Below, in pieces: positions 1 to 64,000 of a DNA stretch of 64,000 bases. The stretch comes from Bacteroidota bacterium (GTDB lineage Bacteria; Bacteroidota; Bacteroidia; Flavobacteriales_D; Crocinitomicaceae). The DNA lies in assembly GCA_030148165.1 (NCBI GenBank), contig JASBTZ010000003.1:1240001-1304000 (forward strand), written 5' to 3'. The notes below the pieces were generated by a model. That model had not been told where the DNA came from, made no database searches, and saw only the letters and a list, made by a program, of their open reading frames with translations. Position numbers and translations under genes: made by a program. How positions within the stretch are numbered: position 1 is the stretch's first letter; each line of letters starts with the position of its first letter.

Positions 1-1
1 A

Positions 2-190
2 GTCTTCCAGGTTGGGACCAATCTTATAAAGAATCTGTATATATCTTACGGTTTCGAACAAGCTACCGGTCGTATTAGCTCCGGGACAAACAGTACACAT
101 GAGCTTCAGCTAGGAATGTATATCGGAAATAATCGAAATATTAAGAAAGAAGTTAAGGGATCTGATGATTCCAAGGCCCGAACCGATTAA
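2..190 (+). CDS. PorP/SprF family T9SS outer-membrane protein, C-terminal fragment
   Basis: The reading frame is open from base 2 to a TAA at 188-190 and gives the last 62 residues of a protein whose start lies outside the window. It contains the strand pattern NLYISYGFEQATGRISSGTNS, then HELQLGMYIG, which matches the closing beta-strands of PorP/SprF proteins (compare the G.HEL.LG ending of the full-length family member at 50560-51555). Family members are outer-membrane barrels that assist type IX secretion of adhesins. It converges on crcB and overlaps its stop by four bases. A polar tail follows the last strand, which is unusual, so other barrel families remain possible. Confidence 0.6.
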   Translation, partial: VFQVGTNLIKNLYISYGFEQATGRISSGTNSTHELQLGMYIGNNRNIKKEVKGSDDSKARTD

Positions 191-552
191 AGCGTTTTTG
201 CTCTTAGCAAATAAATTATTCCAATACCGAAAGCGACTGAAATCAAAATATTCATTGCTGCATAGAGGTAATTCCCCGAATCGAATAATTCAAAGGTATC
301 GTTGCTAAATGCACTAAAAGTGCTAAATCCACCGCAGAATCCAATAAGGATCATCGGAATCATCCAACTTTGGTCTTCTGTTTTGTTCGGATAGGCATTG
401 ATCAGCAAGGCAACAATGGTACAGGCCAGTAAATTGGCAATCAAAGTCCCCAATGGAAAATCCGTATTAACTACGATTTTACTTAGCTTGCCGACTCCAT
501 ATCTCGCCATGCTTCCTAGCCCTCCTCCTATGAATATATACAGATAGGTCAT
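187..552 (-). CDS. crcB: Fluoride channel CrcB/Fluc
   Basis: A 121-residue, four-helix membrane protein of the CrcB/Fluc family, which exports fluoride as an antiparallel dimer in the inner membrane. The N-terminal GGGLGSMARYG motif and the central GFCGGFSTFSAFSND segment, with the Thr/Ser and Phe residues that line the fluoride path, are both present. Length is normal. The ATG overlaps the stop of the upstream phosphatase gene by four bases (ATGA), so it is translated as the last gene of the hpt-adk-obg-PAP2-crcB cluster. No fluoride riboswitch was seen, as expected for an operon-internal gene. Confidence 0.93.
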   Translation of the reverse strand: MTYLYIFIGGGLGSMARYGVGKLSKIVVNTDFPLGTLIANLLACTIVALLINAYPNKTEDQSWMIPMILIGFCGGFSTFSAFSNDTFELFDSGNYLYAAMNILISVAFGIGIIYLLRAKTL

Positions 553-1148
553 ACTTTTTTCGTGATCAACTTGTCAATCGGAGTATAAATATAGCGATAC
601 ACCAGAAAGGCTACCAGGGACCCAAACATCGCTCCAACCAGAAGGTCGCTCAAATAATGAACTCCGAGGTATATTCTACTGAAAGAAACCAACGTCGCGA
701 TTCCAATCAACCAATAAATCAAAGTCTTGTTGTATTGTCTCAAACAGAACGATGCATACAGACAAACACCAAAAAAATTAGCCGCATGAGAAGAGATGAA
801 TCCATACATGCCTCCCTTATAGACTCCCCCGTCATCGAATCTGTAAAAGTGTAATGAATTCGTCAGTTCGGCATGATGCGAAGGTCGATAACGCATGAAA
901 ACATTTTTGAATAAATGGACAGAGATCAAATCAGTTAACGCTACCACGGCTAATGCACACACTACAAATGCAATCGTTCTTTTAAAATTTGTATTCCTGA
1001 AGTACAGATAGATCAGAAACAAATACAATGGCAACCAGGTTAATTTTTCCGAAACGATCCAAAAGAACTCATCGAGAAAAGGCGTGTTCCAGCCATTTAT
1101 CGCAACCACAATGGCGCGGTCTAATGATTCCAGTTGATCAATCATCAT
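549..1148 (-). CDS. PAP2-family membrane phosphatase (undecaprenyl-diphosphatase-like)
   Basis: A 199-residue integral membrane phosphatase with about six helices. The three PAP2 signatures are visible: KNVFMRYRP (KX6RP), FISSHAAN (the PSGH-like block, here SSH) and [12 protein letters not shown] (SRX5HX3D) carrying the catalytic histidines. Family members remove phosphate from lipid pyrophosphates such as undecaprenyl diphosphate or from phosphatidate; the exact substrate cannot be read from sequence. It starts inside the end of obg (11-base overlap) and overlaps crcB by four bases, so translational coupling is likely. Two adjacent ATGs at the start leave a one-codon ambiguity. Confidence 0.88.
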
Positions 1149-2133
1149 TCAGTAATTTCCAAATCAGATCTTTTAATTCATCCAATCCCTGTTGTGCTAC
1201 ACTAGAAATAAATATATGAGGAATATTTTTAGGAAGGTCCGGTATAATCTCATTCTTTAGCTCATCGTCAAGCATATCCGACTTGGAAATAGCCAGAATA
1301 CGATCCTTATGAGTGAGTTCCGGGTTATACTTATTGAGTTCATTAAATAATACCTCATACTCCTTTTTAATATCATCACTATCTGCAGGAACAAGAAACA
1401 GCAATAAAGAATTCCGTTCTATATGTCTTAAAAAGCGAAGTCCAAGACCTTTTCCTTCATGAGCACCTTCAATAATTCCCGGTATGTCCGCCATGATAAA
1501 CGACCGATGATCTCGATAATTTACAATTCCCAGATTTGGTCTCAGGGTAGTAAACGGATAATCAGCTATCTCCGGTTTTGCAGCAGAAAGAACCGAAAGC
1601 AAGGTACTCTTTCCCGTATTTGGGAAACCGACTAATCCTACATCTGCAAGAACTTTTAACTCGAGGATTTTCCATCCTTCAACTCCTTCTTCTCCCGGTT
1701 GAGCATAACGCGGTGTCTGATTCGTTGATGATTTAAAATGGTTATTTCCCAGTCCTCCACGACCACCTTTCTGTATTATTCTTTCTTCTCCATCTGATGT
1801 GATCTCAAATAAAAATTCACCCGTCTCAGCATCTTTGGCGACTGTTCCCAGTGGAACTTCAATTACCTCATCCTGACCCTGAGCACCGCTTTTCAGATTA
1901 CCTGATCCGTGTTCTCCATGGCCAGCTTTAATATGCTTTTTGAATTTGAGATGAAGTAGTGTCCAGAGCTGTGAATTCCCACGAAGAATAACATGTCCAC
2001 CTCGACCGCCATCTCCGCCATCAGGACCTCCTTTGGGAATATACTTTTCCCTTCTGAAGTGCGTAGAACCTCCACCTCCATTACCCGATTTGCAATGGAT
2101 TTTCACATAATCAACGAAATTGTCAGAGGCCAT
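1138..2133 (-). CDS. obg: Obg-family GTPase (ribosome assembly)
   Basis: A 331-residue Obg GTPase. Residues 1-160 form the glycine-rich Obg fold ([20 protein letters not shown], then GGDGGRGG). The G domain follows: G1 GFPNTGKST at about 169-177, TTLRPNLG switch [10 protein letters not shown] (G3), SKSDML (G4) and the SSVAQQG G5-like segment near the end. It lacks the extra C-terminal OCT domain, as in the short Obg type. The protein binds the 50S subunit and acts in ribosome maturation and stress signalling. It sits 31 bases downstream of adk in the same operon. Confidence 0.96.
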
Positions 2134-2164
2134 TTTATTTAATTTTCGACCCTCTGTCGGGTCT

Positions 2165-2737
2165 TTAATGATATACCTCTAAAGCACTGTATATACGCTC
2201 GGTAATCTCATCGATAGTTCCAACTCCGTCGATTTCTTTCAATTTACCTTGTGCTCTATAATAATCGGCAACTGGTGCCGTGCTATTATTATAGGTATCT
2301 ATTCGATTTTGAATGATCTGCGGATCCGCATCATCCTTTCTACCAGATGTTTGGGCGCGACTGATCAATCTTCTTTTCAATTCATCCTCTGGAACCACCA
2401 GCGATAACATAACTGCCACGGATGTACCTTTCTCGGATAAAAACTCATCCAATGCTTCCGCCTGAGCAGTCGTCCTGGGAAATCCATCATAGATCACTCC
2501 TTTTGCATCAGGGTGTTTTGTTACTTCTGATTCCAGAATTTTAATCGTCACTTCATCCGGAACGAGATTTCCCTTATCCGAATAACTTTTTGCCAGCTTT
2601 CCTAATTCGGACTCAGGATCTAACGCTCGAAAAACATCACCTGTTGATATATGAACGAGGTCATATTTTTCCTTTAATCGCGTGGATTGAGTTCCTTTTC
2701 CTGCTCCCGGGGGTCCGAATAAAACAATATTTAACAT
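2165..2737 (-). CDS. adk: Adenylate kinase (short, zinc-free type)
   Basis: A 190-residue adenylate kinase that interconverts ATP+AMP and 2 ADP in the cytoplasm. P-loop GPPGAGKGT is at residues 8-16, the AMP-binding STGDVFRA and [13 protein letters not shown] motifs follow, and [16 protein letters not shown] marks the LID region. The short LID has no cysteine zinc site and explains the 190-residue length compared with about 215 for the long form. The gene begins 12 bases after hpt. The pairing hpt-adk-obg puts purine salvage next to ribosome assembly and is common in Bacteroidota. Confidence 0.96.
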
Positions 2738-2749
2738 TACTACTTATTA

Positions 2750-3277
2750 TTAATTTCTAATTTGATAAATCGCGTCCAGGTTTCTACCCTTTTCGTCATA
2801 ATCCAATCCATAACCCACAACGAAGGCATCCGGAATAGAAAACCCGACGTACTCAGGATAATTTTTTCCTTGAAATGAAGATGGCTTAAACAATAAGGTA
2901 CAAATACGCATCGATGCAACCCCATGTGATTCTATAAAAGACACAATCTTATCGATGGTTATTCCGGTATCGACAATATCCTCAATAATGATCACATGTT
3001 TATCCTTCAAATCAATATTGAGACCAATTAATTCATCTACCGATCCTTTACTTTGAGTGCCGTGATAGGAACTCATTTTTACAAATGAAATTGCGCTGTC
3101 GCACGTTATTGTTTTCATCAAATCCGCAGCAAACATAAAAGCACCATTCAAGACAGCAACAAAGACAACCTCTTTGTCTGCATAGTCTTCACTAATTGTC
3201 TCACCCAACGATTTAACTTCCTTTTGGATCTCATCGCCAGTAATAAATACTTCAAAAGACTTGTCTAGGATCTGCAT
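2750..3277 (-). CDS. hpt: Hypoxanthine phosphoribosyltransferase
   Basis: A 175-residue type I phosphoribosyltransferase that makes IMP/GMP from hypoxanthine/guanine and PRPP. The PRPP-binding loop VIIIEDIVDTGIT and the VAVLNGAFMFAADL pyrophosphate loop are present; the C-terminal VGYGLDYDEKGRNLD motif is typical for HPRT. I chose the ATG at 3277; one codon upstream is an in-frame TTG that would add a residue. It heads the minus-strand operon; a TAGTTTTG -7 box lies at 3308-3301 on the minus strand, 23 bases upstream. Confidence 0.95.
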   Translation of the reverse strand: MQILDKSFEVFITGDEIQKEVKSLGETISEDYADKEVVFVAVLNGAFMFAADLMKTITCDSAISFVKMSSYHGTQSKGSVDELIGLNIDLKDKHVIIIEDIVDTGITIDKIVSFIESHGVASMRICTLLFKPSSFQGKNYPEYVGFSIPDAFVVGYGLDYDEKGRNLDAIYQIRN

Positions 3278-3300
3278 CAAAACGTACTCACTTTGAGTTG

Positions 3301-3308
3301 CAAAACTA
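3301..3308 (-). promoter_or_regulatory. Candidate -7 box (TAGTTTTG) for hpt operon
   Basis: The minus strand reads TAGTTTTG here, an exact fit to the Bacteroidota -7 consensus TAnnTTTG, 23 bases before the hpt ATG. I found no clear TTG -33 element, so this rests on the -7 box and position alone. Confidence 0.4.
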
Positions 3309-3371
3309 CGATTTTAATATGAATTCGGTGAACAAATCACGATTAGGTCGGGCACAAATCAACAGAGACAT

Positions 3372-3379
3372 TATCTTTG
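3372..3379 (+). promoter_or_regulatory. Candidate -7 box (TATCTTTG) abutting purK start
   Basis: TATCTTTG matches TAnnTTTG and ends only five bases before the purK ATG at 3385. If used, transcription would begin at or within one or two bases of the start codon, giving a leaderless message. No TTG -33 element is evident at the usual distance. Confidence 0.4.
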
Positions 3380-3384
3380 TATTC

Positions 3385-4527
3385 ATGAGTAAATCGGTAA
3401 TCGGAAAATCCTTTCAGTTAGGTATTCTTGGAGGAGGGCAACTGGGGCGTATGTTCATTCAAGAAGCAATCAACTTTGATGTCTATGTCCACATCTTGGA
3501 AAATGACTTGAATGCACCTTGCTCAAAGATAGCACATAGCTTTACCAAAGGAGATATTACTGATTACAATGACGTTTACGAATTCGGTAAGAACAAAGAT
3601 GTTCTGACTGTTGAGATCGAAAATGTTAACATTGATGCACTTTACCAATTAGAATCAGAAGGAGTTAAAGTATTTCCTCAGCCAAAGATTCTGGAAATCA
3701 TCAAGGATAAAGGAACCCAAAAAAAGTTCTATCAGGAACATAATATTCCAACTGCACCATTTGAATTTGTCGATAAAGATCTCAAAGAAAACCTATCGGG
3801 AAGATTACCCTTTGTTCAAAAACTAAGAACAGGAGGTTATGACGGGAGAGGTGTGCAGGTTGTTCGCACGGAAGAAGATTTGAAAAATTGTTTTAATGAG
3901 GCGAGTCTGATTGAAGAACTAATTCCGTTTGAGAAAGAACTAAGCGTTATCGTTGCCAGAAATGAGTCAGGGCAAACAGCTGTTTATCCAACAGTCGAAT
4001 GCGAATTTAATGACGCAAACCTGGTTGAGTTTTTATTTTCACCAGCTGAAGTCAATGATTCAGTTGAGTTAGAGGCGGAACAAATGGCACGTGATGTAAT
4101 TAACGCCTTGGACATGGTTGGAATTCTCGCTGTAGAACTATTTCTGACTAAGGATGGGAGACTGCTTGTCAATGAAATTGCACCAAGACCGCATAATAGT
4201 GGTCACCATACCATCGAATGTAATGTTACCTCACAGTTCGAACAACACATGCGTTCTGTCTTGAATTTTCCGCTCGGGTCCACTAAAATGATTCAACACG
4301 GAGCGATGATCAACCTAATTGGAGCTGCTGGATATAATGGTCCGGCGTACTATGATGGTTTGGATAAACTGCTTGAATTGGAAGGTCTTCATCCTCATAT
4401 CTATGGAAAAGCTATGACCAAACCCAATCGAAAGATGGGACATATTACGGTAACCGGATCAAATCTGGATGACGTTAAGAAAAAAGCAGAAATTGTAAAA
4501 AAAGGAATTCAAGTCATCTCTGAATAG
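3385..4527 (+). CDS. purK: 5-(carboxyamino)imidazole ribonucleotide synthase (PurK)
   Basis: A 380-residue ATP-grasp enzyme that carboxylates AIR to N5-CAIR with ATP and bicarbonate in purine synthesis. The N-terminal LGILGGGQLGRMFIQEA motif is diagnostic; the ATP-grasp part shows QKLRTGGYDGRGVQVV and the metal-binding NEIAPRPHNSGHHT. The frame is open further upstream to 3298, but the ATG at 3385 fits the family N-terminus and lies just after a -7 box. Its partner purE is about 41 kb away at 45543 rather than adjacent. Confidence 0.95.
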   Translation: MSKSVIGKSFQLGILGGGQLGRMFIQEAINFDVYVHILENDLNAPCSKIAHSFTKGDITDYNDVYEFGKNKDVLTVEIENVNIDALYQLESEGVKVFPQPKILEIIKDKGTQKKFYQEHNIPTAPFEFVDKDLKENLSGRLPFVQKLRTGGYDGRGVQVVRTEEDLKNCFNEASLIEELIPFEKELSVIVARNESGQTAVYPTVECEFNDANLVEFLFSPAEVNDSVELEAEQMARDVINALDMVGILAVELFLTKDGRLLVNEIAPRPHNSGHHTIECNVTSQFEQHMRSVLNFPLGSTKMIQHGAMINLIGAAGYNGPAYYDGLDKLLELEGLHPHIYGKAMTKPNRKMGHITVTGSNLDDVKKKAEIVKKGIQVISE

Positions 4528-4586
4528 ACTGAAGTCCTGTAAATATCACTGAATTTCACTATTTTGTGGTGATTCAATCGATAGGT

Positions 4587-7500
4587 ATGCGCCTGAAACA
4601 CTTACTATTTAGTATTGCAGTCTTGTTTAACGTAGTTTCGTTAGCTCAGCTTTATACGTATCGGAATTTCAATCATCGCCATGGCCTCTACATGGCAAGT
4701 ATAAATTGCCTGGATCAAACGAGCGATGGATACATCTGGATAGGAACGGACGGTGGAGATCTAATTCGATTTGACGGCGATAATTTTCATGAAATTCGCG
4801 TAGATGGCAGTGATAACAATCACCATTTCAAGAGCTTCACTCAGTATGGTGACTCAATCCTTTTCGCATCGGCATATAAAGGCTTTTATGCCTATCTACC
4901 TACTTCACATGAATATGTCAAACTGCATAAAGAAAAACCAGATAACGGTGAGGCAAGAGCTTGCCTCAGATTAGATTCCAATTATTATTTCATCGGGACA
5001 GAAGGAATCATTACTTCTGATTGGAAAGGAAAGCAAAAAAAACTTTACAGCGCTAAAGAAGATGTGCTCGATGTATTTCAGGTTATTCACATGGGATCCG
5101 CAGCAATTATCCTTTCAAATAAAGGCAATTATGTATTGGAAAAAGGAGAACTTAAAAAGCTTGAAAATTGGCTTCAGGTTGACCTAAATGACGTTAGTGA
5201 ATTTAAATTCGGGTATTACGATTCAGGTAAATTAATGCTGTTTAATGAAAGTGCCGATCGCTGGCTTGAGATCATTCTGAATTCTCGCGGAGGATTTTTC
5301 TCCATAGAAGAACATGACACAGAATTCAAATTAAAAGAAGGAGAACGAATTAAGGCTGCTTCTTACAATGCAAAGGCAGGTATGCTTGGTATGCTTTCAG
5401 ATAATGGACATATCTACACGGCAAAAGGCACTGCTGTTAAGTCGATCGCACATAATTATAATGAACCTCTGGAGGATCCTGCCGGCATATTAACCGATAT
5501 GAATGGTGATTTCTGGGTTAATTCACAAATAAGAGGAATCTATAAAATTTCCCTGGAAGGATTTACCAAACTGCAGTTACTTCCACTTTACCAGAAACCG
5601 GATATCATGTTTCCGTATCGAACGATTTACGGTGATGTTATTATCAGTGTTCTCCACGGAGAAACTTATTTGCGAAACCTGGTTGATAATAGCGTAGGTA
5701 AAGAATTCAACTTTACTGTTCACGGCGCGACTGAGATTAATGGGGATTATTACTTCGGTACAAACCTAGGTATCAAGAAATATAACCCACAGACTGATCC
5801 GGACTTTACAACCGTATTTTTCAAAAACCAAAAGATTACCATGATCAGCGGTGATGGTCATAACATCTGGGCCGGAGTCGCAGGAAAAGGGCTTTTTCAT
5901 ATTAATTTAAAAACCGATAAAATTGTTCAGGTTGAATCCAACCTGACAACTTTACCAGAATATTTCTACACTTCTCAATTCTCTGTCAATAGACAGACCA
6001 TTTACTTCGGAACTAACAATGGAATATTCAGGTATTCAAAACGATCGAGAAAGCTTGCCAAGGTAGACATCCCATATAAGGATATGGGTAGCTATTCCGG
6101 AGTTTCAACAAGAGACATCTACGGAACCTGCTGGTTCACCATGGAAAAAGGATTGGTTGGCATCAACGTAAAAAATGAAATACTCATCGTTGATGGTGAT
6201 AAAAACTTCAATACGAATGTTTTCTATACGCTGAATTCGGACAACTATGGTAATTTGATAGTCGGGACCAACAAAGGAATCTCCATTATTAAAATTGACA
6301 AAAATGGAGTCATTAAGGATAACCGGCATTATGATGGTGATTCCGGCTTTGATGGTTATGAAACGCACATGAGGTCACAGTTTGAGAGTGACGAAGGCAT
6401 CTTTGTTGGGACTGTGGAAGGTCTGTTTCTCATTAACACCAAAATACTTGAAAACCTAACAAGTCCTCTCCCACCTGTTATTCAAGACATGTCCTATTTA
6501 TCAGAGGATGAACAAGAGGGTCGGAATGATTTTCATTTTAGTTTTCATGTCAATAATTCAAAAGCAAGTCGGATCAATTACTCATACCGGTTAGTAGGCT
6601 ACGATACGGAATGGAAATCAACGTCTAAAGAAGAGGTCCAGTTTTACAACCTAAGCAACGGCAACTATTCGCTTGAGGTACGATCTTCCTACGATGGAAT
6701 ACACTATAGCGATGTTTCTAGTTATGAATTCACTGTAAAGCTTCCCATTTGGCAGTCTAACTGGTTTATTATAACCATTATTTTAAGCATTGTAGGTATC
6801 AACGTATTGTTGCTTAGGAACAATAAAGCCTTCGAACGAAATAGCCTTTTTGATACCAAAGACACGAACCTTTATCTGAAAATGACTCCGGGTATTTTAC
6901 TTTTCGGAACAATTTCAGTTACACTCTCCCATATTCTTGGACCAATACTAAATAGTGAGTTGGAGCTGCATCTAGGTACAACGCTGATGGTCGGCTTTAT
7001 TCTCTTTACATTATATTTTTTATCGCTATCAGCTATTCGAAATAATCAAGAAGTACTATTGACGCCATATCTTATCGGAGGATTGTCTTTGGTGATCGCT
7101 CACTTTTTCTACGAATTGTATCTGACGAACTTACACCCATTCCATATTTTGGGAGTAATCATAACAACGATGGTTGTTCCGTATGTCCTCGATAAGATAA
7201 AACTGATCGTTATCTTCTCATTCATTATGCTTGCTTTGTCACTTGTTATTAGTGTCCTGGTAAGAGATGCTGTTTACCCAAAAGCTTATTTCCTAATAGC
7301 AGTAGTTGCTTCGCTAGCTCTTTTGATCTTTACCAGTTACATACGCTTTGATTCAACGGAAAAGATGATGTTCATTTCTGGAATTATCAATAAGGGAAAT
7401 ATTCCGGCGATCGCTTTTGACAACAACGGAACAATAACCTATGTAAGTGAGAATATTTCACTATTTATTGACTCTAACCACGAAGACCTTATTGGAAAGA

Positions 7501-8864
7501 ACATTTCCATAATGAATGAACATGTTCCCTTTGAAGGCGATTTCAAACATGTTGATGTACTAAAAGAATTTAAAGATGGTGGACAGTATCTGGTTCCTAT
7601 GAGGGACGCCAATAATACAGCTAGATGGATCGAGTGGTCCTACAAGGAATTCAGTAAATCAGTAAAAGTGATGTTGGGTCAGGATGTTTCTGATCGTATG
7701 GAACTTGAGAATACCTATGAAATGCTGGTTCAAAATGCGGAAGATTTTATTTTCCGCTGTGATTTACACGGTAATTTTGTATTCATCAACAACAGTTTAT
7801 ACAATAGACTTGGATACACGGAAGAAGATCTTATTGGAGAATCCGGACTCATTATCGTGGCTCCAAGTCACAGAAAAGAAATAGAGAAGTATTACCGCAA
7901 ACATTTCCAGGATAGAAGTAAAAGCTCATATAAAGAGTTTCCAATTGTGAGTAAGAAAGGTGAGGTGATTTGGATTGGTCAACATGTTACAACGCTTTTT
8001 GCTGCAGGTTCTAAAAGTTATATCAATGGTTACATAGCACTTGCCAGAGATATTACCAAAGTCCGTGAACAGCAGCAACTCATAAAGGAACAGCGGGATA
8101 ATATTACTGATAGTATCAACTATGCACAACGAATCCAGTTAAATCTTTTACCACATGAACGATTATTCGCCTCCAATTTCAAGGAGCATTTGATCGTTTT
8201 TAAACCAAAAGACATTGTGTCCGGAGATTTCTATTGGTTACACGCTTTTGACGGAAAGAAAATAATTGCATTGGCAGATTGCACAGGTCATGGTGTTCCA
8301 GGCTCATTTATGACCTTATTGGGGATCAATTTGATGAACAGTATTATACAAAGAGAAGGTATTAGCGACCCTGGACAGATACTTAATGAACTTGATAAAA
8401 AACTGGAAGAAATATTGCCTCGAGGTAAAGGTGCAAATAAGATGAACGATGGTATGGAAATCACCATTTGCCTGATTGATGACCATAGCGATGAAATGGC
8501 TTTTGCATGCGCCGGATCCAGATTTTTAATCTACGGTGAAAATGAATTCACTATGTATAAAAGCGATAATAAGCATATCGGAGATAAGCCTTATGATGGA
8601 TTCACTTCCTACCAAACGAATTATACAAAATTCACTGGCAAGGACCAATTGTATCTGTTTACTGATGGCTTTCAGGATCAATTTGGCGGACCTAATGATA
8701 AGAAATATTCGTTCAGAAGGCTATTGGAATTACTGGAGTCTTATCGGGATTTACCGTTGTTTGAACAGCGAGACAAAATTGAAAAAGAATTTGACAGTTG
8801 GATCGGCAATGGTGAGCAAACAGATGACCTGACCCTTATCTCAATTATTAAAAACTCATTATAA
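4587..8864 (+). CDS. Propeller sensor with seven-TM region, two PAS domains and SpoIIE-type phosphatase
   Basis: A 1425-residue membrane sensor. A signal peptide (to about 20) precedes a two-component-type beta-propeller (about 25-625, repeats such as DGYIWIGTDGG, FWVNSQIRGIYKI), a Y_Y_Y Ig-like domain (about 628-718, YSYRLVGYDTEW) and a TM helix (about 722-742). Five or six further helices lie at about 764-918. Two PAS domains follow (about 928-1035 and 1038-1155), then a coiled coil (DSINYAQRIQLNLLP) and a PP2C/SpoIIE domain (about 1184-1425) with ADCTGHGVPG and TDDLTLI metal motifs. The output is thus Ser/Thr dephosphorylation, probably of an anti-sigma antagonist, not histidine kinase signalling. 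The frame extends 7 codons upstream to a GTG; ATG 4587 gives the cleaner signal peptide. Confidence 0.85.
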   Translation: MRLKHLLFSIAVLFNVVSLAQLYTYRNFNHRHGLYMASINCLDQTSDGYIWIGTDGGDLIRFDGDNFHEIRVDGSDNNHHFKSFTQYGDSILFASAYKGFYAYLPTSHEYVKLHKEKPDNGEARACLRLDSNYYFIGTEGIITSDWKGKQKKLYSAKEDVLDVFQVIHMGSAAIILSNKGNYVLEKGELKKLENWLQVDLNDVSEFKFGYYDSGKLMLFNESADRWLEIILNSRGGFFSIEEHDTEFKLKEGERIKAASYNAKAGMLGMLSDNGHIYTAKGTAVKSIAHNYNEPLEDPAGILTDMNGDFWVNSQIRGIYKISLEGFTKLQLLPLYQKPDIMFPYRTIYGDVIISVLHGETYLRNLVDNSVGKEFNFTVHGATEINGDYYFGTNLGIKKYNPQTDPDFTTVFFKNQKITMISGDGHNIWAGVAGKGLFHINLKTDKIVQVESNLTTLPEYFYTSQFSVNRQTIYFGTNNGIFRYSKRSRKLAKVDIPYKDMGSYSGVSTRDIYGTCWFTMEKGLVGINVKNEILIVDGDKNFNTNVFYTLNSDNYGNLIVGTNKGISIIKIDKNGVIKDNRHYDGDSGFDGYETHMRSQFESDEGIFVGTVEGLFLINTKILENLTSPLPPVIQDMSYLSEDEQEGRNDFHFSFHVNNSKASRINYSYRLVGYDTEWKSTSKEEVQFYNLSNGNYSLEVRSSYDGIHYSDVSSYEFTVKLPIWQSNWFIITIILSIVGINVLLLRNNKAFERNSLFDTKDTNLYLKMTPGILLFGTISVTLSHILGPILNSELELHLGTTLMVGFILFTLYFLSLSAIRNNQEVLLTPYLIGGLSLVIAHFFYELYLTNLHPFHILGVIITTMVVPYVLDKIKLIVIFSFIMLALSLVISVLVRDAVYPKAYFLIAVVASLALLIFTSYIRFDSTEKMMFISGIINKGNIPAIAFDNNGTITYVSENISLFIDSNHEDLIGKNISIMNEHVPFEGDFKHVDVLKEFKDGGQYLVPMRDANNTARWIEWSYKEFSKSVKVMLGQDVSDRMELENTYEMLVQNAEDFIFRCDLHGNFVFINNSLYNRLGYTEEDLIGESGLIIVAPSHRKEIEKYYRKHFQDRSKSSYKEFPIVSKKGEVIWIGQHVTTLFAAGSKSYINGYIALARDITKVREQQQLIKEQRDNITDSINYAQRIQLNLLPHERLFASNFKEHLIVFKPKDIVSGDFYWLHAFDGKKIIALADCTGHGVPGSFMTLLGINLMNSIIQREGISDPGQILNELDKKLEEILPRGKGANKMNDGMEITICLIDDHSDEMAFACAGSRFLIYGENEFTMYKSDNKHIGDKPYDGFTSYQTNYTKFTGKDQLYLFTDGFQDQFGGPNDKKYSFRRLLELLESYRDLPLFEQRDKIEKEFDSWIGNGEQTDDLTLISIIKNSL

Positions 8865-8865
8865 C

Positions 8866-9270
8866 ATGAAGATTTGCCGACGAGCGATATTTAATTCAGC
8901 ACACCGACTGTTCAGAGCAGAATGGTCCGACGAAAAAAATCTTGAAGTATTTGGTAATTGTAGCCACCCGAATTATCACGGACACAACTACGTGCTTGAA
9001 GTTTGTCTAGAAGGTGAGGTCGATCCTTTAACTGGATTTGTTATGGATCTCAAGGACCTCAAGGAGATTATTCGCGAGGAAGTGACCGAGCGTTTCGATC
9101 ATCGAAATCTGAACCTGGATTGCGATGAGTTTGCATCAGTAATCCCCACCACTGAGAATATAGCATCTGTCATATGGGATAAACTTCGTAAACGAATAGA
9201 TCAGCAATATGCACTTGAAGTAATCTTGTCCGAAACTGAAAACAACAAAGTAATTTACAATGGCAGGTAA
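8866..9270 (+). CDS. queD: 6-pyruvoyl-tetrahydropterin synthase / QueD family
   Basis: A 134-residue tunnelling-fold enzyme that converts dihydroneopterin triphosphate to 6-carboxy-tetrahydropterin (queuosine/7-deazaguanine route) or to a related pterin. Zinc ligands His13 (SAHRL), His38 and His40 (YHGHNY) are present, as is Cys32 in the GNCSHPN loop, the catalytic cysteine position; the PTTENIA motif is the later family block. It begins one base after the sensor gene and its 3' end overlaps the next gene by 11 bases. No other queuosine genes are in the window, so the pathway assignment is from family only. Confidence 0.88.
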   Translation: MKICRRAIFNSAHRLFRAEWSDEKNLEVFGNCSHPNYHGHNYVLEVCLEGEVDPLTGFVMDLKDLKEIIREEVTERFDHRNLNLDCDEFASVIPTTENIASVIWDKLRKRIDQQYALEVILSETENNKVIYNGR

Positions 9271-10201
9271 GAGCGCATTTTATACATTTTTACTTTTCTT
9301 ACTTCTGTATGGATGTAAAAGCGACAAAGTTGCTCGCACATTTAAAACAGAAAACGTTATCATTATTGTTGTTGACGGACCACGTAAAAGCGAAACATGG
9401 GATGAGCCTACGCATCAATATATCCCATTTCAGCACTCGATTCTTGAAGAATGTGTCTACTTTGATTCGTTCTATAATAATGGGCATACCTACACGGTTC
9501 CGGGACATACAGCAATAACAACAGGACATTATGAATGGGTTGACAACACCGGAGCAGAAAGCCCATCTAAGCCTTCTATCTTTCAGCATTGGTTGAAATC
9601 GAGTAATAAGGATAAAACAAAAGCCTGGCTGATAACTAGTAAAGGCAAGTTGGAAGTCCTTGCGAACTGTAAAGATCCCGATTGGAAAAACAAATACCAA
9701 CCCAGTACCGATTGTGGTATCAATGGGTCGGGGACAGGCAGTCGACATGACAGCATCACCGTTCAAAGGGTGCTTGCAGTGCTCGACACTTATCGACCTA
9801 ATTTAATGTTAGTTAATTTCAGAGAACCTGATTTTTCAGGTCACACGGGAGACACGGCTGCATATTTAAATGGCATACAGATGACGGATCAGTACATTCA
9901 ACTCATCTGGGATTATATTCAAGCAGATTCGAGTTATAAAGACAATACAACGCTAATCATCACAAATGACCATGGGCGTCATTTAGATGGAGTTGCAACC
10001 GGATTTAACATGCACGGTGATGGTTGTGACGGCTGTCGCTCCATCAGTTGTCTTATGTATGGACCCGATCTTCACAAAAATAAAATTATCTCAGTTGCTC
10101 ACGAACAGATCGATATACCCGCAACTCTGAATTATTTACTGAGATTACCTTTTCACTATGATGAAGGGCAGATAATGCAGGAGGCCATACTTCCAGAATA
10201 A
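9260..10201 (+). CDS. Alkaline-phosphatase/phosphodiesterase superfamily lipoprotein
   Basis: A 313-residue predicted lipoprotein: signal peptide with lipobox LLYGC (Cys19). The body matches the alkaline phosphatase / nucleotide pyrophosphatase fold: VVDGPRKSET (first metal Asp), TVPGHTAITTG (Thr nucleophile region), NFREPDFSGHTGD (Asp/His), TNDHGRH (Asp-His) and a late NMHGDGC histidine. It probably hydrolyses a phosphoester or phosphodiester on the outer side of a membrane; substrate unknown. The cysteine-rich DGCDGCRSISC stretch near 255 is unusual. It overlaps queD by 11 bases, so the two are co-translated. Confidence 0.8.
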   Translation: MAGKSAFYTFLLFLLLYGCKSDKVARTFKTENVIIIVVDGPRKSETWDEPTHQYIPFQHSILEECVYFDSFYNNGHTYTVPGHTAITTGHYEWVDNTGAESPSKPSIFQHWLKSSNKDKTKAWLITSKGKLEVLANCKDPDWKNKYQPSTDCGINGSGTGSRHDSITVQRVLAVLDTYRPNLMLVNFREPDFSGHTGDTAAYLNGIQMTDQYIQLIWDYIQADSSYKDNTTLIITNDHGRHLDGVATGFNMHGDGCDGCRSISCLMYGPDLHKNKIISVAHEQIDIPATLNYLLRLPFHYDEGQIMQEAILPE

Positions 10202-10203
10202 AT

Positions 10204-10566
10204 CTACTTGACGTAATCCTGTTTATGCACCAGCATATAGCGATCATTATCCAGTTTCAGATATCCTTGATCATAACAGAAATAATAGGTTGAACCTGTT
10301 TTAGTCGTGTAAATGTTTGTGTAGTAATGGAAATTAAATCCTTCTTCCGCCAGAGTAATGCCGTCAATCGTTATCTTTCCTTTCGGATTAAGTTGGCTGA
10401 GAATTCGTCGGTTCTTGCGTAAGATATTATTGATACGTCGGATGTATTTTGTGCTATCCTGATTGAGTCGGTTGTTATATGTATTGCGGCAATAATCAGA
10501 GCAAAATTTCTGATCTCGTCGTCCTAACAATTTCTGTTCGCATTCTTTACACAACCGTTCTTCCAT
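10204..10566 (-). CDS. Small zinc-ribbon protein of unknown function
   Basis: A 120-residue protein with an N-terminal treble-cysteine ribbon, CKEC then CSDYC (about residues 6-26), spaced to bind one zinc. A basic helix-rich stretch (RRINNILRKNRRIL) and a beta-rich C-terminus follow. Similar short proteins are found in Bacteroidota without known function; nucleic-acid binding is only a guess from the basic region. The ATG at 10566 is preferred over an upstream in-frame TTG. It converges on the lipoprotein gene with a two-base gap and is divergent from the Bat operon. Confidence 0.65.
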   Translation of the reverse strand: MEERLCKECEQKLLGRRDQKFCSDYCRNTYNNRLNQDSTKYIRRINNILRKNRRILSQLNPKGKITIDGITLAEEGFNFHYYTNIYTTKTGSTYYFCYDQGYLKLDNDRYMLVHKQDYVK

Positions 10567-10596
10567 ATCCCTGTTTATCAAAGATTAGCAAAACAA

Positions 10597-10614
10597 TGTT
10601 AACATTAATTAACA
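10597..10614. promoter_or_regulatory. Inverted repeat upstream of moxR-bat operon
   Basis: TGTTAA, six bases, TTAACA forms a perfect 6-6-6 inverted repeat in the 106-base divergent region between the zinc-ribbon gene and moxR. It lies about 60 bases before the moxR ATG, a position fitting an operator or activator site. No regulator is known to me for this motif; A/T-rich chance occurrence is possible. Confidence 0.3.
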
Positions 10615-10672
10615 GCAAAATCAAGGGTATCGATTTATCTTTAACAACTTTGCACATTCATTAAATGTACTC

Positions 10673-11698
10673 ATGAGCGACGAAAACCAAAACCAGGGAA
10701 CAAATCCTGCTGAAGCACTTAGAATTCTTAGCGAAAAGATCCAACAAGAAAGTAAGATCATCCAAATACTTCGAGAAGAGGTGTCTAAAGTGATCGTTGG
10801 ACAGAAATATATGATGGATCGTTTGTTAATTGCCTTACTGGCTGACGGTCACGTACTGTTGGAAGGGGTGCCCGGACTAGCAAAAACGCTTGCCATTAAG
10901 ACCCTTTCCGATGCCATCGATGTTGATTTCAGTAGAATTCAGTTTACGCCGGATCTACTTCCGGCAGATGTCACGGGAACCTTGATCTACAATCAAAAAA
11001 GTGAAGAATTTACGGTAAAGAAAGGACCTATTTTTTCAAATTTCATTCTTGCCGATGAGATCAACCGTGCTCCGGCAAAGGTGCAAAGTGCATTGTTGGA
11101 AGCTATGCAGGAACGACAAATAACCATTGGAGATGAAACCTATATTTTGCCGAAGCCATTTTTGGTCTTAGCAACACAGAACCCAATTGAGCAGGAAGGA
11201 ACGTATCCACTACCGGAAGCTCAGGTTGATCGTTTTATGTTGAAGGTATTTTTAGGCTATCCCAACAAGGAGGAAGAAAGACAGATCATTCGTGCTAACG
11301 TCAGTAAAGAAGGGCTTCCCACAGCAAAGCATGTAGTTACTTCTGAAGATATTTTAAGGAGTCGTGATCTAGTGAGACAGGTATACCTCGATGAAAAGAT
11401 CGAACAATATATAGTTGACCTGGTATATGCAACCAGAAGACCGGATACTTACGGACTAGGCTTCTTATCACCAATGATTTCTGTGGGTTGCTCACCTCGA
11501 GCAAGCATTAATATGGCTTTGGCCGGTAAGGCTCACGCTTTTCTGCAGGGACGGGCCTTTGTGATTCCGGAAGATATTCGGGAAGTTGCATCAGATGTCA
11601 TGCGTCATCGTCTGGGATTAACCTATGAAGCCGAGGCGGAAAATATTTCCGCATCAGATATCGTCGAGAAAATTTTAAATAAGGTTGAGGTACCTTAA
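10673..11698 (+). CDS. MoxR-family AAA+ ATPase
   Basis: A 341-residue AAA+ chaperone-like ATPase heading the Bat operon. Walker A GVPGLAKT at 65-72, Walker B FILADEINRAP near 122-132, sensor 1 LATQNP and the arginine-finger region EAQVDRFML are visible. Family members work with VWA-domain proteins to assemble or activate metal-dependent or envelope complexes. It is followed by a DUF58 gene after 11 bases. The start is a clear ATG; upstream CAACTTTG is one base off the TAnnTTTG -7 consensus. Confidence 0.95.
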   Translation: MSDENQNQGTNPAEALRILSEKIQQESKIIQILREEVSKVIVGQKYMMDRLLIALLADGHVLLEGVPGLAKTLAIKTLSDAIDVDFSRIQFTPDLLPADVTGTLIYNQKSEEFTVKKGPIFSNFILADEINRAPAKVQSALLEAMQERQITIGDETYILPKPFLVLATQNPIEQEGTYPLPEAQVDRFMLKVFLGYPNKEEERQIIRANVSKEGLPTAKHVVTSEDILRSRDLVRQVYLDEKIEQYIVDLVYATRRPDTYGLGFLSPMISVGCSPRASINMALAGKAHAFLQGRAFVIPEDIREVASDVMRHRLGLTYEAEAENISASDIVEKILNKVEVP

Positions 11699-11709
11699 AA
11701 CCAACCCGT

Positions 11710-12576
11710 TTGGAAACGAAAGAACTTCTCAAAAAAATTCGCCGCCTGGAGATAAAAACCAAGGGGCTCACTAAGCACATCTTTTCAGGTGAGTATCATT
11801 CGGCATTTAAAGGTCGTGGAATGGCTTTTAGTGAGGTTCGTGATTACCATTTTGGCGATGAAGTTCGAACCATCGATTGGAATGTGACTGCTCGGTTTAA
11901 TGAACCTTACGTGAAAGTTTTCGATGAGGAACGTGAATTAACAGTCATGCTCATCATCGATGTCTCGGGTTCTGAAGAATTCGGAACAACGGAAAAAACG
12001 AAAAAAGACATCGCACTTGAGATTGCTGCAATTCTTTCCTTCAGTGCGATTAGCAATAACGACAAGGTTGGTGCAATCTTTGTCAGTGATCAAGTAGAGA
12101 AATACATACCACCGGAAAAGGGCAAAAAACATGCATTGATCATCCTGCGTGAATTGATCGAACTAAAACCAAAAAGTAAAGGAACGAACATCGCAGAAGG
12201 ATTAAAGTTCTTCAGGAATACACAGAAAAAGAGAAGCATCTCCTTTGTCATCAGCGATTTCATGGATGATCATGATTTTTTCGAGGGTCTAAAAGTATCC
12301 CGAAAGAAACACGATGTTGTAGCGATAAGACTTCTGGATAAAGCTGAAGAAGAACTTCCCAATATGGGAATCATTCAACTGTATAATGCAGAAACGGGTG
12401 AGACAACCTGGGTTAATTCGAACAGCGCGTCTGCTAAAGAATTACACAAAACCCAATTCGAGAAGTTCGAGAAATCGCTTCAAAAGGAATTTATGCGGGG
12501 AGGTATCGATTACGTCTCTGTTGCTACTGATGAAGATTATATCAAGCCCTTGATCAAATTATTCCAAAATCGATGA
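11710..12576 (+). CDS. DUF58 domain (VWA-like) protein
   Basis: A 288-residue DUF58 protein that pairs with MoxR. DUF58 signature YHSAFKGRGMAFSEVRDY and RTIDWNVTAR (53-62) are present, followed by a VWA-like fold with DVSGSEEFG near 84. The start is a TTG at 11710: a stop at 11686 closes the frame upstream, no ATG lies between, and the METKELLKKIRRLEIKT N-terminus is as in other Bacteroidota homologues. It overlaps the next gene by four bases (ATGA). Role in the Bat complex is inferred from conserved order. Confidence 0.92.
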   Translation: METKELLKKIRRLEIKTKGLTKHIFSGEYHSAFKGRGMAFSEVRDYHFGDEVRTIDWNVTARFNEPYVKVFDEERELTVMLIIDVSGSEEFGTTEKTKKDIALEIAAILSFSAISNNDKVGAIFVSDQVEKYIPPEKGKKHALIILRELIELKPKSKGTNIAEGLKFFRNTQKKRSISFVISDFMDDHDFFEGLKVSRKKHDVVAIRLLDKAEEELPNMGIIQLYNAETGETTWVNSNSASAKELHKTQFEKFEKSLQKEFMRGGIDYVSVATDEDYIKPLIKLFQNR

Positions 12577-13526
12577 GGAGTTTCATTCTCCATATCATTT
12601 TTATCCTCATTGGATTCACGGGATTATCGCAGAAATTGTCTGCTCATGTTTCCAATGAGAAAATACTTGTAGGTGAGCAAACGACCTTAACGTATCGGGT
12701 TACCACATCAAAATCAGATTCGATCAATTTTGAACCTCAGCGTGATGAAATATTGTCTAGGTTGATTACTAGTGATGCATTGAACAAAGAAGGAACGGCA
12801 TTCGAAATAATTGTAGCATTCGAAGACACCGTCGTCCTTAAAGGATCTAAACAACAATGGACGGGTAAATACGTCGTTACGGCCTGGGATAGTGGTCTGT
12901 TTCTTTTACCTGGCCCCAATATTATCATTAGCGATTCTACAATGACGTTTGATGACCTCGTTATTGATTGTCGACTGACGGCTCAAAAAAAAGGTGTAGA
13001 TCTATACGATATTAGAGAGAACTATGCTGAGATTCCAGGAGAACCCTTTGATTTTGTAAAATTCATTAAGACAAATTGGTGGTGGATACTACTTATTCTA
13101 ATAGCTCTTATTGGCGGATTTTTTTATCTGAAACGACGAGGGGTCGAAGAAGAGGAAGAGGTAGAGAAAATCTCTCTAAAAAAACGAACATTAATCGCTA
13201 TCGAAGCTCTTGAAAATGAAAAAATGTGGGAAAGAGATAAACTCAAGGAACACTTCATTGAGTTATCATACATCCTGCGTTCATACCTAACTGCGCGTTA
13301 TGGCATTTCATTTCTGGAACGAACGACATTTCAGAGTAAACGAATTCTAAGCGATAAGGGATTGGAAGATGATACTATTGACGTGATCATAAGAATTCTG
13401 TCACGTTCAGATATGGTGAAGTTTGCCAAGTCAAAACCGGACGTTGTTGAAATATTGAAGATTTCAGCGATGGCCAAACAAATAATTGCTGAAACAAGTC
13501 CACTGGATATAGAAGATGCTGACTAA
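12573..13526 (+). CDS. Bat-operon membrane protein (DUF4381-like)
   Basis: A 317-residue protein with signal peptide, a periplasmic beta-domain (about 20-160), one TM helix (WWWILLILIALIGGFFYL, about 170-188) and a cytoplasmic helical part (HFIELSYILRSYLTARYG) typical of the protein coded between DUF58 and BatA in Bacteroidetes. The domain resembles a shortened BatD. It overlaps DUF58 by four bases and batA by 11, so it is an integral part of the operon. Function beyond the Bat complex is unknown. Confidence 0.75.
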   Translation: MRSFILHIIFILIGFTGLSQKLSAHVSNEKILVGEQTTLTYRVTTSKSDSINFEPQRDEILSRLITSDALNKEGTAFEIIVAFEDTVVLKGSKQQWTGKYVVTAWDSGLFLLPGPNIIISDSTMTFDDLVIDCRLTAQKKGVDLYDIRENYAEIPGEPFDFVKFIKTNWWWILLILIALIGGFFYLKRRGVEEEEEVEKISLKKRTLIAIEALENEKMWERDKLKEHFIELSYILRSYLTARYGISFLERTTFQSKRILSDKGLEDDTIDVIIRILSRSDMVKFAKSKPDVVEILKISAMAKQIIAETSPLDIEDAD

Positions 13527-14547
13527 TTGGAACATACGATTCTGGGAATACGAATTCTTTGCGGAGGGATGGCTTTGGCTGCTCCTCGTGGTTCCTGTTG
13601 TATTGTTTATTCTTTATCGTAGAGATCGAAGAAGCAGTGGGCAGGCCAAGTATACCAGAAGCGTGACAGATCAACGAAAGATAGGCGCTACATGGGTTCT
13701 TAGATTACGCGAAGCGATCATTCTGAGTTATGGATTCATTCTGGTTATGCTGATCTTTGCTATGGCTAAACCCTTTCATTGGTCGATGTATGAGGATCAT
13801 CATAAGGAATATAAAGATGGTATAGACATCATAATTACTATGGACGTATCGGGATCCATGCTTGCACAGGATTTTAAACCGAATCGATTAGAGGCATCCA
13901 AAAAAGTGGCAAAGGAATTTGTAGATGGTAGAAAAGGTGACCGAATCGGACTGGTAGCTTATGCAGGTGAAGCATTCACTGCTTGTCCTCCCACCCTGGA
14001 TTACACTATTCTAAAGAAACAAATCGACGCAATTAATGGTGATTACATCATTGGCGGAACAGCTATTGGCGTTGGACTCGGAACTGCCGTCACACGTTTG
14101 AGAAGCGACACATTAGCATCCAAAGTGATCATCTTACTTACAGATGGAGTTGATGGCGGTGGCGATATCACGCCGATGATGGCGGCGGAATTGGCTCGCT
14201 CTAAAAATATACGGGTATATACCATCGGTGTAGGTAGTACCGGACAAGCATCAACAATGGTCCAATCTCCCTTCGGACCGATCTTCCAGTCAGCGGATGT
14301 TGAAATCGATGAAGTTACCCTTAAGAAGATTGCAGATCGCACGGGTGGTCAATACTTCCGTGCAACGGATGAGAAAAGTCTCAAGAAGATTTATGAAGAG
14401 ATCGAAAAGCTGGAAAAACGTAAGATGGAAGATGAACATTTCAAGTCGGAACCACCTCCTAATCCAACTGCCTTTTTAAACTGGGCTTTTGTCCTAACAC
14501 TATTAACATGGGCCCTGAATTATAGTCTATTCAAGCAGAATGAGTGA
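13516..14547 (+). CDS. batA: BatA, VWA-domain membrane protein
   Basis: A 343-residue protein with two N-terminal TM helices (about 20-33 and 68-84), a periplasm- or cytoplasm-facing VWA domain with intact MIDAS DVSGS at 110-114 plus GGTAIG and LTDGVDGG metal-site blocks, and a C-terminal TM helix. BatA belongs to the aerotolerance (Bat) complex known from Bacteroides and Leptospira. It overlaps batB by eight bases, so translation is coupled. Confidence 0.93.
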   Translation: MLTNWNIRFWEYEFFAEGWLWLLLVVPVVLFILYRRDRRSSGQAKYTRSVTDQRKIGATWVLRLREAIILSYGFILVMLIFAMAKPFHWSMYEDHHKEYKDGIDIIITMDVSGSMLAQDFKPNRLEASKKVAKEFVDGRKGDRIGLVAYAGEAFTACPPTLDYTILKKQIDAINGDYIIGGTAIGVGLGTAVTRLRSDTLASKVIILLTDGVDGGGDITPMMAAELARSKNIRVYTIGVGSTGQASTMVQSPFGPIFQSADVEIDEVTLKKIADRTGGQYFRATDEKSLKKIYEEIEKLEKRKMEDEHFKSEPPPNPTAFLNWAFVLTLLTWALNYSLFKQNE

Positions 14548-15694
14548 TTCAAGGATGACATATCGTATTGGTTCGATTGCTCTAAGCATCATTGCCTGGG
14601 AGTTCATTTTTTGGGTGCTGTTCTATTTCATTACAAATGCGTTAGGATTTTTTAGTGACTCAGGCGCCAGCGAGAAATTCATGTTCAAGTCGCCAGAGAA
14701 CCTTAAGTATCTGTTCATTTTAATTCCTATCGCAGGCTTGTTCTTCTACAACCTATGGAAATACAATCAGATGCTCGAATCCAAATCTTCCCGGATTGCA
14801 CAGTCATTTTTAACATCCGCTTCGAGTTTCAACGCATTTGTAAAATTTTTCCTTTTTAGAAATGCATTTGTTTTTCTGATTCTTACGCTGGCACAGCCAG
14901 TTTTTGGTACGAGAAAGATATCGGGCACTTCAGAATCGTTGGAGCTGGTTGTTTGTCTCGACATTTCCAATTCTATGAATGTTCGTGATATAAGCGATGA
15001 ACATAGCAGACTGGACATTTCGAAACGAGCACTGGTTCAGCTCGTCAATAATCTTCACGGTGAAAGATTAGGAATTTGTCTGTTCGCAAATAGCGCCTTC
15101 GTACAACTACCGGTAACCCGAGACTACGGAGCGGCAAAACTGTTTATTAATGAGATCGAAACAAATATGATCTCCAGTCAGGGAACGAATATCGATGATG
15201 CACTGAAGACAGCTTTGAGTATGTTTTCAGAGGATGCAAAAACGGCAAAGGGAATAATTGTAGTAACTGATGGTGAAAATCATGAAAATGATCCCACAGA
15301 GGTGCTGAATAAAATAAAAGAAGAGAAAGTACAGCTCAGTATTTTGGGAATAGGGACAGTAAATGGTGGGTTAATTCCCAAGGACCCGCATCGACCGGAA
15401 TTGGGCTATAAGAAATCGGCAACGGGCAGATCTGTCGTTTCTAAGTTGAATGACCGTTTCATAAAAAATCTGGCGGCAAAGGGAGGTGGATATGCTAATA
15501 TCACATCCAGTGAATTCCCGGATCTTTCAGCTTTATTAACACAAATTAACCACATGAAACGGACTAAAATTGATAATTTAGACTTTGATATTCAGAAGGA
15601 ACAATATCAAATAACGTTGTTCATTTCTGTACTATTTTGGTTGATTTACTTGATTTGGACAAAAAACCTGTTCGGTCGTAAGTCGTTGGAATGA
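14540..15694 (+). CDS. batB: BatB, VWA-domain membrane protein
   Basis: A 384-residue VWA protein, paralogous to BatA. TM helices occur near 12-32 and 57-72 and at 103-120; the MIDAS reads DISNS at 131-135 with a matching SSQGTNIDDAL and VTDGENHEND. A last TM helix is at the C-terminus. The N-terminus is longer than in many BatB proteins (an additional pair of helices). It ends in ATGATGA so that batC starts on its stop codon. Confidence 0.92.
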   Translation: MSDSRMTYRIGSIALSIIAWEFIFWVLFYFITNALGFFSDSGASEKFMFKSPENLKYLFILIPIAGLFFYNLWKYNQMLESKSSRIAQSFLTSASSFNAFVKFFLFRNAFVFLILTLAQPVFGTRKISGTSESLELVVCLDISNSMNVRDISDEHSRLDISKRALVQLVNNLHGERLGICLFANSAFVQLPVTRDYGAAKLFINEIETNMISSQGTNIDDALKTALSMFSEDAKTAKGIIVVTDGENHENDPTEVLNKIKEEKVQLSILGIGTVNGGLIPKDPHRPELGYKKSATGRSVVSKLNDRFIKNLAAKGGGYANITSSEFPDLSALLTQINHMKRTKIDNLDFDIQKEQYQITLFISVLFWLIYLIWTKNLFGRKSLE

Positions 15695-16443
15695 TGAAGT
15701 TGTTGTTATACATAGGATTTATATGCTTGTGCTCCGGTGTTTACGGGCAGGATGATTGGCGTGATTCGCTGAGTGTGGCAAGAAGTGCTTACAAATCCGG
15801 TGACTATCATAAAGCGATGCGCTATTATGAATCTGCACAGAAAAAAGCTCCTGAAGATGTTGATTTGTCAGATGAAATTGGACAATCAGCTTATAAAGCT
15901 CGTGAGTTTGAAAAGGCTGAAAAGGTATATCAGCAGTCAGGAAACTCAAAACAAAGTTCTTCGGAGAAAGCCGACAACTATCATAATCTGGGAAATAGCC
16001 GAATGAAAAAGAAGGACTATTCAGGTGCCGTTGAAGCATACAAGGAATCCTTGAGAAACAATCCTGACGACGAGGAGACCAGATATAATCTTTCGGAAGC
16101 GATCCGTAAAATGAAAGATCAGCAACAAAAGCAAAATCAACAACAGCAGAATCAACAGCAAAACCAGCAGCAAAATCAACAACAAAACCAACAGGGGCAG
16201 CAAAATCAACAACAGAATCAACAACAGAATCAACAGGGGCAGCAAGGTCAGCAGAATCAACAGAATCAACAGCAAGGTCAGCAGAACAATTCGAATCAGG
16301 AAGGCGGAAATCAGGGGCAATTATCCAACAAAACAGTTGATAAGATGCTCGATGAGCTGATGAAGAAAGAAGCTGATACGAAGAGACGCATGTCTGGGTA
16401 CGGTAAAGGAAATGAAGCCCCGAAATCTGGAAAAGACTGGTAA
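15691..16443 (+). CDS. batC: BatC, TPR protein with Q/N-rich tail
   Basis: A 250-residue secreted or periplasmic protein: signal peptide (to about 20), three TPR repeats (SAYKSGDYHKAMRYYESAQ, KAREFEKAEKVYQQ, NSRMKKKDYSGAVEAYKES) and from about 144 to 212 an almost pure Gln/Asn/Gly tract. The tail ends with a short conserved DKMLDELMKKEADTKRRM helix typical for BatC. TPRs should mediate contacts inside the Bat complex. The Q/N tract is a codon-level repeat and could vary in length between strains. Confidence 0.88.
   Translation: MMKLLLYIGFICLCSGVYGQDDWRDSLSVARSAYKSGDYHKAMRYYESAQKKAPEDVDLSDEIGQSAYKAREFEKAEKVYQQSGNSKQSSSEKADNYHNLGNSRMKKKDYSGAVEAYKESLRNNPDDEETRYNLSEAIRKMKDQQQKQNQQQQNQQQNQQQNQQQNQQGQQNQQQNQQQNQQGQQGQQNQQNQQQGQQNNSNQEGGNQGQLSNKTVDKMLDELMKKEADTKRRMSGYGKGNEAPKSGKDW
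16123..16320 (+). repeat. Q/N-coding trinucleotide-rich repeat within batC
   Basis: The tract is built from CAA, CAG, AAT and GGG/GGT codons in near-repeats such as CAACAGAATCAACAG. It encodes about 68 residues of Gln and Asn with few Gly/Ser. Because all units are multiples of three, slippage would change length without a frameshift. Confidence 0.85.
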
Positions 16444-18146
16444 TGATGAGATTGACATTGGCATATCTTTTTCTTCTAACCTCCCTCCTGGCTTACAGTC
16501 AGAAAGAGAAGGTAGAACTGAGTATATCTCCCGATGCTTTTGAAATAGGCGAAGTTTTCACAATTACCGTTACATCCACTGTACAAGGCGCTCTTGAGAT
16601 AGAGAATCTACCCTCATCATATGTTCAGGATTACAGCATTAGTCAGGGAAGCACACGAGAAGTAGATTATAATTCAGGTGTTGTTACAACTCTCTATTAC
16701 ACCTCGTATTCCGGAATAATCACTAAATCTGGTGATTACACTATAGGACCGGCCTGGGTAAAAGCAGGCAACAAAAGTTATGGATCAAATAAGGTTGATG
16801 TAAAGGTCAGTAAAAAGGTGAGTATGAATTCCGGTAACGTGACTGCACAACAGTTAAATGATCCGGCCTTTGGTGTTATTGAATGTAACAAACGAGAAAT
16901 TTATGAGGGTGAGCCATTGCTGCTATCAGCGAAGATCTATTCTTATTACGACCCGAGTCATATTAGTAGTTACCAAAGCTATCACATCAATGGCACTATC
17001 ATCAAGAATCCCATTGGTAATTCCAACAATATTAAAGTTACGGACGAACGTTTCAAAGGAAAACAACTGAAGGCTTTCAGTTATGATAAGAATGTTATTT
17101 TTCCTGATGTTGTGGGGAATTTTCAAATCGATCCGTTCAAACTGAATTTACATCAGGGTTATAAATCCTTTCCGATTACATCTTCCGGTCTAGTAGTCAA
17201 GGTTAAACCGCTGCCGGCAAATCCTCCTAAAGACTTTATTGGAGGTGTTGGAAGTTTTAATGTTGAACGTCTCATCGATGACACAGCTATTGTACAGGGA
17301 GAAGTTTTCAAGTTGATTCTCACAGTTGAAGGAACCGGTAATCTTCAGAATTTAGAAGTTCCGGATCTGATCTTGCCAAAAGGATTCGTGGTTTATGGTG
17401 ATCCCACGGTAACGGAAAATTTTGTAATAACTGCAAATGGTGCCGATGGATCTGTCGATTATGAATATAATATTCAGGCAACGAATTTTGGGAATCATTC
17501 CATACCGGGTACGTCTATTTCATATTTCGACCCGGAAAAGGAAAAGTACATTCGAGTTCTTTCTGACGAAGTAGAGATCAGCATTGAGAAGGATAAAAAA
17601 TTTCAGGAACAGTTAGACAAACAGCATAAACAGATCGAAACCGAAATGATCGTTCATAACGCCGATATTCGGAATAAAGTGGAGCGCATTGAGCATGGTA
17701 CATTATTCGGTACCGTAGGATACTGGTCAGGAGTAGGATTACCCGTTGCAGCAGCAATGTTCTTTTTATTCTTTGCCCGTACTAAAAAACGCAATGAAGA
17801 AGAAGTCCGCGTAAAAGCTGAGCAGAAAAATAGAAAAGGAGAATTGGAAAACGCATTGAAAGAATTGGATACCATAGATTCTTCAGATACATCAGCCTTC
17901 TTTTCGAAAATTGAACAAAATTTACAGTTGATGATGTCCTTACTCGATCATGATCAAGAGATAAAACACTATTCCAAATCCGAAATTGTAGAGAGAATTA
18001 GTCACGAAGGAGGTAATGCAGATAGGATTAAAGAGATTTTGCAATTAAGTGAAAACCTTAGATATGGTTTTGGTGTTGGGGAATCGATGGATACGGAAGC
18101 TATTCGAAAAGATACGATTGATGTAATCCGATCAATTGTCAGATGA
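16443..18146 (+). CDS. batD: BatD, BatD/oxygen-tolerance family protein
   Basis: A 567-residue protein: signal peptide (to about 19), repeated Ig-like beta domains over about 20-390 (for example IGEVFTITVTS and QGEVFKLILTVEGTGNLQNL), one TM helix near 426-447 (GYWSGVGLPVAAAMFFLFF) and a cytoplasmic helical tail. This is the BatD architecture. It begins one base inside the batC stop and ends four bases inside batE. Role: envelope part of the Bat complex; molecular activity unknown for the family. Confidence 0.9.
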   Translation: MMRLTLAYLFLLTSLLAYSQKEKVELSISPDAFEIGEVFTITVTSTVQGALEIENLPSSYVQDYSISQGSTREVDYNSGVVTTLYYTSYSGIITKSGDYTIGPAWVKAGNKSYGSNKVDVKVSKKVSMNSGNVTAQQLNDPAFGVIECNKREIYEGEPLLLSAKIYSYYDPSHISSYQSYHINGTIIKNPIGNSNNIKVTDERFKGKQLKAFSYDKNVIFPDVVGNFQIDPFKLNLHQGYKSFPITSSGLVVKVKPLPANPPKDFIGGVGSFNVERLIDDTAIVQGEVFKLILTVEGTGNLQNLEVPDLILPKGFVVYGDPTVTENFVITANGADGSVDYEYNIQATNFGNHSIPGTSISYFDPEKEKYIRVLSDEVEISIEKDKKFQEQLDKQHKQIETEMIVHNADIRNKVERIEHGTLFGTVGYWSGVGLPVAAAMFFLFFARTKKRNEEEVRVKAEQKNRKGELENALKELDTIDSSDTSAFFSKIEQNLQLMMSLLDHDQEIKHYSKSEIVERISHEGGNADRIKEILQLSENLRYGFGVGESMDTEAIRKDTIDVIRSIVR

Positions 18147-18883
18147 AAATCTCAATAAACATATTGATTGCATTGCTTTATGCTACAATTTGCTTGGGGC
18201 AAGATCCTTTCGAAAAGGGAAATGAAGCCTACCTCGACGCGCGGTATGATGAGGCTCTAAACTTGTACGAAGAAACATTGAAACAAGATCCGGATAACAT
18301 TTCAGCCCTTTACAATCTGGGGATGACGAATGTCCAATTGAAAAATTATGGTGAAGCAATCTGGGCCTTTGAAAGTGTTCTTCAGAGAAATCCTGCAGAT
18401 GAACAGGCAGAAGAACAAATCATTTACCTCTATAATGAATTAGGAGCTATAAGTGAGTGGCAACATATTCTAGGGCCCTTTGAAAGAGCGCTATTTTCTC
18501 TGTCTTCAAGAACCTGGGCAATACTATCGATACTGTTAAGCATGATCGGTTCGCTTCTCATCATTTTGAACCTGATTAAAAAACAGATGATTCAAAAGAA
18601 GTATGTCGCACTTCTCAGTATTTCATGCTTCACACTCATGATCGTGACAGGATATGTAGCATATAAAGTGCAAGCATTCGAGACTGGAAATAAGTATGCC
18701 ATTGTTACTGCTGATCAAATAGAGTCCTATTTAAAAATGGACATGTCCGCCAAAGGACCTCAACTAGTAATGGGGAACCGCCTTCGAATTATTTCGGAAG
18801 ATAGCACTTCAAATATGATCGAGGTTCAGGATGTAAATAACAATATCTATTACGTTCAGAGCGAGGATATCAAGCGATTATAG
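18143..18883 (+). CDS. batE: BatE, TPR-SH3 membrane protein
   Basis: A 246-residue protein: signal peptide, two TPR motifs (GNEAYLDARYDEALNLYEE, YNLGMTNVQLKNYGEAIWAF), two TM helices (about 124-146 and 154-176) and an SH3-like C-terminal domain (about 185-246) ending ENIYYV-like (NNIYYVQSEDIKRL). This order is typical of BatE, the last member of the Bat operon. It overlaps batD by four bases; a 35-base gap then separates it from rlmN. Confidence 0.88.
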   Translation: MKISINILIALLYATICLGQDPFEKGNEAYLDARYDEALNLYEETLKQDPDNISALYNLGMTNVQLKNYGEAIWAFESVLQRNPADEQAEEQIIYLYNELGAISEWQHILGPFERALFSLSSRTWAILSILLSMIGSLLIILNLIKKQMIQKKYVALLSISCFTLMIVTGYVAYKVQAFETGNKYAIVTADQIESYLKMDMSAKGPQLVMGNRLRIISEDSTSNMIEVQDVNNNIYYVQSEDIKRL

Positions 18884-18905
18884 GAAGGAATCCAAGAGAA
18901 TCCCG

Positions 18906-18913
18906 TAATTTTG
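18906..18913 (+). promoter_or_regulatory. Candidate -7 box (TAATTTTG) abutting rlmN start
   Basis: TAATTTTG fits TAnnTTTG exactly and ends five bases before the rlmN ATG. It would separate rlmN transcription from the Bat operon and yield a leaderless message. No clear TTG -33 element. Confidence 0.4.
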
Positions 18914-18918
18914 CACCA

Positions 18919-19995
18919 ATGGATTGCAAGATCAACATCCGAGATCTTTCTTTAGAAGAGCTAACTCAGGTCATAACAGATAGAGGTGAAAAAGCCTTTA
19001 GAGCCAAACAAATTTTTGAATGGTTATGGCAAAAGAGTGCCTCTTCTTTTGATGAAATGACAAACTTATCTGAATCACTACGTGATCAGCTTAGTCAGGA
19101 TTATACAATCAATCATTTGACCATTGAAGATGAGCAGGTCAGTTCAGACAGAACGATCAAGGTTGCTTTTAAAACCCATGATGGTCACATTGTTGAAGGT
19201 GTATTAATTCCTACTTCAAAGCGAATGACAGCTTGTATTTCTTCGCAGGTAGGCTGCAGCCTGGCATGTGCTTTTTGTGCGACAGGTAAATTGAAATTGA
19301 TGAGGAATTTGACAGCAGGAGAAATGGTTGATCAGGTAGCCTATATTAGGAAGCTAGCTGAAGAAAAATACCAAACCAACCTCACCAACATTGTTTACAT
19401 GGGTATGGGAGAACCCTTACTCAATTACAAGAACATGCTTCGATCCACGGATATGATCTCGTCTGAAAAGGGACTTGGAATGTCTCCAAAACGCATTACG
19501 GTATCTACAGCAGGAATAGCCAAGATGATTAAAAAGCTTGGCGATGACGAGGTAAACTTTAATCTTGCGTTGTCGCTGCATGCCGCGAATGATGAAAAAC
19601 GAAGTCAAATCATGGAAATCAATGATTCCAATAACCTGGAAACATTAAGAGATGCACTTGAATATTTTCATGAAAAGACTGGCAGTAGGGTTACATTTGA
19701 GTATATCATTTTCAAAGACTTCAACGATACGCTAATGGATGCCCAGGAACTGGCCGAATTTGCCAGGTGTGTGCCGTGTAAGATCAATATCATTGAATAT
19801 AACCCAATTGACGATGGGATATTTCAACAAGCTCATTCGAATAAATTAGACGATTTTGCAGCCTATCTTGAGGAAAAAAATTTAATTGTCAATGTTCGAA
19901 GGTCTCGAGGCAAGGATATAGACGCGGCCTGTGGGCAACTTGCCAATAAGAATAAGGCTATTCAGAAGGACGAAATCAGTTTAAAATCTAACTGA
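18919..19995 (+). CDS. rlmN: Dual-specificity RNA methyltransferase RlmN
   Basis: A 358-residue radical SAM enzyme that methylates C2 of adenine 2503 in 23S rRNA and of A37 in some tRNAs. The CxxxCxxC cluster motif is at Cys113, Cys117 and Cys120 (GCSLACAFCATGKL); the methyl-accepting C-terminal cysteine is Cys338 in DAACGQLA; the GMGEPLLN SAM motif is present. N-terminal RAKQIFEWLWQK fits the family. Length is normal. It follows batE by 35 bases. Confidence 0.97.
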   Translation: MDCKINIRDLSLEELTQVITDRGEKAFRAKQIFEWLWQKSASSFDEMTNLSESLRDQLSQDYTINHLTIEDEQVSSDRTIKVAFKTHDGHIVEGVLIPTSKRMTACISSQVGCSLACAFCATGKLKLMRNLTAGEMVDQVAYIRKLAEEKYQTNLTNIVYMGMGEPLLNYKNMLRSTDMISSEKGLGMSPKRITVSTAGIAKMIKKLGDDEVNFNLALSLHAANDEKRSQIMEINDSNNLETLRDALEYFHEKTGSRVTFEYIIFKDFNDTLMDAQELAEFARCVPCKINIIEYNPIDDGIFQQAHSNKLDDFAAYLEEKNLIVNVRRSRGKDIDAACGQLANKNKAIQKDEISLKSN

Positions 19996-20024
19996 TTTTT
20001 TATTTTAACACAAACTTTTTCGTG

Positions 20025-20032
20025 TACCTTTG
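20025..20032 (+). promoter_or_regulatory. Candidate -7 box (TACCTTTG) for the secreted-protein pair
   Basis: TACCTTTG fits TAnnTTTG, 71 bases before the ATG at 20104. The leader behind it contains a 6-bp inverted repeat TCCTAT (20035-20040) / ATAGGA (20059-20064), an optional hairpin, and is A/T-rich up to the start codon. The comparatively long leader differs from most promoters in the window. Confidence 0.5.
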
Positions 20033-20103
20033 CATCCTATTGGATTTTTTTGCGTCTTATAGGAGAATTGAACGAAAAAACGTTAATTAAATAAACACTA
20101 AAC

Positions 20104-20541
20104 ATGAAAAATTTGCTTTTAGTTCTATTTGTTTTCGCGGGGTTTGCAACTATGGCCCAACAGAAAATGAATGCAGAACAGCTTTCATCAGATTGGACAT
20201 TACTAGCTGCACAAAATGGAGTTGAGCTTTACATTCAGAAAATTGATTGTAAAGTTGGTAATGTTGAGAAGCCATTTACATATGGTTTTTTGAAAGCCGT
20301 TAATACTACGGATCAGGAAAAGAATCTAAGTTTTAATATTCATTTATTCTATACGGATGGATGCGCTGGCTGCGATAATCCAAATGAAGAATACAAGTAC
20401 GTGAATGTTCCTGCAAATGGATCTGTTTCTACAGATTGCTCATTTGAGAACGGACAACTTGCTTTATTGATCAGAAATCCATTGCAAACTGATCTACAAG
20501 AGTTCACATACCTTTCACTAATAGATCTTAAAGTCGACTAA
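20104..20541 (+). CDS. Small secreted protein of unknown function
   Basis: A 145-residue protein with a signal peptide (MKNLLLVLFVFAGFATMAQ) and a compact beta-rich body with a DGCAGCDNPNEEY cysteine pair and another cysteine in TDCSFENG. I do not recognise the family. It lies two bases before the large T9SS substrate gene, so the two form a transcription unit. The same small-then-large order recurs at 60745-55259, suggesting a helper or co-exported role, which is inference only. Confidence 0.7.
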   Translation: MKNLLLVLFVFAGFATMAQQKMNAEQLSSDWTLLAAQNGVELYIQKIDCKVGNVEKPFTYGFLKAVNTTDQEKNLSFNIHLFYTDGCAGCDNPNEEYKYVNVPANGSVSTDCSFENGQLALLIRNPLQTDLQEFTYLSLIDLKVD

Positions 20542-20543
20542 TC

Positions 20544-22490
20544 ATGAAAAAATTACTCATACTATTAATTACACTTTCTTCTACTTTGTCTTTCGGACAG
20601 GTAGTGAATTGTTATGTCAGTGTTAACCCAATGGACACAACAATATGTCCGGGAGACTCTGTATTTATCAGTGCAATGGCATCATTGGCTGGAGCAGGAC
20701 AATCATTTGATTTTAACACAGGTACTTTGCCTCCGGGATGGTCAACAACCGGTTCGACACAGTATACCACACCTTGTGGACCTGGTCCGAACGGATCGCC
20801 ATATTTCTGGGCAGCAACAGTTTCTGCCGGAAACGAACCATCTGTAACAACAGCTGCATTTGACGTGAGTTGTGGTGGTAACATCGTTTTTGATATGATG
20901 TATGCTACTCAAGGTGGCGCCTCTCCTTGTGAGGGTCCTGACCTTGCACACGAAGGAGTATCATTACAGTACAGCACCGACTTTGGTGTTACCTGGATGG
21001 ACATAACATATTATAGCCCTGGAGGTTACCAACTTCCAGCCAACCCTTACCCAAATACAAGTAGTGTGGCAACAGGTGCAACACCTTATACTGTGTGGAA
21101 TACATTCACAGAACCTATTCCAGCGGCAGCTTGGTCAACGAACACAATGTTCCGTTGGTTCCAGGACTGGTCTTCAGGATCTTGTTGTGATAACTGGGGT
21201 CTGGAAGATATTTCCATTCAGGCAGGACCATGTGCGAGTGCCGTGGTAAACTGGAGTAATGGCTACATGGACACTACATCATTCTGGGCTTATCCTACAA
21301 CAGATACTACCTATGTAGCATATGTATACGATACGCTTGGTAACTACCAGTGTGAATCTGATACAATCTACGTAAATCTTAACGTAGCTAGCTTAACGTG
21401 GGATTTGGTTGACACTGTAAATACATTCTGCCCGGGTGATACCGTTCCAGTTGAATTACTAAACCTTGGAAACTCAGTTAACCCAATCACTTATACGTGG
21501 TCTACAGGTAGTACGACAAACCCTACCAACATTTGGGGAGGATCAAATCCTCAGGATGAAATATGGTACTTTGTCGATATTGAAGACGGCTGCGGATTCC
21601 AGTATTCCGATTCGGTCTTACTGACGGTCAATCAGACTTTATCAGTCGATTCGACCATAACTTATCCGGCCAGCTCGTGTCTCCCTACAGGAGCCGCCTC
21701 GGCCTTTGTCTCCGGTACGACAGGAACACCTTTCTATAACTGGACAGGTCCTAACTCGAACCCTGGACCACTTAGCGTGGATGCAACAGTAATTACAAAT
21801 GCTCCAAGCGGATGGTATTACTTTACGGTTACCGATAACGTTTGTACAGCAACAGACAGTGCATTTATTGATTTTGAAAATCCACCAATTGCGCAATTCG
21901 CTGCATCACCAATGGTTGGATGTGCGCCGTTTGCAGTTACATTTACAAACTCGAGTCAAAACTCGGTGAACTTTGAATGGGACTTTGGCGATGGTAACAC
22001 AACAACTGTTGGAAACATGAATCCACAGTCTAATACCTATGTAACTGCAAATACCTACGCAGTAACACTTATAGCATATGATGCACAGAACTGTCCGGAT
22101 ACGGCTACAGTATTGATCACTGCTAACCCTTGTGGATGTACGGATCCAATAGCACTGAACTATAATCCAATTGCGATTGACGACGATGGAAGTTGCGAGT
22201 ATGCAACACCTACGGTTGTTGTTCCGAATGTATTTACACCAAACGGAGATAATGATAACGACTATTTCGAATTAATAACGGAAAATACTATCAATATCAA
22301 GCTTACGATCACGAACCGTTGGGGTAATGTGATGTTTGAAGCTGATGGTCCAAACCCTGTTTGGGATGGATTGGCTCAGAGCGGAGATAAAGCAGAAGAA
22401 GGAACATACTTCTATACGTATGAAATACTTGGACTTGATGGTGAGACAACACTTTCAGGACACGGATTCTTCCAGTTGTTTAGAAACTAA
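20544..22490 (+). CDS. T9SS type-B exported protein with reelin-like and PKD domains
   Basis: A 648-residue surface protein. Signal peptide (to about 19); residues about 40-235 resemble a reelin-type jelly-roll subrepeat (VSLQYSTDFGVTWMDI, TMFRWFQDWSSGSC, NWGLEDISIQAG). Two or three Ig-like segments follow, a PKD domain near 455-530 (FEWDFGDGNT), a CTDPIALNYNPIAIDDDGSC calcium-binding-like motif, and a C-terminal gliding-motility type sorting domain (VFTPNGDNDNDYF, NRWGNVMFE, GTYFYTYE) ending at the stop. Type-B domains direct export through T9SS, usually with a PorP/SprF partner; none is adjacent here. A strong terminator follows. Confidence 0.85.
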   Translation: MKKLLILLITLSSTLSFGQVVNCYVSVNPMDTTICPGDSVFISAMASLAGAGQSFDFNTGTLPPGWSTTGSTQYTTPCGPGPNGSPYFWAATVSAGNEPSVTTAAFDVSCGGNIVFDMMYATQGGASPCEGPDLAHEGVSLQYSTDFGVTWMDITYYSPGGYQLPANPYPNTSSVATGATPYTVWNTFTEPIPAAAWSTNTMFRWFQDWSSGSCCDNWGLEDISIQAGPCASAVVNWSNGYMDTTSFWAYPTTDTTYVAYVYDTLGNYQCESDTIYVNLNVASLTWDLVDTVNTFCPGDTVPVELLNLGNSVNPITYTWSTGSTTNPTNIWGGSNPQDEIWYFVDIEDGCGFQYSDSVLLTVNQTLSVDSTITYPASSCLPTGAASAFVSGTTGTPFYNWTGPNSNPGPLSVDATVITNAPSGWYYFTVTDNVCTATDSAFIDFENPPIAQFAASPMVGCAPFAVTFTNSSQNSVNFEWDFGDGNTTTVGNMNPQSNTYVTANTYAVTLIAYDAQNCPDTATVLITANPCGCTDPIALNYNPIAIDDDGSCEYATPTVVVPNVFTPNGDNDNDYFELITENTINIKLTITNRWGNVMFEADGPNPVWDGLAQSGDKAEEGTYFYTYEILGLDGETTLSGHGFFQLFRN

Positions 22491-22511
22491 TTTTAACAGC
22501 AATATAAGAAG

Positions 22512-22537
22512 GGGCTCATTCGTGAGCCCTTTTTTTT
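22512..22537 (+). terminator. Rho-independent terminator
   Basis: A 7-bp stem GGGCTCA / TGAGCCC with TTCG loop is followed by eight T residues, 22 bases after the stop of the T9SS substrate. It is a textbook intrinsic terminator and separates this unit from the polyprenyl synthase gene. Confidence 0.93.
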
Positions 22538-22623
22538 GCTCAATGAATTAAACCATTTAATCAATCTTTGCATTTATTGACGCTTTTATCTTCTTATCTC
22601 TGCTATTCAGCAGGCATATCTCG

Positions 22624-22631
22624 TATATTTG
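22624..22631 (+). promoter_or_regulatory. Candidate -7 box (TATATTTG) abutting the polyprenyl synthase start
   Basis: TATATTTG matches TAnnTTTG and ends six bases before ATG 22638, again predicting a leaderless or near-leaderless transcript. The preceding terminator ends about 86 bases upstream, which makes an own promoter necessary. Confidence 0.5.
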
Positions 22632-22637
22632 TATAGG

Positions 22638-23609
22638 ATGATGTCAGTGGAAGAAATCATAGCTCCGGTTTCAGAAGAAATGGAAGAATTTGAGGTGCGC
22701 TTCAGGGAAAGCATGCGCTCCAAGGCTCCATTGCTTGATAAGGTTACTCATTACATCATCAAGCGCAAAGGAAAGCAGATGCGACCATTATTCATTTTTC
22801 TTACGGCGAAGATGCTTGGGAACATCAATGACAAAACCTATGATTCAGCGACACTTGTAGAATTACTGCATACGGCAACGCTCGTACATGACGATGTTGT
22901 GGATGATGCAAATGAACGGAGAGGATTCTTTTCTGTGAACGCACTTTGGAAAAATAAAATTGCCGTGCTGGTTGGGGATTATATGTTATCCAAAGTACTA
23001 TTGCTTTCTATCGAAAAAGAGAACACCCATATACTTGAAGTCGTTGCGCGAGCGGTGCGCGAGATGTCAGAAGGCGAATTGCTTCAGATTGAGAAAGCCC
23101 GGCGATTGGACATTACAGAAGAAGTCTATTTCGAAGTGATCAGACAAAAAACAGCTTCCCTTATCTCCACCTGCTGTGAATCCGCTGCTTTAAGTGTTGA
23201 AAGAGATGACATGTCGGAGCAAATGCGTCAGTTCGGAGAAAAGATTGGAATTGCCTTTCAACTTAAAGATGACATATTTGATTATGGTGAACCCGGTAAT
23301 ATCGGTAAACCAACAGGGCTAGATATCAGAGAGCGGAAAATGACGCTACCTTTGATTTATGTATTGAACAATGCTCCAAAGAAAGTGCGATCGGAATTGA
23401 TCAACATAGTTAAGAAACACAACGAAAATCCTAAGAAGGTAAAACGTGCAATTGAGCTTGTTGTTGAGCATGGAGGTATTGACTACGCACACAAGAAAAT
23501 GTTGGAATTTAAGGAAGATGCATTAGGCTTATTAGCGAATATTCCAGATTCTGAAGCAAAGACTTCGATTCAAGGATTGGTAGAATATACAACGAAACGA
23601 AATAAATAA
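22638..23609 (+). CDS. Polyprenyl (octaprenyl-type) diphosphate synthase
   Basis: A 323-residue trans-prenyltransferase that extends farnesyl/geranyl diphosphate with IPP, probably to supply menaquinone side chains. First aspartate-rich motif in HDDVVDDAN, second in LKDDIFDY, and the GKQMRPLFIFL substrate motif are present. An upstream in-frame TTG exists, but ATG 22638 (or 22641) fits better and sits just behind a -7 box. A MORN-like lipoprotein gene starts one base after its stop, then dnaG, so these three may be co-transcribed. Confidence 0.92.
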   Translation: MMSVEEIIAPVSEEMEEFEVRFRESMRSKAPLLDKVTHYIIKRKGKQMRPLFIFLTAKMLGNINDKTYDSATLVELLHTATLVHDDVVDDANERRGFFSVNALWKNKIAVLVGDYMLSKVLLLSIEKENTHILEVVARAVREMSEGELLQIEKARRLDITEEVYFEVIRQKTASLISTCCESAALSVERDDMSEQMRQFGEKIGIAFQLKDDIFDYGEPGNIGKPTGLDIRERKMTLPLIYVLNNAPKKVRSELINIVKKHNENPKKVKRAIELVVEHGGIDYAHKKMLEFKEDALGLLANIPDSEAKTSIQGLVEYTTKRNK

Positions 23610-23610
23610 G

Positions 23611-24057
23611 ATGAAACGATTTTTTGGAATTTTGATTTTGGCAGTTCTCATATCTTCTTGTGGAAATGAGGAGGTGGTCGAGGCTTCGAACGACCAGGTG
23701 GAAACAACAAACGATACGATTCAAAAAAATGAAAAGGGTGATCTGATTGACATTAAGGGAGATCTGTATACTGAATACTATCCGAATGGAAAAAGTATAC
23801 GATTTCAGGGAAGACAGGACGACGAAAACAGACGCCACGGAAAATGGACCTACTTTAGTGAAAGTGGTCAGGAACTTTCAACTACTATGTATTATCACGG
23901 AAAGAAACATGGACATAGTATCGTGAAATATCCAAATGGTGTAGTTCACTATTATGGCGAATACGACAACGATAAAAAAATTGGAATCTGGAAATCATAT
24001 AAAAAGACCGGAGAACTGATTGAAGAGAAAGATTTCGGTAACGGGACAGAAGAATAA
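23611..24057 (+). CDS. MORN-like (YwqK-type) repeat lipoprotein
   Basis: A 148-residue protein with lipoprotein signal (AVLISSCGNE, Cys18) and four or so MORN-like repeats of the type YTEYYPNGKSIRFQGR, GKWTYFSESGQEL, HGHSIVKYPNGVVHYYGEY. Such repeats occur in many Bacteroidota surface proteins annotated as toxin-antitoxin YwqK; no toxin partner is adjacent and I see no reason to call it an antitoxin. It is sandwiched between the prenyltransferase and dnaG with one- and two-base gaps. A second, larger relative is at 39865-40731. Confidence 0.75.
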   Translation: MKRFFGILILAVLISSCGNEEVVEASNDQVETTNDTIQKNEKGDLIDIKGDLYTEYYPNGKSIRFQGRQDDENRRHGKWTYFSESGQELSTTMYYHGKKHGHSIVKYPNGVVHYYGEYDNDKKIGIWKSYKKTGELIEEKDFGNGTEE

Positions 24058-24059
24058 TA

Positions 24060-26036
24060 TTGGCAAAAATACCTCCACATATCATTGATGACATTATGCA
24101 AACCGCAAGGATCGAAGAGGTCGTTGGGGAATTTGTCAATTTAAAACGTGCAGGATCCAATTTGAAAGGACTCAGCCCATTCACAGATGAGAAGACACCT
24201 TCTTTTGTAGTATCACCAGCAAAACAAATATTTAAATGTTTTTCTTCAGGTAAAGGAGGGACGGTTGTAACTTTTCTAATGGAGAAGGAACATTACTCTT
24301 ACCCGGAAGCTTTGCGTTGGTTAGCCGATAAATACGGTATTCAAATTCCTGAGGACAAACCGGCAACACCTGAGGAACTTGCGGCTATATCAGAGCGGGA
24401 GAGTCTGTACATCATCAATGAATTCGCGAAAGATCATTTTATTAAGAATCTGCACGAAACAGACGAAGGAAAAAAGATTGGATTGAGTTATTTCCTTGAA
24501 AGAGGAATCAAACCTGAGATCATCGAGAAATTCCAGCTGGGATATTGCCTGAATAAAAGTGACGGATTCACCAAAGAGGCGATTGATAAGGGATATAAAC
24601 TTGAATACCTGGAAAAGGTGGGGCTAACCAAAACCAAGGAAGATCGAAGTTTCGATTTCTTTAGGGGTCGCGTTATGTTTCCAATACACAGTGTCTCGGG
24701 TAGAGTTTTAGGGTTTGGAGGTCGAACGCTTTCAAGTGAAAAGAAGATTGCTAAATACTTCAATTCTCCTGAAAGTATTATTTATAATAAGAGTCAGATT
24801 CTTTACGGCTTGTATTTTGCCAAAGGAGATATCATTAAATACGATGAATGCTATTTATGTGAAGGGTATACCGATGTCATTAGTATGTTTCAGGCCGGTA
24901 AGCAAAACGTTGTAGCCTCATCCGGAACAGCCCTTACTCCTGACCAGATCCGACTGATTAAACGATACACTTCCAATATTACGATACTATACGATGGTGA
25001 TGCAGCGGGAATCAAAGCGTCGTTCAGAGGAATCGATCTGATACTGGAGGAAGGAATGAATGTGAAGGTGGTCCTCTTCCCGGAAGGTGAAGATCCGGAC
25101 TCTTATGCCAAAGCAGTTAGTCCCGTAGAACTCGAAGCCTACATTGAAGAACACAAACAGGACTTTATTTCTTTCAAAGCAGATATCCTGCTGAGCGACG
25201 ACGAAGATGATCCGATCAAACGATCGGGATTGATCAAAGATATCGTTCAGTCCGTAGCACTTATACCGGATCAGATCACGCGGAATGTATACGTACAAAG
25301 TATTGCTCAACGATTTGATATCGGAGAGGATGTTCTTACAGCAGAACTGATCAGGAATCGTAAAGACCATATTGCACAGAAAAAAAATGCACCAGAGTTT
25401 CGGGAAATCCCTGTTCAAAAAACTTCAGTGGATCAGGCGCAGACTGCTCAAAAAGAAGGTGCTAAAAAAGAAATTGATCACTGTGAATACGATCTAATGC
25501 GCGTTTTAGTGAAATATGGTCCTAACGTTATCGAATTAGATCAGATCAATGAAAAAGGAGCACTCGAGAAGATTGAAACAACGGTAGCGGAGCTGATCCA
25601 GCACGAATTATTCGAAGACGAGCTGACCTTCGAAGAACCTTTATTTCAAAAGATGTACGAGATCATTAACAATGCCCTGAACGAAAATGGCTTCTTAAAA
25701 CCGTCTTTTTTTATGTCACTTGATGATCAGCATATTGTCAAGTATGTTTCCGAGATAGAAATGAGTGATCAGGAGATTAGTCACAAATGGTTTACCAAAT
25801 ATAAGATTCACACGAATACGGAAGGCGATAAAATCAAGCAGGCAACGCTGGGAGCTGTTTATGCCTTTAAGATGTCAAAAGTTCAGGGACGCATTCATGA
25901 GATTCAACAAACACTTCGTGATGAAGAAGTAGATATGGATGAGGAAGCAATGAACGATCTGTTAGCGGAACACGTCGCTCTCGATCAAGTTAGAAAGGCA
26001 ATCTCGGAAAAGCTGGGAAGGATCGTACTGCGTTGA
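24060..26036 (+). CDS. dnaG: DNA primase DnaG with degenerate zinc-binding site
   Basis: A 658-residue primase that makes RNA primers at the fork. The N-terminal domain keeps the fold (GLSPFTDEKTPSFVVSP) but the CHCC zinc ligands read Ser39, Thr42, Cys60, Ser63, so a zinc ion is very unlikely to be bound. The Toprim domain has EGYTDVISM and LYDGDAAGIKA acidic residues, and a helical DnaB-interacting C-terminus follows. The start is a TTG at 24060: it gives the family-like MAKIPPHIIDDIM and no upstream ATG is available; the next in-frame ATG is codon 13. It follows the MORN-like gene by two bases. Confidence 0.93.
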   Translation: MAKIPPHIIDDIMQTARIEEVVGEFVNLKRAGSNLKGLSPFTDEKTPSFVVSPAKQIFKCFSSGKGGTVVTFLMEKEHYSYPEALRWLADKYGIQIPEDKPATPEELAAISERESLYIINEFAKDHFIKNLHETDEGKKIGLSYFLERGIKPEIIEKFQLGYCLNKSDGFTKEAIDKGYKLEYLEKVGLTKTKEDRSFDFFRGRVMFPIHSVSGRVLGFGGRTLSSEKKIAKYFNSPESIIYNKSQILYGLYFAKGDIIKYDECYLCEGYTDVISMFQAGKQNVVASSGTALTPDQIRLIKRYTSNITILYDGDAAGIKASFRGIDLILEEGMNVKVVLFPEGEDPDSYAKAVSPVELEAYIEEHKQDFISFKADILLSDDEDDPIKRSGLIKDIVQSVALIPDQITRNVYVQSIAQRFDIGEDVLTAELIRNRKDHIAQKKNAPEFREIPVQKTSVDQAQTAQKEGAKKEIDHCEYDLMRVLVKYGPNVIELDQINEKGALEKIETTVAELIQHELFEDELTFEEPLFQKMYEIINNALNENGFLKPSFFMSLDDQHIVKYVSEIEMSDQEISHKWFTKYKIHTNTEGDKIKQATLGAVYAFKMSKVQGRIHEIQQTLRDEEVDMDEEAMNDLLAEHVALDQVRKAISEKLGRIVLR

Positions 26037-26756
26037 TTAATCCTTAAGACACCTCAAATACATCTGAATCGCATTCTCTATACCTAGATACAATGCATCT
26101 GAAATAAGTGCATGACCGATGGAAACCTCTGCTAGTGAACTAATTTGTTGTTTGAAATAGGTGAGATTGTCCAGGCTTAAGTCATGACCCGCATTTACTC
26201 CTAATCCTAATTCTGAAGCTAATTTTGCCGCATGAACATAAGGTGCAATGGCATCTTCCCTTTTATCATCGTACATCTCTGCATAGGGTCCGGTATAAAG
26301 TTCAATGCGATCGATTCCTGCTTTCGATGCGTATTCAATATTTACAGGATTGGTATCAACAAAGACTGAAGAACGAACTCCGAGTTCCTTCAATTCGTTT
26401 GCTAGATCCGTCAATAACTCCAGATTCTGCTTTGTATCCCAACCTGCATCTGACGTCAATACACCCGGAGGATCCGGAACAAGTGTCGCCTGAGCGGGAC
26501 GAACATCCCTGATCAATTTCATATATCGTTCATTCGGATACCCCTCAATATTGAATTCTGTTGTGTAAATTTCAGCTAATCCGTACACATCTTTCTCAGT
26601 AATGTGTCTTTCATCCGGACGGGGATGAACCGTTATACCTTCCGCTCCAAAACGCTCACAATCAGCCGCAAAAGTAAGGACATTGGGCACGTTCCCTCCC
26701 CTCGCATTTCTGAGAGTTGCTACCTTATTTATATTTACACTGAGCTTTGTTTTCAT
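26037..26756 (-). CDS. pdxJ: Pyridoxine 5'-phosphate synthase PdxJ
   Basis: A 239-residue TIM-barrel enzyme that condenses 1-deoxyxylulose 5-phosphate with 3-amino-2-oxopropyl phosphate to pyridoxine 5'-phosphate. [31 protein letters not shown], and [12 protein letters not shown] are characteristic blocks with the catalytic Glu/His residues. It ends with a zero gap against the convergent dnaG stop. A TACTTTTG -7 box lies on the minus strand 19 bases upstream of the ATG (26783-26776). Confidence 0.96.
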
Positions 26757-26775
26757 CAGGTATAATTTTTGTAAA

Positions 26776-26783
26776 CAAAAGTA
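26776..26783 (-). promoter_or_regulatory. Candidate -7 box (TACTTTTG) for pdxJ
   Basis: Minus-strand TACTTTTG, exact TAnnTTTG match, 19 bases before the pdxJ ATG in the 64-base divergent gap with the CBS gene. No TTG at the expected distance was seen. Confidence 0.4.
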
Positions 26784-26820
26784 TAAACTTCAATAGGATT
26801 ATACTACATTCGCAACAACA

Positions 26821-27483
26821 ATGAGAGCACAAGAGCTTATAACAGAGGAAATACCGCCACTTACTCATTTAGATACAGCCGAAAAGGCCTTGAACTGGAT
26901 GGAAGAATTTAAGGTGTCTCACCTACCCGTACTTAAGAACGGGAATTTTGTAGGTGTGATTTCCGAATCAGATATTCTTGATAAGCAAGAAATGGACAAA
27001 ACACTGGATGTGTTATTCCAGCATCTGCCACGTCCTTATGCACTGGGTAGCGACCATATATATCAGGTTCTCGCAAGAATTTCTGAATTCAAACTGAGTC
27101 TGATACCCATACTGGATGAGAATGAAACGTATTTGGGTTGTACTAGTGTACATCACTTACTAACCCTGATCGCGAACACCGGATCAATTAAGGAAACAGG
27201 TGGGATAATTGTCCTCGAAATGGCATTTTCAGACTATTCAATGGCTCAGATTGCACAGATTGTTGAAAGTAATGATGCTAAAATCCTAAGCTCTTATATC
27301 ATGAGTTCTCCAGACTCCACTAATGTCGAAGTGACATTGAAAATCAATCAAATAGAGCTGGATAGAATAATTCGTACCTTTGAAAGATATGATTACATCA
27401 TTAAGGCTTCGTATCAGAAAAGCAGCTATTCAGATGATATGCAGTTCAGGTATGATGCTTTGATGAATTATTTGAACATGTAA
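26821..27483 (+). CDS. CBS-pair domain protein
   Basis: A 220-residue cytoplasmic protein with two CBS motifs (about 1-60 VSHLPVLKNGNFVGVISESDI, about 75-125 KLSLIPILDENETYLGC) and a C-terminal ACT-like part (about 135-215, GGIIVLEMAFSDYSMAQIAQIVE). CBS pairs bind adenine nucleotides. It sits between pdxJ and nadK, the normal order in Flavobacteriia, and nadK starts two bases after its stop, so an NAD(P)-linked regulatory role is a reasonable guess but not shown. Confidence 0.8.
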   Translation: MRAQELITEEIPPLTHLDTAEKALNWMEEFKVSHLPVLKNGNFVGVISESDILDKQEMDKTLDVLFQHLPRPYALGSDHIYQVLARISEFKLSLIPILDENETYLGCTSVHHLLTLIANTGSIKETGGIIVLEMAFSDYSMAQIAQIVESNDAKILSSYIMSSPDSTNVEVTLKINQIELDRIIRTFERYDYIIKASYQKSSYSDDMQFRYDALMNYLNM

Positions 27484-27485
27484 GG

Positions 27486-28364
27486 ATGAATGTAGCTGTC
27501 TACGGCAGAAAAGTAAACAAACTGGATGTTGCTTATTACAACGAGTTTCTCGGAATCTTAAAAGATTTCGGATGGAACCCTGTTGTCGAATCGCGACTCA
27601 AAGAAATTTTAGTGAAGAAAGTAGGCTTACCAGAGACAACTGATGAATTTACTTCTCATAAAGATTTCAAATCCGGAATTGACCTTAGCTTCAGTATTGG
27701 TGGTGATGGAACATTTATACAAAATGTTAAGTTCATTCGAGATTCACAAGTGCCTGTCCTCGGAATCAACACAGGTCGATTAGGCTTTTTATCAAACATT
27801 TCGAAAGAAAGTCTCGAAGAAGCGATGGATATGGTCTATCAGAAAAAATTTGTGCTTCAGAAGAGATCTTTAATCCGCATTGAAACGGATGACAATCTGT
27901 TCGGAGATGATAATGTTGCCTTGAATGAGGTCACACTTCAGAAAAAGGATACTTCATCCATGATCACAGTACATGCGTATCTGGATGACAAATACCTGAA
28001 CTCGTATTGGGCAGATGGTTTGATCGTAGCTACACCTTCCGGTTCAACAGCGTATAGCTTAAGTTGTGGAGGACCAATCGTTACGCCTGGGTGTCAGGTA
28101 CACATACTTACACCAATTGCTCCACATAACCTCAATGTGCGTCCAATGGCTGTGCCCGATCACATGCCGATCAAATTGAGTATAGAAGGTCGTGAGCGAA
28201 AGTATCTGTGCAGTCTTGATGGTACGTCAAAGCCAATTAGCCAGAAACAGGAAGTTCGCGTTTACAAAGCAAATTATATGATCAACGTGATCAAGTTTGA
28301 GGAAAATAATTTCCTTGATACCATACGTAATAAAATGCATTGGGGAATCGATAGAAGAAATTGA
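27486..28364 (+). CDS. nadK: NAD kinase
   Basis: A 292-residue NAD kinase that phosphorylates NAD to NADP. The GGDGT motif (SIGGDGTFIQNVKF), the NTGRLGFLSNI segment, NEVTLQKKDTSSM and ATPSGSTAYSLSCGGPIV are all present. Length matches the family. It is coupled to the CBS gene. The conserved order in relatives continues with a DUF6089 gene; here a DUF6089 gene is found nearby but on the opposite strand (29566). Confidence 0.96.
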   Translation: MNVAVYGRKVNKLDVAYYNEFLGILKDFGWNPVVESRLKEILVKKVGLPETTDEFTSHKDFKSGIDLSFSIGGDGTFIQNVKFIRDSQVPVLGINTGRLGFLSNISKESLEEAMDMVYQKKFVLQKRSLIRIETDDNLFGDDNVALNEVTLQKKDTSSMITVHAYLDDKYLNSYWADGLIVATPSGSTAYSLSCGGPIVTPGCQVHILTPIAPHNLNVRPMAVPDHMPIKLSIEGRERKYLCSLDGTSKPISQKQEVRVYKANYMINVIKFEENNFLDTIRNKMHWGIDRRN

Positions 28365-28410
28365 TTTCTGGCAGAAAATTTGAATAACTTAATAAATCGA
28401 AAACAGAATT

Positions 28411-29535
28411 ATGAATAAATTAATCGTAGCATTTTTAGCACTAATTATTGCAGGAGGAGCTTTTGCGGGTGACGGAGGAAAGAAGAAAAAGAAATTGGAG
28501 AAAGGCATTTATGCCGAATTCAACACGAATAGAGGAAAAATCCTTGTTGTATTGGAGCACGAAAAAGCGCCAATGACGGTAGCGAATTTTGTTGGCCTTG
28601 CCGAAGGTAAGTTTAAGGTAGATTCGATCGAATACAATGAGCCTTTCTATGATGGAATCTTGTTTCATAGAGTTATTGCTGACTTTATGATTCAGGGTGG
28701 TGATCCACAGGGAAATGGTACAGGAGGACCAAAACATTCTTTCCAGGATGAGTTTCATCCCGACCTGAAACACAGTGGCCCTGGTATTTTATCCATGGCT
28801 AATTCAGGACCTAATACGAATGGAAGCCAGTTTTTTATTACCCATAAAGAAACACCTTGGTTGGATAACAAGCACTCCGTATTTGGACACGTGGTTGAAG
28901 GCCAGGATGTGGTGAATGCTATTCAGCAAGGTGACACCATGAAGACAGTTAAAATAATTCGCGTTGGTCGTCCAGCGAAAAAATGGAAGGCTACAGAAGT
29001 ATTTGCTGATGCTCAGGAAAAAATAAAAGCAGAGGAAAAAAGACGTAAAGAATATGTTGCCAAAGTTGAATCGATGAGCACAGAGGAATTCAATGCCTTT
29101 TTCCTGAAGGAAATACAGAAAGACTATCCGGAAGCGAAACAAACGGAATCTGGTCTGGTCTATGTGCTCGAAGATACCGGTAGTGATCCACACGCCAATC
29201 CGGGAGATGACCTGTCGGTACATTGCACAGGAACATTCCGTTACGATGATAAAAAGTTCTTCTCAACTTACGATGGTGATGAGCCAATGAAATTTAAATA
29301 TAAAGTTCAACGCATGGTTCCGGGTTTTGAAGAAGGTCTTGCAATGATGGGAGCTGGTGGAAAAGGTAAGTTCTTTCTACCTTATCATCTTGCATACGGA
29401 GCTCAGGGCAGACAGGGGGCAATCCCTTCATTCTCTGATCTGATATTTGAGATTGAGATCGTTGAACATTCACCGTCGAGTGGTGAGCACGAGGGTCATG
29501 ACCACGACGGACATGATCACAATCACAATCATTAA
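28411..29535 (+). CDS. Exported cyclophilin-FKBP fusion peptidyl-prolyl isomerase
   Basis: A 374-residue envelope foldase joining two unrelated isomerase folds. A signal peptide (to about 20) and a Lys-rich linker precede a cyclophilin domain (about 30-190, LFHRVIADFMIQGGDPQGNG, NGSQFFITHKETPWLDNKH). A charged helical linker leads to an FKBP domain (about 240-355, VPGFEEGLAMMGAGGKG, LPYHLAYGAQG, FEIEIVE). The C-terminus is His/Asp-rich (HEGHDHDGHDHNHNH), able to bind metal as in SlyD. It is followed by a bidirectional terminator. It should act on exported proteins in the periplasm. Confidence 0.9.
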   Translation: MNKLIVAFLALIIAGGAFAGDGGKKKKKLEKGIYAEFNTNRGKILVVLEHEKAPMTVANFVGLAEGKFKVDSIEYNEPFYDGILFHRVIADFMIQGGDPQGNGTGGPKHSFQDEFHPDLKHSGPGILSMANSGPNTNGSQFFITHKETPWLDNKHSVFGHVVEGQDVVNAIQQGDTMKTVKIIRVGRPAKKWKATEVFADAQEKIKAEEKRRKEYVAKVESMSTEEFNAFFLKEIQKDYPEAKQTESGLVYVLEDTGSDPHANPGDDLSVHCTGTFRYDDKKFFSTYDGDEPMKFKYKVQRMVPGFEEGLAMMGAGGKGKFFLPYHLAYGAQGRQGAIPSFSDLIFEIEIVEHSPSSGEHEGHDHDGHDHNHNH

Positions 29536-29542
29536 ATTAAAA

Positions 29543-29567
29543 AGCCGCTCGAAAGCGGCTTTTTTTT
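29543..29567. terminator. Bidirectional intrinsic terminator
   Basis: Stem AGCCGCT / AGCGGCT with CGAA loop, T-run after it on the plus strand and A-run before it, so it also ends transcription on the minus strand. It serves the isomerase gene and the convergent DUF6089 gene, whose stop lies at its edge. Confidence 0.92.
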
Positions 29568-30387
29568 ATCTCGTCATGCAAATATTTTTCTGTCCGAGTC
29601 GGAACATCAACATGGCCCCGGTAAAGACATACCAATCCTTGGTATTTGAATTACCTCTTTTTCCATATCGAGAACCGCTTAACGAGCGATTGCTCATCTC
29701 TGCTGCTAATGGTCCGTTTTCGGCTGCTAATAAAACCGGGTCCACATATCCACCCGCACCAACGTCATCAATATAATCTGTGAATGTCTTTCTTATTCCG
29801 AATTCAAAGTTCAATGAGGCACGTTTACCAAGAGATATTTTACATCCAATTCCAAGTGGAATAGCAATTTGAGTAAGACTATAATGCTTTTTGCTATTCA
29901 ATGATGTACCCTGTCCTTCTGTACCCAATGGTTGTAGTTCAACTTCTGCACCGTCATCAGATATTGCCGTTGGGTTCATTTGAAAGATTGCAAATTCAGC
30001 CATCAGATAGGCCGTACCTTTATATCGATCATGACCAAGTTCGAAAGGAAAGTAATTAAACTCCACACCTGTACCGAATTCATAGATTTCGTTCACAAAA
30101 CTCAAGTTTCTGTCAACAAACACAGGATCATTCGATTCAGAATCATATCCTTCAACTTTACCATAAGTCAAATTAGCTCTAAAACTAAGTCTTGGGTGAA
30201 CCGTATAGCGATAAACGAGTCCGCCTGCCAAATTCGTGTTGTTAAATGGGCGATATGGATTTAAATCTCCGTGATAATAAGAACCACCAATGAGAATCCC
30301 CAGTTCAGATCTGGATCGACCATTCGAATATTGCGTGAAAGCAGCACCCGTCGAGAGACAAACCAATATAATTATCCAATAGCGCAT
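29566..30387 (-). CDS. DUF6089 outer-membrane barrel protein
   Basis: A 273-residue protein with signal peptide (to about 19) and alternating amphipathic strands (ELGILIGGSYYHGDLNPYR, LAGGLVYRYTVHPRLSFRANLTYG, GIGCKISLGKRASLNFEFGIRKTFTDYIDDVGG-like) matching the DUF6089 family of Bacteroidota, thought to be outer-membrane beta-barrels. Relatives usually lie next to nadK and before undecaprenyl synthase and bamA; here it is flipped. A TATCTTTG -7 box lies on the minus strand 16 bases upstream of the ATG (30411-30404). Confidence 0.82.
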   Translation of the reverse strand: MRYWIIILVCLSTGAAFTQYSNGRSRSELGILIGGSYYHGDLNPYRPFNNTNLAGGLVYRYTVHPRLSFRANLTYGKVEGYDSESNDPVFVDRNLSFVNEIYEFGTGVEFNYFPFELGHDRYKGTAYLMAEFAIFQMNPTAISDDGAEVELQPLGTEGQGTSLNSKKHYSLTQIAIPLGIGCKISLGKRASLNFEFGIRKTFTDYIDDVGAGGYVDPVLLAAENGPLAAEMSNRSLSGSRYGKRGNSNTKDWYVFTGAMLMFRLGQKNICMTR

Positions 30388-30403
30388 CGCGAATAATAAA
30401 ACG

Positions 30404-30411
30404 CAAAGATA
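30404..30411 (-). promoter_or_regulatory. Candidate -7 box (TATCTTTG) for DUF6089 gene
   Basis: Minus-strand TATCTTTG, exact TAnnTTTG match, 16 bases before the start codon. No convincing TTG -33 element. Confidence 0.4.
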
Positions 30412-30501
30412 TTAAAGAAATTGTGATGATTTTTGATCATATTCGAGTCGACATTGATAACATAGTTTATTTCTTAACAATGAATAATTAAATATAACTT
30501 T

Positions 30502-30529
30502 TTGTTGTTTTATTAATTTCCTATTTTTG
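30502..30529 (+). promoter_or_regulatory. Bacteroidota promoter for lysA
   Basis: TTG at 30502-30504, a 17-base spacer, and TATTTTTG at 30522-30529 fit the TTG-N17-23-TAnnTTTG consensus. It ends 18 bases before the lysA ATG, a normal short leader. Confidence 0.6.
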
Positions 30530-30547
30530 CCAACTAATTTGATAAAT

Positions 30548-31759
30548 ATGACGAATTCTGAGCTGCTTGAAATTGCGAACGAGTATGGTACACCCACTTA
30601 TGTGTACGATGCCAGCATTACAATCGAACAGTACAATAAACTACACAATGCGTTCTCACCGCTTGACGTAAAGCTTCATTATGCTTTAAAGGCACTTAAC
30701 AATGTCAATATCCTTAGAATTCTCAAAAAGGAGGGTGCAGGACTCGATGCTGTATCGGTGCAGGAAATAATGCTTGGACTTCGTGCAGGCTTTGAGCCGC
30801 ATGACATCATGTATACACCAAACTGTGTTTCATTCGATGAAATACGGGAGGCTGTTGAGCTGGGAGTCTATATTAATATTGACAATCTCAACATGCTGGA
30901 AAAATTTGGAAATGAATATGGCAATAGTGTTCCTTGCTGTATTCGTATAAATCCTCATATCATGGCAGGTGGAAATTCTAATATTTCTGTTGGTCATATC
31001 GATTCAAAGTTTGGAATTTCTATACATCAATTAAGGCATATTGTTCGGCTTTCTGAACACTTCGATATGAACATCATTGGGTTGCACATGCATACAGGTT
31101 CTGATATCATTGACGCAGATGTTTTCTTACGTGGTGCATCTTTATTGTATGAAGCCGCACAGGAATTTCGAGATCTTAAATTTTTAGATTTTGGAAGTGG
31201 ATTCAAGGTAGGTTATAAAGAAGGGGATATTGTTACCGATATTGAGACAATTGGCAAAAAGATCGCTGAATCCTTTCAGGAGTTTTGTAAACGATACGGT
31301 AGAGATTTGGAATTGTGGTTCGAGCCGGGCAAGTATATCGTTAGCGAATGTGGTAAATTACTGGTTAAGACCAATGTCGTTAAGCAGACCACCTCTACTG
31401 TATTCGTCGGAGTGAATAGCGGCCAAAATCATCTACTTCGCCCGATGTTCTATAACGCTTATCATGAGATTGAAAATATTTCCAATCCGAATGGCGAAAA
31501 ACGCCTTTATTCAATTGTAGGTAATATCTGTGAAAGCGACACGTTCGGTTACGATCGTTTACTTGCCGAAGTCAGAGAGAATGATATTCTGGCTATTCAT
31601 AATGCAGGTGCCTATGGATTCACCATGAGTAATCAATATAATGCCCGTTTGCGCCCGGCTGAAGTTATGTGGTTCAACGGAAAAGCACATTTGATCAGAA
31701 AACGTGAAACGCTGGAAGACCTTTATCGAAATGAAGTTGAGATACCGGAACTCGTTTAA
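30548..31759 (+). CDS. lysA: Diaminopimelate decarboxylase
   Basis: A 403-residue PLP enzyme of the alanine racemase/LysA fold, which makes lysine from meso-diaminopimelate. Lys48 in YALKALNN is the PLP Schiff base; HMHTGSDI, LDFGSGFKVGYK, EPGKYIVSECG and CESDTF are the later active-site blocks. The family also includes related decarboxylases, but the sequence spacing fits LysA best. ATG 30548 is preferred over a TTG seven codons upstream, which overlaps the -7 box. Confidence 0.93.
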   Translation: MTNSELLEIANEYGTPTYVYDASITIEQYNKLHNAFSPLDVKLHYALKALNNVNILRILKKEGAGLDAVSVQEIMLGLRAGFEPHDIMYTPNCVSFDEIREAVELGVYINIDNLNMLEKFGNEYGNSVPCCIRINPHIMAGGNSNISVGHIDSKFGISIHQLRHIVRLSEHFDMNIIGLHMHTGSDIIDADVFLRGASLLYEAAQEFRDLKFLDFGSGFKVGYKEGDIVTDIETIGKKIAESFQEFCKRYGRDLELWFEPGKYIVSECGKLLVKTNVVKQTTSTVFVGVNSGQNHLLRPMFYNAYHEIENISNPNGEKRLYSIVGNICESDTFGYDRLLAEVRENDILAIHNAGAYGFTMSNQYNARLRPAEVMWFNGKAHLIRKRETLEDLYRNEVEIPELV

Positions 31760-31788
31760 ATTCATTAACTTTTTACAAAATTGATTAG

Positions 31789-32196
31789 ATGGCAAAAGTT
31801 ATTGGTGTAGGTGGTTTTTTTATAAAGTTCAAAGATCCTCAAGGAATGCGGGCCTGGTATAAAGACGTATTAGGAATAACTACCAACGATTATGGTGTAT
31901 TATTCGAATTTGACGGAAACTTGAAAGGATGTCTTCAACTTGGTACGTTTGAACATAACACAGAATATTTCGGAAGCCCGGAGCAACAATATATGTTGAA
32001 TTTCCGTGTGGACAACATGGAGGAGTTGAAAGCACATCTTGAGAATAACAATGTCAAAATTTTAAGCGATATAGATTCCTATGAATACGGTAAATTCATG
32101 CATATCTCAGATCCTGAAGGTAATCGGTTAGAATTGTGGGAACCCATCGATGACGGGCTAAATAATGAAGAAGGAACTACAACTTTACAACGCTAG
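31789..32196 (+). CDS. VOC/glyoxalase-fold protein
   Basis: A 135-residue VOC superfamily protein with two beta-alpha-beta-beta-beta modules: FFIKFKDPQGMRAWYKDVLG, then YGKFMHISDPEGNRLELWEP. The terminal EGNRLELWEP block is typical of glyoxalase/bleomycin-resistance-like proteins and includes the metal-binding Glu. Substrate unknown. It converges with the next gene and overlaps it by 20 bases at the 3' ends. Confidence 0.85.
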   Translation: MAKVIGVGGFFIKFKDPQGMRAWYKDVLGITTNDYGVLFEFDGNLKGCLQLGTFEHNTEYFGSPEQQYMLNFRVDNMEELKAHLENNNVKILSDIDSYEYGKFMHISDPEGNRLELWEPIDDGLNNEEGTTTLQR

Positions 32197-32563
32197 TCTT
32201 AGATAATCCACGAAAGAATCGATCCAGATTTTCATTGGATATTAAGTTATCAGATCCCAGGATCAATACATCCTTACATTTATTGCTGTTTAACCAAAGG
32301 TTAAAGCTGGAAACAGCAACCTGTAAGGTGCCATTTACATCTATCTTTCTTGTAGGGATATGCTTTGTTTCGAAATTCAACAAAATCTCGTACAAATCTC
32401 TGTCAATATCGTGATTAGCATTGATCAAAAGCAGACCATCAGCTTGATGATCCTCTAAGCGAAAATCATACTCCTCTACGGGAATTCTTTGATTCATTGC
32501 CCACTCAGTGATATAAGCTGAAAATTGCGAATCTGACTTTATGTAGATCTTGTTGATGTTCAT
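32177..32563 (-). CDS. Conserved-looking hypothetical cytoplasmic protein
   Basis: A 128-residue soluble protein with no signal peptide or TM helix. Alternating predicted strands and helices (NINKIYIKSD, ADGLLLINANHDI, CKDVLILGSDNLIS) suggest an alpha/beta fold; I recognise no family. A TATATTTG -7 box lies on the minus strand 24 bases upstream (32595-32588), so it is transcribed on its own. Its tail overlaps the VOC gene by 20 bases, tail to tail. Confidence 0.6.
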   Translation of the reverse strand: MNINKIYIKSDSQFSAYITEWAMNQRIPVEEYDFRLEDHQADGLLLINANHDIDRDLYEILLNFETKHIPTRKIDVNGTLQVAVSSFNLWLNSNKCKDVLILGSDNLISNENLDRFFRGLSKTSVVKL

Positions 32564-32587
32564 TCTAGTGTTTTACTATGCAGCGTG

Positions 32588-32595
32588 CAAATATA
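32588..32595 (-). promoter_or_regulatory. Candidate -7 box (TATATTTG)
   Basis: Minus-strand TATATTTG with a TTG 23 bases further upstream fits the upper end of the TTG-N17-23-TAnnTTTG spacing. It serves the hypothetical gene at 32563. Confidence 0.5.
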
Positions 32596-32632
32596 TACAA
32601 CTATGTCAAATCGCGTACCAAAATTTTACAAA

Positions 32633-32977
32633 TCACGATAATTCTTCTATTCGCTCAGCTGGACGCGCAATAATCGCACGATTTTTATATATAACAATAG
32701 GACGTTCAATTAGTTTCGGAAATTTTATCATGGCAGCTACCCATTCATCTTCAGAAAGTTCCTTGCCTTTATAGTTTTCTTTGAAATCGGATTCATTCTT
32801 TCGAAGCAAATCTTCTGCACTAATTCCCAGCTTTTTAATGACATCCTTTAATTCTTTCTTCGAAGGTAAGTCCTTCAGATATTCAATTACTTCCGCTTCG
32901 TTTCCATGTTCCTCAATATATTTTAAAGCCAATCGGCTTTTCGAACATCTTGGATTGTGATAGACAGTATATTTCAT
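32633..32977 (-). CDS. arsC: ArsC/Spx-family arsenate reductase-like protein
   Basis: A 114-residue thioredoxin-fold protein with HNPRCSKSR (Cys11, catalytic position), the LIERPIV block and the IIARP arginine motif of glutaredoxin-dependent arsenate reductases. No other ars gene is adjacent, and family members without an ars operon often have unknown roles, so the arsenate activity is not certain. It starts five bases after prfB and is likely co-transcribed. Confidence 0.82.
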   Translation of the reverse strand: MKYTVYHNPRCSKSRLALKYIEEHGNEAEVIEYLKDLPSKKELKDVIKKLGISAEDLLRKNESDFKENYKGKELSEDEWVAAMIKFPKLIERPIVIYKNRAIIARPAERIEELS

Positions 32978-32982
32978 ATTAA

Positions 32983-34068
32983 TTAACTTCCATAGGTCAT
33001 GAGATACGCCTTTAAGAACTCATCAATATCTCCGTTCATAACAGCATCTACATTTCCCGTTTCATAATTTGTTCTTACATCCTTTACAAGTTTGTATGGA
33101 TGCATAACGTAGTTTCTAATCTGTGATCCCCATTCAATCTTCTTCTTATCCGCTTCGATCTCTGCACGCTTTTCCATTCGTTCTCTATACTCTAGTTCGT
33201 ATAGTTGAGATCTCAATAATTGCATTGCTTTCTCTTTGTTCCCTAGTTGAGAGCGAGATTCCGAATTTTCGATTACAATACCGGATGGTTCATGACGTAA
33301 GCGTACTGCCGTTTCGACCTTGTTGACATTTTGACCACCTTTACCGCCTGAACGAAAGGTCTCCCAGGTAATATCAGCAGGGTTAATATTGATTTGAATG
33401 GTGTCATCGACCAAAGGATAAACATAAACCGATGCAAAAGAAGTATGTCTTTTAGCATTGGAATCAAATGGGGAAATACGAACCAATCGATGTACGCCAT
33501 TTTCGCCCTTCAGATAACCAAAAGCAAAATCCCCACTGATCTCAAGTGTTACGGATTTAATCCCTGCGACATCTCCTTCCTGATAATTCAGCTCTTTTAG
33601 ATTATAATTGTTCTTTTGAGCCCACATGGAATACATCCGCATTAACATAGATGCCCAATCGCAACTTTCCGTTCCTCCCGCTCCAGCCGTAATCTGCAGA
33701 ACCGCATCCAGGACATCTTCCTCTCCTGATAGCATGTTCTTCAATTCCAGCTCTTCCACACGATCTAATAATGATTGGTATTGGGAATCCAATTCCTCTT
33801 CTGAACCTTCACCTTCTTTAATAAAATCGAATAACACCTCCAGATCTTCGTAGGATGAATTTATATCGTCATAAGAACCGATCCAGAACTTGAGCGTTCT
33901 GATTTTTTTCATCTTTGCCTCAGCTGTTTTTGGATCATTCCAAAACTCCGGATCCTGAGTTTTTAACTCCTCTTCTCCCAGTTCAAGCTTTTTCTCATTG
34001 ATTTTCAGGTAATCGGCAATAGCGTCAATACGCTTCCTAATTTCTTTGAGTTGGTCCTGATTAATCAT
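32983..34068 (-). CDS. prfB: Peptide chain release factor 2, no programmed frameshift
   Basis: A 361-residue RF2 that terminates at UAA/UGA. The SPF anticodon-like tripeptide ([12 protein letters not shown]) and GGQ ([14 protein letters not shown]) are present. At the position where most bacteria carry the CUUUGA autoregulatory frameshift, the gene reads TAC CTG AAA ATC in a continuous frame, so the frameshift control is absent. ATG 34068 is chosen; a TTG three codons upstream is less likely. TAATTTTG ends six bases upstream on the minus strand. Confidence 0.95.
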
Positions 34069-34074
34069 AGCTAA

Positions 34075-34082
34075 CAAAATTA
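34075..34082 (-). promoter_or_regulatory. Candidate -7 box (TAATTTTG) abutting prfB start
   Basis: Minus-strand TAATTTTG, exact TAnnTTTG match, six bases before the prfB ATG. A further case of a -7 box that would give a leaderless transcript. Confidence 0.4.
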
Positions 34083-34148
34083 ACTAAAAGAGTCGTGATT
34101 TGTTTAGAACTTACTACATTGTTCATGTATTTCACATTATAAAAATTT

Positions 34149-34156
34149 TACATTTG
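34149..34156 (+). promoter_or_regulatory. Candidate -7 box (TACATTTG) for gcvH
   Basis: TACATTTG, exact TAnnTTTG match, 19 bases before the gcvH ATG. The nearest upstream TTG (34119-34121) is 27 bases away, slightly too far for the usual -33. Confidence 0.45.
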
Positions 34157-34175
34157 TGTACTAAATCGAATAAAC

Positions 34176-34553
34176 ATGAATATTCCAGAAAATCTTAAAT
34201 ACACAACAGATCACGAATGGGTTTCGGTTGAAGGTGATATCGCAACTATTGGTATTACCGATTTCGCACAAAGCGAATTAGGAGATATCGTATATATCGA
34301 GATTGAAACGGAAGGTGAAACACTCGATCAGGAAGAAGTATTTGGTTCTGTTGAAGCCGTGAAAACGGTGTCCGATCTATTCATGCCAATATCAGGAGAA
34401 GTTGTTGAATTCAATGAAAACCTGGAGAGCAATCCAGAGTCTGTGAATTCAGATCCCTATGGTGATGGCTGGATGATCAAAGTAAAAATTTCCGACAGTT
34501 CAGAGCTTGACGCACTTATGGATGCTGATGCTTACAAAGCACACGTCGCTTAA
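34176..34553 (+). CDS. gcvH: Glycine cleavage system H protein
   Basis: A 125-residue lipoyl carrier of the glycine cleavage system, shuttling the aminomethyl group between P, T and L proteins. The lipoylation site is Lys63 in [11 protein letters not shown]; the N-terminal YTTDHEWV motif is intact. The other gcv genes are not in the window. A VanZ-like gene starts 11 bases after the stop. Confidence 0.96.
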
Positions 34554-34564
34554 AGAAAAATATT

Positions 34565-34936
34565 TTGAGTTTTCGCTTAATCATTCCCGGTCTACTTTGG
34601 TTGGGGTTTATGATTTTATTATTTATTACGCCAACCCAATACCCCGAAACAATCTATTTTGGTAAAATTCCTGCGCGGGCATTTGTGCACGCTATGCTTT
34701 TTTCAGTTTTCGTATTAGTTTGGATGATTGCCGTTAAAAAACAACGATCAGGACAAAAAATAGATCGTTACAGTATACCTATTGTTTTAACCGCTGCAGC
34801 CTTCATTATGATCTTAGCTGAAGTTCTGGGTGTAATGGTTGGCAATGGATTCAGAATGATAAATATAATGTTCGATGCATTTGGTGCAATTTTTGGATTA
34901 GGTGTATTTGCTTTATTGTATCGAACCAAATGGTGA
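34565..34936 (+). CDS. VanZ-like membrane protein
   Basis: A 123-residue inner-membrane protein with four TM helices (about 5-22, 37-55, 71-91, 101-119) and the FGKIPARAFVHAMLF and AEVLGVMVGNGF blocks typical for VanZ-like proteins. Function of the family is unclear; VanZ itself gives low teicoplanin resistance. The frame starts with TTG at 34565; no ATG precedes the first helix, and the next Met lies inside it, so TTG is the likely start. It lies directly behind gcvH, an order also seen in relatives. Confidence 0.75.
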   Translation: MSFRLIIPGLLWLGFMILLFITPTQYPETIYFGKIPARAFVHAMLFSVFVLVWMIAVKKQRSGQKIDRYSIPIVLTAAAFIMILAEVLGVMVGNGFRMINIMFDAFGAIFGLGVFALLYRTKW

Positions 34937-34997
34937 TTTATCTGTACCGAGGTTTAGAACAATAATTCATATATTTACATACTAATTTGATTGAAAA

Positions 34998-35663
34998 ATG
35001 GAATTAAAGAAAAGTGCAGAAGCAAATACCGAATCATTAAGGGTTCCCTTGATATTAATCGGTTTCTTGTTTGTTGGTGGATTAGTATTGGCATCCTTCA
35101 CTTATAAAGTTCCTGAACTTGGGGACGATGATACGGGTGTTGGGCCAAAAGTTGCAGATGTTGAATTTCAGCAGGAAGAGCAGCAGGATCAGCCGGAACC
35201 ACCACCGCAGGAAACCCAGGTAGATGTTCCACCGCCGCCACAGGAGGATATCATCGAAGAAGAAGATACAGAGGAGGAGCCACCACCTGTGGTAGATGTT
35301 CCGCCACCAGTTAATATTGGCCCGGTTGAACAACCAAGAGTAGAAAGAGAAATCATTGAATTCCCAGATGTTGAGGCTGCTTTCCCTGGAGGTGCAGCGG
35401 CGATGCAGAAATGGATTAATGATAACATTCAATATCCACAAACTTCCATTGAAATGGGAGAACAAGGTCGTGTTTATCTGAAATTTGTTGTGGAACCGGA
35501 TGGTTCTATCACAAATGTAGAGATCGAACGTGGAGTAAGTAAAGATTTAGACAGAGAGGCAAAACGTGTCGTGCGCAAAATGCCTAAATGGGTAGCTGGA
35601 GAAGCATCAGGTAAAAAAGTGGCAACTCGTTGTCGACTACCGATCATTTTCCAATTAGAATGA
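34998..35663 (+). CDS. TonB-family energy transducer, copy 1
   Basis: A 221-residue protein: one TM helix (about 16-33, VPLILIGFLFVGGLVLASF), an acidic Pro-rich linker (about 60-115, PPPQ, EEEPPP) spanning the periplasm, and a TonB C-terminal domain (about 125-221) with FPGGAAAMQKWINDNIQYP and VYLKFVVEPDGSITNVEIERG. It transmits proton-motive force to outer-membrane transporters; no exbB/exbD is adjacent. The C-terminal domain is about 80% identical by eye to the next gene. A terminator follows. Confidence 0.9.
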   Translation: MELKKSAEANTESLRVPLILIGFLFVGGLVLASFTYKVPELGDDDTGVGPKVADVEFQQEEQQDQPEPPPQETQVDVPPPPQEDIIEEEDTEEEPPPVVDVPPPVNIGPVEQPRVEREIIEFPDVEAAFPGGAAAMQKWINDNIQYPQTSIEMGEQGRVYLKFVVEPDGSITNVEIERGVSKDLDREAKRVVRKMPKWVAGEASGKKVATRCRLPIIFQLE

Positions 35664-35683
35664 TCCCTACGAACTTAATTAAA

Positions 35684-35715
35684 AACCGCTAATCACACCG
35701 ATAGCGGTTTTTTTT
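35684..35715 (+). terminator. Intrinsic terminator between tonB copies
   Basis: Stem AACCGCT (35684-35690) / AGCGGTT (35703-35709) followed by a run of T. It insulates the two tonB-like genes, so copy 2 needs its own promoter. Confidence 0.9.
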
Positions 35716-35783
35716 GTTTCCAATTGAACCTAATGGAATGTTTTTTGTACTGATCACTGTATAATAACTAATACTTAGGCATC

Positions 35784-36443
35784 ATGGAGACGAAGAAATC
35801 ATTCGAAGCAAACATTGATAATCAGCGTACATCAATCATTTTGGTAGCTGCATTATTTGTTGGAGGACTAACACTTGCCTCCTTCTCATACAAAACATCA
35901 ACAGAAATTGGCGAGACTGTCCAACGTAACAATCAAGGCGTTGAGATCAAATTTGAGCAAATTGCAAAAGTCGATCCTCCTGAAATCAAACCACAGATTG
36001 AGGCTGCAATTCCACCTAGTGAAAAGATTATTATTGACAGCAATACGCAAAAGATTCCGGATCCTGTTGTCATTCTTGATCCGCCTGATATAGAAATCAG
36101 TGATACAACAATTAAGATTGTAAAACCTCCTATTGACGATTTTCCGGATTTGGAAGCTAGCTTTCCAGGTGGTGCAGCTGCAATGAACAAATTCATTAAC
36201 GAATACATCACATACCCGCAAACATCCATAGAAATTGGTGATCAAGGAATTGTCTACCTGAATTTTGTTGTAGAACTTGACGGAACTTTAAGCGAAGTGA
36301 AAATTGAAAGAGGAGTTAGCACAGAACTCGATAGAGAGGCAAAAAGAGTTGTTCGAAAAATGCCTAAATGGAAGCCAGGTGAAACGGATGGTAAAAAAGT
36401 ACGAACTAGATGTCGTCTTCCTATTGTATTTGAATTAGAATAA
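35784..36443 (+). CDS. TonB-family energy transducer, copy 2
   Basis: A 219-residue paralogue of the preceding gene. TM helix at about 16-34, linker about 50-115, TonB domain about 120-219 with FPGGAAAMNKFINEYITYP and KPGETDGKKVRTRCRLP. N-terminal tail and TonB domain are near-copies of the first gene, whereas the linker has lost the PPP/EEE runs and instead reads with Ile, Asp and single Pro residues. This points to a tandem duplication with fast linker divergence. A bidirectional terminator follows. Confidence 0.9.
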   Translation: METKKSFEANIDNQRTSIILVAALFVGGLTLASFSYKTSTEIGETVQRNNQGVEIKFEQIAKVDPPEIKPQIEAAIPPSEKIIIDSNTQKIPDPVVILDPPDIEISDTTIKIVKPPIDDFPDLEASFPGGAAAMNKFINEYITYPQTSIEIGDQGIVYLNFVVELDGTLSEVKIERGVSTELDREAKRVVRKMPKWKPGETDGKKVRTRCRLPIVFELE

Positions 36444-36464
36444 TAACAACTAAATCATAGAAAA

Positions 36465-36490
36465 AGCGCGCTCTCGAGCGTGCTTTTTTC
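36465..36490. terminator. Bidirectional intrinsic terminator
   Basis: Eight-base stem AGCGCGCT / AGCGTGCT with one G-T wobble and a CTCG loop, A-run before and T-run after. It ends the tonB gene and the convergent minus-strand aldehyde dehydrogenase operon. Confidence 0.88.
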
Positions 36491-36492
36491 TT

Positions 36493-37374
36493 TTAATATG
36501 TTGAAGAGGCTCCACCAATATTTTCAATTGGATGCCAGGTTGTTTTGACTTCCTGAAAATCACTGATCAAATGAAGGTGTTGACTTTCGTACTTTTCCCA
36601 ATTTAAGTCGTACGAGCGAATGCGCTTTAAATTCCCTACAGACGACTCCTCAAGCATCAACGTAACTTCCTTATCTCTGGTGTCATTGGCGATTGCATTG
36701 ACGTCCATATGCTCAGCCAAAGGCTTAATCAATTCATTCCGTTGTCCCGTTAATATGTTGACCACACCTCCCGGAACATCAGATGAATGTAAAACTTCAG
36801 CGAAAGTCACCGCACACAAGGGTTTTTCCTCGGATGCCAGAACAACACAGGTATTTCCTCCCGCGATCACCGGTGCAATCAAAGAAACCAGGGATAAAAG
36901 AGATGTTCCTCCTTCCGTAATTATACCAACTACTCCCATTGGTTCGCTATTTGAAAAGTTGAAATGTGATGATGCTACTGGGTTGACTGAACCTAGTATC
37001 TGCTGGTATTTATCACACCAACCCGCATAGTAGATTAGTCGATCAATCGAAAGCTCCACTTCGTTTTTCGCTTGTTTGGCATTCAATCCTTGAAAAACAA
37101 GTTCCTCTGTAAATTGTTCCTTTCTCCCTTCGAGCATTTCTGCTATGCGGTACAGTATCTGCGAACGGTTAAATGCTGCTCGTTCGCTCCAGTCACCCAA
37201 TGCCTTCCTTGCAGCGACAACGGCATTTCTGACATCTTTACGGGAAGACAAGCAAATATTTCCTAATGCTTCACCTTTACCACTAGTTGGTGTGTAATAT
37301 CTTCCTGATTCCGTACGCGGGAATTTTCCGCCAATGTAAATTTTATAGGTCTTAAGTACTTTCAATCTGTCCAT
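36493..37374 (-). CDS. Truncated aldehyde-dehydrogenase-fold protein (ALDH16 C-terminal-domain-like)
   Basis: A 293-residue protein matching the N-terminal and NAD-binding half of aldehyde dehydrogenases (YIGGKFPRTESGRYY, RSQILYRIAEMLEGR, GVVGIITEGGTSLLSL, VIAGGNTCVVLAS, VPGGVVNILTG). The catalytic half is missing: there is no ELGGK glutamate motif and no catalytic cysteine. Its stop is normal and its frame clean, so this is not an obvious pseudogene. It follows a complete aldehyde dehydrogenase by three bases; fused, the two would be about 779 residues, the size and arrangement of ALDH16. A scaffold or dimerisation role is inferred. Confidence 0.72.
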   Translation of the reverse strand: MDRLKVLKTYKIYIGGKFPRTESGRYYTPTSGKGEALGNICLSSRKDVRNAVVAARKALGDWSERAAFNRSQILYRIAEMLEGRKEQFTEELVFQGLNAKQAKNEVELSIDRLIYYAGWCDKYQQILGSVNPVASSHFNFSNSEPMGVVGIITEGGTSLLSLVSLIAPVIAGGNTCVVLASEEKPLCAVTFAEVLHSSDVPGGVVNILTGQRNELIKPLAEHMDVNAIANDTRDKEVTLMLEESSVGNLKRIRSYDLNWEKYESQHLHLISDFQEVKTTWHPIENIGGASSTY

Positions 37375-37377
37375 ATA

Positions 37378-38838
37378 TTACTTTAGTTTAACGTACGCCT
37401 CTAAGCCGTGAAGTCCACCTTCACGACCATATCCACTTTCCTTATATCCTCCGAAAGGCGATGTTGGATCAAACTTATTGTATGTATTTGCCCAAATTAC
37501 ACCTGCTTTCAGTTTTGTTGTCAGATTAAAGATCCTCGATCCTTTATCTGTCCAAACACCAGCTGCCAATCCATAAGGCGTATTGTTTGCTTTCTGAATG
37601 ACCTCATCAACCGTCCTGAATGTCTGAATGGTTAAAACAGGTCCAAATATTTCCTCTTGTACGATCACACTCGATTGTGACATTCCAGTAAATAAAGTAG
37701 GTGCGCAGTAGTATCCTCCTTTCGGAAGATCACATGGAGTTTGGTACATCTCTGCACCCTCCTTTAATCCGATTTTAATGTATTTGTTGATTGTATCAAG
37801 CTGCTCCTTTGAGTTAATCGCACCAATATCCGTGTTTTTATCAAGCGGGTCGCCAATAATCAACGATTTCATTCGATGCTTTAGTTTCTCAATAACAATA
37901 TCTGCCACGTTCTCTTGAACAAACAACCTTGATCCGGCACAGCAGACATGCCCCTGATTGAAGAATATACCGTTAATTATCCCTTCAACTGCTTGATCTA
38001 ACGGTGCATCATCCATGATGATATTAGCCGATTTACCACCAAGTTCAAGTGTTAACTTTTTGCCTGTTCCCGCCGTCGCTTTCTGAATAATCTTACCTAC
38101 TGCAGTAGATCCTGTAAAGGCAATTTTGTTTATGTCTTTATGATTCACAATCTCGGCTCCCGTATCTCCAAATCCGGTAACAATGTTTACAACTCCATCA
38201 GGCAATCCGGAATCTTTGATGATCTCCGCCAATTTAAGAGCTGTCAGCGAAGTTGTTTCCGCCGGTTTCAAAACAATAGTATTCCCAGCAGCCAAAGCAG
38301 GTGCAATTTTCCACGCTGCCATCAACAAAGGAAAATTCCAGGGGATTATCTGACCAGCTACTCCTAAAGGTTCTACTCTGCGATTAGGAAATGCGTACTC
38401 CAGTTTATCAGCCCATCCGGCATAATAGAAAAAATGATTACAGGCTAATGGAACATCTACATCTCTCGATTCACGGATCACCTTACCCGCATCTAAACTT
38501 TCAATTACTGCCAATTCCCGAGCACGCTCCTGCATAAGTCTGGCAATACGATAAATGTATTTCGCCCGTTCAGCAGGAGAAATTCTAGACCAAATCTCAT
38601 CATATGCTTTACGTGCCGCCTTTACTGCTTTGTCGACATCACTTCCATTGGCATGAGCCACCTTTGCAATAACTTTTTTATTAGCAGGGTTGATCGAATC
38701 GAAATACTTTCCGGAAGATGGTTTCACCCACTTACCTCCAATAAATAAGTCGTAACGATCCTTCAATTGAATATGACCAGTACTTTCCGGTGCCGAAGCA
38801 TAGTCCCACTTAATTTGATTTGATTTCTTTTTTGCCAT
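37378..38838 (-). CDS. Aldehyde dehydrogenase, complete
   Basis: A 486-residue NAD(P)-dependent aldehyde dehydrogenase. PWNFPLLMAAWKIAPALAAGN (cofactor and Asn), FTGSTAVGK, catalytic Glu in LTLELGGKSANI, nucleophile Cys in NQGHVCCAGSRL, and EEIFGPVL are intact. Position between deoC and the truncated ALDH suggests it oxidises acetaldehyde released from deoxyribose 5-phosphate to acetate or another short aldehyde; substrate is inferred from context. It starts two bases after deoC, so translation is coupled. Confidence 0.93.
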   Translation of the reverse strand: MAKKKSNQIKWDYASAPESTGHIQLKDRYDLFIGGKWVKPSSGKYFDSINPANKKVIAKVAHANGSDVDKAVKAARKAYDEIWSRISPAERAKYIYRIARLMQERARELAVIESLDAGKVIRESRDVDVPLACNHFFYYAGWADKLEYAFPNRRVEPLGVAGQIIPWNFPLLMAAWKIAPALAAGNTIVLKPAETTSLTALKLAEIIKDSGLPDGVVNIVTGFGDTGAEIVNHKDINKIAFTGSTAVGKIIQKATAGTGKKLTLELGGKSANIIMDDAPLDQAVEGIINGIFFNQGHVCCAGSRLFVQENVADIVIEKLKHRMKSLIIGDPLDKNTDIGAINSKEQLDTINKYIKIGLKEGAEMYQTPCDLPKGGYYCAPTLFTGMSQSSVIVQEEIFGPVLTIQTFRTVDEVIQKANNTPYGLAAGVWTDKGSRIFNLTTKLKAGVIWANTYNKFDPTSPFGGYKESGYGREGGLHGLEAYVKLK

Positions 38839-38840
38839 AT

Positions 38841-39764
38841 TTAATCAATTGAAAAATAATCAGAAGACTGGTATACACCCGTCTCCGTTTTTAATATCTG
38901 CATCAGGACATCATTGGCAAGACTGCTGGCACCAAATCTAAACCATTCGTTGGTCAGCCATTCTTCCCCAAGTGTTTCTTTAACCATAACCAAATAGTGC
39001 AAAGCCAACTTTGAATTTGAAATTCCACCTGCCGGCTTCATTCCCACCTGGATACCGGTTTTTAATTTATAATCTCGTATTGCTTCCAACATAGTATAAG
39101 TCACTTGCATCGTTGCCGCTGGTTGAATTTTACCTGTTGATGTTTTAATAAAATCTGCTCCAGCGTATAAGGCAATATCACTTGCTCGCCGGACATTATC
39201 AAGTGTCACAAGTTCTCCTGTCTCCAGAATAACTTTCAATCTCGCATTGCCACATGCTTCCTTAATTGCGGCTATTTCATCAAATACAAAATTGTAATCT
39301 CCTTCCAGGAATTTACCTCGTGAAATAACCATGTCAATTTCATCTGCTCCATTGTCAACAGCGAATTTTGTATCGTCAAGCTTTACTTTTCGTGGAGCTT
39401 GGCCCGAAGGAAATGCGGTAGATACAGATGCTACTTTAACATCGGAACCCTCGACAGCTTTTTTAGCAGTTGCAACCATAGCTGGGTATACGCAAACTGC
39501 TGCTACCGTTGGCAATCCCGGATGAGCATCATGTAAATGCGCTGCTTTGTAACACATTTGCTTTACTTTACCTGGAGTATCTTTCCCTTCAAGCGTCGTT
39601 AGGTCAATCATATTCAGGATCATTTTCAGTCCCTGAAGCTTTGATTCATTCTTGATACTTCGCTTTTGAAATCTGGAAACTCTTTCTTCTACACCAACTT
39701 TGTCAATATGAGCTTGTTGGCTAAAATCAGGTATATCGCTATTTACAAATTTTCTTGCCGGCAT
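38841..39764 (-). CDS. deoC: Deoxyribose-phosphate aldolase
   Basis: A 307-residue class I aldolase that cleaves 2-deoxyribose 5-phosphate to acetaldehyde and glyceraldehyde 3-phosphate. The Schiff-base Lys is in FIKTSTGK; EIDMVISRG, KVILETGEL and GMKPAGGIS are the other family blocks. The N-terminus is longer than in the E. coli enzyme (about 259 residues). The frame is open further upstream, but ATG 39764 follows a -7 box by 20 bases. First gene of the deoC-ALDH-ALDH operon. Confidence 0.94.
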   Translation of the reverse strand: MPARKFVNSDIPDFSQQAHIDKVGVEERVSRFQKRSIKNESKLQGLKMILNMIDLTTLEGKDTPGKVKQMCYKAAHLHDAHPGLPTVAAVCVYPAMVATAKKAVEGSDVKVASVSTAFPSGQAPRKVKLDDTKFAVDNGADEIDMVISRGKFLEGDYNFVFDEIAAIKEACGNARLKVILETGELVTLDNVRRASDIALYAGADFIKTSTGKIQPAATMQVTYTMLEAIRDYKLKTGIQVGMKPAGGISNSKLALHYLVMVKETLGEEWLTNEWFRFGASSLANDVLMQILKTETGVYQSSDYFSID

Positions 39765-39784
39765 AGGTTGATCTATTTGGAATG

Positions 39785-39818
39785 CAAATATAAGAAAGTA
39801 TACCCCGAAAAATAACAA
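39785..39818 (-). promoter_or_regulatory. Promoter for deoC operon
   Basis: Minus-strand TATATTTG (39792-39785) with a TTG 23 bases upstream, overlapping the tail of the neighbouring terminator. Spacing is at the upper consensus limit. It starts 20 bases before the deoC ATG. Confidence 0.5.
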
Positions 39819-39841
39819 AGCCCTGACGCAAATCAGGGCTT
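39818..39841 (-). terminator. Intrinsic terminator of the MORN-like gene
   Basis: Stem AAGCCCTGA / TCAGGGCTT with a six-base loop, followed on the minus strand by a U-rich but interrupted tail. It lies 23 bases after the MORN-like gene stop. Confidence 0.75.
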
Positions 39842-39864
39842 CGAATTAAATACTTAAACTAATA

Positions 39865-40731
39865 TTATAACTGACCATCCGAATGGTAAACTCCTTTTTT
39901 GAAGATCTTAACCTTCAATAGGATTCCATCTGAGTCATACTCGTAAACCTTACCATCCCACAGTCTACCTGCTCTGAACTCTCCATCTTGCCAGATTTCA
40001 TCGTTCTCATTGTAAACTTTGTTATATGAGTTTGGTTCAAACGGTTTACCTTTTGTTCTAGGTTGACCTATCTGAGGAGCTCTTTCCTTGGACATACCAG
40101 GATCGGTTACATGCTCCGGAGCATTAACCATTTCTTTTTGCTCGCTCTTTTCAACACTACCATCGGCAGCATAGAAAATAATTTCTTTTACATCACCATT
40201 TTCATAATAGCGAGTAGCTTTTCCGTTCTGGATTCCATCGCTTGATTCGTATTCAAATTCGATTTGACCATTTGCATAGCGATAGATCACGGTACCTTCT
40301 TCTTTACCGTTATCATTGTAATTCGCTTCGTACTCAACTTCACCATTTTCATGATATCTGATGAGTTTACCCGAATACTTGTTACGGTTAAAAGTACCAG
40401 TTTCTCTAACTACACCATTAGCATAGAATTTAGTGTAAGCACCGCTAGGGCGATTGTTTTTATACTCACCCTTCAACTTCGGTGTTTCACCGTCATTATA
40501 ATACTTGATCCAGGTCCCTTCCTTTCGATCATCGATGTATGGACCCTCTTCGATTTTTCCATCAGCTGGAAATCCAGACTCAGGACGATCCTTGCCAAAG
40601 TAAACCCATTTACCTTGCTTACGCCCCTCTTCGTCAGTTTTGTTAATATCTCCTCCCTGATCCTTACCAGCGTAAGCCGCCGAGGTTAAGAATCCCGCAA
40701 AGACAAATAAAAATACCGCAATTCTATTCAT
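39865..40731 (-). CDS. Secreted MORN-like (YwqK-type) repeat protein
   Basis: A 288-residue protein with a signal peptide (MNRIAVFLFVFAGFLTSAAYA) and about eight MORN-like repeats, e.g. EEGPYIDDRKEGTWIKYY, KLKGEYKNNRPSGAYTKFYANG, GKLIRYHENGEVEYEANY. The repeats form a beta-rich ladder; no enzymatic motif is visible. It is monocistronic, with a terminator behind it and a 160-base upstream gap shared with the threonine dehydrogenase gene stop. It is a larger relative of the lipoprotein at 23611-24057. Function unknown. Confidence 0.75.
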   Translation of the reverse strand: MNRIAVFLFVFAGFLTSAAYAGKDQGGDINKTDEEGRKQGKWVYFGKDRPESGFPADGKIEEGPYIDDRKEGTWIKYYNDGETPKLKGEYKNNRPSGAYTKFYANGVVRETGTFNRNKYSGKLIRYHENGEVEYEANYNDNGKEEGTVIYRYANGQIEFEYESSDGIQNGKATRYYENGDVKEIIFYAADGSVEKSEQKEMVNAPEHVTDPGMSKERAPQIGQPRTKGKPFEPNSYNKVYNENDEIWQDGEFRAGRLWDGKVYEYDSDGILLKVKIFKKGVYHSDGQL

Positions 40732-40891
40732 TTCTTAGCATTTTTAGTTTAGGGAGTATTACAGTTCTTAATATCGAAGATACAAATCGCATGCCCTTTA
40801 TCAAAATAATTTAATATAAATTCGCTCAATCCTTAATTTTTATCGATTAATTTTTATGCATGAATAGCATTTATTTGCTGGTATGAGCACT

Positions 40892-41851
40892 CTATAACTC
40901 TTTATTTAACAGGGATATATCTACATTTTCAAGCATTACATCCACCAATTTATCAATATTATAATTTTCTTTCCACCCCCAGTCATTTCTTGCTGCTTCA
41001 TCATCTATAGATCCAGGCCATGAATCGGCAATTTTTTGACGAAAATCAGGTTGATATGTGATCCTGAAATCGGGATTTCTTTGCTGAATCGCCTCAGCAA
41101 TTTCCTTTGGAGTAAAACTGCAACCGGATAGATTATAAGAGGATCTAATCTTGATGTTTTCGGATGGTGCTTGCATTAATTCAATGGTCGCTCGAATGGC
41201 ATCATCCATATACATCATCGGTAACATGGTGTTTTCACTTAGAAAGCATATAAAATCTTCGCTCATTTTAGCCTTATAAAAGATGTCTACAGCGTAATCG
41301 GTAGTGCCTCCACCTGGTAAACTCGTATATGAAATCAATCCTGGATAGCGTATACTTCTTACGTCTACTCCGTAATTATTAAAGTAATATTCGCACCACC
41401 TCTCTCCTGCTTGCTTTGATATTCCGTAAACGGTAGAAGGCTCCATTACGGTTCTCTGCGGTGTATTGATTTTTGGCGTGGTAGGGCCAAACACTGCAAT
41501 TGAACTCGGCCAGAAGACTTTTTTGATGCTTCCTTCCTTTGCCAGATCAAGAATTGTAAACAATCCTTCCATATTTAGTTTCCACGCAAAATCAGGATTT
41601 TTCTCCGCAGTTGCGCTAAGTAATGCTGCAAGCAAGTAAACTTCATCGATTGATTCACTTATAATAAAGTCACGCACAAAAGAACGATCCAAAACATCCA
41701 TTTTTATATATGGTCCATTTTGAATTATTGCAGGACACTCATCCCGTAGATCTGCAGCAATAACCTGATCATTTCCGTTTATTTTCCGCAGTCTTAGGAC
41801 TAATTCAGTGCCTATTTGCCCACATGCGCCTATGACTATAATCTTGCTCAT
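40892..41851 (-). CDS. SDR-type L-threonine 3-dehydrogenase
   Basis: A 319-residue extended short-chain dehydrogenase with Rossmann motif GACGQIGTE near the N-terminus and active-site YGISKQAGERW (YxxxK). N-terminal KIIVIGACGQIGTEL and VVWPSSIAVFGP-like (KVFWPSSIAVFGPTTP) sequences match the NAD-dependent threonine dehydrogenases of Flavobacterium and Bacteroides rather than sugar epimerases. It oxidises L-threonine to 2-amino-3-oxobutyrate. The partner glycine C-acetyltransferase is not adjacent. It is divergent from hmgA, and a 14-bp palindrome overlaps its start codon. Confidence 0.85.
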   Translation of the reverse strand: MSKIIVIGACGQIGTELVLRLRKINGNDQVIAADLRDECPAIIQNGPYIKMDVLDRSFVRDFIISESIDEVYLLAALLSATAEKNPDFAWKLNMEGLFTILDLAKEGSIKKVFWPSSIAVFGPTTPKINTPQRTVMEPSTVYGISKQAGERWCEYYFNNYGVDVRSIRYPGLISYTSLPGGGTTDYAVDIFYKAKMSEDFICFLSENTMLPMMYMDDAIRATIELMQAPSENIKIRSSYNLSGCSFTPKEIAEAIQQRNPDFRITYQPDFRQKIADSWPGSIDDEAARNDWGWKENYNIDKLVDVMLENVDISLLNKEL

Positions 41852-41863
41852 AACGATCGTTAT
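41850..41863. promoter_or_regulatory. Perfect 14-bp palindrome at tdh-like start codon
   Basis: ATAACGATCGTTAT is a perfect palindrome that covers two bases of the start codon of the threonine dehydrogenase gene. Such a site could be bound by a repressor or form a translation-blocking hairpin; no partner is known to me. Confidence 0.4.
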
Positions 41864-41933
41864 CGAAACAAATAGAACTATTATTTGATAAATATCCTAG
41901 TGCCCCGTTTCGTTTTTTGTAAATTTAATTGCT

Positions 41934-41976
41934 GACAATTGTCATTTTTTGCAGACAATTGTCAGTTTATATTTGT
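41934..41976 (+). promoter_or_regulatory. Paired palindromic operators and promoter of hmgA
   Basis: Two palindromes, TGACAATTGTCA (41934-41945) and GACAATTGTC (41955-41964), have centres exactly 20 bp apart, about two helical turns. A TTG (41950-41952) and a TATATTTG -7 box (41969-41976) place the second palindrome inside the promoter spacer (16 bases) and the first just upstream of -33. This is the classic layout for a dimeric regulator that represses or activates the hmgA-hpd genes. The leader to ATG 42108 is about 130 bases and holds no ORF. Confidence 0.65.
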
Positions 41977-42107
41977 CGTCTAGTAAATCTAATACTATGT
42001 GGTTTAATTTATTGATTCATTTAAATTATCTTCTTAAGAGGAAGCCTGAGTGATTTTACTATTCACCTTTGAATCAATATATTACACATTAATTAAAATC
42101 ATATAAA

Positions 42108-43271
42108 ATGCCTTTTTATCATAAACTGGGAAAAATCCCACACAAACGACATACTGCATTCAGAAAACCAGACGGTTCACTTTATCACGAACAGTTGTTT
42201 GGTACCATTGGATTTGACGGGATGTCCTCATTAATGTATCATCTGCAACCGCCGACCGTGGTAAAAGAAGTGCAAGGACAACGAAATGTAGCTCCTGAAG
42301 TTGGTGCTGATCGAAATATGATCATGCGTAGCTTTATGGGGTATAAAGTCGATCCTAAGGATGATTTCCTCGATAGCCGGGTTGTAATGCTAATGAATTC
42401 TGACTGCTATATCGAGCTCGCTGCACCTAAAAAGTCAATGACCGACTATTTCTACAAAAATGCCGATGCGGATGAAATCATATTTGTCCACAAAGGAGAA
42501 GGTGTACTTAAAACACAACTGGGAAACATTGAATTTGGATATGGTGATTACCTTGTGATACCCCGTGGAATGATCTACCAACTTCATTTTAAAAATGACG
42601 ACAATCGACTGTTTGTTGTCCAGTCATTTAGTCCGGTATACACACCAAAGCGTTATCGAAACTGGTTTGGACAGCTATTGGAGCATTCTCCATATTGTGA
42701 AAGAGACATTCGTCCTCCAAAAGAATTGGAAACCAATGACGAACAAGGTGACTTTCTTTTGAAAATTAAGAAGGAGGATATTTTATACGATTATGTATAC
42801 ACTAATCACCCGTTCGACCTCGTTGGCTGGGACGGTTATAATTATCCGTACGCATTTTCAATTCACGATTTTGAGCCAATAACCGGAAGGATACATCTTC
42901 CTCCGCCAATCCATCAAACGTTTGAGACGGCAGGATTTGTACTCTGTTCGTTTGTTCCTAGATTGTATGATTACCACCCGGATGCTATTCCAGCTCCTTA
43001 CAATCACAGCAATATTGATTCAGATGAAGTACTTTATTATGTTGACGGTGATTTTATGAGTCGTAATCATATTGAAAAGGGTCAGATTACTTTACACCCG
43101 GCGGGGATTCCACATGGACCACACCCGGGAGCATATGAGCGAAGTATTGGGGAAAAAGAAACCCTGGAACTAGCTGTAATGGTCGATACGTTCAAACCCT
43201 TAAAGCTTACTAAAAAAGCATTGGAAATTGAATTAGCTGAATACCACAAAAGTTGGATAGGAGCTAAGTAA
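42108..43271 (+). CDS. hmgA: Homogentisate 1,2-dioxygenase
   Basis: A 387-residue ring-cleaving dioxygenase that opens homogentisate to maleylacetoacetate with ferrous iron. MPFYHKLGKIPHKRHTAFR is typical of the Bacteroidota form; the C-terminal iron site is in YNHSNIDSDEVLYY and HPAGIPHGPHPG. It lies 54 bases before hpd, so both enzymes of the 4-hydroxyphenylpyruvate to maleylacetoacetate steps are adjacent. Maleylacetoacetate isomerase and fumarylacetoacetase are not in the window. Confidence 0.95.
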   Translation: MPFYHKLGKIPHKRHTAFRKPDGSLYHEQLFGTIGFDGMSSLMYHLQPPTVVKEVQGQRNVAPEVGADRNMIMRSFMGYKVDPKDDFLDSRVVMLMNSDCYIELAAPKKSMTDYFYKNADADEIIFVHKGEGVLKTQLGNIEFGYGDYLVIPRGMIYQLHFKNDDNRLFVVQSFSPVYTPKRYRNWFGQLLEHSPYCERDIRPPKELETNDEQGDFLLKIKKEDILYDYVYTNHPFDLVGWDGYNYPYAFSIHDFEPITGRIHLPPPIHQTFETAGFVLCSFVPRLYDYHPDAIPAPYNHSNIDSDEVLYYVDGDFMSRNHIEKGQITLHPAGIPHGPHPGAYERSIGEKETLELAVMVDTFKPLKLTKKALEIELAEYHKSWIGAK

Positions 43272-43325
43272 ATCGTAAATTATTAATATCCGTTCCTTAC
43301 ATTAGGAGCAATAAAAGAAAATATC

Positions 43326-44486
43326 ATGAGTAAAGAGGTGAAAAGTGTAAACTACGGATTGGAAAAGATCTTTGAAGGAGCACAAGATTTCCTTCCATTA
43401 TTAGGTACAGATTACGTAGAGTTATATGTTGGTAACGCGAAACAAGCTGCACATTTCTATAAAACGGCATTTGGCTTTCAGTCTTTTGCGTACAAAGGAT
43501 TGGAAACTGGTAGTAAAGATTCAGTATCCTACGTTCTAAAGCAGGATAAAATCAAGCTGGTTCTGACTACTCCACTTAATTCAAAAAGCCCTATTAACGA
43601 CCATCTAGTAAAGCATGGTGACGGTGTTAAGGTTATTGCATTATGGGTGGAAGATGCTACTCAGGCATGGAAGGAAACCACTTCCAGAGGGGCGAAGTCT
43701 TATATGGAGCCTACAACAGAATCTGACGAAAATGGTGAAGTTGTTCGATCGGGAATTCACACATATGGTGATACCGTACACATTTTTGTGGAACGAAAAA
43801 AATACGATGGTGTATTCCTTCCGGGATTCACAGAGTGGAAATCTGATTACAATCCGGAACCTGTTGGTCTAAAATATGTCGACCACATGGTCGGAAATGT
43901 TGGATGGGGAGAAATGAATGACTGGGTAAAATGGTATGAAGATGTGATGGGATTCGAAAACTTCCTGTCGTTCGACGATAAGCAAATTCATACGGAATAT
44001 TCAGCACTAATGAGTAAGGTAATGAGTAACGGCAACGGGCGAATCAAATTCCCGATTAACGAGCCGGCGGAAGGAAAGAAAAAATCACAGATCGAAGAAT
44101 ATCTTGACTTCTACGAAGGTCCGGGCTGTCAGCACATCGCTGTTGCAACCGATGACATCATTAAAACGGTTTCCGAGATGCGGGCAAGAGGAGTTGAGTT
44201 TCTTTCTACCCCACCGGACACCTATTATGAAGCTGCTCCTGACCGACTGGCAGAATTTGATCACAAGATGAAAGAAGATGTTGAGAAATTAAAGAGTCTG
44301 GGCATCATGATCGATGCCGATGAAGAAGGATATCTTTTGCAGATCTTTACCAGACCGGTAGAGGATCGACCAACACTCTTCTTTGAGATTATCCAACGCA
44401 TGGGTGCTAGAGGATTCGGAGCAGGCAACTTTAAGGCCCTGTTCGAATCAATTGAAAGAGAACAAGAACTAAGAGGAACTTTATAA
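43326..44486 (+). CDS. hpd: 4-hydroxyphenylpyruvate dioxygenase
   Basis: A 386-residue iron-dependent VOC-fold dioxygenase that converts 4-hydroxyphenylpyruvate to homogentisate. The iron ligands are in KYVDHMVGNV, CQHIAVATDD and TLFFEIIQRMG; the C-terminal GFGAGNFKALFESIEREQ gate helix is present. Downstream of hmgA by 54 bases and closed by a strong terminator, giving an hmgA-hpd unit for tyrosine/phenylalanine use. Confidence 0.97.
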   Translation: MSKEVKSVNYGLEKIFEGAQDFLPLLGTDYVELYVGNAKQAAHFYKTAFGFQSFAYKGLETGSKDSVSYVLKQDKIKLVLTTPLNSKSPINDHLVKHGDGVKVIALWVEDATQAWKETTSRGAKSYMEPTTESDENGEVVRSGIHTYGDTVHIFVERKKYDGVFLPGFTEWKSDYNPEPVGLKYVDHMVGNVGWGEMNDWVKWYEDVMGFENFLSFDDKQIHTEYSALMSKVMSNGNGRIKFPINEPAEGKKKSQIEEYLDFYEGPGCQHIAVATDDIIKTVSEMRARGVEFLSTPPDTYYEAAPDRLAEFDHKMKEDVEKLKSLGIMIDADEEGYLLQIFTRPVEDRPTLFFEIIQRMGARGFGAGNFKALFESIEREQELRGTL

Positions 44487-44494
44487 ATGGAAAA

Positions 44495-44524
44495 AAGAGC
44501 CGTTTTCGCAAACGGCTCTTTTTA
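44495..44524 (+). terminator. Intrinsic terminator of hmgA-hpd
   Basis: An 11-bp stem AAGAGCCGTTT / AAACGGCTCTT with a TCGC loop and a following T-run, nine bases after the hpd stop. The flanking A- and T-runs extend the stem. It separates hpd from kynA. Confidence 0.93.
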
Positions 44525-44564
44525 TTACCTTGTTCCCAGGTATCACTGAGAATATATACTTTTT

Positions 44565-45518
44565 ATGAATAGACAAGAATTACTCAAAGCAATTGACGAG
44601 AAGTACGAAGCAATGGGCCAAGATCCCAATGTTCACTTATCTGGTTTACTGCATGCAGAACCCATCAAATACTGGGATTATATTCAGGTTGACGCATTAC
44701 TTGGATTACAAATCCAGCGCACCCAGTTAAAAGATGAAATGGTATTCATTATGTATCATCAGATCAATGAGCTTTTGTTCAAAATGATTTTATGGGAAAT
44801 CGATCAAATTTCTCACGATGAGAATATCTCGACCAAAAAATTTACAAAACACTTATATCGCATTAGCAGATACTTCGATATGCTTTCAAATTCATTTACT
44901 ATCATGGGTGATGGTATGGATGTTGAGCAATACATGAAGTTTCGAGACACCCTCACTCCTGCAAGCGGTTTCCAAAGTGCTCAATACAGAAAAATCGAGT
45001 TTGCCTCAACGGAGTTGATCAACCTGATCGATTTCAGAGTTCGAAAGACAATCGATAGAAACACACCTTATGAATATGCTTTCGACAACTTGTATTGGCA
45101 GGCTGCAGGAATCGATCACGAAACAAGAAAGATGACCAAATTGATGTCCAACTTTCACGATCGATATAAAGACGAGTTCATTGCTTTCATGAAGGAATTT
45201 AACACGATCAATCTCTGGACGAAATTTAAAGACCTGCCTGAAGCAGATCAGAAGGACGTCGGTCTCGTTAATGCCATGCGACATTATGATCACACGGTTA
45301 ATGTCAAGTGGGTGATGCATCATTATAATGCCGCTCGTAAATACCTCGAATCAGGTGAAGAAGATGTGGAAGCGACCGGTGGCAGTGATTGGAAAAAGTA
45401 TATGCACCCGCGTTACCAGCGAAGAATTTTCTTCCCAGGGCTTTGGAGCGAAGAAGAGCTGGAAAACTGGGGCGTTGATAATTTAGAAGAGCATAAAGTC
45501 CTTTCTACCGTAGATTAA
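44565..45518 (+). CDS. kynA: Tryptophan 2,3-dioxygenase family protein
   Basis: A 317-residue mostly helical haem dioxygenase that opens the indole ring of tryptophan to N-formylkynurenine. The N-terminal YIQVDALLGLQ substrate block and MYHQINELLFKMILWEI (proximal region with conserved His and Glu) match the Bacteroidota TDO branch; later RHYDHTVNVKWVMHHYN may hold the haem histidine. Other kynurenine genes are not adjacent. It lies behind the hpd terminator, so it is probably under its own promoter, although TATACTTTTTATG upstream is only a weak -7 match. Confidence 0.88.
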   Translation: MNRQELLKAIDEKYEAMGQDPNVHLSGLLHAEPIKYWDYIQVDALLGLQIQRTQLKDEMVFIMYHQINELLFKMILWEIDQISHDENISTKKFTKHLYRISRYFDMLSNSFTIMGDGMDVEQYMKFRDTLTPASGFQSAQYRKIEFASTELINLIDFRVRKTIDRNTPYEYAFDNLYWQAAGIDHETRKMTKLMSNFHDRYKDEFIAFMKEFNTINLWTKFKDLPEADQKDVGLVNAMRHYDHTVNVKWVMHHYNAARKYLESGEEDVEATGGSDWKKYMHPRYQRRIFFPGLWSEEELENWGVDNLEEHKVLSTVD

Positions 45519-45519
45519 G

Positions 45520-45527
45520 TACATTTG
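45520..45527 (+). promoter_or_regulatory. Candidate -7 box (TACATTTG) for purE
   Basis: TACATTTG, exact TAnnTTTG match, overlapping the kynA stop region and ending 15 bases before the purE ATG. No clear TTG -33. Confidence 0.4.
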
Positions 45528-45542
45528 TAAAAACCATTTGTC

Positions 45543-46025
45543 ATGATCGAAGTAGGAATCATCATGGGAAGTTCGTCAGATCTTCCAGTCATGCAAGATG
45601 CAGCCGATATTCTCGATGAGTTGGGAATTAGTTATGAAATTGACATTGTCTCAGCTCACAGAACCCCTGAGAAAATGTTTGAATACGCTAAAAATGCTCA
45701 CTCGAGAGGATTAAAAGTGATCATAGCAGGGGCTGGTGGTGCTGCTCATTTACCTGGAATGACTGCATCAATAACACCCCTACCGGTTATCGGTGTTCCC
45801 GTGAAATCGAGAAATTCAATTGATGGTTGGGATAGTATCCTATCCATTCTTCAAATGCCTAATGGAATTCCTGTTGCAACAGTAGCGTTAGATGCTTCTA
45901 AAAACGCGGGGATACTTGCCGCTAAAATCATTGGCTCTTCAAACCCTGAGGTATTGGAGCGAATCCAGGATTACATGAAATCACTTGAAAAAAAGGTAAT
46001 CGAAAGTGCTGAAAAGCTAAAATAA
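45543..46025 (+). CDS. purE: 5-(carboxyamino)imidazole ribonucleotide mutase
   Basis: A 160-residue class I PurE that converts N5-CAIR to CAIR in purine synthesis. GIIMGSSSDLPVM, the catalytic SAHRTPEKM histidine block, and AGAGGAAHLPGM are intact. It completes the step begun by PurK (3385), though the genes lie 41 kb apart. It ends against the convergent NamZ-type gene with no gap. Confidence 0.96.
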   Translation: MIEVGIIMGSSSDLPVMQDAADILDELGISYEIDIVSAHRTPEKMFEYAKNAHSRGLKVIIAGAGGAAHLPGMTASITPLPVIGVPVKSRNSIDGWDSILSILQMPNGIPVATVALDASKNAGILAAKIIGSSNPEVLERIQDYMKSLEKKVIESAEKLK

Positions 46026-47285
46026 TTAAGGGTATAGTAAGTACTTCTTTCGCATCTCTTTATAAGCACTCAATTCAGATTCCCACGTTTTCTTTATTTC
46101 CTCTTCGGTTAATCCGAATCCCAATTGCTTTATCAGATCACTGTTTCCTGCAAGCAGATTAAATGATTTTGGTCGAAGTAGAAATTCAGACTTCTTATCA
46201 GTAAGAAGTTGATACGAATTGATCACAAAACTCAGATCCAGCGAATTCATTCGGTAATAAATCGAATCATCCAGGAAATATCCATTGCACGTCACTGACT
46301 TCAATTTAGGATTCTTACTCCCAGGTCCGGATTGTGGTGTAAATGAATAGCCTGTTTCGGGAAAGTCCGGATGTCCGTATTGTTCAAAAGGATGATCCGT
46401 TCCTCTTCCAATGGAAACAGTTGTTGCTTCCAGTAAACACAAGCTCGGGTAAAGTTGAATAGCAAGGTCAGATCGAAGGTTAGGCGACGGGGCGACAGGT
46501 AATGAATATGGTTTATCGTGATCGTAATTCTCACAGCTTATTACGTTCAAGTCACAGGTAAGCTCTCCATCCAGCCAGCCTTCGCCATTGATCATTTTAC
46601 CATATTCGCCAATAGTCATTCCGTGAACGATCGGCACCTCGTGCATACCTATAAAGGATTTATAATTTTTGTCTAAAACCGGTCCGTCAACATAATGCCC
46701 ATTGGGATTTGGTCGGTCGAGGATGATCAGGCTGATCCCATTTTCAGCACAGGATTCCATTACGTAATGCAAGGTTGAGATATATGTATAAAATCGCACC
46801 CCTACATCCTGGATATCGAAAATCATCACATCAATATCTTTTACTTGATCATTCGATGGCTTTTTATTACTGCCATATAACGAAACAATTGGCAATCCGG
46901 TTTTTTCATCTTTCTGTGACTTTACGTGCTCCCCCGCATCCGCCTTACCTCTGAAACCGTGTTCCGGTGAAAATACCTTTTGAATATTTACACCTAATGC
47001 GAGCAGGCTATCCACTACGTGTGTATTCCTGATCATAGAGCTTTGATTCCCGACAATTCCAACACGTTTATCCTTGATTAAATCGAGATATTCTCCTGTT
47101 CTCTCAGCACCAACGATGATTTTCCTGAGCGTATCTTCTGTCGCAACTTTTAAATCCTCAAAAGCATAAGCCCGATCACTATTTGTACAAGAGAGAACTA
47201 AACCAAGTAAAATACTTTTTAAGCAAAAAAGCTTTATGTAATTTAGTCGCCAAGAGAACACCCTATTGTCATTCGAATATTTCAT
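46026..47285 (-). CDS. namZ: DUF1343 (NamZ-type) exo-beta-N-acetylmuramidase lipoprotein
   Basis: A 419-residue protein: lipoprotein signal with LVLSC (Cys33) and a DUF1343 body (RVGIVGNQSSMI, FSPEHGFRGKADAGE, DIQDVGVRFYTYISTLH, LDRPNPNG, VAPSPNLRS). Characterised members release MurNAc from the non-reducing end of peptidoglycan fragments; location here should be the envelope. ATG 47285 is chosen. A GTG eight codons later (47261) would give a cleaner signal peptide. Both possibilities place the start on top of or within five bases of the divergent permease start at 47266. Confidence 0.85.
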   Translation of the reverse strand: MKYSNDNRVFSWRLNYIKLFCLKSILLGLVLSCTNSDRAYAFEDLKVATEDTLRKIIVGAERTGEYLDLIKDKRVGIVGNQSSMIRNTHVVDSLLALGVNIQKVFSPEHGFRGKADAGEHVKSQKDEKTGLPIVSLYGSNKKPSNDQVKDIDVMIFDIQDVGVRFYTYISTLHYVMESCAENGISLIILDRPNPNGHYVDGPVLDKNYKSFIGMHEVPIVHGMTIGEYGKMINGEGWLDGELTCDLNVISCENYDHDKPYSLPVAPSPNLRSDLAIQLYPSLCLLEATTVSIGRGTDHPFEQYGHPDFPETGYSFTPQSGPGSKNPKLKSVTCNGYFLDDSIYYRMNSLDLSFVINSYQLLTDKKSEFLLRPKSFNLLAGNSDLIKQLGFGLTEEEIKKTWESELSAYKEMRKKYLLYP

Positions 47286-48963
47286 ATCAGTTAAGACCCT
47301 CAAAAGTGTCGTACAAGGTAAGAAAGTTTCTAAACCTATTGTACGGATTTCCGTCATCAGCATCATGTTGGCAGTCATTGTCAATCTGATCACTATCGCG
47401 GTTGTTACAGGGTTTCAACAAGAAGTACGCCAAAAGGTAAGCGGATTTGGGTCTCACCTTTTTATTATGAGTGCCGGTGATGCGGGAGTATACGAAGCAG
47501 AACCTATTCGTGAAGCTCAACCCTTTTACGAGCAGCTCAAGAAAGACAAACAGATCAAAACGATTAATCCCGTTGGGTACAAGCCGGTTCTGTTTCAGTC
47601 AGAAGAAAATGAGGTGACTTATAAACTCCCGGATGGAACGGATACAACTGAAATTCAGCAGAATGTTTTGGGTGCTATTATAAAAGGTGTTGGAAGTGAG
47701 TACAATTTAAATTTCTACAAACAGAATCTTCGAAAAGGTAAATTACCTCAATACACTAATGACAGTCTTTCAAATGAGATTCTCATATCTAAAAAACTGG
47801 CAGACGACCTCGGTTATAAGGTAAATGACGAAGTCGATGCATTCTTTGTGCGGAAACAACCCGTTAAAAGAAAATTCAAAGTAGTCGGAATCTATGAAAC
47901 CGGCCTGGAAGAATTTGATAAGAAAACTGTAATAGGTGATCTGAAATACGTTCAGGAACTTAACGATTGGGGCATAAAAGCGAACATTGTCATCGAAGAT
48001 ACCACAGTCCGTGGCAACCTAATAGTCAAGGCGGATATAACAGGAGGCAACGGTAATTATAGATGTGATTGGGGCAATGGTTTTGAAAGCTTTACCCGCT
48101 TTGTTATATGCCCTTTCGAGGATACAACCATTCGACTGATCGCTTCAGATTATTGGAGTGATATACGTGTACCTACTTCGCAAACAACACTTCCTGACAC
48201 GGCCTACCTTAAAATGACTGTTAAAGGTGCAGAATTTGCTCCATGTAATTTTCAATTGAATGAACTAAACGAACTGGACAAGAAGTACGTTGATAATGAT
48301 CCTCAGAAATATTACATCTTTAGCCAGGGGAAAAGTGTCCTTTGTGAAGCACAGGCAGGCTCAGGCACATCAAATGCCTATGTGGGGGGATTTGAAGTTG
48401 AACTCAAAAACTGGGATGATTTGGACGCTGTAGCTGAGCGAATCAGAAAACAGATTGATTTCAAACCAACTCCTTTCGATGAAGTATTGATAGTGCAATC
48501 AATCAAGCAGATCGAGAATGAAATCTTCGTCTGGTTGGGCTTCCTCGACATTAATGTATTGATCATATTGGTGCTAATGATTCTGATCGGAATTATCAAT
48601 ATGGGGTCTGCACTGCTAGTTCTAATTCTGGTGAGAACAAATTTTATCGGGATCCTAAAATCGATGGGGGCAAATAACTGGAGTATTCGTAAAATCTTCC
48701 TTACCCAGGCAGCATTTTTAATTGGTAAAGGAATGCTCTGGGGAAATGCAATCGGATTAGCTATTTGCTTTCTGCAAACGAAATTTGGCTTTTTGTCGTT
48801 AAATCCCGATGTATATTACCTAAGTAAGGTTCCAATCGATTTACACTTTTCACATTGGTTATTGCTCAATGCAGGGACCCTTATCGTATGTTTAATCTCG
48901 TTGATCTTACCGAGCATAGTCATAACCCGAATTAAACCGGCCAAAGCAATCCGCTTCGAATAA
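47266..48963 (+). CDS. FtsX/LolE-type ABC permease with inserted Ig-like domain
   Basis: A 565-residue inner-membrane permease of the LolE/MacB-FtsX type (TM helices about 27-50, 417-440, 465-490 and 525-555). The usual periplasmic domain covers about 51-237; then an extra segment of about 145 residues (238-382) interrupts the region before the VGGFEVELKNWDDLD block. The insertion has GGNGNYRCDWGNG, similar to SprB/Ig-like repeats, and four cysteines. Family members average about 400 residues. The start is a TTG at 47266 (SFEYFISVKTLK matches the family N-terminus; no ATG is available). No ATPase gene is adjacent. Confidence 0.85.
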   Translation: MSFEYFISVKTLKSVVQGKKVSKPIVRISVISIMLAVIVNLITIAVVTGFQQEVRQKVSGFGSHLFIMSAGDAGVYEAEPIREAQPFYEQLKKDKQIKTINPVGYKPVLFQSEENEVTYKLPDGTDTTEIQQNVLGAIIKGVGSEYNLNFYKQNLRKGKLPQYTNDSLSNEILISKKLADDLGYKVNDEVDAFFVRKQPVKRKFKVVGIYETGLEEFDKKTVIGDLKYVQELNDWGIKANIVIEDTTVRGNLIVKADITGGNGNYRCDWGNGFESFTRFVICPFEDTTIRLIASDYWSDIRVPTSQTTLPDTAYLKMTVKGAEFAPCNFQLNELNELDKKYVDNDPQKYYIFSQGKSVLCEAQAGSGTSNAYVGGFEVELKNWDDLDAVAERIRKQIDFKPTPFDEVLIVQSIKQIENEIFVWLGFLDINVLIILVLMILIGIINMGSALLVLILVRTNFIGILKSMGANNWSIRKIFLTQAAFLIGKGMLWGNAIGLAICFLQTKFGFLSLNPDVYYLSKVPIDLHFSHWLLLNAGTLIVCLISLILPSIVITRIKPAKAIRFE

Positions 48964-48967
48964 AAAA

Positions 48968-48989
48968 AGCCGCTTCATTCGAAACGGCT
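48968..48989 (-). terminator. Intrinsic terminator of the adhesin locus
   Basis: Hairpin AGCCGCTTC / GAAACGGCT with one C-A mismatch. On the minus strand it is followed by a run of seven T, just after the stop of the propeller/OmpA-like gene; on the plus strand the tail is poor. It ends the minus-strand transcription unit. Confidence 0.75.
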
Positions 48990-49014
48990 CTATATAATCT
49001 CTTTTATGAAAAGT

Positions 49015-50523
49015 CTATTCAGTAAGTAATTTAACATACTGGAACGGCTCATACTTAGAGCGGTTTGAAGAATCATCTTCATACGCAGGTCCCTGTACTT
49101 TCGATTCCACTACTACCACATTTACCTTATCTGCCATACCCTTCTTTGTAAAGTACTCAACAAGATCATACTTCATGTTTTCTGCTCGCATCTCAGCAAG
49201 CTTTTCGTTACTACCATACGTTTTGGTTGGTACCTGTGATGCTGATGAATAAACATTGATCGTAATCTTATCTCTTCCTTCTTCGAACTGATCAAGAATT
49301 GTCTTTACAAAGTCTTTAAGATCTCCTCTACGAGTGGAAAGTTTGTTTTTGTTGTATCCGAAATTATGCATGAACTCCGGATTATCATATGTTTTAACAA
49401 CAACCGGATCGATTGGCATAGGTGGCTCATCAACGACACAAGTAACTTCTGCTGTTTGACCAACCATGTCCGTTACAGTCAGTGTGTATTCTCCTTTCGA
49501 AAGACCAACTAAATCTTCTCCATCAAATCCATTTGACCAGCTAAATACGAACGGGGGTGCTCCACCTTCAATCATCGCGTCAACAGATCCATCATAAGAC
49601 TGGTACTCAGTTGCATCAGTAGCAGAACAAGTTAACTCAATTGGTGGTGGAGTTAAAATCTCTATCATGTAGATATCAGCTCGTTCAGCATCTCGGTTAC
49701 TCGACCAATATGCTCGATCTCCAGAACGAATGAAATAGGCGTCAAACTTCGGAGAGTTAATACGATTCCCCAAATTTTTCGGTTCGGACCATTCCGTCCA
49801 TGATCCACCTTTCACACTATAGAAGATATCCGCATCTCCCTGACCACCGTGTCCGTCACTTGAAAAGTAAAGTGTGTCCTGATTTTTAGATAAGAAAGGT
49901 GATATTTCATAACCGCTTGTATTCAGGGTATTTCCCATGTGCATCGGCTGAGACCAACTTCCTCCTGACTTCGTTGTAACATAAAGATCTTCCTGACCTA
50001 ATGAACCAGGCCCTTCATATGCAATAATGATAACATCTTCTTTTTCATTCACATGGAAACCATAAGCTGCTCCTTCTATATCTAATCCCGGAATTTCAAT
50101 TTTTTCCGGTGAGCTCCAGGTACCACCTTTGTTAGTTGTTACCGCTATTCCTTTTTCTAAATCTTTCTTGCCTTCATATGTATTGAAAATATACATACGT
50201 GTACCATCAGTACTCATTCCCAGAACGGCATTGTTGAATTTGTTATTCAACTCTTTCACACGTTTGCTATCGATATATGCTCCGGTAGTATCACGCTGTG
50301 TGCTCCAAATATCCTGATCAAGCTCTCCTCCCTTATTCTCCGAATCAAATGATCGAACGAAATAAAGTGTTGAACTATCTTTTGAAAAAACAGGCATGTT
50401 TTCCTCTGCTTCCGTATTAACGGTTCCTGATAATCGTTCCGGGTCAGTATGATCCCAAAATTGCCCGTTTGCGGAATACCCTACCAATAGAAGCCCCGCT
50501 GCAATGAATAGATTTTTCTTCAT
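49015..50523 (-). CDS. PD40 propeller protein with SprB-like repeat and OmpA-like C-terminus
   Basis: A 502-residue envelope protein: signal peptide (KKNLFIAAGLLLVGYSANGQ), a PD40/WD40-like propeller (about 30-295, ENMPVFSKDSSTLYFVRS, ISPFLSKNQDTLYFSSDG, DAYFIRSGDRAYWSSN), one SprB-like Ig repeat (about 320-375, GGAPPFVFSWSNGFDG, GEYTLTVTD) and an OmpA-like domain (about 395-500) with EKLAEMRAENMKYDLVEYF. The usual peptidoglycan-binding Asp is not conserved. It resembles the T9SS-associated PorE-type proteins. It follows PorP/SprF by 36 bases. ATG 50523 chosen over an upstream TTG. Confidence 0.78.
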   Translation of the reverse strand: MKKNLFIAAGLLLVGYSANGQFWDHTDPERLSGTVNTEAEENMPVFSKDSSTLYFVRSFDSENKGGELDQDIWSTQRDTTGAYIDSKRVKELNNKFNNAVLGMSTDGTRMYIFNTYEGKKDLEKGIAVTTNKGGTWSSPEKIEIPGLDIEGAAYGFHVNEKEDVIIIAYEGPGSLGQEDLYVTTKSGGSWSQPMHMGNTLNTSGYEISPFLSKNQDTLYFSSDGHGGQGDADIFYSVKGGSWTEWSEPKNLGNRINSPKFDAYFIRSGDRAYWSSNRDAERADIYMIEILTPPPIELTCSATDATEYQSYDGSVDAMIEGGAPPFVFSWSNGFDGEDLVGLSKGEYTLTVTDMVGQTAEVTCVVDEPPMPIDPVVVKTYDNPEFMHNFGYNKNKLSTRRGDLKDFVKTILDQFEEGRDKITINVYSSASQVPTKTYGSNEKLAEMRAENMKYDLVEYFTKKGMADKVNVVVVESKVQGPAYEDDSSNRSKYEPFQYVKLLTE

Positions 50524-50559
50524 GTTCTGGTTTACTACTTTTTTATGAAAATGTTTCAA

Positions 50560-51555
50560 TTATCTTCCAAGCATCACACCTAAAACGAGTTCATGTCCTC
50601 CCGAGGAATAATCGTTCATACGTGATATTGAGTAATCAAATGAATAACCGAATTTGAATTTTTCGTTGATGTTCATTCCGAACATGGCAATAGCTGCGTC
50701 AGTGTGTCGATAAGATGCTCCGAACCAAATCCACTCCTTGTATTCAAGCTGAAGTCCTCCTTCAATTGAAAGCGGTGCTGGTTGCATAAACTTCGCAATC
50801 GCAGAAGGCATCAACGTCAAGTTTTCGTTTAATGGAATCTTGTATCCAGCTGCAAATTGCATGTGGATATTTGGATCGAAATTAGCTGTACCGCTTCCAA
50901 ATGCTACCATATCTTGTGTCAACTGATCTGCCGAAACACTGATAAACAAGTCATCCGAATAGAAATACAATCCCATTCCCAAATCAAAATAGCTAAGGCT
51001 ACTTTGGTTGGCAATAAAAGCATCATACTCCGGATCAGTCATCGCTGGTCCTGTATACCCCGGCATCTGTGTGAGTACCGTTGCTCGATCCTGCATAAAA
51101 CTATTGTTCGAAACACCCAATTTAGTTCCTAGTGACAAATTATGCTTTTCTGTCATTGGAAGGTGGATCGCATAAATACCTGCAAAAGACATCTTCTTAA
51201 ATGCACCATACTCATCCATAACGAATTGTCCACCCACGGCATGCTTTACCCTACCAGTGCTTACTTTAGGGTTTGGCACCGGTCCTGAACTTGTCCGAAG
51301 TGATGGGTTATAAATAACTTTTGGTTTATTCACTACGGAAGAACCGTACAAATAAGCCGTCTGCGGCGCATTATCAAATCCTGCCCACTGATATCTACCC
51401 CCGATTGTTATGTCGAGGAAATCATAACTTCCTGCAGCACCAGGATTAAACATAATCTGGTTACGCTGATACTGGCTGTACTGTGGTAACTGCTGACCAT
51501 AAGAAATATAGCCTGCTCCAAATACTGCTGCAACTAAAATTAATTTTCGCATCAT
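50560..51555 (-). CDS. PorP/SprF family T9SS outer-membrane protein
   Basis: A 331-residue outer-membrane protein with signal peptide (to about 20) and the family opening QLPQYSQYQRNQIMFNPGAAGS, repeated aromatic strands and the ending SGGHELVLGVMLGR. SprF/PorP proteins are partners that allow export of type-B T9SS adhesins to the cell surface. Its position directly downstream of two giant type-B proteins and upstream of the propeller protein matches the sprB-sprF arrangement. Four bases separate it from the adhesin stop. Confidence 0.92.
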   Translation of the reverse strand: MMRKLILVAAVFGAGYISYGQQLPQYSQYQRNQIMFNPGAAGSYDFLDITIGGRYQWAGFDNAPQTAYLYGSSVVNKPKVIYNPSLRTSSGPVPNPKVSTGRVKHAVGGQFVMDEYGAFKKMSFAGIYAIHLPMTEKHNLSLGTKLGVSNNSFMQDRATVLTQMPGYTGPAMTDPEYDAFIANQSSLSYFDLGMGLYFYSDDLFISVSADQLTQDMVAFGSGTANFDPNIHMQFAAGYKIPLNENLTLMPSAIAKFMQPAPLSIEGGLQLEYKEWIWFGASYRHTDAAIAMFGMNINEKFKFGYSFDYSISRMNDYSSGGHELVLGVMLGR

Positions 51556-51559
51556 TTTC

Positions 51560-54500
51560 CTATTTATTTAATATTATCGATACCGTACCTTTTTCGGTAT
51601 TGCTGTCTTTATCATTTAACTCGATCGTGAAATAATACGATCCAACAGGCAACTTAGTTCCGTTAAACGTTCCATCCCATGGATCAGAAGCATAATCACC
51701 TTGTGTCGATTCGTATAGCATATTACCCCATCTGTTATACACTCTTACGATGTTATTCGGATAAACGTTATCCAGATCCTGAATGATCCAATCATCGTTG
51801 ATCAAATCTCCATCAGGTGTAAATGCCGTTGGTATCACAATTCCGCATTCTTCAATAACTATAACAACCATGCCTGCCGGACCTTCACAACCGTTAACTG
51901 TTTCTGTTACATAGTAAGTTGTGGTACCAACAATCTCCAGTGGTTGCATCGTTGGACCTGTTCCAATTCCAGGTGGAGTTAGTCCAGGATCTGTATACCA
52001 GGTATATGTACCCCCGGTACCAACGGCTGTCATGTCATTGAAAATATCACTTGAACAATAAGTAGCATCGGCCGCTGCACTTGGAGCAGAAGGTAATGCA
52101 TACGCTGTTACTGTTTGAGTTGTGCTATCAGAACACATACCACCCGTTACATAAATAATGTCATATGTTGCTCCTGGCGTACCACCACTCACCGTTCCTG
52201 TATTCGGATCGATCACAGCTCCGTCTCCAGGAGGCGTGTTGAATGCAAATGTTCCACCTGCCGTTGCCGTTGAACTAACGGTTCCACCATCACAAGTTGG
52301 TGCCATCGCAAATGATGGATCATCGAGAATTGTCAATGTGACATTCACCGTTGTTGTAGCCGAACAAGTTCCTCCAGTCGTATACTCAACAGTATAAGTA
52401 CTTCCTGCAGTACCATTTGTAATCTCTCCTGTATTTGGATCAATCACTGATCCATCTCCAGGTGCAGGGTTAAAGGCAAACGTGCCTCCAGGTGTTGCCG
52501 TAGAAGTCACGGTTGCTCCAACACAATTTGAAGTCATTGTAAATGCCGGATCATCTAATAAGGTCAATGTGACATTAACAGTTGTAGTTGCAGAACAAGT
52601 GCCTCCAGTAGTATATTCCACCGTATACGTTGCTCCTGCAGTTCCATTGGTTATCTCTCCGGTATTTGGATCGATAACAGCTCCATCTCCGGGAGCAGGG
52701 TTGAATGTGTAAGTTCCACCTGGTGTTACCACATTAGAAACCGTTGCTCCGACACATGAAGGCGTCATACTAAACGATGGATCATCAGTAAGCGCTGCAG
52801 TTACATTGATCACCAAACTGTCAGGACAAGGCCCGGAAGTTACGTACTCAACCGTATAGGTGTTTCCGGATGTGCCGTTCGTTATTGTACCCGTATTAGG
52901 GTCAATAACAGCTCCATCACCCGGAGGCGTATCAAAGTTAAATGTTCCACCAACCGTTCCACCGATTGTTGCTGTTGCTCCATCACAAGTCGGAGACATG
53001 GTGAAGGTCGGATCATCCTGACTTAAAGCAGTAAGGTTAACAACAATACTGTCAGCACAAGCTCCAGCTGTCACGTATTGAATATTATAAGTGTTGCCCG
53101 GTGTACCATTCGTCACGGTTCCTGTATTCGGATCGATAACAGCTCCATCACCCGGAGGTGTTTCAAAGCTAAATGTTCCACCTCCAGTTCCAGTAATAGT
53201 AGCTGTACCACCATTACAATCTGGAGTAACCGTAAAACTTGGGTCTTCGATAGGATTAACCGTTAGAGTATAGGTGCTTAATAATGTATAGCTATCACCT
53301 GCATTGTCTGTTCCTGAGCCATCCGCATCACAATAAGCATATGCACTTACAACCTGATTAATCGGAGCTGCTCCACCATTCACACCATTAGGAAGGTTAT
53401 TATCCGGAGGAGTTGTTCCTGGTACAGGTGTAACACTAGAGTAAACCAAACAGCTTGGATTTGCAGTTGACACTGCTGTCTGCCACGTACTCAATGTTCC
53501 CGTACCTGATCCTGAACAAACAGCATCATTGTCATCTGTTACGGTTGCCGGTGTACAACATGTGTACGGTGAAGGTGTAACAAAGCTACATGTCGCAGGG
53601 GTTGGTGTCATCTGCTCGAACGTTACAGCAGTTGTAACATCGTAAGTGCCAACTGTCCATTCACCGTCTCCCAACGATCCACAGTTACCTCCCGGCACGT
53701 AAGTCGTGTAAATTGGACAAGGGAATGGTGCTCCACACGGATCCTGCCAGAATAAGTTTGGAATAATATATACTTCAATTACACTGTTTTCATTGTAAGT
53801 TACACCCGCGGCAGTTAAATCAGCTTGAGTAATTGTAACAGATCCATTGCCACCTGAAAGTGGACCTTGTAGAATAATTTGCACACCATCTACCCAAACG
53901 GCAATATACCAAGTGTTATCTGTACTTGTTCCCGCTGGGTTTGGATAACAAAATCCTGAAATATTTACCGTGAGGTTAAAAGAAGTCGCGTTTCCTCCGG
54001 ATCCATTTCCAGGAATCGTCGAATACGCCGAGTTATTTGTTCCACCATAAGGAGAGCTCAAGACAGATGCATCACTTGCCGTATTTGTGGTATTATACGT
54101 AATAGGCGCCACAGGACCTCCGGTTAAACAACAATCCGGACCACCAGATACTCCAATGTAGGAAATGGTGAAATTTTCTGATCCTCCTTCACAAGCCGGA
54201 GGAGCGGATGTTGCCGGGTCTGGAGATATCGTAAAGACATTTCCAATATCTGCCGCCACACAATCATTTTGTGGGGAAACATCCCATGAACAAGTCCCTG
54301 GATTCCAGGTTACATCCACCAGGTCATTCGAACCGGTTGGGATTTGAGGATAAAGCGTAATTGTTTCTGTTCCACTTGCAAGCGTTGCTCCTGTACCGTC
54401 ACAAACGATTGTCCATGGTAAATTGATCGTTACTGGCGAACAGAAGTTATTATTGACAAGTGTCAATGGAACTTCATGATCAGCACAGTTTGTTGCTGTA

Positions 54501-55027
54501 GAATTAACATTTCCGGACGGAGTTGTGACTGTGATTGTTGAAGAATAAATATCAATATTGGCTGCAAACACCTGAGATGCATCATTCCAGTTACCCACGT
54601 CATCAATATAAGCGAGATTAGTAGCTCCCTGATCCACAGAACAGAATCCACCTCCCGTAAATCCATCACCAAATGTGTCGTAAACAGTTAGTGTGAAAAA
54701 TTGTCCTTCAATCGCCGGGTCTAATGGGCCTACAGCTACGAACCATGGTTGGTTGTTACCGTAACCACCACCGGAAGCAACAATGTTTGTTGTCAGGTTA
54801 CTGGTTACTTCCCACGAAATTTCATTTCCCCAGGTTCCAGAATTACCTGAAACGTCAAACCAAATTAATCCATTGCACGTAGTATTTGGTACTTCCAGAT
54901 AGTATAACTGGTTACCACAGGCCTCAGGAGCACTAATGGCAGAGTTGGAATAACCAGGGCAGTTCTGACCGAAGCTAAACGCAGTAGTAGTAATCACTGC
55001 AATGAATGATAATACGATTGATCTCAT
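51560..55027 (-). CDS. Repeat adhesin with T9SS type-B sorting domain (1155 residues)
   Basis: A 1155-residue surface protein. Signal peptide MRSIVLSFIAVITTTAFSFG; a Cys-rich N-terminal half (about 25-585) with jelly-roll-like DTFGDGFTGGGFC segments; five tandem repeats of about 76 residues (about 590-980) with the core PPGDGAVIDPNTG; then an Ig-like unit and a C-terminal gliding-motility sorting domain (PTAFTPDGDLINDDW, VYNRWGNMLYEST, PVGSYYFTI). The frame remains open for 53 codons upstream, with an ATG at 55153, so a 42-residue N-terminal extension before the signal peptide cannot be excluded. It lies between the 1716-residue protein and PorP/SprF. Confidence 0.85.
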   Translation of the reverse strand: MRSIVLSFIAVITTTAFSFGQNCPGYSNSAISAPEACGNQLYYLEVPNTTCNGLIWFDVSGNSGTWGNEISWEVTSNLTTNIVASGGGYGNNQPWFVAVGPLDPAIEGQFFTLTVYDTFGDGFTGGGFCSVDQGATNLAYIDDVGNWNDASQVFAANIDIYSSTITVTTPSGNVNSTATNCADHEVPLTLVNNNFCSPVTINLPWTIVCDGTGATLASGTETITLYPQIPTGSNDLVDVTWNPGTCSWDVSPQNDCVAADIGNVFTISPDPATSAPPACEGGSENFTISYIGVSGGPDCCLTGGPVAPITYNTTNTASDASVLSSPYGGTNNSAYSTIPGNGSGGNATSFNLTVNISGFCYPNPAGTSTDNTWYIAVWVDGVQIILQGPLSGGNGSVTITQADLTAAGVTYNENSVIEVYIIPNLFWQDPCGAPFPCPIYTTYVPGGNCGSLGDGEWTVGTYDVTTAVTFEQMTPTPATCSFVTPSPYTCCTPATVTDDNDAVCSGSGTGTLSTWQTAVSTANPSCLVYSSVTPVPGTTPPDNNLPNGVNGGAAPINQVVSAYAYCDADGSGTDNAGDSYTLLSTYTLTVNPIEDPSFTVTPDCNGGTATITGTGGGTFSFETPPGDGAVIDPNTGTVTNGTPGNTYNIQYVTAGACADSIVVNLTALSQDDPTFTMSPTCDGATATIGGTVGGTFNFDTPPGDGAVIDPNTGTITNGTSGNTYTVEYVTSGPCPDSLVINVTAALTDDPSFSMTPSCVGATVSNVVTPGGTYTFNPAPGDGAVIDPNTGEITNGTAGATYTVEYTTGGTCSATTTVNVTLTLLDDPAFTMTSNCVGATVTSTATPGGTFAFNPAPGDGSVIDPNTGEITNGTAGSTYTVEYTTGGTCSATTTVNVTLTILDDPSFAMAPTCDGGTVSSTATAGGTFAFNTPPGDGAVIDPNTGTVSGGTPGATYDIIYVTGGMCSDSTTQTVTAYALPSAPSAAADATYCSSDIFNDMTAVGTGGTYTWYTDPGLTPPGIGTGPTMQPLEIVGTTTYYVTETVNGCEGPAGMVVIVIEECGIVIPTAFTPDGDLINDDWIIQDLDNVYPNNIVRVYNRWGNMLYESTQGDYASDPWDGTFNGTKLPVGSYYFTIELNDKDSNTEKGTVSIILNK
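52100..53265 (-). repeat. Five tandem ~230-bp repeats in the 1155-residue adhesin
   Basis: Each unit codes about 76 residues beginning D-D-P-[ST]-F and containing PGDG[AS]VIDPNTG, a TYTVEYTTGG-like strand and two cysteines. Units three and four are nearly identical, which points to recent duplication. A copy of the same module also occurs once in the 1716-residue protein near 55800-56040. Confidence 0.88.
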
Positions 55028-55174
55028 AATACTAGAATTGTTAGCACTCCATTTAGAATGCCTTGTGTTAGAATTTTGTAGCACACTAGGAGATAGCGCT
55101 GTATCCGTAGTTGATACAGGATAAGGCGTCTGTAGAAACAGAAGTCTTTTCATAGTGTAATCGAATAGATGCCC

Positions 55175-55182
55175 CAAATTTA
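55175..55182 (-). promoter_or_regulatory. Candidate -7 box (TAAATTTG) for the 1155-residue adhesin
   Basis: Minus-strand TAAATTTG, exact TAnnTTTG match, predicts a transcript that starts near 55170. That leaves about 140 bases before the signal-peptide ATG at 55027, including a CTGTATC/GATACAG hairpin and two direct repeats GTGCTA-N3-5-ATTCTA. Confidence 0.5.
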
Positions 55183-55258
55183 CCACTTTATTTCCTTGTT
55201 ATCTAACTGTTTACTACTTATTTAACATATCTCATACGAGACGTTATTTCCTCCAATT

Positions 55259-58200
55259 CTAATTTTTAATTATTGTAACCGTACCATTTAGGCCCTCACC
55301 ACTACCATCGTTGAACTGAATAATGTAGTAATACGATGCAACAGGTAATGGTTCACCATTCGCCTGATTCGTTCCATCCCAAGGGTTCAGATTATAAGGG
55401 TTAGCTGGATCTGAGTCATGCTGATAGATCTCATTGCCCCATCTGTTATAGATGATTACTGTGTTGTTTGGATATCGCTCATCCAAGTTGATAATCTCCC
55501 AAACTTCATTTGGAACAACACCCGGTGTGATCGCAGTAGGTACGATAATCTCACATGGTATAACCACAATATTAACTGTTGACGGATTACTCACACATCC
55601 GTTAGCCGTAATGATCAACGTATATGTTCCGGTTGCCTCTGAAGGCGCTTCCGGAATTGTCGGGTCCTCTGCATTCGACATGAACCCATTTGGTCCACTC
55701 CAGTCATAAGATCCGCCGGCTACCGTGTTTCCTTCCAGCATTATTTCTTCACCTTCACAAATATCAGGTGTACTCGTTGTCGCGACGGCCACAGGAAGTG
55801 CGTTCACCGTTACTGTTTGTGTTGAACTTGCCGGACAAACACCCGATGTTGTGTATTCCACTGTGTAGGTTGTTCCTCCAACACCGTTGGTTATTTCACC
55901 TGTGTTGGCATCTATTGTTGCGCCATCACCTGGTGCCGGGTTGAATGCAAACGTTCCTCCAGGAGTTCCTGTTACAGATGCCGCATTTGCATCACCTTCA
56001 CAGAAGTTAGTAATTGTAAATGACGGGTCATCAGTCGGTGTAATAGTTACTACATAACTAAGCTCTGAATCACAAACCCCATTACCATCATATATCCAAA
56101 CCGTCTGAGTTGTCGTAAGTGGACCAGTTAACACTGTACCTCCACCTGCTTGTGAGTTGTTGTAATAATTCTCATTACCTGTCAGGTTCGTTCCCGTTAT
56201 CACCGGCAGTGTATAACTGTCACAAACCGACGTATCTGCTACCGGGTCAAGAACAGGTGCTTGTATCACGGAAATAGTTACCGTTGACGGTGCACTTGTA
56301 CATCCGTTAAGTGTGATTGTTAATGTATACGTTCCACTTGCTGCTGTCGTAGCTCCAACAATTGTCGGATCCTCCTGTGTTGAATTGAATCCATTTGGAC
56401 CTGTCCAACTGTATGTTCCACCTGCAACGGTGTTTCCTTCTAATAGTATATCATTTCCTTCACATAGGTTTGGAGTAGTTGTGGATGCTGTCGCTGTTGG
56501 TGTTGGATTAATCGTTACCACGAAGCTGTTTTCGTCAAAACAGTTTGGAACTGTTCCGGTTTCAGCGTACACATAGATCGTTTGTGTGGATGTGATCACA
56601 TCACCCGCATTCATCATAGTACCACCACCTCCAGTCGCGGTATAGTAGTTACCAACCGATAATGCCGGAAGAATAAAACTATCACATGCTGTTACATCAA
56701 CCGGTGCATCTGCAACCGGTGTTGTGTTAATCGTTACTGTAAAGCTATTCTCATCAAAGCAATTTGGAACCGTTCCGGTTTCAGCATAAACATACAGCGT
56801 CTGTGAAGACGTAATGTTTGTTCCTGCCGGTAACATTACTCCACCACCGCCTGTTGCTGTATAATAGTCTCCAACTGTCAATGCAGGCAGTGTATAACTA
56901 TCACAAGCAGTTACATCCGCAGGTGCATCCGCAACCGGAGTCACATTAATTGTTATTGTGAAGCTATTCTCATCTGTACAATTTGGTGTTGTACCGGTTT
57001 CCGCATATACATACAGCGTCTGAGAAGACGTAATGTTTGTTCCTGCCGGTACCATTACTCCACCACCACCTGTAGCTGTAAAGTAGTTTCCAACCGTTAA
57101 TGCAGGTAGGGTATAGCTATCACATGCTGTAACATCTGCAGGCGCATCTGCTACGGGATAAGCGTTCACCGTAAAGGTTACCATGATACTATTGCTACAG
57201 TTTCCATCTGTGACCTCTACATAGTAGGTCGTTGCGGAAGTTACGGTAACGTTATTAGGTGTAGCAACCGGCGTTGTTAATCCTGCATCAACATACCAGG
57301 TAAAGGTCTCAGACCCACTACCTACATAAACTCCAGGGTTCAATGTTGTCAAATCAAAACCACTATATGATCCTGACCCTACCGGGTTTTCACACATCTG
57401 TGGTGCTGGATTATTTAATGTTATTGTAGCCGTCACCGTGTAGGTCACCATAGCTGTATCTGTGCATAATCCATTACTTACTACAACATAGAATGTCTCT
57501 CCATTTGTCACAGTCTCGTTCGTAGGTGAACCAACAGGTGTTGTAGCCAAAGGATCAGTATACCACGTAAAAGTTAAACCTCCACCACCATTGATGTTAG
57601 GGTTATTTGCAGTTAAATCAATTCCAGCAGCTTGTCCTGACCCGGCCGGTGGATCTTCACAAACACTTGGGTTCAAGTCTGCGGCAGTAGGTGTAGGGTT
57701 TATCGTTACCAGGAAGCTGTTTTCGTCTGTACAGTTAGGTACTGTTCCTGTTTCTGCGTAAACGTAGATTGTTTGAGTTGATGAGATTACATCACCGGCA
57801 TTCAACATGATACCTCCACCACCAGTCGCAGTGTAATAATTTCCAACTCCTAACGCTGGTAATGTATAACTATCACAAACCGTTACATCAGCAGGCGCAT
57901 CCGCTACCGGTGTAGGGTTTATGGTAACTATGAAGCTATTTTCATCGAAACAATTAGGTACGGTGCCTGTTTCGGCATAAACATAAATCGTCTGAGTCGA
58001 AGTGATATTTGTTCCAACCGGTATCGGCCCAACACCTCCCGGAGAACTGTAATAATCACCAACCCCTAATGCTGGTAATGTGTAACTATCACAAGCTGTG
58101 ACATCAGCAGGCGCATCTGCAACCGGGGTAGTGTTGATCGTAACAATAAAACTATTTTCATCGGTACAGTTTGGTACCGTTCCGGTCTCCGCGTAAACAT

Positions 58201-60409
58201 AAATAGTTTGAGTAGAAGTGATGTTTGTTCCGACTGCTATCGGCCCTACTCCACCCGGTGAGCTAAAGTAATTTCCAACTCCCAGTGCCGGTAATGTGTA
58301 ACTATCACATGCCGTTACATCCGCAGGTGCATCTGCTACTGGTGTTGGATTAATTGTTACAACAAAACTGTTTTCATCAAAACAGTTTGGAACTGTTCCT
58401 GTTTCTGCATAAACATAGATGGTCTGTGTTGATGTGATATTCGTTCCAACAGGTATTGGTCCAACACCTCCCGGAGAACTGTAATAATCACCCACACCCA
58501 GAGCTGGCAGCGTATAACTATCACAAGCCGTTACATCAGCCGGAGCATCCGCAACAGGAGTCACATTAATGGTAACCGTAAAACTGTTTTCAGCCCAACA
58601 ATTAGGAACTGTTCCTGTTTCAGCATAAACGTATATTGTTTGAGTAGAAGTAATATTGGTACCAACAGGTATCGGACCTACTCCTCCCGGGGAACTGTAA
58701 TATCCGCCTACACCAAGACCAGGTAAGGTATAACTGTCACATGCCGTTACATCGGCTGGCGCATCCGGTACCGGAGTCAGGTTAATCGTTATGGTAAATG
58801 ATTCCTCGTCAAAACACGTTCCCGACGTCGTTTCGTCATATGCGTAATAAGTCCCTGAAGTGAATATCCAGTCACCTGCAGCATACTGTGTTCCAGTTCC
58901 TCCAGGTCCGTCATAATAAGCCTCGTTTCCTGTCAACAATGTTCCTGTAATCGGTGGAAGCTGGACACTGTCACATGCAGTAAGGTTCGCGACCGGATCG
59001 ATAATTGGTGTTTGTTCGATAACCAAAAGGAAAGAATCTTGTACTGTACATGTTAAATCATCGTACATATAAATAGTAGTAGGGTAAGTTGGGAAATCGG
59101 CAAAATTCACCGTGTTTCCTGGGTTATACTGTGTTCCTGTTCCACCAGGACCTGTATAATAGGCTTCGTTTCCTGTAAGTAGTATTCCTGTAATAGGTGG
59201 GAAAGTGTATGAATCACAAACAGTGGTATCAGGCATTGGATCGAATAAAGGACAACACTGGAGTGCAGCCGGGAAAACCGCCGGAACATCAGCAACACAA
59301 CCGATACTTGTCCATGCTCCATATTCTCCATCTGCAAGAGTTTTCATCGAAACAGTACAGTCCGTTTCACCAGTTGAACAAGCGATTATACCTTGTGCTT
59401 GTAGTTGGAAGCATACCAACCAATCCAAGGTATTATTACCACATGAAGGGTAATCACTATCACCGTAAGAGTTGTCAGGGTCTGTTTCAGCAGGTCCTGA
59501 ACATGGCGACCCACCAACTTCATAAAAAGTTAGGAAAAACCAGCCACCCGGCAATGGTGAGTTTGCAGGGTAATAACCTCCCCCAATATTATTATATGTC
59601 GCTGCACCTGGCGGTTCCCAACCCCAGGCACCAGTTGGTTGACCTTCACAGGGTTGTGGTGGTCCTGTAAAATCGTAAACACCTGCAGCTACCAAAGGTA
59701 CAGTAACATTCACCGGCTGACCCTGACCATCAAATGATACCGGATCCCAGCAGTCTCCAAATTCTGGGATAAAAGCCCCTAAGTAGTTACAGTTAAATTG
59801 CGTAAAGTCTGTTACTGAGTAGCAAAATTCAACAACCTCTCCAGGTTGGAAAGGTCCTGTAAATGGCGAACCCATTGAAGTATTCACTACATAAAGTGAG
59901 TCCGTAGTATTACAAGAACTATTGTCCGGGAATTCTTCGATACAAAGCTGGAAGTTACCTTCATCGCCTGTCTGATCTGAAACAGCAATAAGATAGGTAG
60001 TTGCTGTTGCTACAGATACACCAGTTGCAGTTGCCGAGAATCCGGATCCTTCCGTACAATTTAAAATGGTCCATGGTGAAATACATGTGGTACCAACAAA
60101 AACCGTAAACTCAGGATCACTCAGATCCGTACTGGTTAAATTAATATCAATTTGTGCTGTCGCTCCACTTGTTGTAAATGAATACCAGACGGTCGCATTT
60201 AATTGGTCCTCACAACCATTACCAACAAAATCCAAGCCCGGCGAGGCCAAGACATTACAGTCCGTAACACAGGCTGGTCCATTACCTGGACCATTCAAGG
60301 GAATCGTTTGTGCTGTAGTACAATCTTCGTTATCAGTACATTGTGCGAATGTGTTTGCTGCAGTTAAAATTCCGAAGCAAAGTGCAAGAGATAGTTTTAA
60401 AATTTTCAT
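55259..60409 (-). CDS. Giant repeat adhesin with T9SS type-B sorting domain (1716 residues)
   Basis: A 1716-residue surface protein, the largest in the window. Signal peptide (LSLALCFGILTAANTFAQ); a PPC-like N-terminal domain (about 20-165, ATVWYSFTTSGATAQIDI); a Cys-rich region to about 385; repeats of about 72 residues with the core ADAPADVTACDSYTLPA, eight close copies plus divergent ones (about 390-1290), interrupted by two TFTWYTDP-type Ig units; further SprB-like and DDPSF-type modules; C-terminal sorting domain (PTAITPGVVPNEVWEI, IYNRWGNEIY, VASYYYIIQF). It should be exported by T9SS and act in adhesion or gliding. It starts six bases after the small secreted protein gene. Confidence 0.88.
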   Translation of the reverse strand: MKILKLSLALCFGILTAANTFAQCTDNEDCTTAQTIPLNGPGNGPACVTDCNVLASPGLDFVGNGCEDQLNATVWYSFTTSGATAQIDINLTSTDLSDPEFTVFVGTTCISPWTILNCTEGSGFSATATGVSVATATTYLIAVSDQTGDEGNFQLCIEEFPDNSSCNTTDSLYVVNTSMGSPFTGPFQPGEVVEFCYSVTDFTQFNCNYLGAFIPEFGDCWDPVSFDGQGQPVNVTVPLVAAGVYDFTGPPQPCEGQPTGAWGWEPPGAATYNNIGGGYYPANSPLPGGWFFLTFYEVGGSPCSGPAETDPDNSYGDSDYPSCGNNTLDWLVCFQLQAQGIIACSTGETDCTVSMKTLADGEYGAWTSIGCVADVPAVFPAALQCCPLFDPMPDTTVCDSYTFPPITGILLTGNEAYYTGPGGTGTQYNPGNTVNFADFPTYPTTIYMYDDLTCTVQDSFLLVIEQTPIIDPVANLTACDSVQLPPITGTLLTGNEAYYDGPGGTGTQYAAGDWIFTSGTYYAYDETTSGTCFDEESFTITINLTPVPDAPADVTACDSYTLPGLGVGGYYSSPGGVGPIPVGTNITSTQTIYVYAETGTVPNCWAENSFTVTINVTPVADAPADVTACDSYTLPALGVGDYYSSPGGVGPIPVGTNITSTQTIYVYAETGTVPNCFDENSFVVTINPTPVADAPADVTACDSYTLPALGVGNYFSSPGGVGPIAVGTNITSTQTIYVYAETGTVPNCTDENSFIVTINTTPVADAPADVTACDSYTLPALGVGDYYSSPGGVGPIPVGTNITSTQTIYVYAETGTVPNCFDENSFIVTINPTPVADAPADVTVCDSYTLPALGVGNYYTATGGGGIMLNAGDVISSTQTIYVYAETGTVPNCTDENSFLVTINPTPTAADLNPSVCEDPPAGSGQAAGIDLTANNPNINGGGGLTFTWYTDPLATTPVGSPTNETVTNGETFYVVVSNGLCTDTAMVTYTVTATITLNNPAPQMCENPVGSGSYSGFDLTTLNPGVYVGSGSETFTWYVDAGLTTPVATPNNVTVTSATTYYVEVTDGNCSNSIMVTFTVNAYPVADAPADVTACDSYTLPALTVGNYFTATGGGGVMVPAGTNITSSQTLYVYAETGTTPNCTDENSFTITINVTPVADAPADVTACDSYTLPALTVGDYYTATGGGGVMLPAGTNITSSQTLYVYAETGTVPNCFDENSFTVTINTTPVADAPVDVTACDSFILPALSVGNYYTATGGGGTMMNAGDVITSTQTIYVYAETGTVPNCFDENSFVVTINPTPTATASTTTPNLCEGNDILLEGNTVAGGTYSWTGPNGFNSTQEDPTIVGATTAASGTYTLTITLNGCTSAPSTVTISVIQAPVLDPVADTSVCDSYTLPVITGTNLTGNENYYNNSQAGGGTVLTGPLTTTQTVWIYDGNGVCDSELSYVVTITPTDDPSFTITNFCEGDANAASVTGTPGGTFAFNPAPGDGATIDANTGEITNGVGGTTYTVEYTTSGVCPASSTQTVTVNALPVAVATTSTPDICEGEEIMLEGNTVAGGSYDWSGPNGFMSNAEDPTIPEAPSEATGTYTLIITANGCVSNPSTVNIVVIPCEIIVPTAITPGVVPNEVWEIINLDERYPNNTVIIYNRWGNEIYQHDSDPANPYNLNPWDGTNQANGEPLPVASYYYIIQFNDGSGEGLNGTVTIIKN
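56515..58790 (-). repeat. Eight ~216-bp tandem repeats in the 1716-residue adhesin
   Basis: Units recur about every 216-219 bases (72-73 codons); two Ig-type units (about 57165-57690) split them into runs of three and five. Each unit carries the core VTACDSYTLPAL and ends IYVYAETGTVPNC-DENSF. Two subtypes alternate in the middle of the unit: SSPGGVGPIPVG and TATGGGGVM. Sub-type blocks indicate stepwise duplication. Confidence 0.9.
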
Positions 60410-60415
60410 CGATTG

Positions 60416-60745
60416 TTATTCTGTGATGTAAATAGTTTCTTCTAGCGGAGTGAATGTCGCAACTCCGATTTTGTCATATGAAGGGATAAAGATCATAACA
60501 TGCTCATCCCATTTCATCAAAAAATCCTTCACTCCCAATCGAGCGTTTTCTATTTGAATTAGGATGTCATCAGGAAACTCGGGTGAATAATCTTTGCTAT
60601 CAATGCGAAATTGATAGGTTCCTTGCCTGGCAGGGATATTAGTCGGCTCCGTTTCTAATTGATATAAACCGTGATTTTTTTGACCGTAAACCAGATTAGA
60701 TGCACCGATCAAAGCAAAAAGTCCGAGTAGTATCAGCTTCTTCAT
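60416..60745 (-). CDS. Small secreted protein heading the adhesin locus
   Basis: A 109-residue protein with signal peptide (KKLILLGLFALIGASNLVYGQ) and a beta-rich body without cysteines in the mature part. No family recognised. It lies six bases before the 1716-residue adhesin and so is co-transcribed. The layout parallels the small secreted protein before the T9SS substrate at 20104-22490, but the two small proteins do not look alike. A promoter with 7/8 -7 box match lies upstream. Confidence 0.65.
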   Translation of the reverse strand: MKKLILLGLFALIGASNLVYGQKNHGLYQLETEPTNIPARQGTYQFRIDSKDYSPEFPDDILIQIENARLGVKDFLMKWDEHVMIFIPSYDKIGVATFTPLEETIYITE

Positions 60746-60765
60746 AAGTAAAATAAGTATAGTTT

Positions 60766-60804
60766 GGCGTTTAAATTTACGCCATTTATCAGGTTAAACT
60801 CAAT
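60766..60804 (-). promoter_or_regulatory. Promoter with overlapping inverted repeat for the adhesin locus
   Basis: On the minus strand a TTG, a 21-base spacer and TAAATTTA (7 of 8 to TAnnTTTG) form a promoter candidate upstream of the small secreted gene. The inverted repeat GGCGT-N8-ACGCC (60766-60783) overlaps the -7 box and could be an operator. Confidence 0.45.
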
Positions 60805-60892
60805 ATTTCACAAAAAAGTTGCACTTAGAATTAACTTTTCACAGCTTAGACTGAACTAAATCGGTTAAGCAGTTGATATTTAGGAAATTGCT

Positions 60893-61471
60893 TTAATCCA
60901 TGCAATCACATGGCTCGTCAAAGATCCAATTGACCTTAGGAAGTCGATTGTGCCAAGACTGCTGAAATGCGGGGGAAAAACGAATACCGGAAAGATCTAT
61001 TTCTTCCAGAAAATTCAAAGATTCCAATTCATCAGGTAAAACCCGTATTGGGTTATCATATAAATCGATGTATTTCAAATTCGTGATCCTTCCAATACAG
61101 GCAGAAACTCTGCTTATTTCATTGCGACTAAGAATTAAAGACTCCAGCTTCTGATGGCCGCACAAGACGGTAGGTAATTCCATCAACTTATTCTTATCCA
61201 AATTGATCTCTCTGAGTTCGGTAAAGGTCTGGATATACTGGGGTAGGTCTACTAATTTATTCTTGCTTAGATCCAGCATTTCCAAATTCGTAAATGCGCG
61301 CAATCCGTCCGGTAATGAATCCAGTTTGTACCGCTCAAACGATATAGCCAAAATGGTATCTGGGCGCTGTGTATCGCGTACGTCATCCCAGGTCCAGATA
61401 ACAGGCCCTTCAGTCTGAGCATAACAAATACTACAAAGTAGTGCGAAAATAATCGCGAATAAACTTCTCAT
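60893..61471 (-). CDS. Secreted leucine-rich-repeat protein
   Basis: A 192-residue protein: signal peptide (FAIIFALLCSICYAQ) followed by five leucine-rich repeats of about 23 residues (LEMLDLSKNKLVDLP, LREINLDKNKLMELP, LESLILSRNEISRV, LKYIDLYDNPIRVLP, LEEIDLSG). The C-terminus ends CDCMD. LRRs usually mediate protein binding; a ligand cannot be named. The gene starts 41 bases inside the end of ribF, a long overlap that fixes both frames. Confidence 0.82.
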   Translation of the reverse strand: MRSLFAIIFALLCSICYAQTEGPVIWTWDDVRDTQRPDTILAISFERYKLDSLPDGLRAFTNLEMLDLSKNKLVDLPQYIQTFTELREINLDKNKLMELPTVLCGHQKLESLILSRNEISRVSACIGRITNLKYIDLYDNPIRVLPDELESLNFLEEIDLSGIRFSPAFQQSWHNRLPKVNWIFDEPCDCMD

Positions 61472-62369
61472 CTTTTGTTATTTGAGCCTTTAATTCATCC
61501 ACAGAGGCAAATTGATTTTCCTCACGAACTTTAGACAACAATTGTACCGTAAGATACTGATCATAAATGTCTTCATCAAAATCGAAAATATTGATCTCAA
61601 TTGAAAGATCCTGCTTATCGTTAATCGTTGGACGAACACCAATGTTCATCATTCCGTCATATTCCTCGTCTTCCAGGATTACGTGAACGGCGTAAACTCC
61701 TCTCTTAGGCAATAGTTTCATTTCGCTATCCACCTCCAGATTAGCAGTTGGAAAGCCAATCAAAGCACCCAGCTTTTCTCCGCCAATAACATTGCCCGAT
61801 ATTTCATATGGTTCACCTAAATATGCATTTGCCAACTCGACGTTTCCCTCTAAAATAGCTGTTCTTATTTTCGTGGAACTAATGTCTATATCGTCGATCT
61901 CTTCAGCTGATATTTCTTCGACTTCAAAGGAATAAGTATCACATACAGATTTCAGAAATTCAAGCGATCCTTCCCTGTTTTTTCCGAACTGATGATCGTA
62001 TCCAATTACCAGTCGTTTGACGAACATCTTGTTAACGAGGATATCTCGCACAAATTCAAGTGCACTTAATCGGGAAAACTCCATTGTAAATGGAATCACA
62101 ACGACATTCTGCAAGCCCATTCTTCTCAGTTTATCCATTTTCTCAGCTTGCGTCTGAATAAGTTGCAAGCCATGTGAATCAGGATATAAGACCATTCTCG
62201 GATGTGGGTAGAAAGTCAACAAAACAGATTCTCCGTTAATTTCTTTTGCGGAGTCGTTCAGTCGCTGTATAATCTTCTGGTGTCCGAGATGTACCCCGTC
62301 AAAGGTTCCGATCGTTACTACCGGGTTTTTAACTTCTGATAATCCCTCGAAGTCCTTGAATATTCTCAT
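61431..62369 (-). CDS. ribF: Bifunctional riboflavin kinase / FMN adenylyltransferase
   Basis: A 312-residue enzyme that makes FMN and FAD from riboflavin. N-terminal nucleotidyltransferase part with TIGTFDGVHLGHQKII (HIGH-type site), FYPHPRMVL, and the SSTKIR signature; C-terminal flavokinase with GFPTANL, GVYAVHV and the EINIFDFDEDIYDQ metal region. A TACATTTG -7 box is on the minus strand 19 bases upstream (62396-62389). It overlaps the LRR gene by 41 bases. Confidence 0.96.
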   Translation of the reverse strand: MRIFKDFEGLSEVKNPVVTIGTFDGVHLGHQKIIQRLNDSAKEINGESVLLTFYPHPRMVLYPDSHGLQLIQTQAEKMDKLRRMGLQNVVVIPFTMEFSRLSALEFVRDILVNKMFVKRLVIGYDHQFGKNREGSLEFLKSVCDTYSFEVEEISAEEIDDIDISSTKIRTAILEGNVELANAYLGEPYEISGNVIGGEKLGALIGFPTANLEVDSEMKLLPKRGVYAVHVILEDEEYDGMMNIGVRPTINDKQDLSIEINIFDFDEDIYDQYLTVQLLSKVREENQFASVDELKAQITKDEKFIRDYFRTTL

Positions 62370-62388
62370 TCAATAAAGGCTTATATTA

Positions 62389-62396
62389 CAAATGTA
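62389..62396 (-). promoter_or_regulatory. Candidate -7 box (TACATTTG) for ribF
   Basis: Minus-strand TACATTTG, exact TAnnTTTG match, 19 bases before the ribF ATG; it shares the 203-base divergent region with the suf promoter. Confidence 0.45.
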
Positions 62397-62477
62397 GCCA
62401 ATTGATCTGTATCGGCATGAGAACGAATCCAATATCCGATTTGGAATCATTGATACTGTAATATTCTGACCATTTTG

Positions 62478-62509
62478 TTGCCGAAAAACCATAAATAGTG
62501 GTATTTTTG
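62478..62509 (+). promoter_or_regulatory. Promoter of the suf operon
   Basis: TTG (62478-62480), a 21-base spacer and TATTTTTG (62502-62509) fit the Bacteroidota consensus perfectly. The 63-base leader to ATG 62573 has an in-frame run of codons but no better start. It is the best-formed promoter in the window. Confidence 0.7.
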
Positions 62510-62572
62510 CATGAGAAATCCTTTTTATTTATAATTATTCTAAATAAAGGGGCGAAGGAAAAATTAATTGAA

Positions 62573-62896
62573 ATGATAACAGTCACGGATTCAGCAAAAA
62601 ATCAGGCGATTCGCCTCATGGCGGATGACGGTAAGGATGGCTTCTTTATTAGAGTCGGTGTTGAGGGTGGTGGTTGTTCGGGATTGATGTACCAATTGGA
62701 TTTCGATAATGAATTGAAGGAGGGTGATCAAAGTTTCGAGGACAACGGCATCAAGGTAGTTGTAGATAAGAAGAGTTATCTCTACCTGATAGGAACCACA
62801 TTGGATTTCTCAGGCGGCTTGAACGGTAAAGGTTTTGTGTTTAAAAACCCTAACGCAGATAGAACCTGCGGTTGTGGTGAATCATTTTCTATTTGA
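62573..62896 (+). CDS. A-type Fe-S carrier (SufA/IscA/ErpA family)
   Basis: A 107-residue A-type carrier that hands Fe-S clusters to target proteins. The three ligand cysteines are in GGGCSGLMY and the terminal CGCGESF. A longer in-frame ORF starts at 62498, but it overlaps the promoter; ATG 62573 gives the standard [16 protein letters not shown] start. It lies four bases before sufB, so it belongs to the suf operon. Confidence 0.93.
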
Positions 62897-62900
62897 TATT

Positions 62901-64000
62901 ATGCCGAATTACACGGAAGACGATTTAGCGAAAGATCTCGAGAAGAAGGAGTACAAATTCGGATTCACAACGAACATTGAATCGGACCGTGCTCCTAAAG
63001 GTCTTAATGAAGATATAATCAGGTTTATTTCAGCCAAAAAAAATGAACCTGAATGGCTATTGGAGTATCGTTTAAATGCTTTTAAAGTATGGTCTGAGAT
63101 GACCGAGCCCGAATGGGCACACATTACTTACGAGAAGCCGGATTTCCAGGACATAACCTATTATGCTGCCCCAAAGCAAACGAAGAAATATGAAAGCTGG
63201 GACGATGTTGATCCAGAGATGAAAGAGACCATGGCTAAGCTTGGAATCTCTCTTGAGGAACAAAAGCGTTTAACCGGTGTTGCGGTGGATTTTGTCATGG
63301 ACTCAGTATCGGTGGCAACATCGTTCAAAGAGAAACTCAAAGAATTAGGAATCATTTTCTGTTCTTTTTCTGAGGCAGTTCAGGATTACCCGGAACTTGT
63401 TCGGGAACATATGGGAACTGTTGTTCCAACTACAGATAATTTCTATGCGGCGCTGAACTCAGCAGTGTTTACAGATGGTTCATTTTGTTATATACCGAAA
63501 GGTGTTAGATGTCCAATGGAGCTTTCGACTTATTTCCGTATCAATGAAGCAGGAACAGGTCAATTTGAGCGTACGCTGGTTGTAGCCGATGAAGGAGCCT
63601 ACGTTTCATACCTCGAAGGCTGTACAGCACCTCAGCGGGATGAGCATCAATTGCATGCAGCTGTGGTTGAATTAATCGCGAAAGACAATGCAGAAATTAA
63701 ATATTCGACTGTACAGAACTGGTATCCTGGAGACGAAGAAGGGAAAGGTGGTGTTTACAATTTTGTGACCAAACGTGGAATATGTGGTACGAATTCGAAA
63801 ATATCGTGGACGCAGGTGGAAACAGGATCTGCAATTACCTGGAAATACCCATCATGTATCCTCAAAGGGGATAACTCGATTGGTGAATTCTATTCTGTAG
63901 CCGTTACGAATAACATGCAGCAAGCAGACACAGGAACCAAAATGATCCACCTTGGTAAGAACACCAAAAGCACGATCATTTCCAAAGGAATCTCAGGCGG
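62901..64000 (+). CDS. sufB: Fe-S cluster assembly protein SufB (3' end outside window)
   Basis: The first 366 codons of SufB, a beta-helix scaffold protein of the SufBCD complex that builds Fe-S clusters. [22 protein letters not shown] start, GFFT-like [46 protein letters not shown] and [23 protein letters not shown] are characteristic. The frame is open to the window edge with no stop. sufC and sufD are expected to follow. Confidence 0.95.

Follow-up and report, generated by a model that had tools for sequence, protein, structure and literature searches.

A deoC-linked two-gene form of ALDH16 in Bacteroidota, with a catalytic aldehyde dehydrogenase and a proposed non-catalytic partner

Background

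Why would a bacterial operon that opens with a deoxyribose-phosphate aldolase gene carry one complete aldehyde dehydrogenase (ALDH) and, directly behind it, half of another? This question is raised by a locus in the window, the 64,000-nucleotide stretch of a Bacteroidota genome analysed here. The phylum is read from release factor 2 of the window, which among the plasmid-collection matches listed comes closest to Phocaeicola, Bacteroides, and Parabacteroides (56%, with no other match above 49%). The initial annotation had read the ALDH pair as an ALDH16 divided over two genes, with the half protein as scaffold and acetaldehyde as substrate. Bacterial ALDH16, solved from Loktanella sp. (PDB 6mvr, 6mvs, 6mvt, 6mvu), joins a catalytic and a non-catalytic ALDH-like part in a single polypeptide, which for this family is about 770–800 residues long; NAD-dependent oxidation of aldehydes and an esterase activity are further marks of ALDH16. 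To our knowledge, no function has been established for its C-terminal domain. Among the open-licence PMC papers listed, which in one search were 25 of 182 naming ALDH16, none had a two-gene form of the protein as a subject of its title or abstract.

Results

The locus comprises three genes arranged head to tail on the reverse strand—deoC (38841–39764; 307 residues, with its ATG at 39764 and a stop codon ending at 38841), a catalytic ALDH that we call alpha (37378–38838; 486 residues), and a half ALDH that we call beta (36493–37374; 293 residues). Only two bases (38839–38840) separate deoC from alpha and three (37375–37377) separate alpha from beta, so that the tight packing initially described is confirmed by the coordinates. 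The deoC product scores 177.8 bits against the NCBIfam deoC equivalog model (TIGR00126; cut-off 117.3). The transcription unit is probably bordered on its left by a terminator-like hairpin of the upstream gene, just upstream of deoC (39816–39843, reverse strand; 12 pairs and a T tail), and on its right by one between beta and a convergent tonB-like gene (36460–36489, forward strand; 13 pairs and a T tail), both from a pattern scan that returned three such sites where 3.0 were expected by chance. The ATG of beta lies in the frame of alpha, one stop and one codon further on (TAA TAT ATG), an arrangement that is not conserved.

Among solved structures, alpha matched Loktanella ALDH16 best (6mvr; 571.8 bits over the whole chain, with the runner-up at 435), and scored 507.0 bits against residues 11–476 of that protein. 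It retains Asn168, Lys191, Glu265, Cys299, and Glu396, the roles of which we take from their presumed equivalents in ALDH2, and each of these is kept in 82 of 82 split ALDHs. Alpha is, in short, a Cys- and Glu-bearing catalytic ALDH domain related to Loktanella ALDH16 and the counterpart of its N-terminal domain. Its C-terminus (...GLEAYVKLK), compared with other C-terminal ends, falls short of the last strand of ordinary ALDHs, as do the N-terminal domains of fused ALDH16 proteins.

Beta is a different kind of protein. Because its match to Pfam Aldedh covers only positions 14–210 of 461, the stretch with the catalytic Glu and Cys is absent, confirming the initial description of a 293-residue protein without either residue; since Pfam places alpha and beta in the same family, beta is nonetheless easily mistaken for one more aldehyde dehydrogenase. 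What remains is a cofactor-type Rossmann domain, a beta-flap of the kind used in oligomerisation, and the last strand, and fold comparison aligned beta to ordinary ALDHs from the N-terminal region through the extreme C-terminus. Beta has Gly at the position of the oxyanion Asn, a residue that just 10 of 82 halves carry there, and Leu at that of the NAD-binding Lys (Leu, Val, or Ile in all 82). Among the positions that we looked at, nine (K46, D47, D121, K122, G173, D199, H222, K277, and W280) are identical in 82/82 halves and 79/79 fused C-domains; of 104 split and 85 fused loci first labelled, these counts draw on the 82 and 79 in which neither part was too short. A PHROGs search with beta returned one family, of function unknown (E 3e-14).

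The best PDB match of beta was to residues 501–764 of 6mvr, with 170.6 bits to the C-domain of Loktanella ALDH16, 63.4 to its N-domain, and 114 to the best ordinary ALDH. A model of beta, built on an alignment with the C-domains of 39 fused proteins but without any further half, reached a pLDDT of 87.5 and superposed on the C-domain of 6mvr/6mvu with a TM score of 0.85 and an rmsd of 1.7; Foldseek ranked ALDH16 first. In the VIA fold comparison, the ALDH16 C-domain (Z 36.0) and the best ordinary ALDH (Z 37.3) were tied, so that, while sequence, tree, and model all agree with beta as a non-catalytic C-domain of ALDH16 type, only sequence and trees separate that domain from ordinary ALDHs. We also modelled alpha and beta as one chain, joined through the single stop, with AlphaFold (pLDDT 82, pTM 0.61). 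The best Foldseek match was 6mvr; the best 50 rows from VIA were ordinary ALDHs over the first part, with no ALDH16 among the matches listed. The joined model did not recover the ALDH16 arrangement (rmsd 18 to 6mvr over 759 columns), a weak test either way, as fused proteins have 32–79 residues between GREGG and the start of the C-domain match where the model has a two-residue joint.

Phylogenetic analysis placed the halves and the C-domains of fused ALDH16 proteins in a single clade (support 100/98), apart from ALDH16 N-domains and ordinary ALDHs, in a tree of 12, 16, 10, and 8 rows; two long-branched ordinary ALDHs from the window's own genome (L004 and L005) adjoin this clade (80/74). Together with the bit scores, this argues against the objection that the half might fit ordinary ALDHs better than the ALDH16 C-domain. 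Split and fused forms were sister clades both in a tree of alpha and N-domains (split 93, fused 97; 30 of 82 split and 31 of 79 fused rows) and in one of halves and C-domains (92 and 91; 30 and 27 rows), these being quick trees with SH-aLRT support only and long outgroup branches. In ALDH nomenclature, a family is defined by more than 40% identity to its members. Joined end to end, alpha and beta are 46–50% identical to 39 fused proteins and 47% to 6mvr, within the range of the family, while beta alone is 34–42% identical to the same 39 C-domains. As the window holds two genes rather than one polypeptide, we file the pair as a split variant and not as a regular ALDH16 member. The full ALDH corresponds to the N-terminal domain of Loktanella ALDH16 and the half to its C-terminal domain, and the reading as a two-gene ALDH16 is largely supported.

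We then considered how consistently the two genes are kept. Beta was found in 32 of 33 genomes of the same genus, counter to the possibility that the half might be missing in close relatives, and its reading frame is open in 31 of the 33 (cut by a contig end in one of these 31). Across 395 genomes of the same class, a first count gave 146 with both genes, four with only the half, four with only alpha, and 241 with neither (Fisher p 9e-98, with kinship ignored); alpha then proved to be present in two pieces in two of the half-only genomes, and the counts became 148, 2, 4, and 241. The four genomes with alpha and no detected half include one at 99% completeness (G365). One genome has an extra half (G062) and another an extra pair (G270). 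All but three of the 148 genomes with both parts encode them as separate genes. The positions of both genes are listed for 142 split genomes, and the two lie on the same strand within 2 kb in 98 of them, on the same contig within 20 kb but otherwise placed in 11 (including G061, where they are side by side on opposite strands), more than 20 kb apart in three, and on different contigs in 30. Halves of similar length also occur in other families and in split form in an actinomycete, Nonomuraea. A contig scan returned fused forms in 79 of 80 cases, but was ranked by likeness to the fused protein and is thus no gauge of how frequent the split form is elsewhere.

Linkage to deoC is common to split and fused forms and extends across several phyla. 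It was found upstream of fused ALDH16 at 62 of 66 loci (L156 not counted) and upstream of linked split alpha genes at all 11 loci where the sequence before alpha was covered, in one case at 2.2 kb; at three loci where alpha lies apart from the half (L116–L118), no deoC was found within 1.5 kb before alpha. In Agrobacterium, the neighbourhood consists of an ABC transporter, an epimerase, rbsK (ribokinase), deoC, and fused ALDH16, and reads as one for deoxyribose use. The window's genome encodes acetyl-CoA synthetase and has no member of the pyrimidine nucleoside phosphorylase family TIGR02644.

Discussion

We propose, with a probability of roughly three in four, that this operon encodes an enzyme and its obligate non-catalytic partner—a two-gene ALDH16 that oxidises the acetaldehyde made by DeoC. 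In this scheme, DeoC would cleave deoxyribose 5-phosphate to glyceraldehyde 3-phosphate and acetaldehyde, the alpha/beta pair would oxidise acetaldehyde to acetate, and acetate could be activated by acetyl-CoA synthetase. The entire active site resides on the 486-residue alpha chain. Beta would dock on alpha as the C-terminal domain does on the catalytic part of fused ALDH16, taking the place of the other subunit in the dimer of a classical ALDH, and two alpha and two beta chains might form a tetramer-like particle in which beta stabilises or shapes the enzyme. Co-occurrence, deoC linkage, and the Agrobacterium operon suggest both the scaffold role of beta and acetaldehyde as substrate.

The substrate is deduced from gene neighbours, and a split ALDH16 as described might instead act mainly on glyceraldehyde or another aldehyde, as the fused and split loci without nearby deoC could indicate; given that the linkage is otherwise conserved in both forms and several phyla, and that the Agrobacterium neighbourhood suggests deoxyribose use, we consider this unlikely. 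We are somewhat more doubtful still that beta, though of ALDH16 C-domain ancestry, works on its own as a regulator or binding protein elsewhere in aldehyde or nucleoside metabolism and forms no stable complex with alpha. Such a role would accord with the lack of ALDH16-like docking in the joined-chain model, with the description of human ALDH16A1, in PMC10650815, as non-catalytic and working by binding others, and with the 43 of 142 split genomes in which the genes lie more than 2 kb apart or on separate contigs. Yet both genes are kept even in those 43, their co-occurrence is near-perfect, the division into split and fused forms is the same in the alpha/N-domain and half/C-domain trees, and alpha stops before the final ALDH strand just as fused N-domains do.

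Two further explanations are, in our judgement, highly improbable, and we rejected both. Although the in-frame junction in the window would permit the stop to be read through to yield one chain, an ALDH16 with a recoded stop, just 14 of 80 pairs that lie close together share a frame (the window's included; two duplicates and 14 loci where alpha was out of view were left out), as do the genes at only one of 28 same-genus loci, there is no linker, and the genes are often far apart. Nor is the half plausibly a decaying paralogue of the adjacent ALDH, as its lost catalytic residues and the same-genus genome in which it is broken across two frames (G030) might suggest, since it is conserved within the genus and class, is of similar size across other families and in an actinomycete, has invariant residues, and groups with ALDH16 C-domains rather than with the neighbouring ALDH.

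Set beside the classical homotetrameric ALDHs (ALDH2, BetB, and others), alpha shares both fold and catalytic residues, and the parts for cofactor and oligomerisation persist in beta; unlike in those enzymes, beta has no catalytic domain, alpha stops before the final strand, and the partner would be a pseudo-subunit. Human ALDH16A1 belongs to the same family and presumably shares a two-part ancestry with the alpha/beta pair. It has been described, in PMC10650815 and PMC8160307, as a non-catalytic member that has lost the catalytic residues, which alpha retains. Two chains of fused ALDH16 mimic the classical tetramer, according to PMC8160307. In how it works, though in nothing else, the proposed alpha/beta pair would resemble the PRMT1 ENZ/PRO heterotetramer of Trypanosoma brucei (PMC10211241), which pairs a catalytically active subunit with an inactive homologue and belongs to an unrelated family.

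More broadly, an obligate enzyme–pseudoenzyme heteromer of ALDH fold may exist in many members of the Bacteroidota and in one actinomycete or more. In it, an active ALDH would be permanently dimerised with one that has no catalytic domain. The heteromer would go back as far as the fused ALDH16 lineage does, and the two-gene state may even predate the fusion that gave ALDH16, the human protein included; we offer this tentatively, with doubt slightly outweighing confidence. A natural two-gene form means that catalytic and non-catalytic parts can be produced, deleted, and mixed separately and that the role of the ALDH16 tail can be tested through single-gene deletion, while the conserved neighbourhood links ALDH16 to deoxyribose use in several bacterial phyla. 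Bacterial ALDH16 remains the nearest known system—the best solved match of both proteins, with fused relatives that also follow deoC—and differs in that the window has two genes without a linker, alpha stopping where the fused linker starts, and in a W-H-P motif in the last strand of beta, the His of which is present in 82 of 82 halves and in none of 79 fused C-domains.

Operon layout and neighborhood

In the window, deoC (38841-39764, scoring above the curated cut-off), a full-length aldehyde dehydrogenase of 486 residues (alpha, 37378-38838) and a half ALDH of 293 residues (beta, or "the half", protein P0001, 36493-37374) lie on the minus strand with gaps of 2 bases between deoC and alpha and 3 bases between alpha and the half, in agreement with the packing described in the initial annotation. 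That annotation had read the pair as a two-gene ALDH16 coupled to deoC; its facts are right, and its reading largely so. ALDH16 is an already known class of system, a single chain in its fused form, with alpha corresponding to the N-domain and the half to the C-domain, whereas here two genes take the place of one chain. As far as the open-licence papers surveyed show, a two-gene ALDH16 with a stand-alone non-catalytic subunit is new.

The joint between alpha and the half (TAA TAT ATG) is in frame, raising the idea of a split by one stop codon; since in-frame joints occur in only 14 of 80 closely spaced pairs, and in 1 of the 28 loci from the genus, this is best read as coincidence. A pattern scan placed terminator-like hairpins at both operon borders, with matches no more frequent than chance. 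A tandem pair of TonB-like genes with similar ends, named by eye (34998-35663 and 35784-36443, plus strand), adjoins the operon in convergent orientation. Further out lies a prfB-like (release factor 2) gene (32983-34077, minus strand); in many bacteria this gene carries a programmed frameshift, which seems absent here, as the gene opens with TTG and runs through 364 codons in a single uninterrupted frame. The assignment of the window to the phylum Bacteroidota is based on this release factor 2.

Relationship of both chains to ALDH16

Compared by sequence against all solved structures, both chains had the fused ALDH16 of Loktanella (PDB 6mvr) as their closest relative. Alpha scored 571.8 bits against the whole chain (next best structure, 435) and 507.0 bits against residues 11-476, and its C-terminal end falls where the fused linker starts, short of the final strand that ordinary ALDHs have. 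The half matched residues 501-764 (236.3 bits for the whole chain), with 170.6 bits for the C-domain and 63.4 for the N-domain, against 114 for the best ordinary ALDH. A carefully built 46-row tree united 12 halves with 16 fused C-domains in one clade (support 100/98), outside which fell 10 ALDH16 N-domains and 8 ordinary ALDHs, two of the latter, long-branched, adjoining the clade with weak support (80/74). Score and tree thus place the half nearer to the ALDH16 C-domain than to ordinary ALDHs, as had been proposed.

Modelled with AlphaFold (pLDDT 87.5), the half superposed on the ALDH16 C-domain with a TM-score of 0.85 and rmsd of 1.7, and its alignment to ordinary ALDHs spans the N-terminal region through the extreme C-terminus. 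On this alignment, the half is an ALDH that retains the cofactor-type core, the flap and the last strand but has had its catalytic domain removed. VIA Z-scores for ALDH16 and ordinary ALDHs were tied among the 50 matches shown (35.7 to 37.3), so fold alone does not discriminate between them. A joined-chain model retained both folds and lost the ALDH16 arrangement (rmsd 18), which speaks against the reading but is not decisive, since natural linkers are much longer than the model's joint of two residues.

Alpha has its catalytic residues. The Aldedh profile matched only the first part of the half, stopping before the region of the catalytic Glu and Cys, which the half therefore lacks, as the initial annotation had it. 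Only 10 of 82 halves have Asn at the oxyanion position, and all 82 carry Leu, Val or Ile in place of the NAD-binding Lys. The last strand carries a W-H pair (H281 of P0001) in 82/82 halves examined, where the 79 fused C-domains have W-(V/I/T/L/A); the pair cleanly marks the split form. Residues shared without exception by halves and fused C-domains are candidates for a contact surface.

Distribution of split and fused forms

Rather than missing from close relatives, the half occurs in 32 of 33 same-genus genomes, the exception (G009) being 76% complete; in one (G032) it is cut by a contig end and in another (G030, locus L109, 4211-5105, minus strand) it is split over two frames, by sequencing error or decay. 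Among 395 same-class genomes, a first count gave the half in 150, alpha in 150 and both in 146. Rechecking the half-only genomes revealed alpha in two pieces in G116 (locus L111) and G385, likewise from sequencing error or decay, which left 148 with both, two with the half only (G254, 60% complete; G343, 73%), four with alpha only (G226, G267, G365 and G439, one of them 99% complete) and 241 lacking both. The 148 include three fused cases (G060, G387 and G403). In a phylum sample of 395 genomes, partly overlapping the class sample, the half matched at E 1e-40 in 72, including five fused forms.

Among the 142 split genomes with listed positions, alpha and the half lay within 150 bases in 73 and on one strand within 2 kb in 25; 11 were otherwise placed within 20 kb on a contig (one side by side on opposite strands), three were more than 20 kb apart, and 30 were on different contigs, some perhaps through assembly breaks. 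That the two are retained jointly even when unlinked is the strongest sign that alpha and beta depend on one another; the 99% complete genome with alpha and no detected half speaks against this.

A scan of genome contigs, which favored fused forms by design, yielded 79 judged loci of 80, all fused, from Bacteroidota, Pseudomonadota, Chloroflexota, Gemmatimonadota, Acidobacteriota, Verrucomicrobiota, Myxococcota and others. The actinomycete Nonomuraea gerenzanensis likewise has the split trio, with deoC, an alpha of 472 residues (66.5% identical to that of the window) and a half of 281. In quick trees with SH-aLRT support only, split and fused forms each made one clade, both for alpha and N-domains (93 and 97; 30 split, 31 fused and 4 ordinary sequences) and for halves and C-domains (92 and 91); neither form therefore seems a recent derivative of the other. 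On these sequences, a single fusion or fission event close to the base would suffice, in either direction. Fused forms occur in Bacteroidota of Gaetbulibacter, Kaistella, Crocinitomicaceae and Saprospiraceae (L126, L128, L132, L133 and L135), as against split forms in 145 of the 148 same-class genomes with both parts, reflecting either transfer between lineages or old coexistence.

Linkage to deoC and proposed function

In 62 of 66 loci with fused ALDH16, deoC lies directly upstream. Linked split alpha likewise has deoC upstream in all 11 loci whose visible sequence reached far enough (within 400 bases in 10), these loci being hand-picked, mostly for divergence. Where alpha is unlinked from the half, deoC sequence precedes alpha in two loci (L112 and L113) and is absent from the 1.5 kb before it in L116-L118; none was found near unlinked halves (L098-L101, with L112, L113, L116 and L117). 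The window's genome encodes acetyl-CoA synthetase, and no pyrimidine nucleoside phosphorylase of TIGR02644 was found in it.

DeoC produces acetaldehyde, which the ALDH encoded behind it would convert to acetate; acetaldehyde as the substrate is suggested by gene neighbors. In Agrobacterium, the neighborhood comprises an ABC transporter, epimerase, ribokinase, deoC and ALDH16. A review of the family has two chains of fused ALDH16 mimicking the classical tetramer (PMC8160307); by analogy, beta probably docks on alpha as in the fused protein.
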